From IMG/VR virus record IMGVR_UViG_3300046522_000253, positions 1-34,595 of that record: a stretch of 34,595 nucleotides of DNA; one strand, 5' to 3'. This document shows positions 1 to 34,595 of this stretch, in pieces (position 1 is the first letter of the stretch; every line of letters begins with the position of its first letter). Under the pieces are notes generated by a model, which made no database searches, was not told where the DNA came from, and was given only the letters and a program-made list of their open reading frames with translations. This stretch comes from a virus. Position numbers and translations under genes: made by a program.

Positions 1-2047
1 CCACATCGACGCTGGTCATCCCGGTGCGCTGCAGCTTGATCCAGTTGCCGCTGTCCTTGCGCCATTCCACGTCATAGGCGACGGCACCGTTCACCGCTGG
101 CCAGGTGATGGTCATGGTGGCGACGGCGATACCCTGAGACACAACAGAATTCGACGTGACTGTGACGCTGGCCGGGGCTGGAACCACGGTGATTGGAATC
201 ACGCTGATCGGCCGTTCTTCCAAACGTGCGCCGGTGTCGATGTAAGCGAACTTGCTCGGTTCGTACTGCAGCGCGCTGATCTCGAAGTCGCCCTCGGCGG
301 TGCGCTTGGTCCGCAATACACGATAGAGCGGGATTGCCAGATCATCGGCATCCAGCGCCCACTGAAGTTGCGGCAGAGGCGCCTCGCTGTAGTGGGTGGT
401 CACCGTCACCGCGCGGTTGTTGACGCTCTGTACGGTGCGGCCTTCCGCCCGCCCGCCTGGTAGGTTGATGATTAGCCGATCACCAGCCTTGGCCTGGGTG
501 TCACGGTCGAGCGTTACAACCCGGCCAGCAACCGCCGAGATTCGCCCGCCTACCTCGCGCCCGGCCAGCAGGGAATCCGCCACTGGGATGATGTGACCAG
601 GGAGCGGAATAACACCCTCCATGCCGGTCTTGAACGAGACGGTGCGGTCCTGGTTGTTGCTCAGGATCGCCCACTTGCCGCGGCGCTGAGCTTCGGATGC
701 GCGCGTACATCCAATAGCGCTCAGCTCGGTCGGCTTGTCGCCCAAGCGACGCTGAAGATCCAGATCAGCGAACGGAATGACGTCGGTGTCGTAGTTGTTG
801 GCCGGGTTGTCGTAGCTGACCAAAGCCCGGGTGTATCGGGTTTTCGCCGAAGCGCTGCCGTAGGAGAACTTCCCGTCGATGACGTTGGCCCGTGTGAACA
901 CGTAGTCGAAGTCCTGCGCGCGCGGCATGTCCGCCTGCATAACCAGCTGGCCCTGAGCCCAGTAGGTCATGCCCCGGTAGATGCCGGCGATATCCCGCAG
1001 CAGCGACCAGGCATCAGCCTTTCCCTGCAAGTTCATGTCGCACAGGAAACGCGGCTCGACGCCGCCAAGGCCATTCGGCACCAGCTGGTCGCAGTACTGC
1101 GAAATCCGGTAGAGCTCCCACTTGTCGACCATGAACGGTTTAATGCGCTTGCCCAAGCCGAATCGGTCCTCGGTGCACACGCCGTAAGTGATCCAGGCCG
1201 GGTTATTGGTCCAGGCCTGCTTCATGCTGCCGTCCCACGTCCCGGTGTAGGTGCGTGCGATTGGGTCGTAGTTGCTCGGTACCTGCCAGCGGCGCGCCCG
1301 GCACTTCACGGTAACGGCGGGAATGTTGGTGAACTGCTCGGCATCGAACTCGATGTAGAGCAGCGCGGTGTTCGGGTAGCGCAACTTGGCGTCGATGACT
1401 TCAGTGAAGCCGGCGATCAGCATGGTGTCAGCGATCTTGTTGCTGTTCTGGTTCAGCGTCAGCCGGCGCACGCGGATCTGCCAGCCAGTGGTGGCGTCCG
1501 GCAGATCGATCCGGCGGGAGCGCTCGTAGCGCGTGGTGGTCTTGCCGTCCACGGCATCCACTGCCACTTGCTGATAGGCGCCGCCGTCGGTGGCCACGTC
1601 GATGGCGTACTCGATGCGGTAGCCGACGATGTTGCCTTCATCATCCTGACGCTGAAGCGCTGGCCAGGCGAAACGCACGCGCACGGCCGACAGCTGAATG
1701 TTGGTGATCGAGCGTACCCACGGGGAGTCACTGCGCAACTCCACGTTCAGCGAGGTTTCATTCTCGACCGACGGGATGCCCGGGATATAGGTCTGATCCA
1801 CGGAACCCGGGCGCCAGTCCCACTTCACGTTGGGGAAGTTGTAGTTGCCGCTCGCGTCCCGGATCGGGGTGTTGTCGAGGTAGATGTCGTAATCGGTCGG
1901 GATTTCGTCAAACTCGCCCTCGCCCACGGCGATCAACAGCTTGGCCAGGTTGGTCGAGCGCAGGCTGTCGCTGGCCTCGGTCGGCGATTTTGGCTTGCTG
2001 CTGCCGCCCTTCTCGCCGTGAATGTCGATCTGCTGTGCTGCGCCCAT
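1..2047 (-). CDS. J: Tail tip / host-specificity protein J, partial (C-terminus outside window)
   Basis: Central tail-tip protein that contacts the receptor and triggers DNA ejection. The frame is open from ATG at 2047 (SD GGAGG, 2053-2057) to base 1 without a stop, giving 682 codons; lambda J is about 1130 aa, so the C-terminal receptor-binding part is missing. The N-terminus begins MGAAQQIDIHGEKGG, followed by the conserved J core: the SPTEASDSLRST segment, the DNTPIRD segment near residue 60, and KQAWTNNPAWITYGV about a third of the way in. The last 60 visible residues (PASVTVTSNSV, TITWPAV, AYDVEWR) look like the start of a fibronectin type III domain. It is last in the K-I-J series and is separated from I by an intrinsic terminator, so it may be expressed by readthrough. 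Confidence 0.95.
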   Translation of the reverse strand, partial: MGAAQQIDIHGEKGGSSKPKSPTEASDSLRSTNLAKLLIAVGEGEFDEIPTDYDIYLDNTPIRDASGNYNFPNVKWDWRPGSVDQTYIPGIPSVENETSLNVELRSDSPWVRSITNIQLSAVRVRFAWPALQRQDDEGNIVGYRIEYAIDVATDGGAYQQVAVDAVDGKTTTRYERSRRIDLPDATTGWQIRVRRLTLNQNSNKIADTMLIAGFTEVIDAKLRYPNTALLYIEFDAEQFTNIPAVTVKCRARRWQVPSNYDPIARTYTGTWDGSMKQAWTNNPAWITYGVCTEDRFGLGKRIKPFMVDKWELYRISQYCDQLVPNGLGGVEPRFLCDMNLQGKADAWSLLRDIAGIYRGMTYWAQGQLVMQADMPRAQDFDYVFTRANVIDGKFSYGSASAKTRYTRALVSYDNPANNYDTDVIPFADLDLQRRLGDKPTELSAIGCTRASEAQRRGKWAILSNNQDRTVSFKTGMEGVIPLPGHIIPVADSLLAGREVGGRISAVAGRVVTLDRDTQAKAGDRLIINLPGGRAEGRTVQSVNNRAVTVTTHYSEAPLPQLQWALDADDLAIPLYRVLRTKRTAEGDFEISALQYEPSKFAYIDTGARLEERPISVIPITVVPAPASVTVTSNSVVSQGIAVATMTITWPAVNGAVAYDVEWRKDSGNWIKLQRTGMTSVDV

Positions 2048-2062
2048 GCTTTCCTCCAGGCA

Positions 2063-2085
2063 TAAAAAAACCGCCTCACGGGCGG
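2063..2085 (-). terminator. Intrinsic terminator between tail genes I and J
   Basis: On the minus strand a GC stem (CCGCC/GGCGG, loop of five) is followed by seven Ts. It lies between the stop of the I-like gene and the start of J, inside what should be one late transcript, so late RNA polymerase must read through it, as Q-modified polymerase does. Confidence 0.7.
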
Positions 2086-2104
2086 CCTGCTTGCTGCGTG
2101 TTGC

Positions 2105-2701
2105 TTAGATTTTGTCTTCGGCGTAGATCGAGGCGGAAATGATCATGCCGCCCCATCGGCGCTCGCCGATGCAGATCGGCACCGGGTTGCCGCTGGCCGT
2201 GGTGTTCTTGGCGCTGCCGAAGGCATAGGAGGGCGCGTTCTCGGGGGATGCGCTCTGCTTCAGTCCTGACGCCTGCGGGCTGAGCATCTGGATGACGCCT
2301 CCTGCGATAAGCCCGATACCCGCCGGAGCCAAGTAAGGCGCGGTAACAGGGAACACGTAAGAGATCGCCAATAACACAACGCCCATTACTGTCTGCAAGA
2401 CGCCTCCACGCTTACTTCCCTCAATCACTGGGACTATTCGAATCTCACGAGTGCCGCCGAGATCAAAATCTGTCTCGCCAACATTTCTGCGATTTCGGAA
2501 CACTGCGAAACGCATGCCCAAGGAGGCAAGTCGTTTAATTTCCCGCTCGAATCCCTCGATGGTGCAATTCAAAGCCTTAAACACTTCGCGGGAAGTTCCT
2601 GAGTCGATCTGCTTCGAGTGCTCTCTCCCAAACTTTTTGGCGAGGGATCCAGAGAGCTTGACGATAGTCATGCCCGTGGCGAACGAAACGGCGGCGGCCA
2701 T
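2105..2701 (-). CDS. I: Tail assembly protein I (TapI-like)
   Basis: 198 aa, the length and position of lambda tail assembly protein I, which helps build the tail tip together with K, L and J and is not thought to stay in the virion. Features are a KFGREHSK segment near residue 25, a central FEREIKRL helix, the GETDFDLGG segment, then a hydrophobic stretch (VVLLAISYVF, about residues 107-117, and a Gly-rich AGIGLIAGG), and a C-terminus with PVPICIGERRWGGMIISA that is typical of the family. The start is ATG 2701 with GGAGAAAA just upstream. Flanked on both sides by minus-strand terminators, which is unusual within a tail operon. Confidence 0.88.
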   Translation of the reverse strand: MAAAVSFATGMTIVKLSGSLAKKFGREHSKQIDSGTSREVFKALNCTIEGFEREIKRLASLGMRFAVFRNRRNVGETDFDLGGTREIRIVPVIEGSKRGGVLQTVMGVVLLAISYVFPVTAPYLAPAGIGLIAGGVIQMLSPQASGLKQSASPENAPSYAFGSAKNTTASGNPVPICIGERRWGGMIISASIYAEDKI

Positions 2702-2717
2702 GATTTTCTCCTTCCAT

Positions 2718-2740
2718 AAAAAAACCGCCTTTCGGCGGCC
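2718..2740 (-). terminator. Intrinsic terminator upstream of tail gene I
   Basis: Minus-strand stem CCGCC-tttc-GGCGG followed by seven Ts. It ends the lipoprotein transcript just before the I gene. It is nearly identical in stem and tail to the terminator between I and J, so the two bracket gene I. Confidence 0.7.
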
Positions 2741-2746
2741 TTGTGT

Positions 2747-3088
2747 TTATCGGCATTTCTGAAGCGAGTCTCGTAAACCTCCACGCCCCAGCTGAGACCA
2801 TGCCACTCGCTGGTAGAGTTTCGCGACACTGCCCGATTTGGTCTGGCTTATATCCAGCACATCGTCAGTTTGCTGTGCGAAACCATTGACGAGACGGTAG
2901 CCGGCCGATGTTTCGGTCATGCCGGCATTCGAGTTGTGCTCCTGCCATTCCGGGAATACACAAAGCGCAAATGCTTTCGGTGTCTTCGCGGATGCAACCG
3001 TGACTGCCGGAGATGTCGACATCAAATCGGATGGCGATGAGCACCCAGCCAACAGCGCTACCGCCAACGCTCCTACGAAAAATTTCAT
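2747..3088 (-). CDS. Small prophage lipoprotein, unknown function
   Basis: 113 aa. It starts with Lys-Phe-Phe, then a hydrophobic core (VGALAVALLAGC) ending in a clear lipobox LLAGC, so it should be lipidated at that Cys and anchored to a membrane. Ser follows the Cys, with no Asp at +2, which suggests the outer membrane. The start is ATG 3088, chosen because AGGAGT lies 7 nt upstream; an upstream in-frame GTG sits too close to that SD. Mature part: ALCVFPEWQEH and RLVNGFAQQTDDVLDI segments and a C-terminal Cys. It is inserted between the K and I tail genes next to a toxin-antitoxin module, and such placement suits a lysogenic-conversion gene such as superinfection exclusion. That role is inference; I do not recognise the family. 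Confidence 0.72.
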   Translation of the reverse strand: MKFFVGALAVALLAGCSSPSDLMSTSPAVTVASAKTPKAFALCVFPEWQEHNSNAGMTETSAGYRLVNGFAQQTDDVLDISQTKSGSVAKLYQRVAWSQLGRGGLRDSLQKCR

Positions 3089-3336
3089 GCAGGTCACTCC
3101 TGTGGAAAGGGCTGGAAGATATCACTGGTTTGCAGCTTTACGAACCACGCGCGTATTGAAAAATTGCCCACAGAGACTGCGCGATATTTGCTTGCTGACA
3201 TCTGAAATCGACCAGTTTGGCGAATCTCGCTGTAGCACAATTGACGCACCCGAGGATGAATATACGTTCATCGAAAACATTGTTCTATGCGTCTAGTCTG
3301 CAGGTTCCGACATAGTGACTACAGGAGTAACCCACC
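3089..3336. other. Divergent intergenic region between the lipoprotein and a plus-strand small gene
   Basis: 248 bp, AT-richer than the tail genes, separating divergently read genes, so it should hold promoters for both. No convincing -35/-10 pair was found; TTGACG at 3243-3248 with TATACG downstream has a poor 14-bp spacer. No gene is supported here. Confidence 0.4.
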
Positions 3337-3498
3337 ATGTTCTCGCACGAAAGCATCCCGCTGATCATCATTTTCATCATCATGCTGCTTGGCGTGCTTA
3401 CCGCCGTCCTCCATCCGGTACATGCGTTCTATAGCTGGCTTCAGAGGCGCAGGGAAAAATCATCCAGCGAGATCGCGAAAGAGGTGGATTCGCGCTGA
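3337..3498 (+). CDS. 53-aa single-pass membrane protein (moron)
   Basis: Begins MFSHESIPL and has one strong hydrophobic segment at about residues 9-29 (IIIFIIMLLGVLTAVL), followed by a basic stretch (LQRRREK) and an acidic tail. This predicts one transmembrane helix with a charged cytoplasmic tail. The start is ATG 3337 with AGGAG 9 nt upstream; the stop is TGA 3496-3498. It runs opposite to the tail operon and is followed directly by its own intrinsic terminator, the classic layout of an independently expressed moron. Membrane proteins of this size in prophages often affect superinfection or lysis, but nothing here proves a function. Confidence 0.72.
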   Translation: MFSHESIPLIIIFIIMLLGVLTAVLHPVHAFYSWLQRRREKSSSEIAKEVDSR

Positions 3499-3511
3499 AG
3501 TTTTTTTAACG

Positions 3512-3535
3512 AGCCCGGCTAAGTCCGGGCTTTTT
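3512..3535 (+). terminator. Intrinsic terminator of the 53-aa gene
   Basis: Stem AGCCCGG/CCGGGCT with a 6-nt loop and five Ts, 13 bp after the stop. The sequence after the stem (ctttttgttgcctg) recurs after other prophage terminators in the window. Confidence 0.8.
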
Positions 3536-3561
3536 GTTGCCTGTTTGGATCAGCGGAAACG

Positions 3562-3588
3562 AAAAAGCCCAGCGGGTTGGCTGGGCTT
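3562..3588 (-). terminator. Intrinsic terminator of the YhaV toxin operon
   Basis: Stem AGCCCAGC/GCTGGGCT (8 bp, 6-nt loop) with five Ts on the minus strand. It lies just past the toxin stop and is back-to-back with the plus-strand terminator of the 53-aa gene. Confidence 0.78.
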
Positions 3589-3606
3589 CTAATCACTCAT
3601 TCACAT

Positions 3607-4113
3607 TTAGTCTTCTTTAGCTTCTGTCAGGCCACCTGCCTCTGAGAGCCCCGTGCATGCTGCGTGTAGATCTTCGAAAGAGTTCGGCATTTTTTTACTT
3701 TTCAGCATTGCGGCAAAAACAGCGTAGACGTCATGCTTATCGCCGTCTTTGCGAATCGTTCTCTCATCATTGAACCATGCGTAGAGGATCGTCTTGGGGG
3801 CTTCAGACCTGAACTGAAAGAAAAGACGATATCGCGACGGCAGCCCCTTCTTCACGCGAAACCAATGACGATGCAACTTACCAAGCGTCGATCCTTGCCT
3901 GAAATCCTTGTGATTTGGGTTGTCAGGAACGTGATGACGGATGTAGTCGGAAACGCTTTCATACAGATCGAAATCCGGATGCCGGTGAAAATTCTCTGGA
4001 TCTTTCTTGATCAGAGCCTGCACACGACGGATTAGCTCCGATAATCGCGCAATAAAAAACGGATGTGCGTATAACGCCCATCCGTTTTGTGTCGTGACCG
4101 AATTCTCAGCCAC
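3607..4113 (-). CDS. YhaV-family type II toxin (ribonuclease)
   Basis: 168 aa, against 154 in E. coli YhaV. The N-terminus carries the family signature NGWALYAHPFF (from residue 10), then KDPENFHRHP, FRQGSTLGKLHRHW, and the conserved RVKKGLPSRYRLFFQF and ILYAWFNDERTIRKDG-KHDVYAVFAAMLK blocks that match YhaV closely. YhaV toxins are RelE-superfamily RNases that cut mRNA/rRNA and are neutralised by PrlF. The start is GTG 4113, 3 nt after the antitoxin stop, with weak SD (AAGGGTTG), so translation is probably coupled to the antitoxin. The module sits in the tail region on the same strand as the late genes, with its own terminator; the likely role is prophage maintenance or abortive defence (inference). 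Confidence 0.85.
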   Translation of the reverse strand: MAENSVTTQNGWALYAHPFFIARLSELIRRVQALIKKDPENFHRHPDFDLYESVSDYIRHHVPDNPNHKDFRQGSTLGKLHRHWFRVKKGLPSRYRLFFQFRSEAPKTILYAWFNDERTIRKDGDKHDVYAVFAAMLKSKKMPNSFEDLHAACTGLSEAGGLTEAKED

Positions 4114-4116
4114 AGG

Positions 4117-4317
4117 TCAACCCTTCAACAGTTCGCTACGACGATTTGCATCGGCCAAGGCGCGAATTTCGTCCATCTGAAGAAAAAGACTGCGTGGAAT
4201 CGGCTGAATATTTTCCGGGTTCGCCTTAATATCTTGATCAAGCAGGTCAAGGAATTCAGCTTCGGTCTGAAGCTCAGCCTTCCTTTCAGCCAACGAGATG
4301 ACATTGCCTTTAGACAT
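4117..4317 (-). CDS. Minimal PrlF-like antitoxin lacking the DNA-binding domain
   Basis: 66 aa from ATG 4317 (SD AGGAGAGAGG directly upstream; an in-frame ATG six codons earlier contains this SD and is rejected). E. coli PrlF is 111 aa with an N-terminal AbrB/SpoVT DNA-binding domain and a C-terminal YhaV-binding part. This protein matches only the latter: AEFLDLLDQDIKANPEN corresponds to PrlF residues reading AFLRFLDADIQNNPQ (recalled from memory). The first 20 residues (SKGNVISLAERKAEL) have no AbrB fold signature, and no second ORF upstream supplies one. It is encoded directly before the YhaV-like toxin. Repression of its own promoter therefore has to work some other way, or is absent. Confidence 0.78.
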   Translation of the reverse strand: MSKGNVISLAERKAELQTEAEFLDLLDQDIKANPENIQPIPRSLFLQMDEIRALADANRRSELLKG

Positions 4318-4571
4318 GACCTCTCTCCTATGCAAAATTAAATCCCTTAAAAGTCAGTAGGATAAGCGGCTTACATGCTGCAACCTGACAAATTTTTTCT
4401 AATAATACTTGCGCTTCGTAGGATCACTGTAGATCACAATGGTTCACGCGGTGTGCATTTAACACCATCAAAGCTAAATAATGAAAGCTTGATCATGTAA
4501 CAGAGCCCTCCCCCTGTACGAATGCCCAGTATCGGCCTGCCGCCCCACAAATAGTCGCCATCACTGCCGTA
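4318..4571. promoter_or_regulatory. Intergenic region upstream of the toxin-antitoxin operon
   Basis: 254 bp without a gene, AT-rich in parts. It contains three direct repeats with exact 10-bp spacing (GATCAC 4422, GATCAC 4432, GTTCAC 4442). It also holds a GCTAAAT half-site (4473-4479) resembling the CI operator arm, within an AAGCT...AGCTT inverted repeat. A TATTAT candidate -10 lies on the minus strand near 4404-4409; no good -35 was found. It is a plausible control region for the antitoxin promoter. Confidence 0.4.
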
Positions 4572-5336
4572 TCACATGGCTGGCTGTGCATCCTTGTGCC
4601 TGAGGATCAGGCGTGTCCGATCGAGCCACGGCCCACCGAACACGATGACCTCCGACGGCCTTCCGTATAAGTGATGCAGCAGGAAAGGCCCAGGGCCGAA
4701 GGTCGCCGCGTCTTCGCCAGGCAGTGACGGACTGGCGCCGAGGAATATCCCCGCATGATTCGGGTAAACCGTCCGGCCTACCTCCATTACGATCATGTCA
4801 CCTCGCTGAGGCTGGTCGACCCGGTAGAACCCGGCGGCCTCATAGTTGGCTTCGTACAGGCTGGTGTTGTCCTTGCTCTCCCACCAGCCGTCGGCGCGAT
4901 TGAAGGCTTCAAACTCCAGTCCCCACTCGCGCTGATACCAATCCGCGCAGACCTGCCAGCAGTCCCAGGCGCCGTGCACAAACGGCCGCTTGAGCAGTGG
5001 CGTCTCGCCGGAAGGCATGACCGTGCGCAGGTCGCCTTCAGGCCAACTCAGGATGTGCCACGGCATTGCGGTTGCTTCGCATATGGCCAAGTCGCGCGGT
5101 GAAGGCCGACTGGTGGCGTCCGGGTGAGAATGGACGATGCCGATTACTTCGCCGATATCTTCCGCCGCAGCATAGTCTTCAGGGTCAATTCGGAATTCCT
5201 CGTTGGGTTCCGATGCGATGTTTCGACATGGGTAATACTGCTGTTTGCGCCCAATTCCCAGCAGCAGGCCGCAGCACTCCTTCGGGTACTCGGCCGCCGC
5301 GTGTGCCTGAATAGCGTTCAAAATGTGCTTACGCAT
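4572..5336 (-). CDS. K: Tail assembly protein K (JAMM/MPN plus NlpC/P60 peptidase)
   Basis: 254 aa two-domain tail protein. The N-terminal JAB/MPN metallopeptidase has Glu20 (YPKECCG) and the metal motif H69-S-H71-P...D82 (HSHPDATSRPSPRD). The C-terminal NlpC/P60 domain has the Cys at DCWQVC (C126 or C130) and a His in YPNHAG (H194). In lambda, K acts in tail-tip assembly, and its peptidase domains are thought to process tail proteins or act on peptidoglycan. It starts at ATG 5336 with AGGAG upstream, 2 nt after the L stop, so the two are translationally coupled. The next tail gene (I) is displaced about 1.9 kb away by the inserted toxin-antitoxin, membrane protein and lipoprotein genes. Confidence 0.93.
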   Translation of the reverse strand: MRKHILNAIQAHAAAEYPKECCGLLLGIGRKQQYYPCRNIASEPNEEFRIDPEDYAAAEDIGEVIGIVHSHPDATSRPSPRDLAICEATAMPWHILSWPEGDLRTVMPSGETPLLKRPFVHGAWDCWQVCADWYQREWGLEFEAFNRADGWWESKDNTSLYEANYEAAGFYRVDQPQRGDMIVMEVGRTVYPNHAGIFLGASPSLPGEDAATFGPGPFLLHHLYGRPSEVIVFGGPWLDRTRLILRHKDAQPAM

Positions 5337-5338
5337 GG

Positions 5339-6088
5339 TCAGCTCCTGGCAATCAGAGATACGGCCGGGAAGCCGCCGAATGGCAATGGGTTGCCCTCAC
5401 CGAAGCGCGGGATACAACCCCGGCCCAGCGTGGCGTCACACTCATCCAGCTCAGGGTTATCGGTGACAACCCCGTCTTTGGTGACGTATGGCCCGGTGTA
5501 GCCGCAGTTCGGCCCGCGATAGCCGCCAGTGAGGCACCAGTGGCACAAGGTTGTAGCCTGGCGGCCGATTGACTCACCGCCCACGTCACCCGGGCTGGCA
5601 AGCTCCCAACTGACAGTCTCCCCGTCCTCGTTCGTTTTCTGGTCGATGTACCAGACCTCAATCGTCTCTTGGGTTGGGTCTGCCGTGGGATTCCCGCTCG
5701 GAAAGTTCTGCGCATCCAGGTACGTGCCCAGCGTGTGGCGCATGGTCAGCTTGAACTCGAGCAGGTCGTCGAACGCCAAACACAGCGCGGTAATGCGCCC
5801 GTTGACGTTGCCGATCGAAAGCGTTGGGCGTACCGCCGTGCCATCGCCATTGGCCTCAATGCCGTCGATCTGCATTGGCCAGGCGCCGTACTCGTTGCCC
5901 TGCCACCAGATCGCTTTGGCCGGCAGCAGGTCGGCATCGGCGCCGGCGGCGATAAGCTCCGCGGGCGTATGCGGGATCGCATGTCCGTGGAAGCGCAGCA
6001 CGTCCGCACCGTAGCCCGAACCGTCCAGTTCAAAGAGCAGCACTTCGCTGCCAGGCTCAAGAACCTGGATGTCACTGATCAGCGGCAT
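5339..6088 (-). CDS. L: Minor tail protein L
   Basis: 249 aa, close to lambda L (232). L bridges the tail tube end to J at the tail tip. The N-terminus MPLISDIQVLEPGSEVLLFELDG is typical. The C-terminal third holds the four-Cys cluster expected for the iron-sulfur site: C..C in TLCHWC, GPNCGYTG and LDECDATLGRGC. ATG 6088 has a good SD (AAGGGG, 5 nt upstream). It lies between M and K in the standard lambda order. Confidence 0.93.
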   Translation of the reverse strand: MPLISDIQVLEPGSEVLLFELDGSGYGADVLRFHGHAIPHTPAELIAAGADADLLPAKAIWWQGNEYGAWPMQIDGIEANGDGTAVRPTLSIGNVNGRITALCLAFDDLLEFKLTMRHTLGTYLDAQNFPSGNPTADPTQETIEVWYIDQKTNEDGETVSWELASPGDVGGESIGRQATTLCHWCLTGGYRGPNCGYTGPYVTKDGVVTDNPELDECDATLGRGCIPRFGEGNPLPFGGFPAVSLIARS

Positions 6089-6097
6089 AGTCGCCCC

Positions 6098-6436
6098 TTA
6101 TGGTTGGAAGGCACGGTCAAAAGTGGCCGTGAGTTTGAAAACGCCGCCGCCCACCGGAGTGGGTACGGGATTCGTGCAGGTGAACAGGCCGAGCTGGCCT
6201 AGAGGCGTGGTCCAGAGGAATGCCTTCGCCCCGGCGTGCCGGTCAAAGAACGCCATGATCTCCAGCACCTTGGCTATTTGACCGGTGTAGGTAATCGGAT
6301 AGGCGTCCTCTTTGTTGTTCGGGCCGTCGCCAGCCGTCTGCTTGTAGCCGTTACCGAACTGCGAGGTGCGCACCCGATAGGTAATTTCGGGTGCGTCACC
6401 GTGCTGAGTTGGCCAGGTGAATGTATCAATCGCCAT
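6098..6436 (-). CDS. M: Minor tail protein M
   Basis: 112 aa, matching lambda M (109). Signature segments: FTWPTQHGDAPEITYRVRTSQFGNGYKQ at the N-terminus and the AKAFLWTTPLGQ and FTCTNPVP stretches near the C-terminus. M caps the tape measure/tail tip complex. Its ATG overlaps the tape measure stop (TGATG), so it is translated by coupling. It sits 9 nt upstream of L. Confidence 0.93.
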   Translation of the reverse strand: MAIDTFTWPTQHGDAPEITYRVRTSQFGNGYKQTAGDGPNNKEDAYPITYTGQIAKVLEIMAFFDRHAGAKAFLWTTPLGQLGLFTCTNPVPTPVGGGVFKLTATFDRAFQP

Positions 6437-9400
6437 CAGGCTCTCCCATTAACGTTGCGGAAACTCACGCCACCAGCACGCCACGACTCGGCCACGGCTC
6501 GCTCTGCTGCGGCCTTCATCTGCGTCTGGAGGTTTTGCGAAAGCGCCTGTTGGTCGAGCTGCATCCCTTCAGAGCTGCGATCCGGAATCGCCACAGTGAC
6601 CGGTGCGTTAATGCTGATGGTTGATCCGCTGCTGCCACCGCTCAAAGCCCGCACGCCAAGCTGGCCGCCGGACGTTCTGGTCAGCGGCATGATCGCCTCC
6701 TCGCCGGCCTCTCCCATGACACCGATATCGCCACCGGCCATGCCAAAGGCTGTTGGCTTGCTCACAATGCTGTTGGTGAAAGCTGCACCGTTGGCAAACA
6801 ACTGCACACCGGACGACCAAGCGCCACCATCGGCCTGAATGCTGCCCGGTGTGAAGCCAGATAGGTCGCCGCTGTAGCCTGCCTGAGTCGATCCTGCTGA
6901 CGCTGTTGATCCCGCACCGCCGGCGAAGTAACTCGCACCTGCGCCGATGAGACTGCCCAGCAGCGCGGAACTGGCTTGCCGAGTAGCAATGCGCGCCATG
7001 TCCGCCAAGATCGATTTCGTAAAGTCCGCGAACGACAACTTCCCGGTCATAGCGAAGTTGACGACTGCGTCCTCCATCGAGCTGAAGGCATTGGTGAACA
7101 GACTTTTCGTCTGCCCGGCGACATCCCGAGCCGATTCCAGGTAGTTCTGCCATGCCGACGTCGCGCCGGCGCTCCAGTCACCCTGGGCTGCCGTCATCTC
7201 ATCGTAATTGGCTTGAACAGTGTCGTGCAGATCCTGTTGTGTAGCTTTCAGCGCTGCCAGCTTCTGGGTGTACTCGTCGAGGCTCATGCCGCTCGAACCA
7301 TCGCCGTACTGGTTTGCCAACTCCAGGCTTTGTTGGTTGAAGCGATCGTCGATTCCGTTCTGCTGATCCGTCAGCCCACGCTGCCGATCACCCTGGCCTA
7401 GGCCAGAAGCCGCACGCAGCCCTTGCTGTCGAAGCGTCTCGACCTGTTGCTGTAAGGCGTCGGTATACGTTTTGACGGCCAGAGTCTGCTTGCGCAGGCG
7501 ACCGTCTTCGTTGGTGGCAATGATTGAAAGTTGGCTGTCCGTCTCCTGCTGCGCCTTGACCATCGCAGTTCGTGCATCCGAGATCTTTTGATCGATCTGG
7601 ATGATCTGCGCCGCAGTCGCTCCCTTTTTGGTCTTGGCTGCTTCCAGAGCTGCGATTTCCGCCTCATATCCCTGGGCTACTTCGACGGCTTCCTGCTTCA
7701 GCAGGCTGACACGTTGCTCCGTGTAGCTGGTCTGCGAGATCACACCGGCCCGCTGAGATGCTTCGAGTTCCTTATCGGCGTTTTTGTAGTAGGCCAGAGT
7801 TTCGGCGAGCACATTTTTTGCGTTGTTGAAGCCCGTCAGGTCGACGCTGCCTGCTGCGCCCTTCGGATCTTTGAACTTGTCGTTGAGGTTCGCCATGTTT
7901 TTGGCGACTGCGGCCGGATCAAGCCGTGCATCGTTCGGGCTGCTCTTGCGGATGTCGTCGAGCTGCTTCTTGTACTCCTTAATTGCCTCGGCGCGCTTCT
8001 GCTCGTTGTTCAGTGAGGATTTCGTCAGGGCATCGACTTTGACCATCGCAGACACAGCATCTTGCTGAGCCTTTGCCTGCTCGCCTTCGTATTTGGCGAT
8101 GTCGGCCGCTGCAGCCTTCTGGTCCTCGAGCATGTTCAGCTGATTGCTGTAGAGCTCAACCATCTCTTTCTGGTTTTGGAAGGCGCCCACATTGCCCGAT
8201 TGCGCCTGCTCCAGATTCCGCCGGGCTTGCTCAATGTCGGCATCGATATCGGGCCGACCCAGGTTCTTCAGGTTGTCCGCAGCTCGCGCGACAGCGTTGT
8301 AACCCTTTTCCCAGAAGCTCAGGTTTTCGAGAATCCTCGGGGTGCGCTCGTTGATCGCATCCGCGTACTGCTCGGTTGCCAGCTTCACGGCGCCGGCATG
8401 GTCGCCCTGCTCTTCCAGAGCGGCGATCTGCGAATAAACCGAAGCTGTCAGGTAGTGGTATTGCTCATTCAGCGCGGCTGACGCCTTGACCGGCTCGTCT
8501 GCGATCTTTTCGAACTCAGCAACCGTCTCTTTTATGGCTTTGCCGGTCGCTTCCTTCATGGACACGGCCGCCTGGGCAATGCCGCCGAAGCTCTCGCCAG
8601 CGATTTTCCCGTTGCCGGCCAGCAGCGCCAGCACTTCGGCAGCCTGGCCAGTCGTGCCGACGGTCGCGCTGACCTGCCGCGCCATTTCGCCAAGTTGGCT
8701 GGCAGTCATGCCAGAGGCGTTACCGGTAAGCACTAGGCCTTTGGTATAGGCGTCCTGCTCTTTGCTGCCTTTGTAGTAGGCAACGGCCAGCCCACCGACG
8801 GCAGCAGCGGCCAAGGCAATTGGCGCAAGAATGGCAAGCAGCCCAGCAGCCGACGCACCCGCACCAGCGCCCAACTGAGCAACAGCACGAACGCCACTGC
8901 CCCAGTCGCCCGAGGAGAGCGCATTGCCGAGCTGCACAACGTTTTCCTGAGCCTGGCGGGTACCAAGTTTCAGCTTGTCGAAACCGGTGGCGGTTTTTTC
9001 CAGTGATGCGTAGTTGCTATTCAGCTTGCCCAGTGCCGAGTTGTACTCGTCCTGACTGATGCGGCCGGCATCGAGATGCTTGCCCAGCTGCTCTACCTGA
9101 GTATCGAGCTTGGCCATGGCCGCACGGGCTGGGTCGATCGCGCCGAGCAGGCTATTCAGCGCCTTCTGTTCATCCAGCGTGGACTTGGCCAACGCCGCCT
9201 GCTGCTTGTCGAGCTGCGCGGTGATCTTGGTGAACTCGGCCTCGCCATAGGCGCCGGTCTTAGTGAGTTTCGCCAGATTTTCGCGCTGCTTTGCCAGTTC
9301 CTGCGTGGTGGTCGCGCCCTTCGACAACGACTTCTCCAGCGCTTCCATCTCTTTCATCAGGCCGACGGCGGACTGCTCCGCTCGATCGCCGGCCTTGGTC

Positions 9401-9474
9401 ATTTTGTCGAGTTCGACAGCGGCCCGGGCGGTGTCGGCTGAGTCAATCTTGATGCCCAGTTCTGCAATGTTCAT
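6436..9474 (-). CDS. H: Tape measure protein (H)
   Basis: 1012 aa; it sets tail length and is ejected during infection. The N-terminal half is rich in predicted coiled coil (KAGDRAEQSAVGLMKEMEALEKSL, LAKQRENLAKL). A hydrophobic segment at roughly residues 205-235 (AAGLLAILAPIALAAAAVGGLAVAYY) is a likely membrane-spanning stretch. The middle has further long charged helices. The C-terminus carries the conserved lambda H-type blocks FADFTKSILADMARIATRQA and GEAGEEAIMPLTR. ATG 9474 has AGGTGAG upstream. Lambda H is 853 aa, so a somewhat longer tail is expected. Confidence 0.95.
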   Translation of the reverse strand: MNIAELGIKIDSADTARAAVELDKMTKAGDRAEQSAVGLMKEMEALEKSLSKGATTTQELAKQRENLAKLTKTGAYGEAEFTKITAQLDKQQAALAKSTLDEQKALNSLLGAIDPARAAMAKLDTQVEQLGKHLDAGRISQDEYNSALGKLNSNYASLEKTATGFDKLKLGTRQAQENVVQLGNALSSGDWGSGVRAVAQLGAGAGASAAGLLAILAPIALAAAAVGGLAVAYYKGSKEQDAYTKGLVLTGNASGMTASQLGEMARQVSATVGTTGQAAEVLALLAGNGKIAGESFGGIAQAAVSMKEATGKAIKETVAEFEKIADEPVKASAALNEQYHYLTASVYSQIAALEEQGDHAGAVKLATEQYADAINERTPRILENLSFWEKGYNAVARAADNLKNLGRPDIDADIEQARRNLEQAQSGNVGAFQNQKEMVELYSNQLNMLEDQKAAAADIAKYEGEQAKAQQDAVSAMVKVDALTKSSLNNEQKRAEAIKEYKKQLDDIRKSSPNDARLDPAAVAKNMANLNDKFKDPKGAAGSVDLTGFNNAKNVLAETLAYYKNADKELEASQRAGVISQTSYTEQRVSLLKQEAVEVAQGYEAEIAALEAAKTKKGATAAQIIQIDQKISDARTAMVKAQQETDSQLSIIATNEDGRLRKQTLAVKTYTDALQQQVETLRQQGLRAASGLGQGDRQRGLTDQQNGIDDRFNQQSLELANQYGDGSSGMSLDEYTQKLAALKATQQDLHDTVQANYDEMTAAQGDWSAGATSAWQNYLESARDVAGQTKSLFTNAFSSMEDAVVNFAMTGKLSFADFTKSILADMARIATRQASSALLGSLIGAGASYFAGGAGSTASAGSTQAGYSGDLSGFTPGSIQADGGAWSSGVQLFANGAAFTNSIVSKPTAFGMAGGDIGVMGEAGEEAIMPLTRTSGGQLGVRALSGGSSGSTISINAPVTVAIPDRSSEGMQLDQQALSQNLQTQMKAAAERAVAESWRAGGVSFRNVNGRA

Positions 9475-9501
9475 CGACTCACCTTGAATAAGTGCCCGTC
9501 T

Positions 9502-10205
9502 TCACGGGCTGTTGTCGCGGGCTTCTGCCATGACGGCGATGGCTTCCGACTCCATCACACGAATGTCCTGAAACACGCTAGGGCGATCCTTCGCAGGAAC
9601 ACCGACGAGCCTCATGACATTGGACAGAACGCCGTAATCAAGCCCGGTTGCGCCGCAGGCACCTGTGCGCCACTGAGTTCCCATCGAATCCATGACGAGG
9701 AACGACTTCCAGTTGTCTGGCCAAACCTCGACAGTTTCGTCGTAGTCCTCTGGTGAAAATCCGAACAGAGCCATCTGTTCGGCGGACCCGTCAGACTCAT
9801 AGAGCGCACGAGCAGCGGCGGTTAGTTTCCCAGGCGGGCCTTGCCGAAGGCATCGCTGTAGGCCTTCACAACGGCATCCGAGACACCAATGCAACTCTTC
9901 ACCAGAGCGGTGATCGACTCGTCATTGAGCTTGTCGTTGAAGCCCCATGCCACGACCAGGTCCTTGATCTGCTCGACACCCTGCTCTACTTCCGCTGCGG
10001 TGATTTCGGTGAGAGTTGGCTGGGTGTCTTTGAAGCGCTCGCCCAGGGCTTCGGCTTTTTCCTTCCAAGCGTCGAATAGTTCGGCCAAGGCCGTACGGTC
10101 TCGATACTTGAAGGTGAACGGAACCAATGCGGGCCTGCCGCCCACCTGAGGGATCGCCACATCGACGGTGAACGTCGGCTTCGGCGCGATGGAAAACTTT
10201 GCCAT
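9502..10205 (-). CDS. GT: Tail assembly chaperone GT, -1 frameshift product (G plus DUF1799-type T)
   Basis: G reads from ATG 10205 through the slippery heptamer G GGA AAC at 9825-9831, right before its stop. A -1 slip there gives ...GGG AAA CTA and continues into the downstream frame (KLTAAARALYESDG) to 9502, about 234 aa in all. The T part contains WRTGACGATGLDYG, typical of the DUF1799 family, which fills the lambda T position. In lambda the same G to GT shift at GGGAAAG makes the chaperone that loads the tail tube protein on the tape measure. The T frame has no convincing SD or start of its own, which supports the fusion. The segment is interrupted at the shift site on the nucleotide level. 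Confidence 0.85.
9822..10205 (-). CDS. G: Tail assembly chaperone G
   Basis: 127 aa, the in-frame product that ends in TAA (9822-9824), four bases beyond the last G of the slippery site. It begins MAKFSIAPKPTFTVDVAIP and contains VPFTFKYRDRTALAELF, which fits G-type chaperones. G binds the tape measure C-terminus and holds it for tube polymerisation. SD AAGGGG lies just upstream of ATG 10205. It is directly downstream of the tail tube gene, as in lambda. Confidence 0.85.
   Translation of the reverse strand: MAKFSIAPKPTFTVDVAIPQVGGRPALVPFTFKYRDRTALAELFDAWKEKAEALGERFKDTQPTLTEITAAEVEQGVEQIKDLVVAWGFNDKLNDESITALVKSCIGVSDAVVKAYSDAFGKARLGN
9825..9831 (-). promoter_or_regulatory. Programmed -1 ribosomal frameshift site (GGGAAAC)
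   Basis: On the minus strand the X XXY YYZ heptamer G GGA AAC occupies the last two G codons before TAA. Lambda uses GGGAAAG at the same place. The -1 frame runs into the T-like reading frame without a stop. Confidence 0.85.
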
Positions 10206-10214
10206 GGGAACCCC

Positions 10215-10862
10215 TTAGGTGTTGTAGCGCGTTGGGCGGGAGGCGAACGACAGCGTGATAGTTCGCGTCATGATGTTGTTGCGGCTCAGCGTTGGGGTCG
10301 CAGTGATCGAGACATACGCGTAGTAGTAGATGGTCGCGCCACCAGGAAGGTTTGCGCGAACCAGACGCGGCTCCTTGTCTTCATCGGCGGCTTCCACCAC
10401 TGCGACGTATGCCTGAGCAGGGTCATCCGCTACTGGCAGCGTCATGCTGCTGGCCGACTTGGTGGTGGGCAACTGACGATCATCATCGTCTTCAAGGAAG
10501 CCGTAGGTCAGGAACTGCTGCTCACCGCCGTTTGCGGTCGGCTCTGTGATCTGAGAGATTTGAGTCCAGCCGGACGCAGCTCGAACCGATCCCGCACCGG
10601 AGCCTGCCGGATAGTTTTTGACGCTGGTGGTATCCACGCCATCGGCCGCGAAGTCGCCCACATCGGAATCAATCACTCGCGCAGGGCGGCCGTTCAGCTT
10701 CGCCCACGCCGAATCAATGACGATCACGTCGCCATTGGCCAGACCGTGCGCGACAGCGGTCAGCACTGCGGGCTTGGCGTTGGTGATCGCGGTGAACGGC
10801 TTCGGGGCGCTCAGAACGCCGGCGATCTCGAAGGTCGTGCCGTTGGGAATCTTGACGCTCAT
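10215..10862 (-). CDS. V: Major tail tube protein V
   Basis: 215 aa. The start is ATG 10862 (MSVKIPNGTTFEIAG), chosen because AGAGGAAA sits 5 nt upstream; a further upstream in-frame start has no SD. It has the tail-tube family architecture: a beta-rich N-terminus, SGWTQISQITEPT and GGEQQFLTYGFLEDDDDRQLPT near the middle, and GATIYYYAYVSITATPTLSRNNIMTRTITLSF at the C-terminal end. It polymerises as stacked rings around the tape measure. It lies between the tail terminator and G, exactly as lambda V. Confidence 0.9.
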   Translation of the reverse strand: MSVKIPNGTTFEIAGVLSAPKPFTAITNAKPAVLTAVAHGLANGDVIVIDSAWAKLNGRPARVIDSDVGDFAADGVDTTSVKNYPAGSGAGSVRAASGWTQISQITEPTANGGEQQFLTYGFLEDDDDRQLPTTKSASSMTLPVADDPAQAYVAVVEAADEDKEPRLVRANLPGGATIYYYAYVSITATPTLSRNNIMTRTITLSFASRPTRYNT

Positions 10863-10883
10863 GGGTTTTCCTCTTTGCAGAAA

Positions 10884-10909
10884 TGACAAAACCCACTCAA
10901 TGGCGGGTT
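10884..10909 (-). terminator. Hairpin/terminator between tail terminator and tail tube genes
   Basis: Minus-strand stem of AACCCGC pairing with GTGGGTT (one G-U) followed by TTTTG. It is a weak intrinsic terminator or mRNA-processing hairpin just upstream of the tail tube SD, which could raise the tube mRNA level relative to its neighbours. Confidence 0.5.
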
Positions 10910-10931
10910 CTGGGTTTGCCCAACGGGCGGA

Positions 10932-11348
10932 TTAGTTGGTGTCGGCTCGGTACTGGAAGGAAACCGGCACGGTGAAGGTCGTGTCGTCTGGAATACCTGG
11001 GCCGGGGTCGACCGGGGTCATAGTCACGACGGTCAGCGCACCCTTCGTATTCCGCTCGTACAGCGGGAACAGCGCGGCGATCTGGTCTGCCAGTGCTCCG
11101 GCCGCACCGCGATACTTGCCCGAGGGCGTCACGATGCTGACCTGAAACACTCCAGTGTACAGCTTGTGGTCGCCGCCGAGCGTGTTGCTCGCGGTGTCCG
11201 CCGGTAGCATGAACGCCTTCAGGTAAGTGGCGCCGTCAACTGGCGTATAGGCCTCGTTCTCGACGACGACCTTCAGCGGAACCGGCAAGGCTTTCGCCCA
11301 GTTGATCAGCTTGGCCTCGTATATCGTAGCGATGATGTTGTGGCTCAT
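10932..11348 (-). CDS. Tail terminator protein U-like
   Basis: 138 aa, similar in length to lambda U (131). Contains YEAKLINWAKALPVPLKVVVENEAYTP at the start and YLKAFMLPADTASNTLGG, then TGVFQVSIVTP and AALFPLYER, the pattern of DUF4128/gpU-type proteins that cap the tail tube and join it to the head. The ATG overlaps the preceding stop by ATGA (11345-11348), so translation is coupled to the gpZ-like gene. It is followed by the tail tube gene. Confidence 0.82.
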   Translation of the reverse strand: MSHNIIATIYEAKLINWAKALPVPLKVVVENEAYTPVDGATYLKAFMLPADTASNTLGGDHKLYTGVFQVSIVTPSGKYRGAAGALADQIAALFPLYERNTKGALTVVTMTPVDPGPGIPDDTTFTVPVSFQYRADTN

Positions 11349-11941
11349 ATCTGGTTGTTCCTGATGGCCTCCTGCACGATCTGCTGGAAGCGGGCCACGG
11401 TGATGCGGACCATGCCACCTGGTGCTTGGGTCGAATGCCCAAACTCGAGCGGGATGGCGTATGGCAGGTTGTTGATGAGGTAGGCAGTTTGTCCGGCGGC
11501 GAAATCGCTGACGGCCGAAACCAGTGCAGCAATCGTCTCTTGTCCGCTCGGATCAACTTCGCCAAACGTGACGTTTTCGACGACATCAATTGAAAGATGC
11601 CAGTTGGCTCGGAACCGGCCACCGACGTAGCCTTCGGGAGCAACGATATCCATGCCGTCATTTAGCTTGCGCCCAGGCTTGAGCCGGCCCGCCTTTGTCA
11701 GGTTGGCCGGATCGCTGCGCAAATCGATGTTGTGATCGTCCACGGCCTTGTTGTACTGATGGGCCACAGTGTTCTGCGCCCAGATCTCAGGGTTGCCCAC
11801 CGGAGACATGCGGATGACGCTGCTACCGACCTCGATGATGATCTCGCGCAGACTGGCGTCGATAGCTTCAGTGGCCTGGGCCGCGAACTCGGCGAGGCTT
11901 AGGGCAAAGCTGCCGGACTGCCCGGCGCCGGCGCGACTCAA
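11345..11941 (-). CDS. Tail completion / HK97 gp10-like (Z-like) protein
   Basis: About 198 aa if started at TTG 11941, which overlaps the stop of the previous gene (TTGA) and has AGGTG 5 nt upstream. The frame stays open further up to 12061, but that stretch (QPAEQGVRSESH...) reads like a shadow of the neighbouring gene. The product has SLREIIIEVGSSVIRMSPVG, GRFRANWHLSID and LINNLPYAIPLEFGHS, close to the gp10/Z family that completes the tail at the head-proximal end. Lambda Z is 192 aa. The start codon is the uncertain part. Confidence 0.78.
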   Translation of the reverse strand: MSRAGAGQSGSFALSLAEFAAQATEAIDASLREIIIEVGSSVIRMSPVGNPEIWAQNTVAHQYNKAVDDHNIDLRSDPANLTKAGRLKPGRKLNDGMDIVAPEGYVGGRFRANWHLSIDVVENVTFGEVDPSGQETIAALVSAVSDFAAGQTAYLINNLPYAIPLEFGHSTQAPGGMVRITVARFQQIVQEAIRNNQI

Positions 11942-12306
11942 GAGCGCACCTGCAGCTCGTACAGGATCGGCGTGCCAGCGGGGTTGATCTCTTTCAGCGG
12001 CGGGACGATTGACCAGGTGCGATTCTGAACGAACACCTTGTTCAGCAGGCTGGGCGCCCACTCAAGCCCCTGCGCAGCGATCTTGAGTTTCTTGTCGCCC
12101 TGCTTGATGAGGCTGTTGTTCTGGAATTCTTGGCCGGTGAAGTCGAGCAGGATGCCTTGGGCGGTCTGCTCGGTGATGGTGTCTGGCGGTGCGCTCCCCG
12201 TATCGGGATCGTACTCGCCGACGATGATTGCTCGAATGGTCACGGGTTGGCCGAATTCTGCGATCATCTCCAGCGCTAGCAATGCCATTTCGTTGTAAAA
12301 CGCCAT
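11938..12306 (-). CDS. Conserved phage head-tail protein, unknown family
   Basis: 122 aa from ATG 12306 (MAFYNEMALLALEMIAEFG) with AAAGGTG upstream; the longer open frame to 12441 runs through the oppositely oriented gene next to it and is not believed. Segments GEYDPDTGSAPP, GILLDFTGQEF and the C-terminal PAGTPILYELQVRS recur in head-tail joining proteins of Pseudomonas siphophages as I remember them. By position it corresponds to the lambda FII slot (head-tail connector). Confidence 0.7.
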   Translation of the reverse strand: MAFYNEMALLALEMIAEFGQPVTIRAIIVGEYDPDTGSAPPDTITEQTAQGILLDFTGQEFQNNSLIKQGDKKLKIAAQGLEWAPSLLNKVFVQNRTWSIVPPLKEINPAGTPILYELQVRS

Positions 12307-12329
12307 TTGGGCACCTTTAGGGATCAGAG

Positions 12330-12635
12330 ATGAATAACGTAGAAAAAGCTGAATACTTACGTGAAGGCATTCGCGATGTGAAAACAGCGATAGCCAACAA
12401 GGATCCATTGACCGTGCCGAAGAAACTCTCACTGCGGACAAGGCTCAAGAAAGTGCTCGACGGAACAAGGGGCAGCGAGGTTTACGAGGACTTGGCGGAT
12501 AACTTCGTACCAATCACGCCGGGCTTCAAAGGCAATGACTTATCCGCAATCGCAGATGCGATCGAGGTCAGCCGCCTTCCTTCACTGGTAGACGTTTTTA
12601 AGGTCGAACTTCTCGAAAAAGATCTGGGCCTCTGA
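12330..12635 (+). CDS. 101-aa plus-strand protein inserted in the head-tail operon
   Basis: Opposite in strand to its neighbours and fits exactly between them. The start is ATG 12330 with AGGGA upstream; the stop is TGA 12633-12635. Codon use is noticeably more AT-rich (many aaa, gaa, tta) than the flanking genes, which suggests recent acquisition. The product is soluble, basic in the middle (KKLSLRTRLKKVLDG), with a C-terminal helix VDVFKVELLEKDLGL; no known domain is recognised. Its stop and that of the convergent connector gene share a hairpin. Likely a moron. Confidence 0.68.
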   Translation: MNNVEKAEYLREGIRDVKTAIANKDPLTVPKKLSLRTRLKKVLDGTRGSEVYEDLADNFVPITPGFKGNDLSAIADAIEVSRLPSLVDVFKVELLEKDLGL

Positions 12636-12643
12636 TTAGGCCC
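12626..12643. terminator. Shared hairpin over two convergent stop codons
   Basis: Perfect stem GGGCCT-CTGATT-AGGCCC. The 6-nt loop covers the end of the plus-strand stop (TGA 12633-12635) and the start of the minus-strand stop (12636-12638). No T tract follows on either strand, so termination would be weak or Rho-assisted. Confidence 0.5.
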
Positions 12644-13139
12644 TCACTGCAAACAATCCGCGCCGTTGTAGGTAGTCTGCGAACTGCGTGGCGCTTGGGC
12701 GGTCCGGTGCCGCCGGCAATAGTCGACCGCTGGTGTTCGGGATCGTCGCGTACTCGCGAGTTACAGCGCCTTCAACACGCTCCAGCGTCACAGCGCCCTT
12801 GCGCTTGTCGATTGGGTCGATGTCGTCGGTGTGAATCTCGGCAGCCAAAGCCATCTGACCATACTGGATTCGAGCCGGCAGGTAGTTGTCGGGCTTGATC
12901 TGGCAATCCAGTTCAACCCCGCGGCGCGGCCAGGCCAACGCCTGATCGCTATCCGTCTTGCGCCCCTTCCAGGTCATTCCATCCATCGCCAAGGCGGACC
13001 GGCGAAGCAGTGCTTCTTGTGCTGGCTCGTCCGCAGGGATGGTCACACCGAACTTACCGGCGTACATGACCAGATCCTCGGCGCTCGCGTAGCTTTCGGC
13101 GTCTGGCTTGCCAGTGCCGTCCTCGATGATGAGTGTCAT
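12636..13139 (-). CDS. Head-tail connector, DnaT-like fold family
   Basis: 167 aa. It begins MTLIIEDGTGKPDAESYASAEDL and has DQALAWPRRGVELDC and IQYGQMALAAEI, the pattern of a family annotated in Pfam as putative DnaT-like ssDNA-binding protein but found at the head-tail connector position in many siphophages. A structural adaptor role is more likely given the context (between the capsid and tail genes). ATG 13139; it ends at the shared hairpin with the 101-aa plus-strand gene. Confidence 0.75.
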   Translation of the reverse strand: MTLIIEDGTGKPDAESYASAEDLVMYAGKFGVTIPADEPAQEALLRRSALAMDGMTWKGRKTDSDQALAWPRRGVELDCQIKPDNYLPARIQYGQMALAAEIHTDDIDPIDKRKGAVTLERVEGAVTREYATIPNTSGRLLPAAPDRPSATQFADYLQRRGLFAVRA

Positions 13140-13201
13140 GGATCAACTCGCTGAATTGAGCTTTGAATGATTGGCCACCGAGTTACCGGTAGCCAGCAGT
13201 A

Positions 13202-13804
13202 TCACGCCTTGGGCAGGTCGGCGACGAGCTTTTCCAAGGTTTCTTTCGAGGCGTTGGCCCGGTAGGCGATGCCAGCAGCATCGAGCCGGGCCTTCAGCTC
13301 AGCAATTTCCTTTGCCTCTTTGGTTTCGTCCGTTTCCAGCCTGGCTTCGGCAGCTTGGGCCAAAAGGTCGTCTACCTGCCTCTGCAGGGTGCGCGCCTTC
13401 TCGGCTTCGGAATCACGCTGGCCGGCAAGCTCATTCATGCTGGCGTGGATGCCGCTCAACGCGTAAAACAAACGGATCGGCAGTTCGCCAGCGCCCGGGT
13501 GTTCCAGCGGTGCCACGCCTTCCAGCGACTCGATCAGTCCACGGAAGCCGTCACGTTCAGCACGTAGATTGCCGTTTTCTTCGTCCAGGCTGTTTTGCAC
13601 AGCGTAGTCAGTGATCAGCTGCGGCTCCGCCTCCTCCCGCGTCACTTCGACGCCGACATTCTCGTAGGCATCAACAACTTTCGGCCATTCGCCAACCACA
13701 ACAACACCGGTCACGCCCGCTTCTGGTCGGTCGAAGTGCTCCGGGTTGCGATAGCGCTTATCTGGGTCAAAGCCAGAGCTTTGAGTGGAATAAATGAGTT
13801 CCAT
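13202..13804 (-). CDS. Structural accessory protein with C-terminal HeH/LEM-like domain
   Basis: 200 aa from ATG 13804 (MELIYSTQSSGFDPDKRY), with CGGAG upstream; an earlier in-frame start has no SD. The middle is strongly coiled coil (NELAGQRDSEAEKARTLQRQVDDLLAQ), followed by an acidic-basic helix (TKEAKEIAELKARLDAAGIAYRANASKETLEKLVADL), which resembles the HeH/LEM helix-extended-helix motif. Such proteins occur next to capsid genes in several phages; their function is not settled. It sits 46 nt downstream of the capsid gene and 62 nt upstream of the connector. Confidence 0.68.
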   Translation of the reverse strand: MELIYSTQSSGFDPDKRYRNPEHFDRPEAGVTGVVVVGEWPKVVDAYENVGVEVTREEAEPQLITDYAVQNSLDEENGNLRAERDGFRGLIESLEGVAPLEHPGAGELPIRLFYALSGIHASMNELAGQRDSEAEKARTLQRQVDDLLAQAAEARLETDETKEAKEIAELKARLDAAGIAYRANASKETLEKLVADLPKA

Positions 13805-13850
13805 AGATATCTCCGTCGCGGCCATCGCTGACCGCTGTCATGGGTGGGCC

Positions 13851-14801
13851 TTAAGGCGTGGTCGTCAGAGTGATCATCACGCCGGCGGTGACCTTGTCAC
13901 TGTCGGAGTGCTTGACCCAGTTCGCCGCCGAACCTACGGCTGCCAAGGTTGGGTTCGCACCGCCGACGGCGTCCTTCCAGCTGTAACCCAGCACATCGAT
14001 GTTGACAGTGCCTTCGGCGCGATAGCCGATACCGAGGTTTTCCTCGTCGTCCACGTTGTACGAGCGGAAGCCAGGCGCCTGGGACTCGGTGATCACCACA
14101 GCGTTCGGCAGCAGGCCGAAGATCACGTCCGCCGGGGCGGTGTCGGTCACCAGCACCGGCTTGCCGAGGGTGCCCGGGAGGCCGCCGTAGATCACAACGC
14201 CGGCTTCTTCGTAGACCTTGTTGGCTATGGCCTCGTCGACGATGTCGAAGTAGGCGCTGGAGTGCATGACCCACAAGGCGATGCGACCGAACTTATCGCC
14301 GAATTTGCGCATACCGCGGGTCAGGGTCTTTTTGCCGTCGGTTTCGATGTTGGCGGTGACAACCATGCCGGCGTTGGAGCTAATAGCTGCACGCAACGCA
14401 GCTGTGGCGTACTGGATGAAGCCTTCCAGGGTTGCATCGGCCACGTCGGCACCGATGATCTGGGAGAACTCATCGACCGGACGACCGCGACGCTTGAAGG
14501 TCTCTTCGGTTGTCTGGTACGGACCGTATTTCCACGGAGCTTTGACGCCAACCGCTTCGCCAGCGCCGATTTTCTTGGCGGTTACCTTGCCGGTGGAGTT
14601 GACGTCGCGGTGTTCCAGTGAGCCGCCGATTTTGTAGAAAGAGCGCTTGCGGAAGTCGCCTTCGATCAACTCGTTATCGAGAACGATCGCGCCGTTGGAC
14701 GAGGCGTTGAACACATCGAGGTTGTCCTGGACACGCTCCAGGTATGCGGTTTGCGCCTCATCGTTGTAGATGATCAGGTCGCTGTTAACGGTTGTAGCCA
14801 T
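13851..14801 (-). CDS. Major capsid protein (Gp13-like)
   Basis: 316 aa. It begins MATTVNSDLIIYNDEAQTAYLERVQDNLDVFN and carries RKRSFYKIGG, GRPVDEFSQIIGADVADATLEGFIQYATAAL, RIALWVMHSSAYFDIVDEA and GIGYRAEGTVNIDVLGYSW, typical of the Gp13-like major capsid family with an HK97-type fold. It forms the icosahedral shell. ATG 14801 has AAGGGG upstream. It directly follows the scaffold gene, the usual order in siphophages. Confidence 0.9.
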   Translation of the reverse strand: MATTVNSDLIIYNDEAQTAYLERVQDNLDVFNASSNGAIVLDNELIEGDFRKRSFYKIGGSLEHRDVNSTGKVTAKKIGAGEAVGVKAPWKYGPYQTTEETFKRRGRPVDEFSQIIGADVADATLEGFIQYATAALRAAISSNAGMVVTANIETDGKKTLTRGMRKFGDKFGRIALWVMHSSAYFDIVDEAIANKVYEEAGVVIYGGLPGTLGKPVLVTDTAPADVIFGLLPNAVVITESQAPGFRSYNVDDEENLGIGYRAEGTVNIDVLGYSWKDAVGGANPTLAAVGSAANWVKHSDSDKVTAGVMITLTTTP

Positions 14802-14813
14802 GGGTGTTTCCCC

Positions 14814-15542
14814 TTACTTGGGCAATTGCAGGAATGCGGTTTGGCCGTGCTTGCGCTGGTAATCGCGCTTTTGCTCGGAGGTCATTTCGGAGCGTTTGAA
14901 TGCAGCCTGGCCGCCACCCCCGCCCGGGGCTTGTGTCCCTGAAGCCCTTGGCCACAGGTGAGGTGCGCTTTCGCGCAGTGACTCCGCCCATTCGAGCGGG
15001 GTCAGAGGGGTTTTGCCGTCTTTGCCGAGGATGGTCTGGCCAGACTCATCAACGGCGACCGCTTCGCCCTCATCGTTCAGTGAAAACACGCCCTTGGCGC
15101 GCAGGATGATGTCGTCGGTTGCTTCCGGCAAAGCGCCGGCTTTCAGAGCTGCGCCGCGCACCGAGTCGCCCAGGACTTTGCCCTGAAACTTGGCGGCGAA
15201 GGCTTCTGCCTTCTCGGCGCGACCAGTTACGGTCTTCAGCTGCTTGTCGTAGTCGCCACGCAGGCGTTCGGTGCGCCGGTTAAAGACTTCGTCCACCTTG
15301 CCCTCCGTCAGCAGCTTGGTTTCTTCGTCCTGGCCGGCCCGGCTCAGCAACCCTTTGACGGCATCAATGTCGATGCCTTCAAACTGGCTTTCGAACTGGG
15401 TCAGCTTGCCGGTGGTGTCTTTCAGCTTGCCCAGCAGCTCGGTGTTCTTTGTTTTCAGCCCGGAAACGGATGCTTCAACGGCAGTCGCGATAGCGGCCTT
15501 GATTGCCGGGTTTTCCAGGTCGATTTCGTTTTCTTCTGCCAC
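14814..15542 (-). CDS. Capsid scaffolding protein
   Basis: 242 aa if started at GTG 15542 (MAEENEIDLENPAIK) with AAGGGGTG 8 nt upstream. The open frame extends to 15584, but that extension overlaps a terminator and lacks an SD. It is mainly charged helix (ELLGKLKDTTGKLTQFESQF, RGDYDKQLKTVTGRAEKAEAF), with a Gly-rich linker (APGGGGGQAAFKRSEMTSEQK) before a basic C-terminus that likely binds capsid. It is immediately upstream of the major capsid gene. The family is not certain, but composition and place fit a scaffold that leaves the procapsid. Confidence 0.78.
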   Translation of the reverse strand: MAEENEIDLENPAIKAAIATAVEASVSGLKTKNTELLGKLKDTTGKLTQFESQFEGIDIDAVKGLLSRAGQDEETKLLTEGKVDEVFNRRTERLRGDYDKQLKTVTGRAEKAEAFAAKFQGKVLGDSVRGAALKAGALPEATDDIILRAKGVFSLNDEGEAVAVDESGQTILGKDGKTPLTPLEWAESLRESAPHLWPRASGTQAPGGGGGQAAFKRSEMTSEQKRDYQRKHGQTAFLQLPK

Positions 15543-15584
15543 GTTGATGCACCCCTTGGGTTTGTCAGCCCGCTTTGCAGGCAA

Positions 15585-15606
15585 TAAAAAACCGCCCGGA
15601 GGCGGC
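15585..15606 (-). terminator. Intrinsic terminator between head morphogenesis and scaffold genes
   Basis: Minus-strand stem of GCCGCC/GGGCGGT with a short loop, followed by six Ts, lying just before the scaffold start. It is in the same style as the terminators around tail gene I. Confidence 0.68.
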
Positions 15607-15623
15607 TGATTGAAAGTGTTTGA

Positions 15624-16709
15624 TCAAATTTTCGCGCGCTCGAACGCCAATGGTTCCAGCGCCTTCATCTGCGCCAGGTTCAACGGAGCAAAGTTGCGAT
15701 CCAGCTGCAGCTCTGCGAAGCGCTGGACACTGAGCCCACCTTCACGAAACAGCTTTGCCCGAACGGGGCCGATGGCCACATCCTGAAACGATGCCGGCTG
15801 TTGCTGAAGCCAGTGGTAGTAATCGAGGCTCGCACTGACCTGCCCTGCGCCACCAGCTCCGACCGAAGCACGCGTAGCGCCCTTGGCGAACATCTCGCTG
15901 AGCTTGGTCAGCAGAATGAACGTGGTCCGGCAGTTCGGATGAAAGGGCGGCCTTGGCCCTGAGTTAACCGGGAAGCGTCGCTTATCCATCGAACGACAAG
16001 TCTGGCTGGTCTTGCTGTCCAGGGTGGCGACCATTTCAATCTCGGACACCACATCGGTGTTGGCCTTGGCCACTTCCATGCGTGCCTGTGACGACACATG
16101 CTGAATCGCGGTGTGCACGACAGTGCTCGCGTTGCGGTTGGTCGTTGCCAGGATGCCGTCTTTGTATCCCGCCGCTTTGGTGCCGCGAATGTTGCGGATG
16201 ACCTGAAAGTTCGTTTGCCCTTCGAAGAAGCCTTGTCGGATTGTGCCGGTAACGCGATCCCGCTCTGCACTGGTCCAGCCCTTGATGAACGATTTGAGCA
16301 GCTTCCCGCCGCCAGTGCCGCGCACGCTGAGTGGATTGGTCAGTACCGCCGTCCTGATGGCTGCCGCCGTCGGCGCCGCGACATCAAGCGACACGCCGAC
16401 CGGCGCAGACCTAGCCAGGCTCGTTGCCTCGAACTCGGCCTCGTAGTTGGCGATGTCGATCAGGTCGAGGTTCAGCTGCGCGCTGTAGCGGTCGAAGATG
16501 CCCAACAGCAGGCTGTCGACTTCCTTCAGTAACGCTTCAAGCCGCTTGACGTTGTACTCGGTCAGGTTGGACTGGGTGAGCCGGTCGCGGATCGAGCGAT
16601 CAATTTCCTTGAGGAATGGCGCAAACTTGCCAACCTCCCCTGCTTTCAACTTTTCAAGGAAGACCGCGTGCCGGATCGTGGCATCAAGGATTGCCTGGTT
16701 GGCTGCCAT
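15624..16709 (-). CDS. Head morphogenesis protein (SPP1 gp7 / Mu F family)
   Basis: 361 aa. The N-terminal half is helical. The C-terminal part has the family motif with conserved residues: TVVHTAIQHVSSQARMEVAKAN, KTSQTCRSMDKRRFPVNSG and PPFHPNCRTTFI (Cys/His-rich). These proteins bind portal and are carried in the head, where they affect DNA delivery. It overlaps the portal gene by 26 nt. A terminator separates it from the scaffold. Confidence 0.88.
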   Translation of the reverse strand: MAANQAILDATIRHAVFLEKLKAGEVGKFAPFLKEIDRSIRDRLTQSNLTEYNVKRLEALLKEVDSLLLGIFDRYSAQLNLDLIDIANYEAEFEATSLARSAPVGVSLDVAAPTAAAIRTAVLTNPLSVRGTGGGKLLKSFIKGWTSAERDRVTGTIRQGFFEGQTNFQVIRNIRGTKAAGYKDGILATTNRNASTVVHTAIQHVSSQARMEVAKANTDVVSEIEMVATLDSKTSQTCRSMDKRRFPVNSGPRPPFHPNCRTTFILLTKLSEMFAKGATRASVGAGGAGQVSASLDYYHWLQQQPASFQDVAIGPVRAKLFREGGLSVQRFAELQLDRNFAPLNLAQMKALEPLAFERAKI

Positions 16710-18099
16710 TTGGTGTTACCTCGTCGTCCAGGTCCAAGCCATCAGTCTGCTCTTGGAGCTCGCCATCGATCTGCTGGTCTGTACGCTCTGGGGCAATCAA
16801 GCCCAGTTTGCGCAGATAGGCACGCAGATCGGCCTTCGCGAACCCGCCGTTCTGCCAGAGCCCAACCAGTGCTGTGATCATCTGCGGATCAGCCGTCAGC
16901 TCGACGAACTCCTGATTGACCTGGTACTCGACCTTGTCACTGACGCCCATGTACTGGCCGCACCACATGATCGCCCGGGTGTATGCCTCGCTGACGTTTG
17001 CCACGCAGCCGGCCAGCACCGATGTCGATGCAGACTGGTCGCCGCGGGACTCAGTAGCCGTTTTGGCAGCCAGTGAAGCGACCACCATGCGGGCGCCCAG
17101 TTCGATCATCATCTGGTTCTTGTCGGCCATCGCCTCCTTGACCAGCGTGTTCGGCAGCGGCTGCGCGTAGCCGAAGGCACCACCGACAGGCAGCATCATC
17201 GGTGCCCGGGAGCCAACATAGACGCCGTTCTTCTCCATCCAGTCGCGCCATTGCTCATCCAGGCCAGAGATCCACGGTTGAGCCTGACCGCACCAGAAGA
17301 CACTGTCTTCGTAGTCGGCGCTGTTGCGGTAATGCCCCAGGTTGATCATCGCAATGTCGTACAGCGGCGATTCGTCGATTGTTGGATCGTTGTTCTGTGC
17401 ACCGATGAAGGTGAACGGGATTTCCTTGAGGCGCCCGGTAATGCCTTCCGGAGTGAATGTCTCCGTGACCTCAAGTGGGCCGCCACCTCTCGGACCAGAA
17501 CGGCGCCAAACACGACAGACAAAGCCTTCAGCCTCAAGAGCGAGCTCGCGGAACTGTTCGACAGCCTTGAACCCGAAGCCGTCCTCAATCTCTAACATTT
17601 CACGTAGCACAACCATCGTCAGGACGTTGTGACCATTCACCATGCCGGTGCGCCAGTTAATGATGTCTTCTGCGCAGTACGACAGGATCACCGAGTGGCC
17701 ACCAGCACCATCATCTTGGTGGTAGTCGACGTACAGACCGTGACGACCAGCCTCAAGCACCTTTTCCAGTGTGCCTTGGGAGTGCTGGTAGATGCTCACC
17801 CCGGAGCCGTTGGCGTTGTCCTGCAAGTACTCCAGCTTCTTTGGCACGGTGAGCGTCGGGTCTTTGTGAAAGGCCAGGCCGAGCAAGCCGTTGCGTGTGT
17901 GGCCGGTAGCATTCTTGAACACAGCCCGCTCGCGGTAAGCCTTGTTTCGGTCTACGTTCTCCGGTGACTTGTCGTGTGCGTTGATGTACGGCAGCCGCGA
18001 CACCACCCGATGCTGACCCGCACAGACGTCGCGAACAGTCGCCCAGCGGTCCAGCACTTCGATGTAGTCCGCCCGCTTGAAGGAGACGTCGTTGCTCAT
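16684..18099 (-). CDS. Portal protein (DUF4055)
   Basis: 471 aa, normal for a portal. It begins MSNDVSFKRADYIEVLDRWATVRDVCAGQ, and has NRNKAYRERAVFKNATGHTRNGLLGLAFHK-type DUF4055 sequence, GRHGLYVDYHQDD, EIPFTFIGAQNNDPTIDESPLYDIAMINLGHYRNSADYED and GSRAPMMLP blocks. It forms the dodecameric ring through which DNA is packaged and on which the tail attaches. Its ATG overlaps the large-terminase stop (ATGA), and its end overlaps the head morphogenesis gene. Confidence 0.92.
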   Translation of the reverse strand: MSNDVSFKRADYIEVLDRWATVRDVCAGQHRVVSRLPYINAHDKSPENVDRNKAYRERAVFKNATGHTRNGLLGLAFHKDPTLTVPKKLEYLQDNANGSGVSIYQHSQGTLEKVLEAGRHGLYVDYHQDDGAGGHSVILSYCAEDIINWRTGMVNGHNVLTMVVLREMLEIEDGFGFKAVEQFRELALEAEGFVCRVWRRSGPRGGGPLEVTETFTPEGITGRLKEIPFTFIGAQNNDPTIDESPLYDIAMINLGHYRNSADYEDSVFWCGQAQPWISGLDEQWRDWMEKNGVYVGSRAPMMLPVGGAFGYAQPLPNTLVKEAMADKNQMMIELGARMVVASLAAKTATESRGDQSASTSVLAGCVANVSEAYTRAIMWCGQYMGVSDKVEYQVNQEFVELTADPQMITALVGLWQNGGFAKADLRAYLRKLGLIAPERTDQQIDGELQEQTDGLDLDDEVTPNGSQPGNP

Positions 18100-19397
18100 C
18101 GGGCGTATCCCATTTTGATTGCGGTGACCGGCTTGATAATCGGGTACTCGCGGTGAATGAAGTAACCGCCGCCGTCGTTGGCGTGGTCGTTGCCTTGGCT
18201 CTTGTCCGGCTCGCCGTTGGGCGCCCAGATCTGCTGCTCAAGGCCGTCGGCATATGTCGGGCAAGTGAACGGGTTGACCAGGTAACGCCGCTCGCCCTGC
18301 GCGTTGCAGAACATGCCGTTCATGGCGTTGATCCGGTCCTTCACGGGCGGGTTGGCCGCCGGCGCGATGACTGAGAAACCTGCCTGTTTGAGCATGGCGA
18401 TATCGGTGACGCTGGCGTTGACCGACTTGCGCGAATCGCCGGAGGCATCCGGGTAGATCCGAATCTCGCAGGTCTTCTTGTAGTCGTTGCCGGTGTGTTC
18501 CCAGTAGCGTTCCTTGATGCGTCGGATCATGTCCGGCGTGTCGTAGCCATCCATCAGCTCATCCACTGCGCGAGGCAAACCCTGCTCGCGCTTGACGTGA
18601 GTGATCGCCGCCATCTTGCCGACGTTGAAGTCCATGCCGATGAACAGCGGCTCGCCCGGCTGCACGGTGTCGAAGCACTGATTCAGCTTTCGGTCGTATG
18701 TGTGATAGATCGACCCAGACGTCAGGTTGACGAATTGGCCGTTCAGGTACGCGAGGATCAGTTGCGGCGGATACGACTCCATCAGCGATTCGATGTAGTC
18801 GCTTGGCAGGTTCAGCTCGTTGTCGAACGTGCTCGCCTGCACCAGACCATACATCTCGTTCAGTTTGGGTTTGTCGCGCAGCTGCTTCACGAACTGAAGG
18901 AAGACGAACTTGAAGCCTTCCGGCGTCGTAGTCACGTCAACGCCGTTCTTCAGCCCCGGCAAGTTGTAACGCATCCGAGCAATGATCTTGCGCCATGCCT
19001 GCTGAGCCTTGATCGACGTCAGTACGTCGAGCTCATCCACCAGGGCATGGCCGATCTTGAAGCCGACGATGGTCTGCGGCTTCTCCATCGACCGGCAAAT
19101 CACAGTGCCGCGATACTGCCGGCCGCTGTAGATGTGAACCTCATGGTTCGCCTGATTGATCTTGGTCTTCAGCCCCCAGTCGTAGGCCACCTCTTCGATG
19201 GTCGGGTAGAAGATGTCCCGGATCTGCGGGTAAGTCGGTGCGAAGTAACCCGCGTTGACGCCGGGCCACTCCATGAAGTGCTTGCACAGCGCCGAGCATC
19301 CAACCCAGGTCTTCCCTGAGCCGAAGCCAGCAACGAATGCGCGGAATTTGTGGGGTAGCGTGAGGAAGTGAGCCTGCGGAACATTAAGGCTCGGCAT
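18096..19397 (-). CDS. terL: Terminase large subunit (ATPase/nuclease)
   Basis: 433 aa from ATG 19397 (MPSLNVPQAHFLTL), chosen over an ATG five codons upstream because GAGGAA lies 5-6 nt before it. Walker A is GFGSGKT (residues 24-30), Walker B HALVDELD (D121-E122). The nuclease part starts near FIGMDFNVGKMA, with later Asp in IRIYPDASGDSRK and GNDHANDGGGYF. It cuts and pumps concatemer DNA into procapsids through the portal. It overlaps the small subunit gene by 14 nt and the portal by 4 nt. Confidence 0.95.
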   Translation of the reverse strand: MPSLNVPQAHFLTLPHKFRAFVAGFGSGKTWVGCSALCKHFMEWPGVNAGYFAPTYPQIRDIFYPTIEEVAYDWGLKTKINQANHEVHIYSGRQYRGTVICRSMEKPQTIVGFKIGHALVDELDVLTSIKAQQAWRKIIARMRYNLPGLKNGVDVTTTPEGFKFVFLQFVKQLRDKPKLNEMYGLVQASTFDNELNLPSDYIESLMESYPPQLILAYLNGQFVNLTSGSIYHTYDRKLNQCFDTVQPGEPLFIGMDFNVGKMAAITHVKREQGLPRAVDELMDGYDTPDMIRRIKERYWEHTGNDYKKTCEIRIYPDASGDSRKSVNASVTDIAMLKQAGFSVIAPAANPPVKDRINAMNGMFCNAQGERRYLVNPFTCPTYADGLEQQIWAPNGEPDKSQGNDHANDGGGYFIHREYPIIKPVTAIKMGYAR

Positions 19398-19845
19398 TCG
19401 GCTTCCTCGCATCCACTACATCGACCTGGATGCGGGTCGGGATTGCTGGCTCATCGTCTGGCTCATCCTTTCGGTTGCGGTTGACGTACATGTCACCGGT
19501 TTCTTTCGCGGCCTGTTCCAGAATCTGCATGGCCAAGCCGATGTTCTTCATCGTCTCGGCCTTCTCCACGAAGCGGTTCATGGCACGGAGACGGAACGCG
19601 CGATTGGCGATCGGGATCTCAGCAGTCTCTTCGCGGAATCGCTTCCGAGTGTCTTCGAACATCGTCACCCAACGCTTTGCCAGGCACTTCCCTGAGGTCT
19701 TCGTGGGATCGTGTGTTTCAACCTGCTGACGGGTGATCGATACCCCATATTCTTTCTGGACAGCCTCAACAACCTGTGAGGGCGTGTCGAAGCACGCCAG
19801 GGCCTGAACGATAAAGGCCTTCACGTCATTTTGAAGGGCAGCCAT
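19384..19845 (-). CDS. terS: Terminase small subunit (DUF2280)
   Basis: 153 aa, matching DUF2280, a small-terminase family. N-terminal: MAALQNDVKAFIVQALACFDTPSQVVEAVQKEYGVSITRQQVETHDP, a predicted helix-turn-helix for packaging-site recognition, then KRWVTMFEDTRKRFREE and AMNRFVEKAETMKNIGLAMQILEQAAKETGD for oligomerisation. The C-terminus (PTRIQVDVVDARKPN) is a flexible tail likely binding the large subunit. It sits directly upstream of terL and overlaps it. Confidence 0.88.
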   Translation of the reverse strand: MAALQNDVKAFIVQALACFDTPSQVVEAVQKEYGVSITRQQVETHDPTKTSGKCLAKRWVTMFEDTRKRFREETAEIPIANRAFRLRAMNRFVEKAETMKNIGLAMQILEQAAKETGDMYVNRNRKDEPDDEPAIPTRIQVDVVDARKPNAEP

Positions 19846-19876
19846 AAATTCTCATCCGTCCAATGCCTGTCCAGAA

Positions 19877-20500
19877 TCAGGCCGACTTGAGCAGACAGGT
19901 TCCGCAGGCCCTCGATATGTTCAATTTCCCCACCTCGGCAGGATTGTTTGCAGCATCCACCAAGGCTTGCACCTCGTAGCTCGCACCGTAACGACGCACC
20001 ACACCGACGAACTCTTCAACGTCGTGTCCGCGCATCTCAAGCTTGGGCAATCCTTCTTGCGTGAACCTGGGCGCGCCGTACTTATCCTTCGCCTGGGCGA
20101 TGTGGTACAGCTCATGTTCCACCAGCGCGCAGAAGTCAGCATCGGAGCACTGTGAGCAGTAATCAGCGGCCAAGGTGATGATGTAGGACGGCACTTCGCC
20201 GAACCAATCCATCATCTGTTGCTCCATTCGGGCCTTCTGCCAGCCACCCGCACGGAATGCGACCTCTTCGGCTTGGCCTACTACGGTGCGCCCCTTCTTA
20301 TTGAATGCAGCCGATGCCCACATCACACGGATGTCAGCGTCAATCAAATGGGCGTGGTCTTCGTTGTGAATGCTGCCGGTATCGGCAAGGATCTCGGCTT
20401 GGAGCCACTCCCACACCTCGGGCGCTGGGGTCAGACGAATCCCGAAGTCCGACAGACCTGACAGCTCAAGCAATGACGCTGGCGGTACCGGCCTATCCAT
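19877..20500 (-). CDS. Putative phage zinc metallopeptidase (HExxH)
   Basis: 207 aa from ATG 20500 with AAGGA 6 nt upstream. It contains a clear gluzincin-like motif H129-E-L-Y-H133 (VEHELYHIAQ) with a downstream H/E segment (EMRGHDVEEFVGVV), and four Cys (YCSQCSD, ACGTCLL). It matches a family of putative phage metallopeptidases often found next to terminase genes. Substrate and role are unknown; a head-maturation or host-protein cleavage role is only a guess. It lies 31 nt upstream of the small terminase gene. Confidence 0.75.
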   Translation of the reverse strand: MDRPVPPASLLELSGLSDFGIRLTPAPEVWEWLQAEILADTGSIHNEDHAHLIDADIRVMWASAAFNKKGRTVVGQAEEVAFRAGGWQKARMEQQMMDWFGEVPSYIITLAADYCSQCSDADFCALVEHELYHIAQAKDKYGAPRFTQEGLPKLEMRGHDVEEFVGVVRRYGASYEVQALVDAANNPAEVGKLNISRACGTCLLKSA

Positions 20501-20509
20501 GAGCAATCC

Positions 20510-20761
20510 TTAATCTTCGGTGTCGAGCAGCACATCAATCAGCTTCTGCTCACCCAGGCGCATGGCGCCCAAGCACTGCAGGTCGTCACACTTAGGCCCC
20601 AACCCGAACACAGTAACCTCGCCTTTTGGGCCGATCAGGGTCAGGGCACCAACAGAACAATGCGGATGCACACCGGCATCGAGATCATCAGCAATCTTGC
20701 GCAGGGTCTTGGCGGCGTCGCGCCAGTCCTCTCGTTTGAATTCCAGCAGCTTCGCGGCCAT
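20510..20761 (-). CDS. Conserved small phage protein, unknown
   Basis: 83 aa, MAAKLLEFKREDWRDAAKTLRKIADDLDAG, then a central HCSVGALTLIGPKGEVTVFGLGPKCDD with two Cys, and a C-terminal helix KLIDVLLDTED. ATG 20761 has AGGAGAAA upstream. It lies between the metallopeptidase and the Acb2 region on the late strand. Small proteins of this sort recur in Pseudomonas and enteric phages, but I do not know a function. Confidence 0.7.
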   Translation of the reverse strand: MAAKLLEFKREDWRDAAKTLRKIADDLDAGVHPHCSVGALTLIGPKGEVTVFGLGPKCDDLQCLGAMRLGEQKLIDVLLDTED

Positions 20762-20899
20762 TCATTTCTCCTGGAGGGATCGGCCTCGCTTAACAAGCCG
20801 ACGCCCTTTTGGAAGCGGGAACACCTCATCAGCCCACTAACTCATTGAGGATCAATGGTCTATGGTTAGGCATCAGACCAAGCCATAGAGGAACTGGAA

Positions 20900-21088
20900 A
20901 TGATCGAACGCATCACTGAGGGATTGGTAGTGCAGGCGGCTAGGGAATGGGCGGCACGAAAGAACAAAAGCGATGCATCCGCCGTAGCCAATGCCCAAGA
21001 AACAATGGTCGCTCTCAAGGCCAAGCTGTCCGAGGAGGAATACGACCAAGCATTGGTAAAGCTTTATCGCGAGTACGAGGAGTCGTAA
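20900..21088 (+). CDS. 62-aa plus-strand helical protein (moron candidate)
   Basis: ATG 20900 with GAGGAAC 5 nt upstream. It is almost fully helical and charged: MIERITEGLVVQAAREWAARKNKSDASAVANAQETMVALKAKLSEEEYDQALVKLYREYEES. It ends 5 bp from the end of a minus-strand gene, so the two are convergent. The 138 bp upstream are gene-free and contain interleaved inverted repeats (GGTCT/AGACC, CTATGG/CCATAG at about 20857-20889), possibly an operator. Function unknown; third of four plus-strand genes placed in the minus-strand late region. Confidence 0.6.
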   Translation: MIERITEGLVVQAAREWAARKNKSDASAVANAQETMVALKAKLSEEEYDQALVKLYREYEES

Positions 21089-21093
21089 CGCGC

Positions 21094-21282
21094 TCAGCTC
21101 ACCATGACGTTGGTCTGCACCTGGGCGTGCCCGTGCAAGAGTGATACGACCAAGCCCTGAGGCAAGCCGGCGTCCTTGGCAGCACTCACCGCCTTGGCGA
21201 TGGCGCTATCAAGATCAGTGACCGCCTGATTGATGGCTGGGCTCAGTGGCAGTGCGTGATGTAACCGAGTCACGCTGCTCAT
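21094..21282 (-). CDS. 62-aa protein translationally coupled to the Acb2-like gene
   Basis: MSSVTRLHHALPLSPAINQAVTDLDSAIAKAVSAAKDAGLPQGLVVSLLHGHAQVQTNVMVS. The ATG overlaps the Acb2 stop (TGATG), so expression follows Acb2 translation. It has a polar helix (AVTDLDSAIAKAVSAAKDAG) and a beta-like C-terminus, with no recognised domain. Its tight link to an anti-CBASS gene makes it a candidate accessory anti-defence protein, though that is inference. Confidence 0.65.
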   Translation of the reverse strand: MSSVTRLHHALPLSPAINQAVTDLDSAIAKAVSAAKDAGLPQGLVVSLLHGHAQVQTNVMVS

Positions 21283-21512
21283 CAGCTAAATGGATCAACA
21301 GGCTTGGCGATCGAGCGCACGAACCACATAAAGCCTTGCTGCAGGTTCGTCTTGGCCAGAGCCACCAGGCGAGTATCAACGCCTTCAATCTGACTGATCT
21401 GCTTGAACAGCTCACCCGCATCAGCTTCAAGCGCCTTGATGGAGTTCATGCCGTCAATTTCGGACTGACTCAGGTCGCGGTAACCGGTGATCTTCTTGTG
21501 CTGGTTGTCCAT
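21282..21512 (-). CDS. acb2: Acb2/Tad1-hairpin-type cyclic nucleotide sponge (anti-CBASS)
   Basis: 76 aa with the Acb2-type pattern: N-terminal QHKKITGYRDLSQSEIDGMNSIKALE, then the helix GVDTRLVALAKTNLQQGFMWFVRSIAKPVDPFS. Acb2 proteins from Pseudomonas phages (and T4 Vs.4) form hexamers that bind cyclic di- and trinucleotides such as cGAMP, so the CBASS effectors are not activated. From memory, Tyr11 and Lys26 contact ligand in the characterised Pseudomonas protein; both are at exactly those positions here (Y11, K26). It lies between holin and late genes and is preceded by a palindromic site (21531-21572). Assignment is by recognition, not search. Confidence 0.8.
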   Translation of the reverse strand: MDNQHKKITGYRDLSQSEIDGMNSIKALEADAGELFKQISQIEGVDTRLVALAKTNLQQGFMWFVRSIAKPVDPFS

Positions 21513-21530
21513 GGTGCTTTCCCCGTCGCA

Positions 21531-21572
21531 TGTCGCGACACGATTTGAATTTTCGCGAAACGTGTCGCGGCC
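21531..21572. promoter_or_regulatory. Palindromic site upstream of acb2 (CGCGACACG-N18-CGTGTCGCG)
   Basis: Arms at 21534-21542 and 21561-21569 are perfect complements separated by 18 bp. The left arm is part of a perfect 10-bp palindrome TGTCGCGACA (21531-21540). The same arms and spacing occur at 26948-26983. The site lies in the 59-bp holin-acb2 junction and is a plausible operator. Confidence 0.55.
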
Positions 21573-21895
21573 TATATCTCGTCTGCCTTTCGTTCAGCCC
21601 AGCGCTTGCCAAGCTGACGGGCCTGCTCAACACCGAGCACGCCAATGAAGCCAGCCGTTGCGAATGACCAGGCAATGCTGAAACCGAACTCTTTCACCGT
21701 CAGGCCAACCACCATAACGATCAGAGCCCCCAGCGCTGCTTCGATGAGCTGGCGGACAGGCTTGGTTTCCTTGCCATCGTATTGAATGCGAAGCCATGTC
21801 AGGGCGAAGGTCAGCCCCATGGCTAGGCCGTTCTCTCTCAGGGCGGTCAGGACCAACACCCAGAACGACGGGTCTTTTTCTGGCATGTGTGGCAT
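21572..21895 (-). CDS. Holin (lambda/LydA-type, class with several membrane segments)
   Basis: 107 aa. After MPHMPEKDPSFW come hydrophobic segments VLVLTALRENGLAMGLTFALTW (about 12-33), LIEAALGALIVMVVGLTV (about 52-69) and FSIAWSFATAGFIGVLGV (about 73-90), then a charged tail KRWAERKADEI, the architecture of holin superfamily III. It makes the lesions that let endolysin reach the peptidoglycan. ATG 21895 has a strong SD (GGGGAGG, 8 nt). No endolysin or spanin gene is next to it; these are presumably beyond the J end. Confidence 0.85.
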   Translation of the reverse strand: MPHMPEKDPSFWVLVLTALRENGLAMGLTFALTWLRIQYDGKETKPVRQLIEAALGALIVMVVGLTVKEFGFSIAWSFATAGFIGVLGVEQARQLGKRWAERKADEI

Positions 21896-21929
21896 CTCAG
21901 GTTCCTCCCCTATCAGGGAGCCATGAACG

Positions 21930-21954
21930 AAAAAGCCCCGCTACATAGCGAGGC
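21930..21954 (-). terminator. Strong terminator upstream of the holin (tR'-like position)
   Basis: Minus-strand stem GCCTCGCT/AGCGGGGC (8 bp, one G-U, 4-nt loop) and five Ts. It lies between the gene in the Q slot and the holin, where lambda has tR' downstream of the late promoter. Confidence 0.78.
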
Positions 21955-22190
21955 CTTAAATAAGTTTTGCGGTCTCTCCCGCCGTCTCTTCATCTGGCCT
22001 GACTCACATATGCGCCACTTACAACTGAGTGATTTGACTTGGTGCAAATTGATCTAGGTTTCAGTTTTCAGATGCGGTACTCGACGCTATTTTCCGGGTC
22101 TAAAAATTTAGGGAGGAGTGAAATCTTCTCATCGGTGTAACACATAGCCGTCGAAGGACGGTCGGCCCGGATCGAAACGAGGGCACGCTC
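21955..22190. other. Gene-free region, probable late-promoter region
   Basis: 236 bp, AT-richer, between the pre-holin terminator and a plus-strand small gene. By analogy with lambda it should hold the late promoter for minus-strand transcription, but no clear -35/-10 pair is visible. Confidence 0.35.
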
Positions 22191-22436
22191 ATGAGACCCC
22201 ATAATGTGAAGACTGGTAATGCAGGGTGGGACAAGGAGATCGCCAGAAACACCCACCTTTTCTATGAAGCTGATCAACTTGATGTCGATGCCTACAAGAT
22301 ACTGGGTGACGAAAATATCGACCCGAGTACGCTAAGTAGGTTCTCAGAGGCCAAGAAGAGAGCAGATCAAAAGTACGCAGAAGCCTACCAGGATTGGATA
22401 CGGATCAAGAAAATGATCACGAATGTAGCGCAATAA
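22191..22436 (+). CDS. 81-aa plus-strand protein, unknown (moron candidate)
   Basis: Starts at ATG 22191 with GAGGGC upstream. MRPHNVKTGNAGWDKEIARNTHLFYEADQLDVDAYKILGDENIDPSTLSRF..., then a charged helix (EAKKRADQKYAEAYQDWIRIKKMI). Lower GC than the late genes and opposite in strand. It is followed within 25 bp by a terminator hairpin. An overlapping 69-aa minus-strand frame has no SD and looks like a shadow. No family recognised. Confidence 0.62.
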   Translation: MRPHNVKTGNAGWDKEIARNTHLFYEADQLDVDAYKILGDENIDPSTLSRFSEAKKRADQKYAEAYQDWIRIKKMITNVAQ

Positions 22437-22457
22437 CTTCTCGCTCTCCCGATCGAC

Positions 22458-22486
22458 AAAAAGCCCGACTCAGTGGTCGGGCTTTC
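22458..22486. terminator. Bidirectional terminator hairpin
   Basis: Nine-bp perfect stem AAGCCCGAC/GTCGGGCTT with a 6-nt loop; five Ts on the minus side, TTTC on the plus side. It separates the plus-strand 81-aa gene from the early minus-strand operon ending at 22563. Confidence 0.75.
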
Positions 22487-22562
22487 ATCCAATCCTCGAA
22501 ACACGCAGGAATAACAGGATGGGATTAATTTCGCTCATCCGCTCACTGATGTCAACAGGCAA

Positions 22563-23258
22563 TCACGCGGCCCGTTCAACCAACAAACCTTCCGCCTCCA
22601 GAATGTCAGCGGCGTGAGCCAGCGCCTCGTTCACCAGATCGTCAGCGGCTCGACCGATGTCCTGTCGCCACCGGCGCCGAGTCGACTCCGGAGTGCCGTC
22701 GTTGTCCCAAGTGTTCATGTTGTAGAAGCTGTCTTTCAGCACGATCATGTCAGCGGAACGCGACTCGTCTTTCTTCGCCCTGGCCTGTCCGGCCGCCACC
22801 GCCGCCTTCACCATCGACTCACGGCGCCATTCCGGCGCATCGAGCGGGATTTCAACCGACACAGATGTCACGACCTTCGGCCGCGCGCCCTTTAGTTGCG
22901 GAATGGCCCAGGCCGTGGTCGCTTTGTACAGGAAAAGCTTCGGCGCCGGGGTGCTAATCAGGGTCTGTAATGCTGAGATCGCCTGCACCTTGCGCCCTTT
23001 GTGGGTGCTGTACTTCGCCACCAGAGCATCCCAGTGCCTCGGCTCAAGGGCACTATGCAGCCGGGCTGAAACCCAGCAGTCCACTTGGGTGCGGTCGATT
23101 GTGTCAGCACCGCGGGAGCGAACCAGTGTCGCCAGATCGCCGCCCTCCTCCTCGTCGGCAGAGTTGTACAGCTTCTGCCATGCCTGCTTGCTGGTGTTGT
23201 CGATCGCTTCAGCCGCGAGGGCCGAGACAACTGCGTTCAGAACGCCTGGATAGATCAT
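22563..23258 (-). CDS. Unknown 231-aa protein in the antiterminator Q position
   Basis: Last gene of the early-right operon, overlapping NinG by ATGA, and followed by the terminators and the lysis region, so by gene order it occupies the place of lambda Q. The sequence (MIYPGVLNAVVSALAAEAIDNTSKQAW..., DCWVSARLHSALEPRHWDALVAKYSTHKGRKVQAISAL..., RRRWRQDIGRAADDLVNEALAHAADIL) lacks the zinc-finger Cys pairs of lambda Q and does not match it by eye. The basic STHKGRK and TRRRWRQ segments fit a nucleic-acid-binding role. Calling it the late antiterminator is an inference from position only. Confidence 0.65.
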   Translation of the reverse strand: MIYPGVLNAVVSALAAEAIDNTSKQAWQKLYNSADEEEGGDLATLVRSRGADTIDRTQVDCWVSARLHSALEPRHWDALVAKYSTHKGRKVQAISALQTLISTPAPKLFLYKATTAWAIPQLKGARPKVVTSVSVEIPLDAPEWRRESMVKAAVAAGQARAKKDESRSADMIVLKDSFYNMNTWDNDGTPESTRRRWRQDIGRAADDLVNEALAHAADILEAEGLLVERAA

Positions 23259-23839
23259 GCTGCAGCCCTCTTCAGTTCGCGGGTCTTGGCCCGGTAGTCG
23301 GCCTTGATAGTTTTGATTTCTTCGATCGTGTAGCGCTTGGGCTCATGCGGCCCTTCGAGCCAATCCACCTTGTCGGCGCCGATGCGCTTCACCAACTCAA
23401 TTCGGTAGTTCACGATGTCGCCGGACTTGTGGTTGTTGCACGGCGCGCACTGCTTCCAGACATTGAGCGGCTCGAAGCGCAGCTCAGGGTTCGCTCCCAC
23501 AGTTCGGTAGTGCCCGGCGTGGTACTGACCTTCGTGGTGACGGCCACAGCTCACGCACGGCAGCGCGGCGTCACGCAGGCGAATCCACTCGTTGAACACA
23601 ACCTGTGTTTCCCGCATATGATCGGCCCGGCTCTTGAGTTTCTCTTTGCGGGCCCTGATCTCTTTGCGCTCGATCTGGGCCAGTGTCTTGCGGGCCTTTT
23701 CTTGGTTCACGTCCTTGATCGCAAGGCCGCAACCCCAACTGCAAACCTTTTGCGCGGTGGAGAATGACGGCTTGAAACTCATACCGCAGGCCGGGTTCTT
23801 GCACTTCTTCGCCTTTACCTCCTTGAGGGCGACTCTCAT
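23255..23839 (-). CDS. ninG: NinG / Rap-like recombination protein
   Basis: 194 aa. The lambda NinG (Rap) Holliday-junction resolvase family is shown by CKNPACGMSFKPSFSTAQKVCSWGCG at the N-terminus, a long basic helix (IERKEIRARKEKLKSRADHMRE), then VFNEWIRLRDAALPCVSCGR, the HNH-like region with QYHAGHYRTVGANPELRFEPLNVWKQCAPCNNHKSGD. It starts at ATG 23839 (overlapping the DUF1367 stop as ATGA) with GGGAG upstream. It resolves recombination intermediates and is typical of the nin region. Confidence 0.93.
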   Translation of the reverse strand: MRVALKEVKAKKCKNPACGMSFKPSFSTAQKVCSWGCGLAIKDVNQEKARKTLAQIERKEIRARKEKLKSRADHMRETQVVFNEWIRLRDAALPCVSCGRHHEGQYHAGHYRTVGANPELRFEPLNVWKQCAPCNNHKSGDIVNYRIELVKRIGADKVDWLEGPHEPKRYTIEEIKTIKADYRAKTRELKRAAA

Positions 23840-24423
23840 GCGTAACTCCCCAACTGATCGGCGGCGGACAGCGCGTCAGCTTCATTCTCAAAGTGTGCGG
23901 ACAGCACCAACCGCCAGCAGGCGTTGAAGACGTCGCGGTAAAGCGGCTCGAAAGCTGTGTCATCCATGTTTGCCCAACTGATCGACTTGGCCTCTTTGCG
24001 GATCCCTTCAGGCGTGTGCACCAAGTGGAAGTGGCCGGCCTCAATCGTCACCCACTCACGGAAGGCTTCGCGGCTCTTGTCCACTGCCGGGAAACGCTCA
24101 GCACGAGCCAACTCAAGACCAGTGATGTAAGCGGTGACCGCGTGCGACAGTTGCCCCGGCTTGCCGCTCTGCGCTTCGAAGAACTTGGCCAACCCCTGAA
24201 TGCCGCGCATCTCCTGACGCGGGATCAAGCCGCCGACCGGCTCCCAGTATTCCCAGGCCAGGTCGAGCATCGAGAAGAACTTGCCGTGAAACTTGCCGTT
24301 GCGCATGCGGGTGAACTTGCCATGAATGATCTGGCCTGCCTTCCACTTCTGGACGGTTTCTCGGTCAGCTTCGGTGGCCGGCACCAAGCCTTGGGCGGTG
24401 CGGATAAGTGCGAGCTCAGCCAT
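23836..24423 (-). CDS. DUF1367 family nin-region protein
   Basis: 195 aa. MAELALIRTAQGLVPATEADRETVQKWKAGQIIHGKFTRMRNGKFHGKFFSMLDLAWEYWE is characteristic of DUF1367, a phage family often annotated next to NinG (its place in lambda is near NinB). The C-terminus has HTPEGIRKEAKSISWANMDDTAFEPLYRDVFNACWRLVL. The molecular function is not known; given its position it probably acts in DNA replication or recombination. It overlaps both neighbours (8 nt upstream, 4 nt downstream). Confidence 0.82.
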   Translation of the reverse strand: MAELALIRTAQGLVPATEADRETVQKWKAGQIIHGKFTRMRNGKFHGKFFSMLDLAWEYWEPVGGLIPRQEMRGIQGLAKFFEAQSGKPGQLSHAVTAYITGLELARAERFPAVDKSREAFREWVTIEAGHFHLVHTPEGIRKEAKSISWANMDDTAFEPLYRDVFNACWRLVLSAHFENEADALSAADQLGSYA

Positions 24424-25204
24424 GGGATGCCCTCCCCGATTCCAGTTCCTCGACCTGCTTCAGTAGCAGAGCGCGGCGATCTGCCAACTCATTGGCCGCT
24501 TCGAACCGCATTTCGTCCTTCCTTTCGGCCGACGCCGCTCGCATTTCCAACATCGAAGCCTTCACGCCCTGGAGCCTTTCGCGCACCCCCGGTGTTGGCC
24601 GGGTCACTTCACCGGTGATCAGACCTGCCAATGCGCGACCATCTTCGGTGATCGGGACCACGCGCATATCTGCCAAGTACTTCTGGCCATGCCCGTGGGG
24701 GATCCGCTGCATCTGCACGGCTTTGGCGATCGCCTCAACTCGGCGGTTGGCGTCGAACCCCACAGAGACATGCCAGTTGACCGGCTTGCGGTCTTCACGG
24801 GCTTGGTTGATCAGCCGCTCGTAGGCGCTGTTGAACGCCATGCGCGCACCGATCTTGTCGCCGGCGTCGAGGACAGGTTTTGCAGCACCCAACGCCAGTT
24901 GGATTTCATCGGTCATCACCACCGTCTCGAACTCGTCGTTCGAAGTCAGGGCAATGGCCCAAGCTTCGTCCTTGCCCGGGCGGCCATCGGCGGCCTGAAT
25001 CAGGTCGAGAATGGCTTTCAGCGTGAGCTTTCCGGTGAGTCCGCGACGGCAAGCCCAGAGGGCGTTGGTGATCACGTCCATCGGGTATTCAGCAAGATCC
25101 TCAGCCATCAGCTCAGCAACCGAAGCGCTCAAGGTCTGGCCGACGGTCTCAGCCGTTGCGCAGAGGGCAGCAGACAGATCAGCGAGTTGGTCGTAAGAAA
25201 GCAT
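24416..25204 (-). CDS. Putative replicative helicase loader (P-like position)
   Basis: 262 aa. The N-terminal helical part (YDQLADLSAALCATAETVGQTLSASVAELMAEDLAEYPMDVITNALWACRRGLTGKLTLKAILDLI) resembles helicase-loader/primosomal helical domains, which have a WACRRELTGK-type helix followed by a short loop. The rest is charged helix, ending AANELADRRALLLKQVEELESG. It lies downstream of the O-like initiator, overlapping it by 26 nt, the position of lambda P. Direct similarity to P is not visible, so the name rests on place and fold impression. Confidence 0.62.
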   Translation of the reverse strand: MLSYDQLADLSAALCATAETVGQTLSASVAELMAEDLAEYPMDVITNALWACRRGLTGKLTLKAILDLIQAADGRPGKDEAWAIALTSNDEFETVVMTDEIQLALGAAKPVLDAGDKIGARMAFNSAYERLINQAREDRKPVNWHVSVGFDANRRVEAIAKAVQMQRIPHGHGQKYLADMRVVPITEDGRALAGLITGEVTRPTPGVRERLQGVKASMLEMRAASAERKDEMRFEAANELADRRALLLKQVEELESGRASHG

Positions 25205-26162
25205 TTCGCTTACCCCCTTCGCGGATGTTCCGGGCAGCTTCCTGCGCGGCGTTGATATTGGCCTGGGTGTCTTCCTGTTGGCGGGCGGTGCGGCCGTTGA
25301 TCTGGGTTTGGGTCACCCACTGGGTGTGGTAGCTCTCGGCGTTGGCCAGCAGCTCGTTGAAGCTGTGGCACTTGCGGATCAGCTGGGCATCGTTGATCCC
25401 GAGGTAGTACGCGGCGACGCTATGAGCGACGTCGATACCGAGGCGGCCAATCAACAAACCAACCTGCCCTCCCACCTTGGCATTCCAGACCGGCCAAGCT
25501 TTGTAGCGCTTGCGGTAGGACATGGCGTAGTTCGCCCAGGTCTTGAACGTCTTGCAGGTCTGGTCTTTGGGGCCCGGCATGTCAGCGGGGATTTCAACCC
25601 GTGGCGCTTCGATGCGGTCAACCACCAGTACCAACCCGCCGGACCGGTTCGGCTTGTCCGAGCCGTCCTGCAAATCCTGATTACTGGTTACCTGATTGGT
25701 ACCCTGATTATTGGTACCCTGATTTGTCGGAGATTTTTCCGACCCTGGCTCGGATTTTTTTCCGACCTTGCTCGGAGATTTATCCGAGGTAGATCGGATT
25801 TTTTTCCGACCATCGAGTGCATCAGAGGTCGGATATTTTTCCGACCCATCCAATTTACGATTCCACTCTTTGGCCTTCTCGGTCAGGCGGATCAAGGTGA
25901 TGCTCGACGTACTGGAAAGCTCGATCAAACCTGCGTCTCGCAGAGCTTTCAGCAAACGGTAAGCGGTGTCGGGCTTATCAGTGAGCAGCGGCAGTTCGTC
26001 AACGATCTTGGCCTTACTCAACGCGAAGTAGATCCCGGTATCCGTCTTGATTGGATTGGCCCAGCTCGGGCACTCGTAGACGAAAGCGAACAGCAGGGCT
26101 TGCTGAGAGTTCAGCCCCCACTCCAACGCCTTCGCCTGATTGATCGTGACGGTGTATTGCAT
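25179..26162 (-). CDS. O-like replication initiator with origin iterons inside the gene
   Basis: 327 aa. The N-terminal winged-helix region (ALEWGLNSQQALLFAFVYECPSWA..., ALSKAKIVDELPLLTDKPDTAYRLLKALRDAGLIEL) binds origin DNA in this type of protein. A low-complexity polar linker (about residues 112-170, rich in S, T, K, N, Q) is encoded by the origin repeats, followed by a C-terminal domain (CKTFKTWANYAMSYRKRYKAWPVWNAKVGGQVG...) that would recruit the helicase loader. Lambda O is organised the same way, with ori in the linker. Starts at ATG 26162, 1 nt after the BRO stop. Confidence 0.85.
   Translation of the reverse strand: MQYTVTINQAKALEWGLNSQQALLFAFVYECPSWANPIKTDTGIYFALSKAKIVDELPLLTDKPDTAYRLLKALRDAGLIELSSTSSITLIRLTEKAKEWNRKLDGSEKYPTSDALDGRKKIRSTSDKSPSKVGKKSEPGSEKSPTNQGTNNQGTNQVTSNQDLQDGSDKPNRSGGLVLVVDRIEAPRVEIPADMPGPKDQTCKTFKTWANYAMSYRKRYKAWPVWNAKVGGQVGLLIGRLGIDVAHSVAAYYLGINDAQLIRKCHSFNELLANAESYHTQWVTQTQINGRTARQQEDTQANINAAQEAARNIREGGKRNAFLRPTR
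25686..25725. repeat. Three direct repeats at the origin edge (TGGTACCCTGATT)
   Basis: TGGTTACCTGATT at 25686-25698, TGGTACCCTGATT at 25698-25710 and 25713-25725. They code for the NQGTNNQGTNQVTSNQ part of the linker and directly adjoin the iterons. Confidence 0.75.
25727..25846. repeat. ori: Phage replication origin: five 18-bp palindromic iterons
   Basis: Iterons at 25727-25744, 25750-25767, 25772-25789, 25794-25811 and 25829-25846, all of the form NTCGGAKWTTTWTCCGAN (for example GTCGGATATTTTTCCGAC). Start-to-start distances are 23, 22, 22 and 35 bp, about two helical turns. They are imperfect inverted repeats around a T-rich core, in the middle of the O-like gene, just as the four lambda iterons are. 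They are the likely binding sites for its winged-helix domain. Confidence 0.88.
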
Positions 26163-26163
26163 T

Positions 26164-27024
26164 TCAGGCCTTCCCGACCAGTGCTGCCAATTCGAGGAAG
26201 CGATCGACGTACCAATGAGGCTGCGTCTCGCGGGGGGATTGTGGGTTAGTGAGGTTCTTGCCGAAGCTCATGCCCTTGTCGGTCACGCACCAGAAGTCGA
26301 CCATCACCTGCTTGGAGTTCTTACGCTGGAGTTGCTTGAGGAAACCCTTTGCGGCCAGCGCTCGGTTGAAGGCTGCTGCGGTGCTGGCGATGCTGGCGAT
26401 GCCGTGATCTTTGATCAGCGCGGTAACGGCCTTGGTCGGCATGGAACTGCCGCCGGTGGCATCTGGTGCTGCGTCGATGGTGTAGCCGGGCAGGAAGCTT
26501 GACTCCAAGCCATTGTTCGCGGCGATCTTGGTCAGCATCATCATTTGGCTAGACGGCGCCGGCTTCAGCAGGCGCGTGAAGCACTCCATGATCGCCAGTT
26601 CGCCGACGACCTTGGAGCTGCTGGGACCGGACACTTCGAACTTGCCGGTCTTGCGCACGCTCGGAAGGACTTCGCCCACCACCCATTCTTCGAAGCGCTC
26701 GGCACCGACGAGCTTGGAGCGCATCACCAGTCGATACACATCGCGCTCTGGAATAATGGTCATGAAGCCACCACCCTGTTTCGGGGTAGTGGTCGCGGCC
26801 TTGCAGTGGCGGGATACGGCGTTCTCTGGCTTCGCATAACCAAGCGCATCGGCCACATCACGAGCAACAAACCACGGATCTCCAAGTTGATCGGTAATGA
26901 CCCGAATGGCACCACCGTCGAAGTCGAAAGGGATAACTGAATTAGTGCGCGACACGTTTTCGTTTTTTGAAAAACGTGTCGCGACATATGGCGGGGTATT
27001 GCTTGAATTAGGTTGTCTCTGCAT
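26164..27024 (-). CDS. BRO-N / KilAC-type phage antirepressor
   Basis: 286 aa from ATG 27024 (MQRQPNSSNTPPY), preferred since GATGAGG lies upstream; earlier in-frame starts have no SD. A BRO-N domain starts at SVIPFDFDGGAIRVITDQLGDPWFVARDVADALGYAKPENAVSRHCK and continues with IIPERDVYRLVMRSKLVGAERFEEWVVGEVLPSVRKTG. A C-terminal KilAC-like part follows (KAVTALIKDHGIASIASTAAAFNRALAAKGFLKQLQRKNSKQ). Such proteins counteract the prophage repressor or control early genes. The N-terminal extension before the BRO core is encoded by an inverted repeat that also occurs at 21.5 kb. Confidence 0.85.
   Translation of the reverse strand: MQRQPNSSNTPPYVATRFSKNENVSRTNSVIPFDFDGGAIRVITDQLGDPWFVARDVADALGYAKPENAVSRHCKAATTTPKQGGGFMTIIPERDVYRLVMRSKLVGAERFEEWVVGEVLPSVRKTGKFEVSGPSSSKVVGELAIMECFTRLLKPAPSSQMMMLTKIAANNGLESSFLPGYTIDAAPDATGGSSMPTKAVTALIKDHGIASIASTAAAFNRALAAKGFLKQLQRKNSKQVMVDFWCVTDKGMSFGKNLTNPQSPRETQPHWYVDRFLELAALVGKA
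26946..26986. promoter_or_regulatory. Second CGCGACACG-N18-CGTGTCGCG palindrome, inside the antirepressor 5' end
   Basis: Arms at 26948-26956 and 26975-26983, spacer 18 bp, as at 21534-21569. The right arm is part of a perfect TGTCGCGACA (26977-26986), mirroring the first site, where the perfect copy is on the left. The centres of the two CGCG cores are 32 bp apart at both loci, three turns of DNA. Confidence 0.55.
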
Positions 27025-27052
27025 AATCGGCCTCATCAAGTTGTAATGAATT

Positions 27053-27078
27053 AGCCGGGGCGCAATCCCGGCTTTTTT
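27053..27078 (+). terminator. Plus-strand intrinsic terminator within the minus-strand early operon
   Basis: AGCCGGG/CCCGGCT (7 bp, 7-nt loop) with six Ts on the plus strand. It lies between the 204-aa gene and the antirepressor, both minus-strand. Read on the minus strand there is no T tract. Confidence 0.6.
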
Positions 27079-27089
27079 GTGCCTGGGAT

Positions 27090-27704
27090 TCAGGCGATTT
27101 TCAAATTCGGTCGGTGCTTGGCGAGCAGTGCTTCTGCCTTCCGGCCGAGCTCCCCTGCCCGCGCTTCAACTTGGCGGCATTGCTTCGCGAACGCCGGCAG
27201 GTGCGGCAAGTCCGCCTCGCACATCACTTGGTCGTCAAAGACGTCGCTGCCGGTGTCGATCACATCACCCAGCGCGCGGATCAGCGCGCCGAAGCTTCTG
27301 TTCGCGCATTGGGAACTTGTCATCTGGCGGGCGCCGATCAGTCCGTGACGGCCGGCCAGTTCGTTGATGCAGTGATCACGGAACTCAGGCTCCAGAGCAT
27401 TCACCCACGACTCTTCCAGCCAAGACGGCATTTCCTGATCACCAGACAGCCAGCGCTGAACACGTTTGAGCCAGCGACCGGTCGCCTTAATGAATTCACC
27501 GGCGTCTTTAGTCAGCTCGGGAGAATTGAAGTCCGGGACCTCTTTCTTCTTCGCTCGCTCTGGAATCGACAGATACAGCTCACGACTCAGCGCCTGGGCG
27601 AAATCATCCTGGCTCAGGCTAGTGCGTGCGATCTGGTTTGCCGCGTGCGCGACCAGCACCTGATCACGGGTTTGGGCTCTGTGTCTTGAACTGGACGTTT
27701 CCAT
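27090..27704 (-). CDS. Unknown 204-aa early protein in the cII slot
   Basis: Between cro and the antirepressor, where lambda has cII. METSSSRHRAQTRDQVLVAHAANQIARTSLSQDDFAQALSRELYLSIPERAKKKEVPDFNSPEL, then a helical KATGRWLKRVQRWLSGDQEMPSWLEESWVNALEPEF and a C-terminal basic helix (ARAGELGRKAEALLAKHRPNLKIA). It has regulator-like composition, but I do not see a known HTH or the CII motif. SD is weak (AGAGAG, about 9 nt). Function not assigned. Confidence 0.65.
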   Translation of the reverse strand: METSSSRHRAQTRDQVLVAHAANQIARTSLSQDDFAQALSRELYLSIPERAKKKEVPDFNSPELTKDAGEFIKATGRWLKRVQRWLSGDQEMPSWLEESWVNALEPEFRDHCINELAGRHGLIGARQMTSSQCANRSFGALIRALGDVIDTGSDVFDDQVMCEADLPHLPAFAKQCRQVEARAGELGRKAEALLAKHRPNLKIA

Positions 27705-27757
27705 GGGGATTGCTCTCTTCTAATCTGGCTTCAACGGACCAACGACGGCGCTGACTG

Positions 27758-27997
27758 TTAGGCGGCTTCTTGGGGTTTTGATTCGGTGAGAAGCTCGTAC
27801 AGATCAGGCCGCAGGCCGGACATGGTCAGATCTCCACTTGTTGCGGCTTGAAGCTTTTTCGAAAGCTCCAGGGAAGGCTTCCGATGACCGCCCGCAATTT
27901 GGTAGAGGTAGCCAACGCTGGTGCCTGCCGCTGCCGCAACTCGATCGCGTTCAGGTGCGGTCGCCTTCTTGAGCCACTCTTGCATTTGGGTGGTCAT
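27758..27997 (-). CDS. cro: Cro-like HTH repressor
   Basis: 79 aa from ATG 27997 (MTTQMQEWLKKATAPERDRVAAAAG) with GGAG upstream; a longer frame to 28021 is not preferred. The HTH is ERDRVAAAAGTSVGYLYQIAGGHRKPSLELSKKLQAAT, YdaS/Cro-like. First gene of the rightward early operon, divergent from cI, controlled by operators at 28026-28067. In lysis it should turn down cI. Confidence 0.88.
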   Translation of the reverse strand: MTTQMQEWLKKATAPERDRVAAAAGTSVGYLYQIAGGHRKPSLELSKKLQAATSGDLTMSGLRPDLYELLTESKPQEAA

Positions 27998-28023
27998 GGG
28001 TATTCTCCGTTTGTCTCGCACAG

Positions 28024-28053
28024 AGTTTAGCTTCTAGATAAATTATTTAGCAA
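28024..28053 (-). promoter_or_regulatory. pR: Early promoter pR with CI/Cro operator
   Basis: On the minus strand TTGCTA (28048-28053), 18 bp, TAAACT (28024-28029). The same geometry is found at the second promoter near 32.85 kb. An operator palindrome, TTTAGCT-TCT-AGATAAA (28026-28042), overlaps the -10 side of the promoter. Confidence 0.6.
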
Positions 28054-28090
28054 GTGCGAGTTTAGCTCGGAGAATATTTATCATTTAGCT
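28026..28090. promoter_or_regulatory. oR: CI/Cro operator cluster between cI and cro
   Basis: TTTAGCT half-sites: 28026-28032 (paired with AGATAAA at 28036-28042), GATAAATTATTTAGC (28037-28051), TTTAGCT (28061-28067) and TTTAGCT (28084-28090). The same half-site and spacers recur at 32819-32870. Confidence 0.7.
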
Positions 28091-28111
28091 AAGAGCTGCA
28101 ATCATTAGCGC

Positions 28112-28846
28112 ATGGATATTTACGCGATCAGAAAGCGCAACCTGGAAGCCCTTGCAGGCAACAGAAAGCGAAAAGAATGTGCAGAGAAATGGGGAACATC
28201 GCCTTCGGTGTTGAGCCAGATCCTCTCCAAAAACCCGGTCAGGAACTTGGGGGACGAGCTCGCGCGCAGAATTGAGGCGGCCGAAGATCTGCCGAAGGGC
28301 TACTTGGACAATGTCCGGGATATGTCATTGACCGCAGAGCTTGCGCCTGAATCTCAGCACACCGAACTAAAGGACATCGCCCTCTGGGATGACTCGACGC
28401 CCATTGATGACGACGAAGTTTCTGTGCCCTTCCTTCGCGAAGTTGAGCTTGCCGCCGGCTCAGGTCGCTTTGTCATTGAGGAAAGCTCGAATTCGTTCCT
28501 GCGGTTCGGAAAACGAAGCCTTCGCCAGAATGGTGTTCAGTTCTCGAACGCAAAATGCGTGACCATTCGTGGAAACAGCATGCTTCCAATTTTGAGGGAT
28601 GGGGCTACGGTGGGAATAAACACCGGCATCACCTCAATTTCCGATGTCACTGATGGCGACCTATACGCGTTAATTCACAATGGCCAGCTTCGCGTGAAGC
28701 AGCTCTATAGACTCCCGTCAGGTGTTCGCCTGCGCAGTTTCAACCGTGAAGAGCACCCGGATGAGGACTACACGTTCCAGGATATTCAGGAGGAGCAGAT
28801 CAGCATCCTCGGGCACGTCTTCTGGTGGGGCATGTACGCCAGGTAG
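28112..28846 (+). CDS. cI: CI-type repressor with LexA/S24 autoprotease domain
   Basis: 244 aa. N-terminal HTH around residues 18-50 (RKRKECAEKWGTSPSVLSQILSK). Cleavage site Ala115-Gly116 (LAAGSG). Peptidase catalytic residues are Ser156 (RGNSMLP) and Lys196 (LRVKQLY). The repressor holds lysogeny and self-cleaves with RecA after DNA damage. ATG 28112 has no recognisable SD in the 20 bp before it, so it may be leaderless as lambda cI is from pRM. It starts the plus-strand immunity operon. Confidence 0.94.
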   Translation: MDIYAIRKRNLEALAGNRKRKECAEKWGTSPSVLSQILSKNPVRNLGDELARRIEAAEDLPKGYLDNVRDMSLTAELAPESQHTELKDIALWDDSTPIDDDEVSVPFLREVELAAGSGRFVIEESSNSFLRFGKRSLRQNGVQFSNAKCVTIRGNSMLPILRDGATVGINTGITSISDVTDGDLYALIHNGQLRVKQLYRLPSGVRLRSFNREEHPDEDYTFQDIQEEQISILGHVFWWGMYAR

Positions 28847-28951
28847 TCCTCAGCCAATATTTGTCATGAATTGACACCTGCGCCGACCGCGCGACTGAGG
28901 GGTCAAAACAATTGCAGTAAATTGGCACAACGGAGTTGCAGGGGGACGATC

Positions 28952-29191
28952 ATGGGACTCAATAAGCCAGAGCAGGACCTAAAGCGCGACCTCCAGGGTG
29001 TCGCTTCTGATTTGAAGTGGTCAGCGGTGGAGCTGATGCGAATCGCAGAGCGTGCCAGCTTGGCCGGGAATGAGCCTGATGCCCAAGCCATCATGCGCAT
29101 GATCACGATCTTCCATAACGATGAGGATCGGCTGACGGCGTATGCGGATGAGGTCGGGGCGGGCCGAGTGACGCGGACGAAGGCTGAGTAG
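28952..29191 (+). CDS. 79-aa helical protein in the rex position
   Basis: ATG 28952 with AGGGGG 7 nt upstream (MGLNKPEQDLKRDLQGVASDLKWSAVELMRIAERASLAGNEPDAQAIMRMITIFHNDEDRLTAYADEVGAG...). The frame is open further up, but this start has the best SD. Helical and charged, no recognised domain. It lies downstream of cI on the same strand and upstream of the HipA-like pair, so it is likely made in lysogens. Confidence 0.65.
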   Translation: MGLNKPEQDLKRDLQGVASDLKWSAVELMRIAERASLAGNEPDAQAIMRMITIFHNDEDRLTAYADEVGAGRVTRTKAE

Positions 29192-29239
29192 GTGGTATGG
29201 CGTGGATTTCTAAAGCCTAAAGCCAAAATCGATAGCTCC

Positions 29240-29266
29240 CTCAGCTCGCAAAAATTGCGATCTGAG
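29240..29266. promoter_or_regulatory. Imperfect inverted repeat upstream of the HipA-like gene
   Basis: CTCAG-c-TCGCAA-aaa-TTGCGA-t-CTGAG: 11 paired bases per arm with one mismatch, lacking a T tract. It ends about 10 bp before the SD of the next gene, so it could be an operator or a translation-control hairpin. Confidence 0.5.
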
Positions 29267-29285
29267 GAAGTAGCAAGGAATGCAA

Positions 29286-30032
29286 ATGTTAGAGCGCATT
29301 ACCGCTAAGGAAATAATAAGGCAGAGCGAACAAGGCTTGTCTGTCCAGCCTTTCCTTGTCAGGGCTGAAGACGATCAGACTTACTTCGTCAAAGGTCTTT
29401 CAAGAGCCCTTGGCAATGGGCTGGTTTCGGAGGCTTTATCCGCCGAACTGGGTGCGCACCTCGGACTACCCATTCCTCCATGGAGGGTGATTGATATCCC
29501 TCAGGCCTTAATTGATTTTAGCGTCATGGATGGGATTGGAGACTTAAGTGGTGGCCCGGCATTCGCTTCGCTTCAAGTTGAGAATGCTTCTGATCTGATG
29601 TGGGCAAATCTAAATTCGCTACCTGTCGATCTGAAAAGAAAGGTTTTACTCTTTGATTGGTGGATACTGAATGGTGATCGTGGACTTGGAGAGATTGGAG
29701 GGAACGTCAATCTCATCCTGAACCCGAAAGGGGAGCTCGTGGTGATTGACCACAACGTGGCGTTCGACCCAAATCTCAGCCTAGAAGAGTTCAGGAGGTA
29801 CCACGTCTTTCGAGACCAGTTAGGCTCATTTGATGGAAACCTACTCGCTCGTCTGGATTATTTACCACTTCTTGACGCGGCCCTCGATGACTGGGGTAGG
29901 ATCACCTCCCTCCTACCGGAGGAATGGCTTTGTCGGAACCAAGATCCCGACGACGAATATGAACCAACCCTTCAGCAAAGGCTTCAAATACTGGAAAGGT
30001 TCAAGGATGAGCAGTTCTGGGGGCAATTATGA
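29286..30032 (+). CDS. HipA-like kinase domain protein
   Basis: 248 aa; ATG 29286 with AAGGA 6 nt upstream (an ATG two codons earlier is too near the SD). The kinase hallmarks are: Lys36 in YFVKGLSR, the element NGLVSEALSAELGAHLGLPIPP, the catalytic segment LFDWWILNGDR (N129, D131), a metal-binding Asn in GGNVN (N140-N142), and the DFG-like VIDHNVAF (D155). This fits the HipA-like kinase (HipA_2) family, which is smaller than E. coli HipA (440 aa) and lacks its N-terminal part. The next gene (DUF3037) overlaps it by 4 nt. No HipB-type antitoxin gene is adjacent. The likely role is kinase-based growth control or phage exclusion. Confidence 0.82.
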   Translation: MLERITAKEIIRQSEQGLSVQPFLVRAEDDQTYFVKGLSRALGNGLVSEALSAELGAHLGLPIPPWRVIDIPQALIDFSVMDGIGDLSGGPAFASLQVENASDLMWANLNSLPVDLKRKVLLFDWWILNGDRGLGEIGGNVNLILNPKGELVVIDHNVAFDPNLSLEEFRRYHVFRDQLGSFDGNLLARLDYLPLLDAALDDWGRITSLLPEEWLCRNQDPDDEYEPTLQQRLQILERFKDEQFWGQL

Positions 30033-30865
30033 ACTACATCTGTAACTACTCGATTCTGAGATTCCTGCCTTACCCAGAAACGGGTGAGTTTGTGAATATT
30101 GGGATCGTGCTGCTTGCGAACAATGGAGAGTTTCGCTTCAAAATTGCCACGAAACGCCAGCGTGTAACTCGATTTTTCGAAACCCTTGAGCACAAGGTTT
30201 ACCTTCGCGCGAAAAGCGAGGTTGAGGATGAGTTCAACCGCCTGGTTGGATTCTGCGCACGGCACAAAAACGAGATCAGCTTGCTATCGAGCACATTCAA
30301 GCATCTCATTCACCCCCGGGAGACGATGATGCGTTTCAGCCAGCCGGGGTCTATGGCAACAGACAACATCGGCCAAGCTTTGGATGAGCTATTCGATCAC
30401 TATGTAAATCACAGCTTTGCTAACAAGGAATACCAAGAGAAAGTCTTGGAGCGCCAGCTTGGTACTCTTCTGGCCTCTTCAAACCTGAAGCAGCGCTATA
30501 AAGAGCAGCGCTTAGGCACCAAAGATTACGACGTCAGGTTTCCTTTCGTAATGCTTGCTGATCAGATAGCAGAACAGGCAATCAAGCCTCTTTATTTTGG
30601 GCAGGCTGAGCCTTCTAAGATTCTTGAGCATGGTGACGCATGGTTGTCGAAGGTCATGCGTCTGAATAAGGCGAACAGGCTGGCGAAAGACACCTTATTT
30701 ATTACAGAGCCTCCTGCGCCAGGAAAGCCAAAGCTCCTCAAGGCTTATGACGAGGTAACCCATGCTCTTGCTGAGTTTGAGGGAGTGAGGGTTATTAGCT
30801 CGCACATGCCTAATAAACAAAAACTTGAAGAAATAAAGCGAGGGGTTCCTGAGACCCTTCGCTGA
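30029..30865 (+). CDS. DUF3037 family protein paired with the HipA-like kinase
   Basis: 278 aa; ATG overlaps the kinase stop (ATGA), so the two are translated together. N-terminal MNYICNYSILRFLPYPETGEFVNIGIVLLANNGEFRFKIA is the DUF3037 signature (a Y.i.R..P....E.vNiGvvl pattern). The rest is helical (VEDEFNRLVGFCARHKNEISLLSSTF, KEYQEKVLERQLGTLL). From memory, DUF3037 and HipA-like kinase genes occur side by side in many bacterial genomes, which suggests a two-gene module. Function is unproven; in this place (rexAB-like) exclusion of other phages is a fair hypothesis. Confidence 0.82.
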   Translation: MNYICNYSILRFLPYPETGEFVNIGIVLLANNGEFRFKIATKRQRVTRFFETLEHKVYLRAKSEVEDEFNRLVGFCARHKNEISLLSSTFKHLIHPRETMMRFSQPGSMATDNIGQALDELFDHYVNHSFANKEYQEKVLERQLGTLLASSNLKQRYKEQRLGTKDYDVRFPFVMLADQIAEQAIKPLYFGQAEPSKILEHGDAWLSKVMRLNKANRLAKDTLFITEPPAPGKPKLLKAYDEVTHALAEFEGVRVISSHMPNKQKLEEIKRGVPETLR

Positions 30866-30868
30866 AAA

Positions 30869-30892
30869 TAGTCCGGCCCAGCGCCAGGCTTT
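30869..30892 (+). terminator. Possible terminator after the kinase pair (repeated intergenic motif)
   Basis: CCGGCCCAGCGCCAGGCTTTTTC. A close copy is at 31289-31310. The stem is short (GCC/GGC), so efficiency is uncertain. Confidence 0.45.
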
Positions 30893-30965
30893 TTCATTCT
30901 GCCTTGCGCGCCCGTAGACGCCATCTACACTGACGGTAGCTGATGGATCAGCCCCTTCAACAGAG

Positions 30966-30988
30966 AGCCCGCCATGTGCGGGCTTTTT
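30966..30988 (+). terminator. Intrinsic terminator upstream of the small-gene array
   Basis: AGCCCGC-catgt-GCGGGCT with five Ts, then gttgcctgctacgctttc, also seen near other small genes. It isolates the paralogue array from the kinase operon, so the array needs its own promoter or readthrough. Confidence 0.75.
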
Positions 30989-31027
30989 GTTGCCTGCTAC
31001 GCTTTCTTTCTCTATGGAGGAAATGCC

Positions 31028-31270
31028 ATGTCCACCGCTCCTGAGGATCCAACACATGCCCTGCTCTGCCGCTTCAACCAGAACATCATGGCCCTCGACT
31101 GCGCTATCGAAGAAATCGCTGTCTGGATCGACCAACGTGGCTCTGCGGACGTGTCTGACCAGATTGATGATCATCTGGCTGTGATCACCGAAAACTCGGA
31201 CTTCATAGCCAAAGCCATAGCGGATCTGAGAGCTAGGTGGACGCCGGAAGAAGTTGCTGATCCAGACTGA
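31028..31270 (+). CDS. Small helical paralogue 1 of the array (80 aa)
   Basis: ATG 31028 with GGAGGAAA upstream (MSTAPEDPTHALLCRFNQ). Core: NIMALDCAIEEIAVWIDQRG-18 residues-N, then FIAKAIADLRA. The positions of Gly and Asn and the hydrophobic residues coincide without gaps with the third and fourth genes of the array. Two helices separated by a turn are predicted. Function unknown. Confidence 0.72.
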   Translation: MSTAPEDPTHALLCRFNQNIMALDCAIEEIAVWIDQRGSADVSDQIDDHLAVITENSDFIAKAIADLRARWTPEEVADPD

Positions 31271-31288
31271 ATTCGGACCCAATCATTG

Positions 31289-31310
31289 AAGCCCGGCCCA
31301 GCGCTGAGCT
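31289..31310 (+). repeat. Copy of the intergenic CCGGCCCAGCGC motif
   Basis: CCGGCCCAGCGCTGAGCTTTTC: 16-18 bases shared with 30869-30892, 14 bp after the stop of the first paralogue. It suggests that gene and trailing sequence were duplicated together. Confidence 0.55.
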
Positions 31311-31365
31311 TTTCGTATCCACCCTCCCCCGGCTAATCTGTCTCGAACGCCCATAGGATCGATCC

Positions 31366-31587
31366 ATGGTTTCTGACAAACTCACCTTATCGCTGCTTTC
31401 TCGAATGGCTGATGTCCAGCTGGCACTGGCCACAGGCATGAAGGGGATTACCCCTACGACTCAGGCATACCCTGAGCAAGCGTTGCTGCGTATTTCTCAT
31501 GCCCTTGAGATTGTCGAGGCCGCGGTAGTCGATATCGAGCAGATCCGTGCCGCAAGCAATTCAGACGCTTATACCAGACTACACTGA
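31366..31587 (+). CDS. Small array gene 2 (73 aa), divergent member
   Basis: ATG 31366 with AGGA about 7 nt upstream. MVSDKLTLSLLSRMADVQLALATGMKGITPTTQAYPEQALLRISHALEIVEAAVVDIEQIRAASNSDAYTRLH. It has the same size, hydrophobicity pattern and location as its neighbours, but the residue-by-residue match to the others is weak, so it is a distant relative or a different family. It ends with LH, as does paralogue 3. Confidence 0.65.
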   Translation: MVSDKLTLSLLSRMADVQLALATGMKGITPTTQAYPEQALLRISHALEIVEAAVVDIEQIRAASNSDAYTRLH

Positions 31588-31676
31588 GCCGATCGGACAC
31601 TATTACCCCTTCCCAACCCCACGAGCGCGGGCTTTTTGTTGTCTGCACGCCCAATGCTCTGTTGGAGGAATGAACC

Positions 31677-31898
31677 ATGGCCCACCCAAAACTGTTTCCA
31701 GCTGTGCTGGCCAGCCTTCAACTGAATCAAATGATGATCGGTGAGGCCTTCGAGGAAATCGCAGCCTGGCTAGAAAAGGAAGGCGCGACAGAAACAGCGC
31801 AGAAGCTGAGGGTTCGTGTTGGCGATCTAAGATTCAATGCGGAAACCATGGATAAAGCGATTATTGAGCTGCTCAAGACGGATGAGAGCTTGCACTGA
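31677..31898 (+). CDS. Small helical paralogue 3 of the array (73 aa)
   Basis: ATG 31677 with GGAGGAATG upstream (MAHPKLFPAVLASLQL). Core: NQMMIGEAFEEIAAWLEKEGATETAQ..., then N 18 residues after the Gly, and AETMDKAIIELLK. Aligns without gaps with paralogues 1 and 4. It follows a half terminator (31624-31637) that keeps a CGCGGGCTTTTTG right arm but has lost its left arm. Confidence 0.72.
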   Translation: MAHPKLFPAVLASLQLNQMMIGEAFEEIAAWLEKEGATETAQKLRVRVGDLRFNAETMDKAIIELLKTDESLH

Positions 31899-31966
31899 AA
31901 GTTGTATGAGCCCGCATTCCCCTCCTCCGCTGCTACGCTTTCAGCTCCCTCGAATGAGTCGAAGCT

Positions 31967-32185
31967 ATGCCTACCCCCGAATACTCTCTCCCCGATGTCC
32001 TTGAGCGCATGCATGAAAATCAAAACGCCCTGGAGGCCGCCATTATGGAGCTGACGCTGCTGATTGAAAGCCAAGGTGCGATCGAGATCGGCGGTAATGT
32101 CCGCGGTGCACTGGATACGATTCGCGAGAATGCCGGGTATATCAACCAAGGTTTGGCCAGGCTGAAGGCTAAGGGCGCGGATTGA
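31967..32185 (+). CDS. Small helical paralogue 4 of the array (72 aa)
   Basis: ATG 31967 (MPTPEYSLPDVLERMHEN); weak SD (GAATGAG). Core: NQNALEAAIMELTLLIESQGAIEIGG..., Asn 18 residues after Gly, then GYINQGLARLKAKG. It shares the upstream motif CTGCTACGCTTTC with the region before paralogue 1. Function unknown. Confidence 0.7.
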   Translation: MPTPEYSLPDVLERMHENQNALEAAIMELTLLIESQGAIEIGGNVRGALDTIRENAGYINQGLARLKAKGAD

Positions 32186-32336
32186 TCAATCCCCTCATAG
32201 ATAACGCTCATTTCAGCACAAGGAGCGCCTACATGGCAGGTCGATGATGTCGCCACTAATCGCCAAATCGTTGACGTTTTAGATTTGAGCGCGCGCAATA
32301 AATACCCATAAAATGATCGCCCAGGGACAATTCCAC
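32186..32336. other. Gene-free region with a broken small frame
   Basis: 151 bp. AAGGAG followed at 32232 by ATG and a stop after four codons (M-A-G-R) looks like a vestigial start of another small gene. No other feature is seen. Confidence 0.4.
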
Positions 32337-32708
32337 ATGGCAAAGATCATAGTACTTGCAGGTGATTTCCCCCAGTGTGATGGGGAGTATAACCTTGGCA
32401 CCATGACCCTTAAAACGACCCTTAAGCCGCGGCGAGGGAACAGCTTCTTCGTCTCCGAGTTTAAAGATCTGACAGTCAAAAACACTGATTCCAACAAAAA
32501 CATAAAGAGCGCCATAGGCTTTGGAATAGCTGGCGCCATGCTGCTTGGTCCGGTAGGAGCCATCGCTGGCTATCTAGTAGCAGGCCACCACACGGAAGTG
32601 ACATTTTTGGCCACGCTAGAGGGTGGTCGCACACTCCTTGCTGCAACTGATAGCGATACCTACCGGGATATCTCGGCGCGAGTCCGTAAAAAAGACCACT
32701 CCAGTTGA
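32337..32708 (+). CDS. Glycine-zipper membrane protein
   Basis: 123 aa from ATG 32337 (MAKIIVLAGDFPQCDGEYNLG), AGGGA about 9 nt upstream. The N-terminal beta part (TMTLKTTLKPRRGNSFFVSEFKDLTVK) is followed by a hydrophobic glycine-zipper (SAIGFGIAGAMLLGPVGAIAGYLVAG, about residues 62-87) and then TFLATLEGGRTLLAATDSDTYRDIS. Such a helix packs in membranes and can oligomerise. Last gene before the pL operator, with its own terminator; a superinfection-exclusion role is possible. Confidence 0.7.
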   Translation: MAKIIVLAGDFPQCDGEYNLGTMTLKTTLKPRRGNSFFVSEFKDLTVKNTDSNKNIKSAIGFGIAGAMLLGPVGAIAGYLVAGHHTEVTFLATLEGGRTLLAATDSDTYRDISARVRKKDHSS

Positions 32709-32729
32709 GGCCACCAATTCGAATCACAG

Positions 32730-32753
32730 AGCCCGCCAAGCGCGGGCTTTTTT
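32730..32753 (+). terminator. Terminator of the glycine-zipper gene
   Basis: AGCCCGC-caagc-GCGGGCT and six Ts; almost identical stem to 30966-30984. It stops the plus-strand immunity operon before the pL region. Confidence 0.8.
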
Positions 32754-32818
32754 GCGCCTGAAATTCGCCACCCTCCCCCCCCAACCCCAACAAAGCGCTT
32801 AACGAAAAATATGCACTA

Positions 32819-32870
32819 GCTAAATTATTTAGCATAAAGCTATTGACGTATCGTTTAGCTCGAAGCTAAA
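32819..32870. promoter_or_regulatory. oL: Second CI operator cluster (oL)
   Basis: Two perfect palindromes: GCTAAATTATTTAGC (32819-32833, 7-1-7) and TTTAGCTCGAAGCTAAA (32854-32870, 7-3-7). The half-site is the same as in the cI-cro operators 4.8 kb away. Confidence 0.78.
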
Positions 32871-32872
32871 TT
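32843..32872 (+). promoter_or_regulatory. pL: Early promoter pL
   Basis: TTGACG (32843-32848), 18-bp spacer, TAAATT (32867-32872). The operator 32854-32870 covers the spacer and part of the -10. It drives plus-strand transcription toward 33.2 kb. Confidence 0.65.
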
Positions 32873-33211
32873 ATGTTCAAGCCATCAAGCATCACCGGCC
32901 CAGCAGCGAAAGCCGCGACGCTCTTTAACAACCTGCGCCATACACGATTACCCGGCTCACGCTGGGAGGTCAGCCCTGGCCACACCTGTGGGGCGAGAGA
33001 AAGTCAGGTGAACAAAATCGCGCTGCCACTACTGGCGACCGGCGATCCGATAGCCCCGAAAGGCTACCAACGCGCAGAACTGCGACGGCGGACGAGGTGT
33101 TGACCGAACTGGCGAATGACCCGGTAGGAGGTGCGAGCAACAAGGAATTTTTCACTGATGCACCTGGTGACGGGTGCATTGGGAAAACAACCGACAAGCA
33201 CGGAGTACCAA
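32873..33211 (+). promoter_or_regulatory. nutL-like: Structured pL leader with boxA and boxB-like hairpin
   Basis: 339 bp. boxA CGCTCTTTAACA at 32919-32930, identical to the consensus, about 40 nt after the expected RNA start. It is followed by hairpins CCCGGC-tcac-GCTGGG (32951-32966), CCAC-acct-GTGG (near 32980), TAGCC-ccgaaa-GGCTA (near 33051-33066) and ATGCACC-N8-GGTGCAT (33158-33179). A 76-aa open frame here is not convincing. It is likely an antitermination (nut/put-like) leader. Confidence 0.6.
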
Positions 33212-33970
33212 ATGAGCGAGCAAACACTTCAGCAGCTTCTGGCTGAGCGAGTAACCGCCTTCGCGAGCAGTGATCAGCCAAAAGAGATCATCGACGAGCA
33301 TGTGAAGATCATGTTCACCAAGGTGATCGATAACTGCTTTGGTCGTTACGGCGACATGGGTAAACAGGTTGAGGAGGCAATCAAGGCAGCGTTGCCTGCC
33401 AACTTGACCACGGTCTTCGAGCTGACCCGCTACAACGACATGATTGCCAAGGCTCTGAAAGAAAAGTGGGAAACCAGCGGTGTAGAGGCCGACATGGTCC
33501 GCCGCGCGAAGGAAGCAATCGACGAAGTCCTGACGAAAGATCAGATGCCTGATGTGATCAGCCTCCAAGACCTCATGGAGGCTTTCATCGAGCAGCACAA
33601 AGAAAGCGCGGCAGTGGAGCGCTGGGAGCATCCGGATATACGCTTCAAAGAATCCGATTACGGCGGCCTGCACATCTACTTCGACAAGAAGCCAAAGGAT
33701 GACTCTTCGCTCTACAGCAGCCGCGAGCGAGACGAGTACAGCCTGGATAACGCTATCCACATCTCGTTCGATAGGCGCGGCAAGGACCGTGACGAAGAGG
33801 GTCGCGAGGTCGGCACCGTTTACGCAGCCAAGATCGACAACGAGAAGATTGGTCAGACGCTGCGATTCAGAACGAAGTTCGAGAAGCTTCTGGCTGCACT
33901 TTACTTCGGCGCTTCCAAGATTCTGGTGGACTGCGAAGAAGACGAATTCAGCTACGGAATTTATGACTGA
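33212..33970 (+). CDS. First gene of the pL operon, 252 aa, unknown
   Basis: ATG 33212 with CGGAG upstream (MSEQTLQQLLAERVTAFASSDQPKEIIDEHVKIMFTKVIDNCFGRYGDMGKQVEEAIKAALP). Charged, helical N-terminus, then KEKWETSGVEADMVRRAKEAIDEVLTKDQ, followed by a polar region (RFKESDYGGLHIYFDKKPKDDSS, HISFDRRGKDRDEEGREVG) and FEKLLAALYFGASKILVDCEEDEF. Not arginine-rich like lambda N, and no other family is recognised. Likely early expressed on induction. Confidence 0.75.
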   Translation: MSEQTLQQLLAERVTAFASSDQPKEIIDEHVKIMFTKVIDNCFGRYGDMGKQVEEAIKAALPANLTTVFELTRYNDMIAKALKEKWETSGVEADMVRRAKEAIDEVLTKDQMPDVISLQDLMEAFIEQHKESAAVERWEHPDIRFKESDYGGLHIYFDKKPKDDSSLYSSRERDEYSLDNAIHISFDRRGKDRDEEGREVGTVYAAKIDNEKIGQTLRFRTKFEKLLAALYFGASKILVDCEEDEFSYGIYD

Positions 33971-34586
33971 CAACCAACACCACGTCAGCCTGACGAAAAC
34001 TGCCCGAGCACCTGGTACTCCCCAGCACCAGGCCGCATCGGAGAGTGATCGAAGCGTGCCCAAGCGGGCTGCAGCGCTAGGATCGCAAAGCCCCGGGAAT
34101 CTCCTGAGCCGGTATGAGCGAGACGGCCAACACTATAAACGCGGCGGGAAACAAGCAGGGGTTGCGCCCTGGTGTTTCGATCACTCTCCGATGCGGACGA
34201 AACTGCGGCCTATAACCGCCCACCTGCATCGCAACCAACTACCGAGGAATGCTCGGCAGTTGCCCTTCGTTACGGAGGTTTTGCCATGAAGTAGCTGAAC
34301 GATTCATCCGCGTGGCACAGCAAGCCTGAAGGCTGCGCCCAACACTCATCCAGGCAGCGGACAGTAGGCCGTCAATGTCACCGCGCATCGGCCGGAATTC
34401 CGGTAGGCCACCCTAGCGCACGAAGACAACTTGTTGCTGCAAACCCAGGCCGTCGCCAGTAGCGGGCTTGGGCACCCTTCCCGCCCGATAAATCCCGCAT
34501 GCGACTTCCCACGGCGCCCTCCGGTAGCTGGCCGTGCTGCGAGGTCGCAGCCGAGTTTTGTTGGATCAACCACAGAGGTATTTGCG
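33971..34586. other. 616-bp gene-poor structured region
   Basis: No ORF of convincing quality. Contains a hairpin CCTGGT-N10-ACCAGG (about 34010-34031), the 21-bp inverted repeat at 34033/34196, a 33-codon frame from ATG 34114 (MSETANTINAAGNKQGLRPG; weak SD), a GGAGG-ATG-AAG-TAG two-codon frame at 34274-34294, and a GGCC-rich hairpin near 34390-34410. It may be an untranslated early RNA or degenerated genes. Confidence 0.5.
34033..34196. repeat. 21-bp perfect inverted repeat with 122-bp interior
   Basis: Arms 34033-34053 (CCGCATCGG...GATCGAA) and 34176-34196 (TTCGATC...CCGATGCGG) are perfectly complementary. No target-site duplication flanks them, and the interior has no terminator tract. 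It could be a long RNA stem or a small insertion element. Confidence 0.7.
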
Positions 34587-34595
34587 ATGCGCCCA
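34587..34595 (+). CDS. Possible start of a further pL gene, cut by the window edge
   Basis: ATG 34587 with AGAGG at 34574-34578, three codons visible (ATG CGC CCA). It is only suggestive; nothing can be said about the product. Confidence 0.35.

Follow-up and report, generated by a model that had tools for sequence, protein, structure and literature searches.

A HipA-like kinase and a DUF3037 protein in the immunity region of a Pseudomonas phage form a predicted member of the HipAD defence family

Results

The DNA analysed here, which we call the window, comprises the 34,595 bases of one virus record. It is a lambda-like Pseudomonas phage whose closest database phages, Medea1, PseuP_222 and phiAH14a, show ~80% identity across about one third of the first 25 kb of the window. 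Its immunity region has a lambda-type order. A CII-like activator (27090-27704; phrog_4834, E 2.5e-48) and a Cro-like repressor (27758-28021; phrog_35, E 2e-12) are encoded on the minus strand. Divergently from the latter, the plus strand carries a cI-like repressor with an S24 peptidase domain (28112-28846; Pfam PF00717, E 7e-18; phrog_4 and phrog_6201), a gene for 79 amino acids (28952-29191; phrog_6388, E 5e-33) and the two genes studied here, hipA (29280-30032) and hipD (30029-30865). A preliminary description of this DNA had placed the pair directly downstream of cI. The pair is indeed downstream and on the same strand, but it is not strictly adjacent, as the 79-residue gene lies between them; in most phage relatives the two are adjacent. 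This intervening gene is outside the conserved module, being present in few relatives only. Its homologues occupy the same place in loci L002, L007, L009, L026 and L027 of our survey, the last of which has two copies. Past hipD, between 31031 and 32185, three short open reading frames of ~70-80 amino acids (31031-31270, 31677-31898 and 31967-32185) look by eye like tandem paralogues, and some of them are preceded by GC-rich palindromes that carry a T-run, such as the one at ~30965-30992.

The product of hipA (250 amino acids; phrog_3162) matches the Pfam family HipA_2 (PF20613) over residues 10-249 with E 3.9e-66, and the PADLOC model PDC-M66A with E 1e-11, in agreement with its first recognition as a compact HipA-like kinase. 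An in-frame ATG at 29286 has a better-spaced Shine-Dalgarno sequence (AAGGA) than the ATG at 29280, and may be the real start. Residue numbers are counted here from 29280, so that the kinase residues previously listed as K36, N129-G-D131 and D155, evidently counted from 29286, are the same residues under the numbers K38, N131-G-D133 and D157. When 76 relatives were aligned, K38, E51, N131, D133, R134, N142, N144 and D157 proved invariant in every sequence that covers them (73-75). Of the previously listed residues named above, all but the middle G of N131-G-D133 are thus conserved in a proper alignment.

An AlphaFold2 model of the kinase (pLDDT 82, pTM 0.83) was compared with solved structures. 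The best match was CtkA, a HipA/PI3K-like kinase (Z 12.4, 205 residues, rmsd 3.8), and type II PI4-kinases scored Z ~11.9. HipA structures gave Z 10.0-10.7, with E. coli HipA (3tpb; 198 residues, rmsd 4.1) at the lower and Shewanella HipA (4pu4) at the upper end, and HipT gave Z 9.9-10.3. Given the invariant catalytic residues and the predicted HipA/CtkA-type fold, a working kinase is the natural reading of this gene, and its product would probably be the toxin, or effector, by analogy with the relatives discussed below. Sequence searches found no match for either hipA or hipD product in NCBIfam, and no credible relative of either protein among solved structures. In one relative, locus L023 from Salmonella phage SW-37, the kinase frame (4375-5001) lacks its N-terminal part including the region of the ATP lysine, possibly through disruption of the gene or a sequencing error.

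The second gene, hipD, encodes 278 amino acids (phrog_5137). Its product matches DUF3037 (PF11236) over residues 7-126 with E 9.4e-22, as the preliminary description had proposed, and PADLOC PDC-M66B with E 4e-20. No HipB-like helix-turn-helix (HTH) partner was found in the pair by Pfam search, and DUF1829, with which DS-6B is reported, was detected by Pfam in neither the HipD of the window nor that of Escherichia phage PhiR5_1. The model of HipD has pLDDT 89 and pTM 0.58, so the arrangement of its domains is uncertain. As for the kinase, it was built from an alignment without three database-phage rows. The C-terminal domain runs, in the model, helix-strand-strand-strand-helix-strand-helix-strand-helix. 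When residues 131-276 were compared with solved structures, the top match was the restriction enzyme BstEII (Z 9.9, 132 residues, rmsd 3.4), followed at lower ranks by Cdn1 (Z 8.2), Bax1, CdiA-CT, McrBC and Can2, among which unrelated folds with Z ~7-8.4 are interspersed. This suggests a PD-(D/E)XK-like, that is, restriction-endonuclease-like, fold for the C-terminal half. Remnants of the motif can be found at K186 and at the helix residue E137 (each in 72/76 sequences), while across the family a hydrophobic residue or proline stands in place of the beta-2 acid and of the beta-3 D/E. Because these acidic positions are replaced throughout and only the lysine is kept, an active nuclease appears unlikely from sequence and model. 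The domain might instead bind DNA.

In order to examine how often the two families occur together, we surveyed loci using DUF3037 alone as the query. A HipA_2 gene lies immediately upstream in 88/104 loci, so the association extends well beyond the window; those where it does not include some at contig ends and some with short, low-scoring DUF3037 proteins. The genes of the window overlap by ATGA at 30029-30032 (plus strand), the stop/start overlap already noticed in the preliminary description. An overlap of 4 nt (ATGA, GTGA or TTGA) occurs in 85 of the 88 adjacent pairs, and it is ATGA in all 24 phage and viral loci. In 23 of these 24 loci (window counted) the large gene upstream of the pair codes for an S24 peptidase domain, the exception being L023, where a short reading frame with only a repressor HTH is found. 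In cellular genomes S24 peptidases account for only 8/49 upstream genes; among the remainder are genes typical of defence islands, coding for type I restriction subunits, MmeI, TIR and Schlafen proteins. Many relatives lie on chromosomes or plasmids at sites where no cI was found nearby.

Upstream of hipA we located the hairpin-like inverted repeat that had been reported to precede the kinase gene. It spans 29236-29270, with 16-nt arms that are 88% complementary and a 3-nt loop. A repeat as good arose in 0/1000 shuffles of the 99-nt gap and in 3/1000 shuffles of a 444-nt region, and the repeat is therefore above chance. Since it overlaps the sequence GAGG at 29264-29267, upstream of the start codon, it could possibly be a leader hairpin or an operator; conservation supports neither, the repeat being common only to the near-identical L002 among the relatives. 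A conserved autoregulatory operator was rejected, as relatives lack the repeat, and so was a terminator, as no T-run follows it. In L007 the stretch immediately ahead of hipA (~5187-5210) holds an unrelated hairpin, a perfect one of 9 bp with a T-run behind it; it resembles a terminator and could keep the cI transcript from reading into hipA. A simple scan, which is not conclusive for Pseudomonas, found no sigma-70 promoter belonging to the pair itself, and its expression in a lysogen is therefore deduced from position alone.

A tree was calculated by a short search from concatenated kinase and partner sequences of 76 loci. Pseudomonas copies linked to cI form one well-supported branch of 20 rows, together with one relative without cI, and the enterobacterial copies, including that of PhiR5_1, form a separate well-supported branch, with lineages without cI in between. 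A single clade of Pseudomonas and enterobacterial cI-linked copies was rejected (p-AU 0.0005), in a test where the groups were named after the tree had been seen and long branches are present. Scattered cI-linked copies are also found in Xanthomonas and Halomonas. Judged from these sequences, the pair adjoins cI in two separate lineages, which suggests that the rex position has been reused. Further, positions 4932-6973 of L002, another viral contig, are 97.5% identical in DNA to positions 28957-31002 of the window, a stretch reaching from the start of the 79-residue gene to past hipD, while the cI proteins of the two are only ~17% identical. A cassette so well conserved next to an unrelated cI points to an exchange that is recent by comparison with the repressor. 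Both proteins of the pair recur at 100% identity in a second phage.

Discussion

The preliminary description saw here a candidate for a system not yet described. The observation is real, but the defence family itself is not new: on sequence grounds the pair belongs to a family already described as HipAD, DS-6 or PDC-M66, of which it is a member from a Pseudomonas phage. PDC-M66 is a candidate phage-defence system of PADLOC, and both proteins of the window match it. The name HipAD reportedly comes from Brenes and Laub 2025, a study said to concern defence systems of E. coli prophages. The closest annotated counterpart that we compared is in PhiR5_1, where cI is followed immediately by genes annotated as HipA toxin and HipD antitoxin, which likewise overlap by ATGA. 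The window proteins align with them over most of their length (HipA 32%, E 3e-32; HipD 33%, E 7e-31). In both lambda-like phages a kinase gene and then a DUF3037 gene, with the same Pfam domains, lie downstream of cI; on the other hand, PhiR5_1 is an enterobacterial phage whose copies fall on a separate branch of the tree, and the window has the 79-residue gene after cI. Since the nearest annotated HipAD is only ~33% identical, trigger and target may differ.

Experimental evidence comes from other members of the family. In the Retron-Sda1 operon, deletion of the HipA kinase abolishes defence against Bas51 and deletion of DUF3037 is toxic, while the reverse transcriptase and the ncRNA are dispensable for defence, and the Sda1 pair was identified as PDC-M66, a stand-alone defence (PMC12548924). 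The two families are the same as in the window, although in Sda1 they form part of the operon of a type III retron. DS-6, a DefensePredictor system for which the name HipAD was then adopted from Brenes and Laub 2025, loses defence on catalytic mutation, and AlphaFold3 predicts contacts of the kinase with its partner and of the partner with DNA (PMC13092281).

These data also bear on the earlier view that the pair is not a standard toxin-antitoxin. It is correct that HipB is absent: HipBA and HipBST share the kinase fold (Z 10.0 for HipA and 9.9 for HipT against the window kinase), but here the toxin gene comes first, the kinase is compact at 250 amino acids, and the partner is a DUF3037 protein without an HTH match rather than the HTH antitoxin HipB. 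However, as DUF3037 acts as antitoxin in Sda1, the single version in which its restraint of the kinase has been put to the test, the pair is probably a toxin-antitoxin with a different antitoxin, a role that we would assign to HipD by analogy; HipD might also be a sensor. The other comparison that had been drawn, with lambda RexAB, concerns the position downstream of cI on its strand and a presumed role in exclusion. The proteins themselves are different, a kinase and a DUF3037 protein in place of RexA and RexB, and a Pfam search with a cut-off of E 1 gave no match to a Rex family. Given the experiments on relatives and the PhiR5_1 pair in the same position, phage exclusion or growth control from the rexAB position stays the best reading of this locus.

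By analogy with these relatives, the pair most likely acts as a defence of toxin-antitoxin type through abortive infection, and we give a probability of roughly 0.85 to HipAD-family defence working as follows. A lysogen would express the pair from the cI transcript, as its position indicates, with the ATGA overlap keeping HipA and HipD co-produced. The kinase would be toxic alone and restrained by HipD, as shown for relatives. A superinfecting phage would disturb the HipA-HipD complex and free the kinase, which would then phosphorylate an essential target; a translation factor is our guess from HipA and HipT. Growth would stop and the invader would not be propagated, so that the prophage would protect its host from competitors. 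The C-terminal domain of HipD may bind DNA, for autoregulation or for sensing. A more specific version, in which the site downstream of cI is a docking site filled with HipAD independently by unrelated phage lineages and the antitoxin is itself the sensor, detecting invaders through a catalytically dead, restriction-endonuclease-like domain that binds DNA, is in our judgement rather unlikely.

Alternatively, the pair could be a stabilising toxin-antitoxin that kills cells losing the prophage, with phage defence as an incidental effect. The toxicity of deleting the partner in Sda1 (PMC12548924) would fit such addiction, as would the relatives on plasmids. We nevertheless consider it improbable, because defence depends on the kinase in relatives (PMC12548924, PMC13092281) and chromosomal copies lie beside other defence genes, although the two roles are not exclusive.

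That the pair sits in the immunity region of many phages could also indicate a regulator of lysis and lysogeny, the kinase modifying a host or phage factor so as to stabilise lysogeny and leaving other phages unaffected. The many chromosomal and plasmid relatives with no cI found nearby, and the movement of the cassette between phages with unrelated cI, make this very hard to sustain. Finally, decaying, non-functional cargo, of which the SW-37 relative without the N-terminal part of its kinase frame might be an example, can practically be dismissed for the window, where both frames are open, the catalytic residues are intact and a second phage has the same proteins at 100%.

What our analysis adds to the HipAD defence family is modest and comes from computational inference: a Pseudomonas-phage member, evidence that the slot after cI is used repeatedly and by a mobile cassette, and a predicted inactive nuclease-like domain in HipD. 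Phage-borne HipAD is extended in this way from enterobacterial to Pseudomonas phages. The slot after cI appears, as the tree and L002 suggest, to be used repeatedly for exclusion modules, with a cassette that swaps without its repressor. The predicted domain of HipD offers a concrete hypothesis for an antitoxin that senses invading DNA. In L028, from an uncultured Pseudomonadaceae, the HipA_2/DUF3037 pair is immediately preceded by a gene for a RIO1-type kinase (6340-7197; PF01163, E 2e-42), so that two kinases are encoded in tandem.
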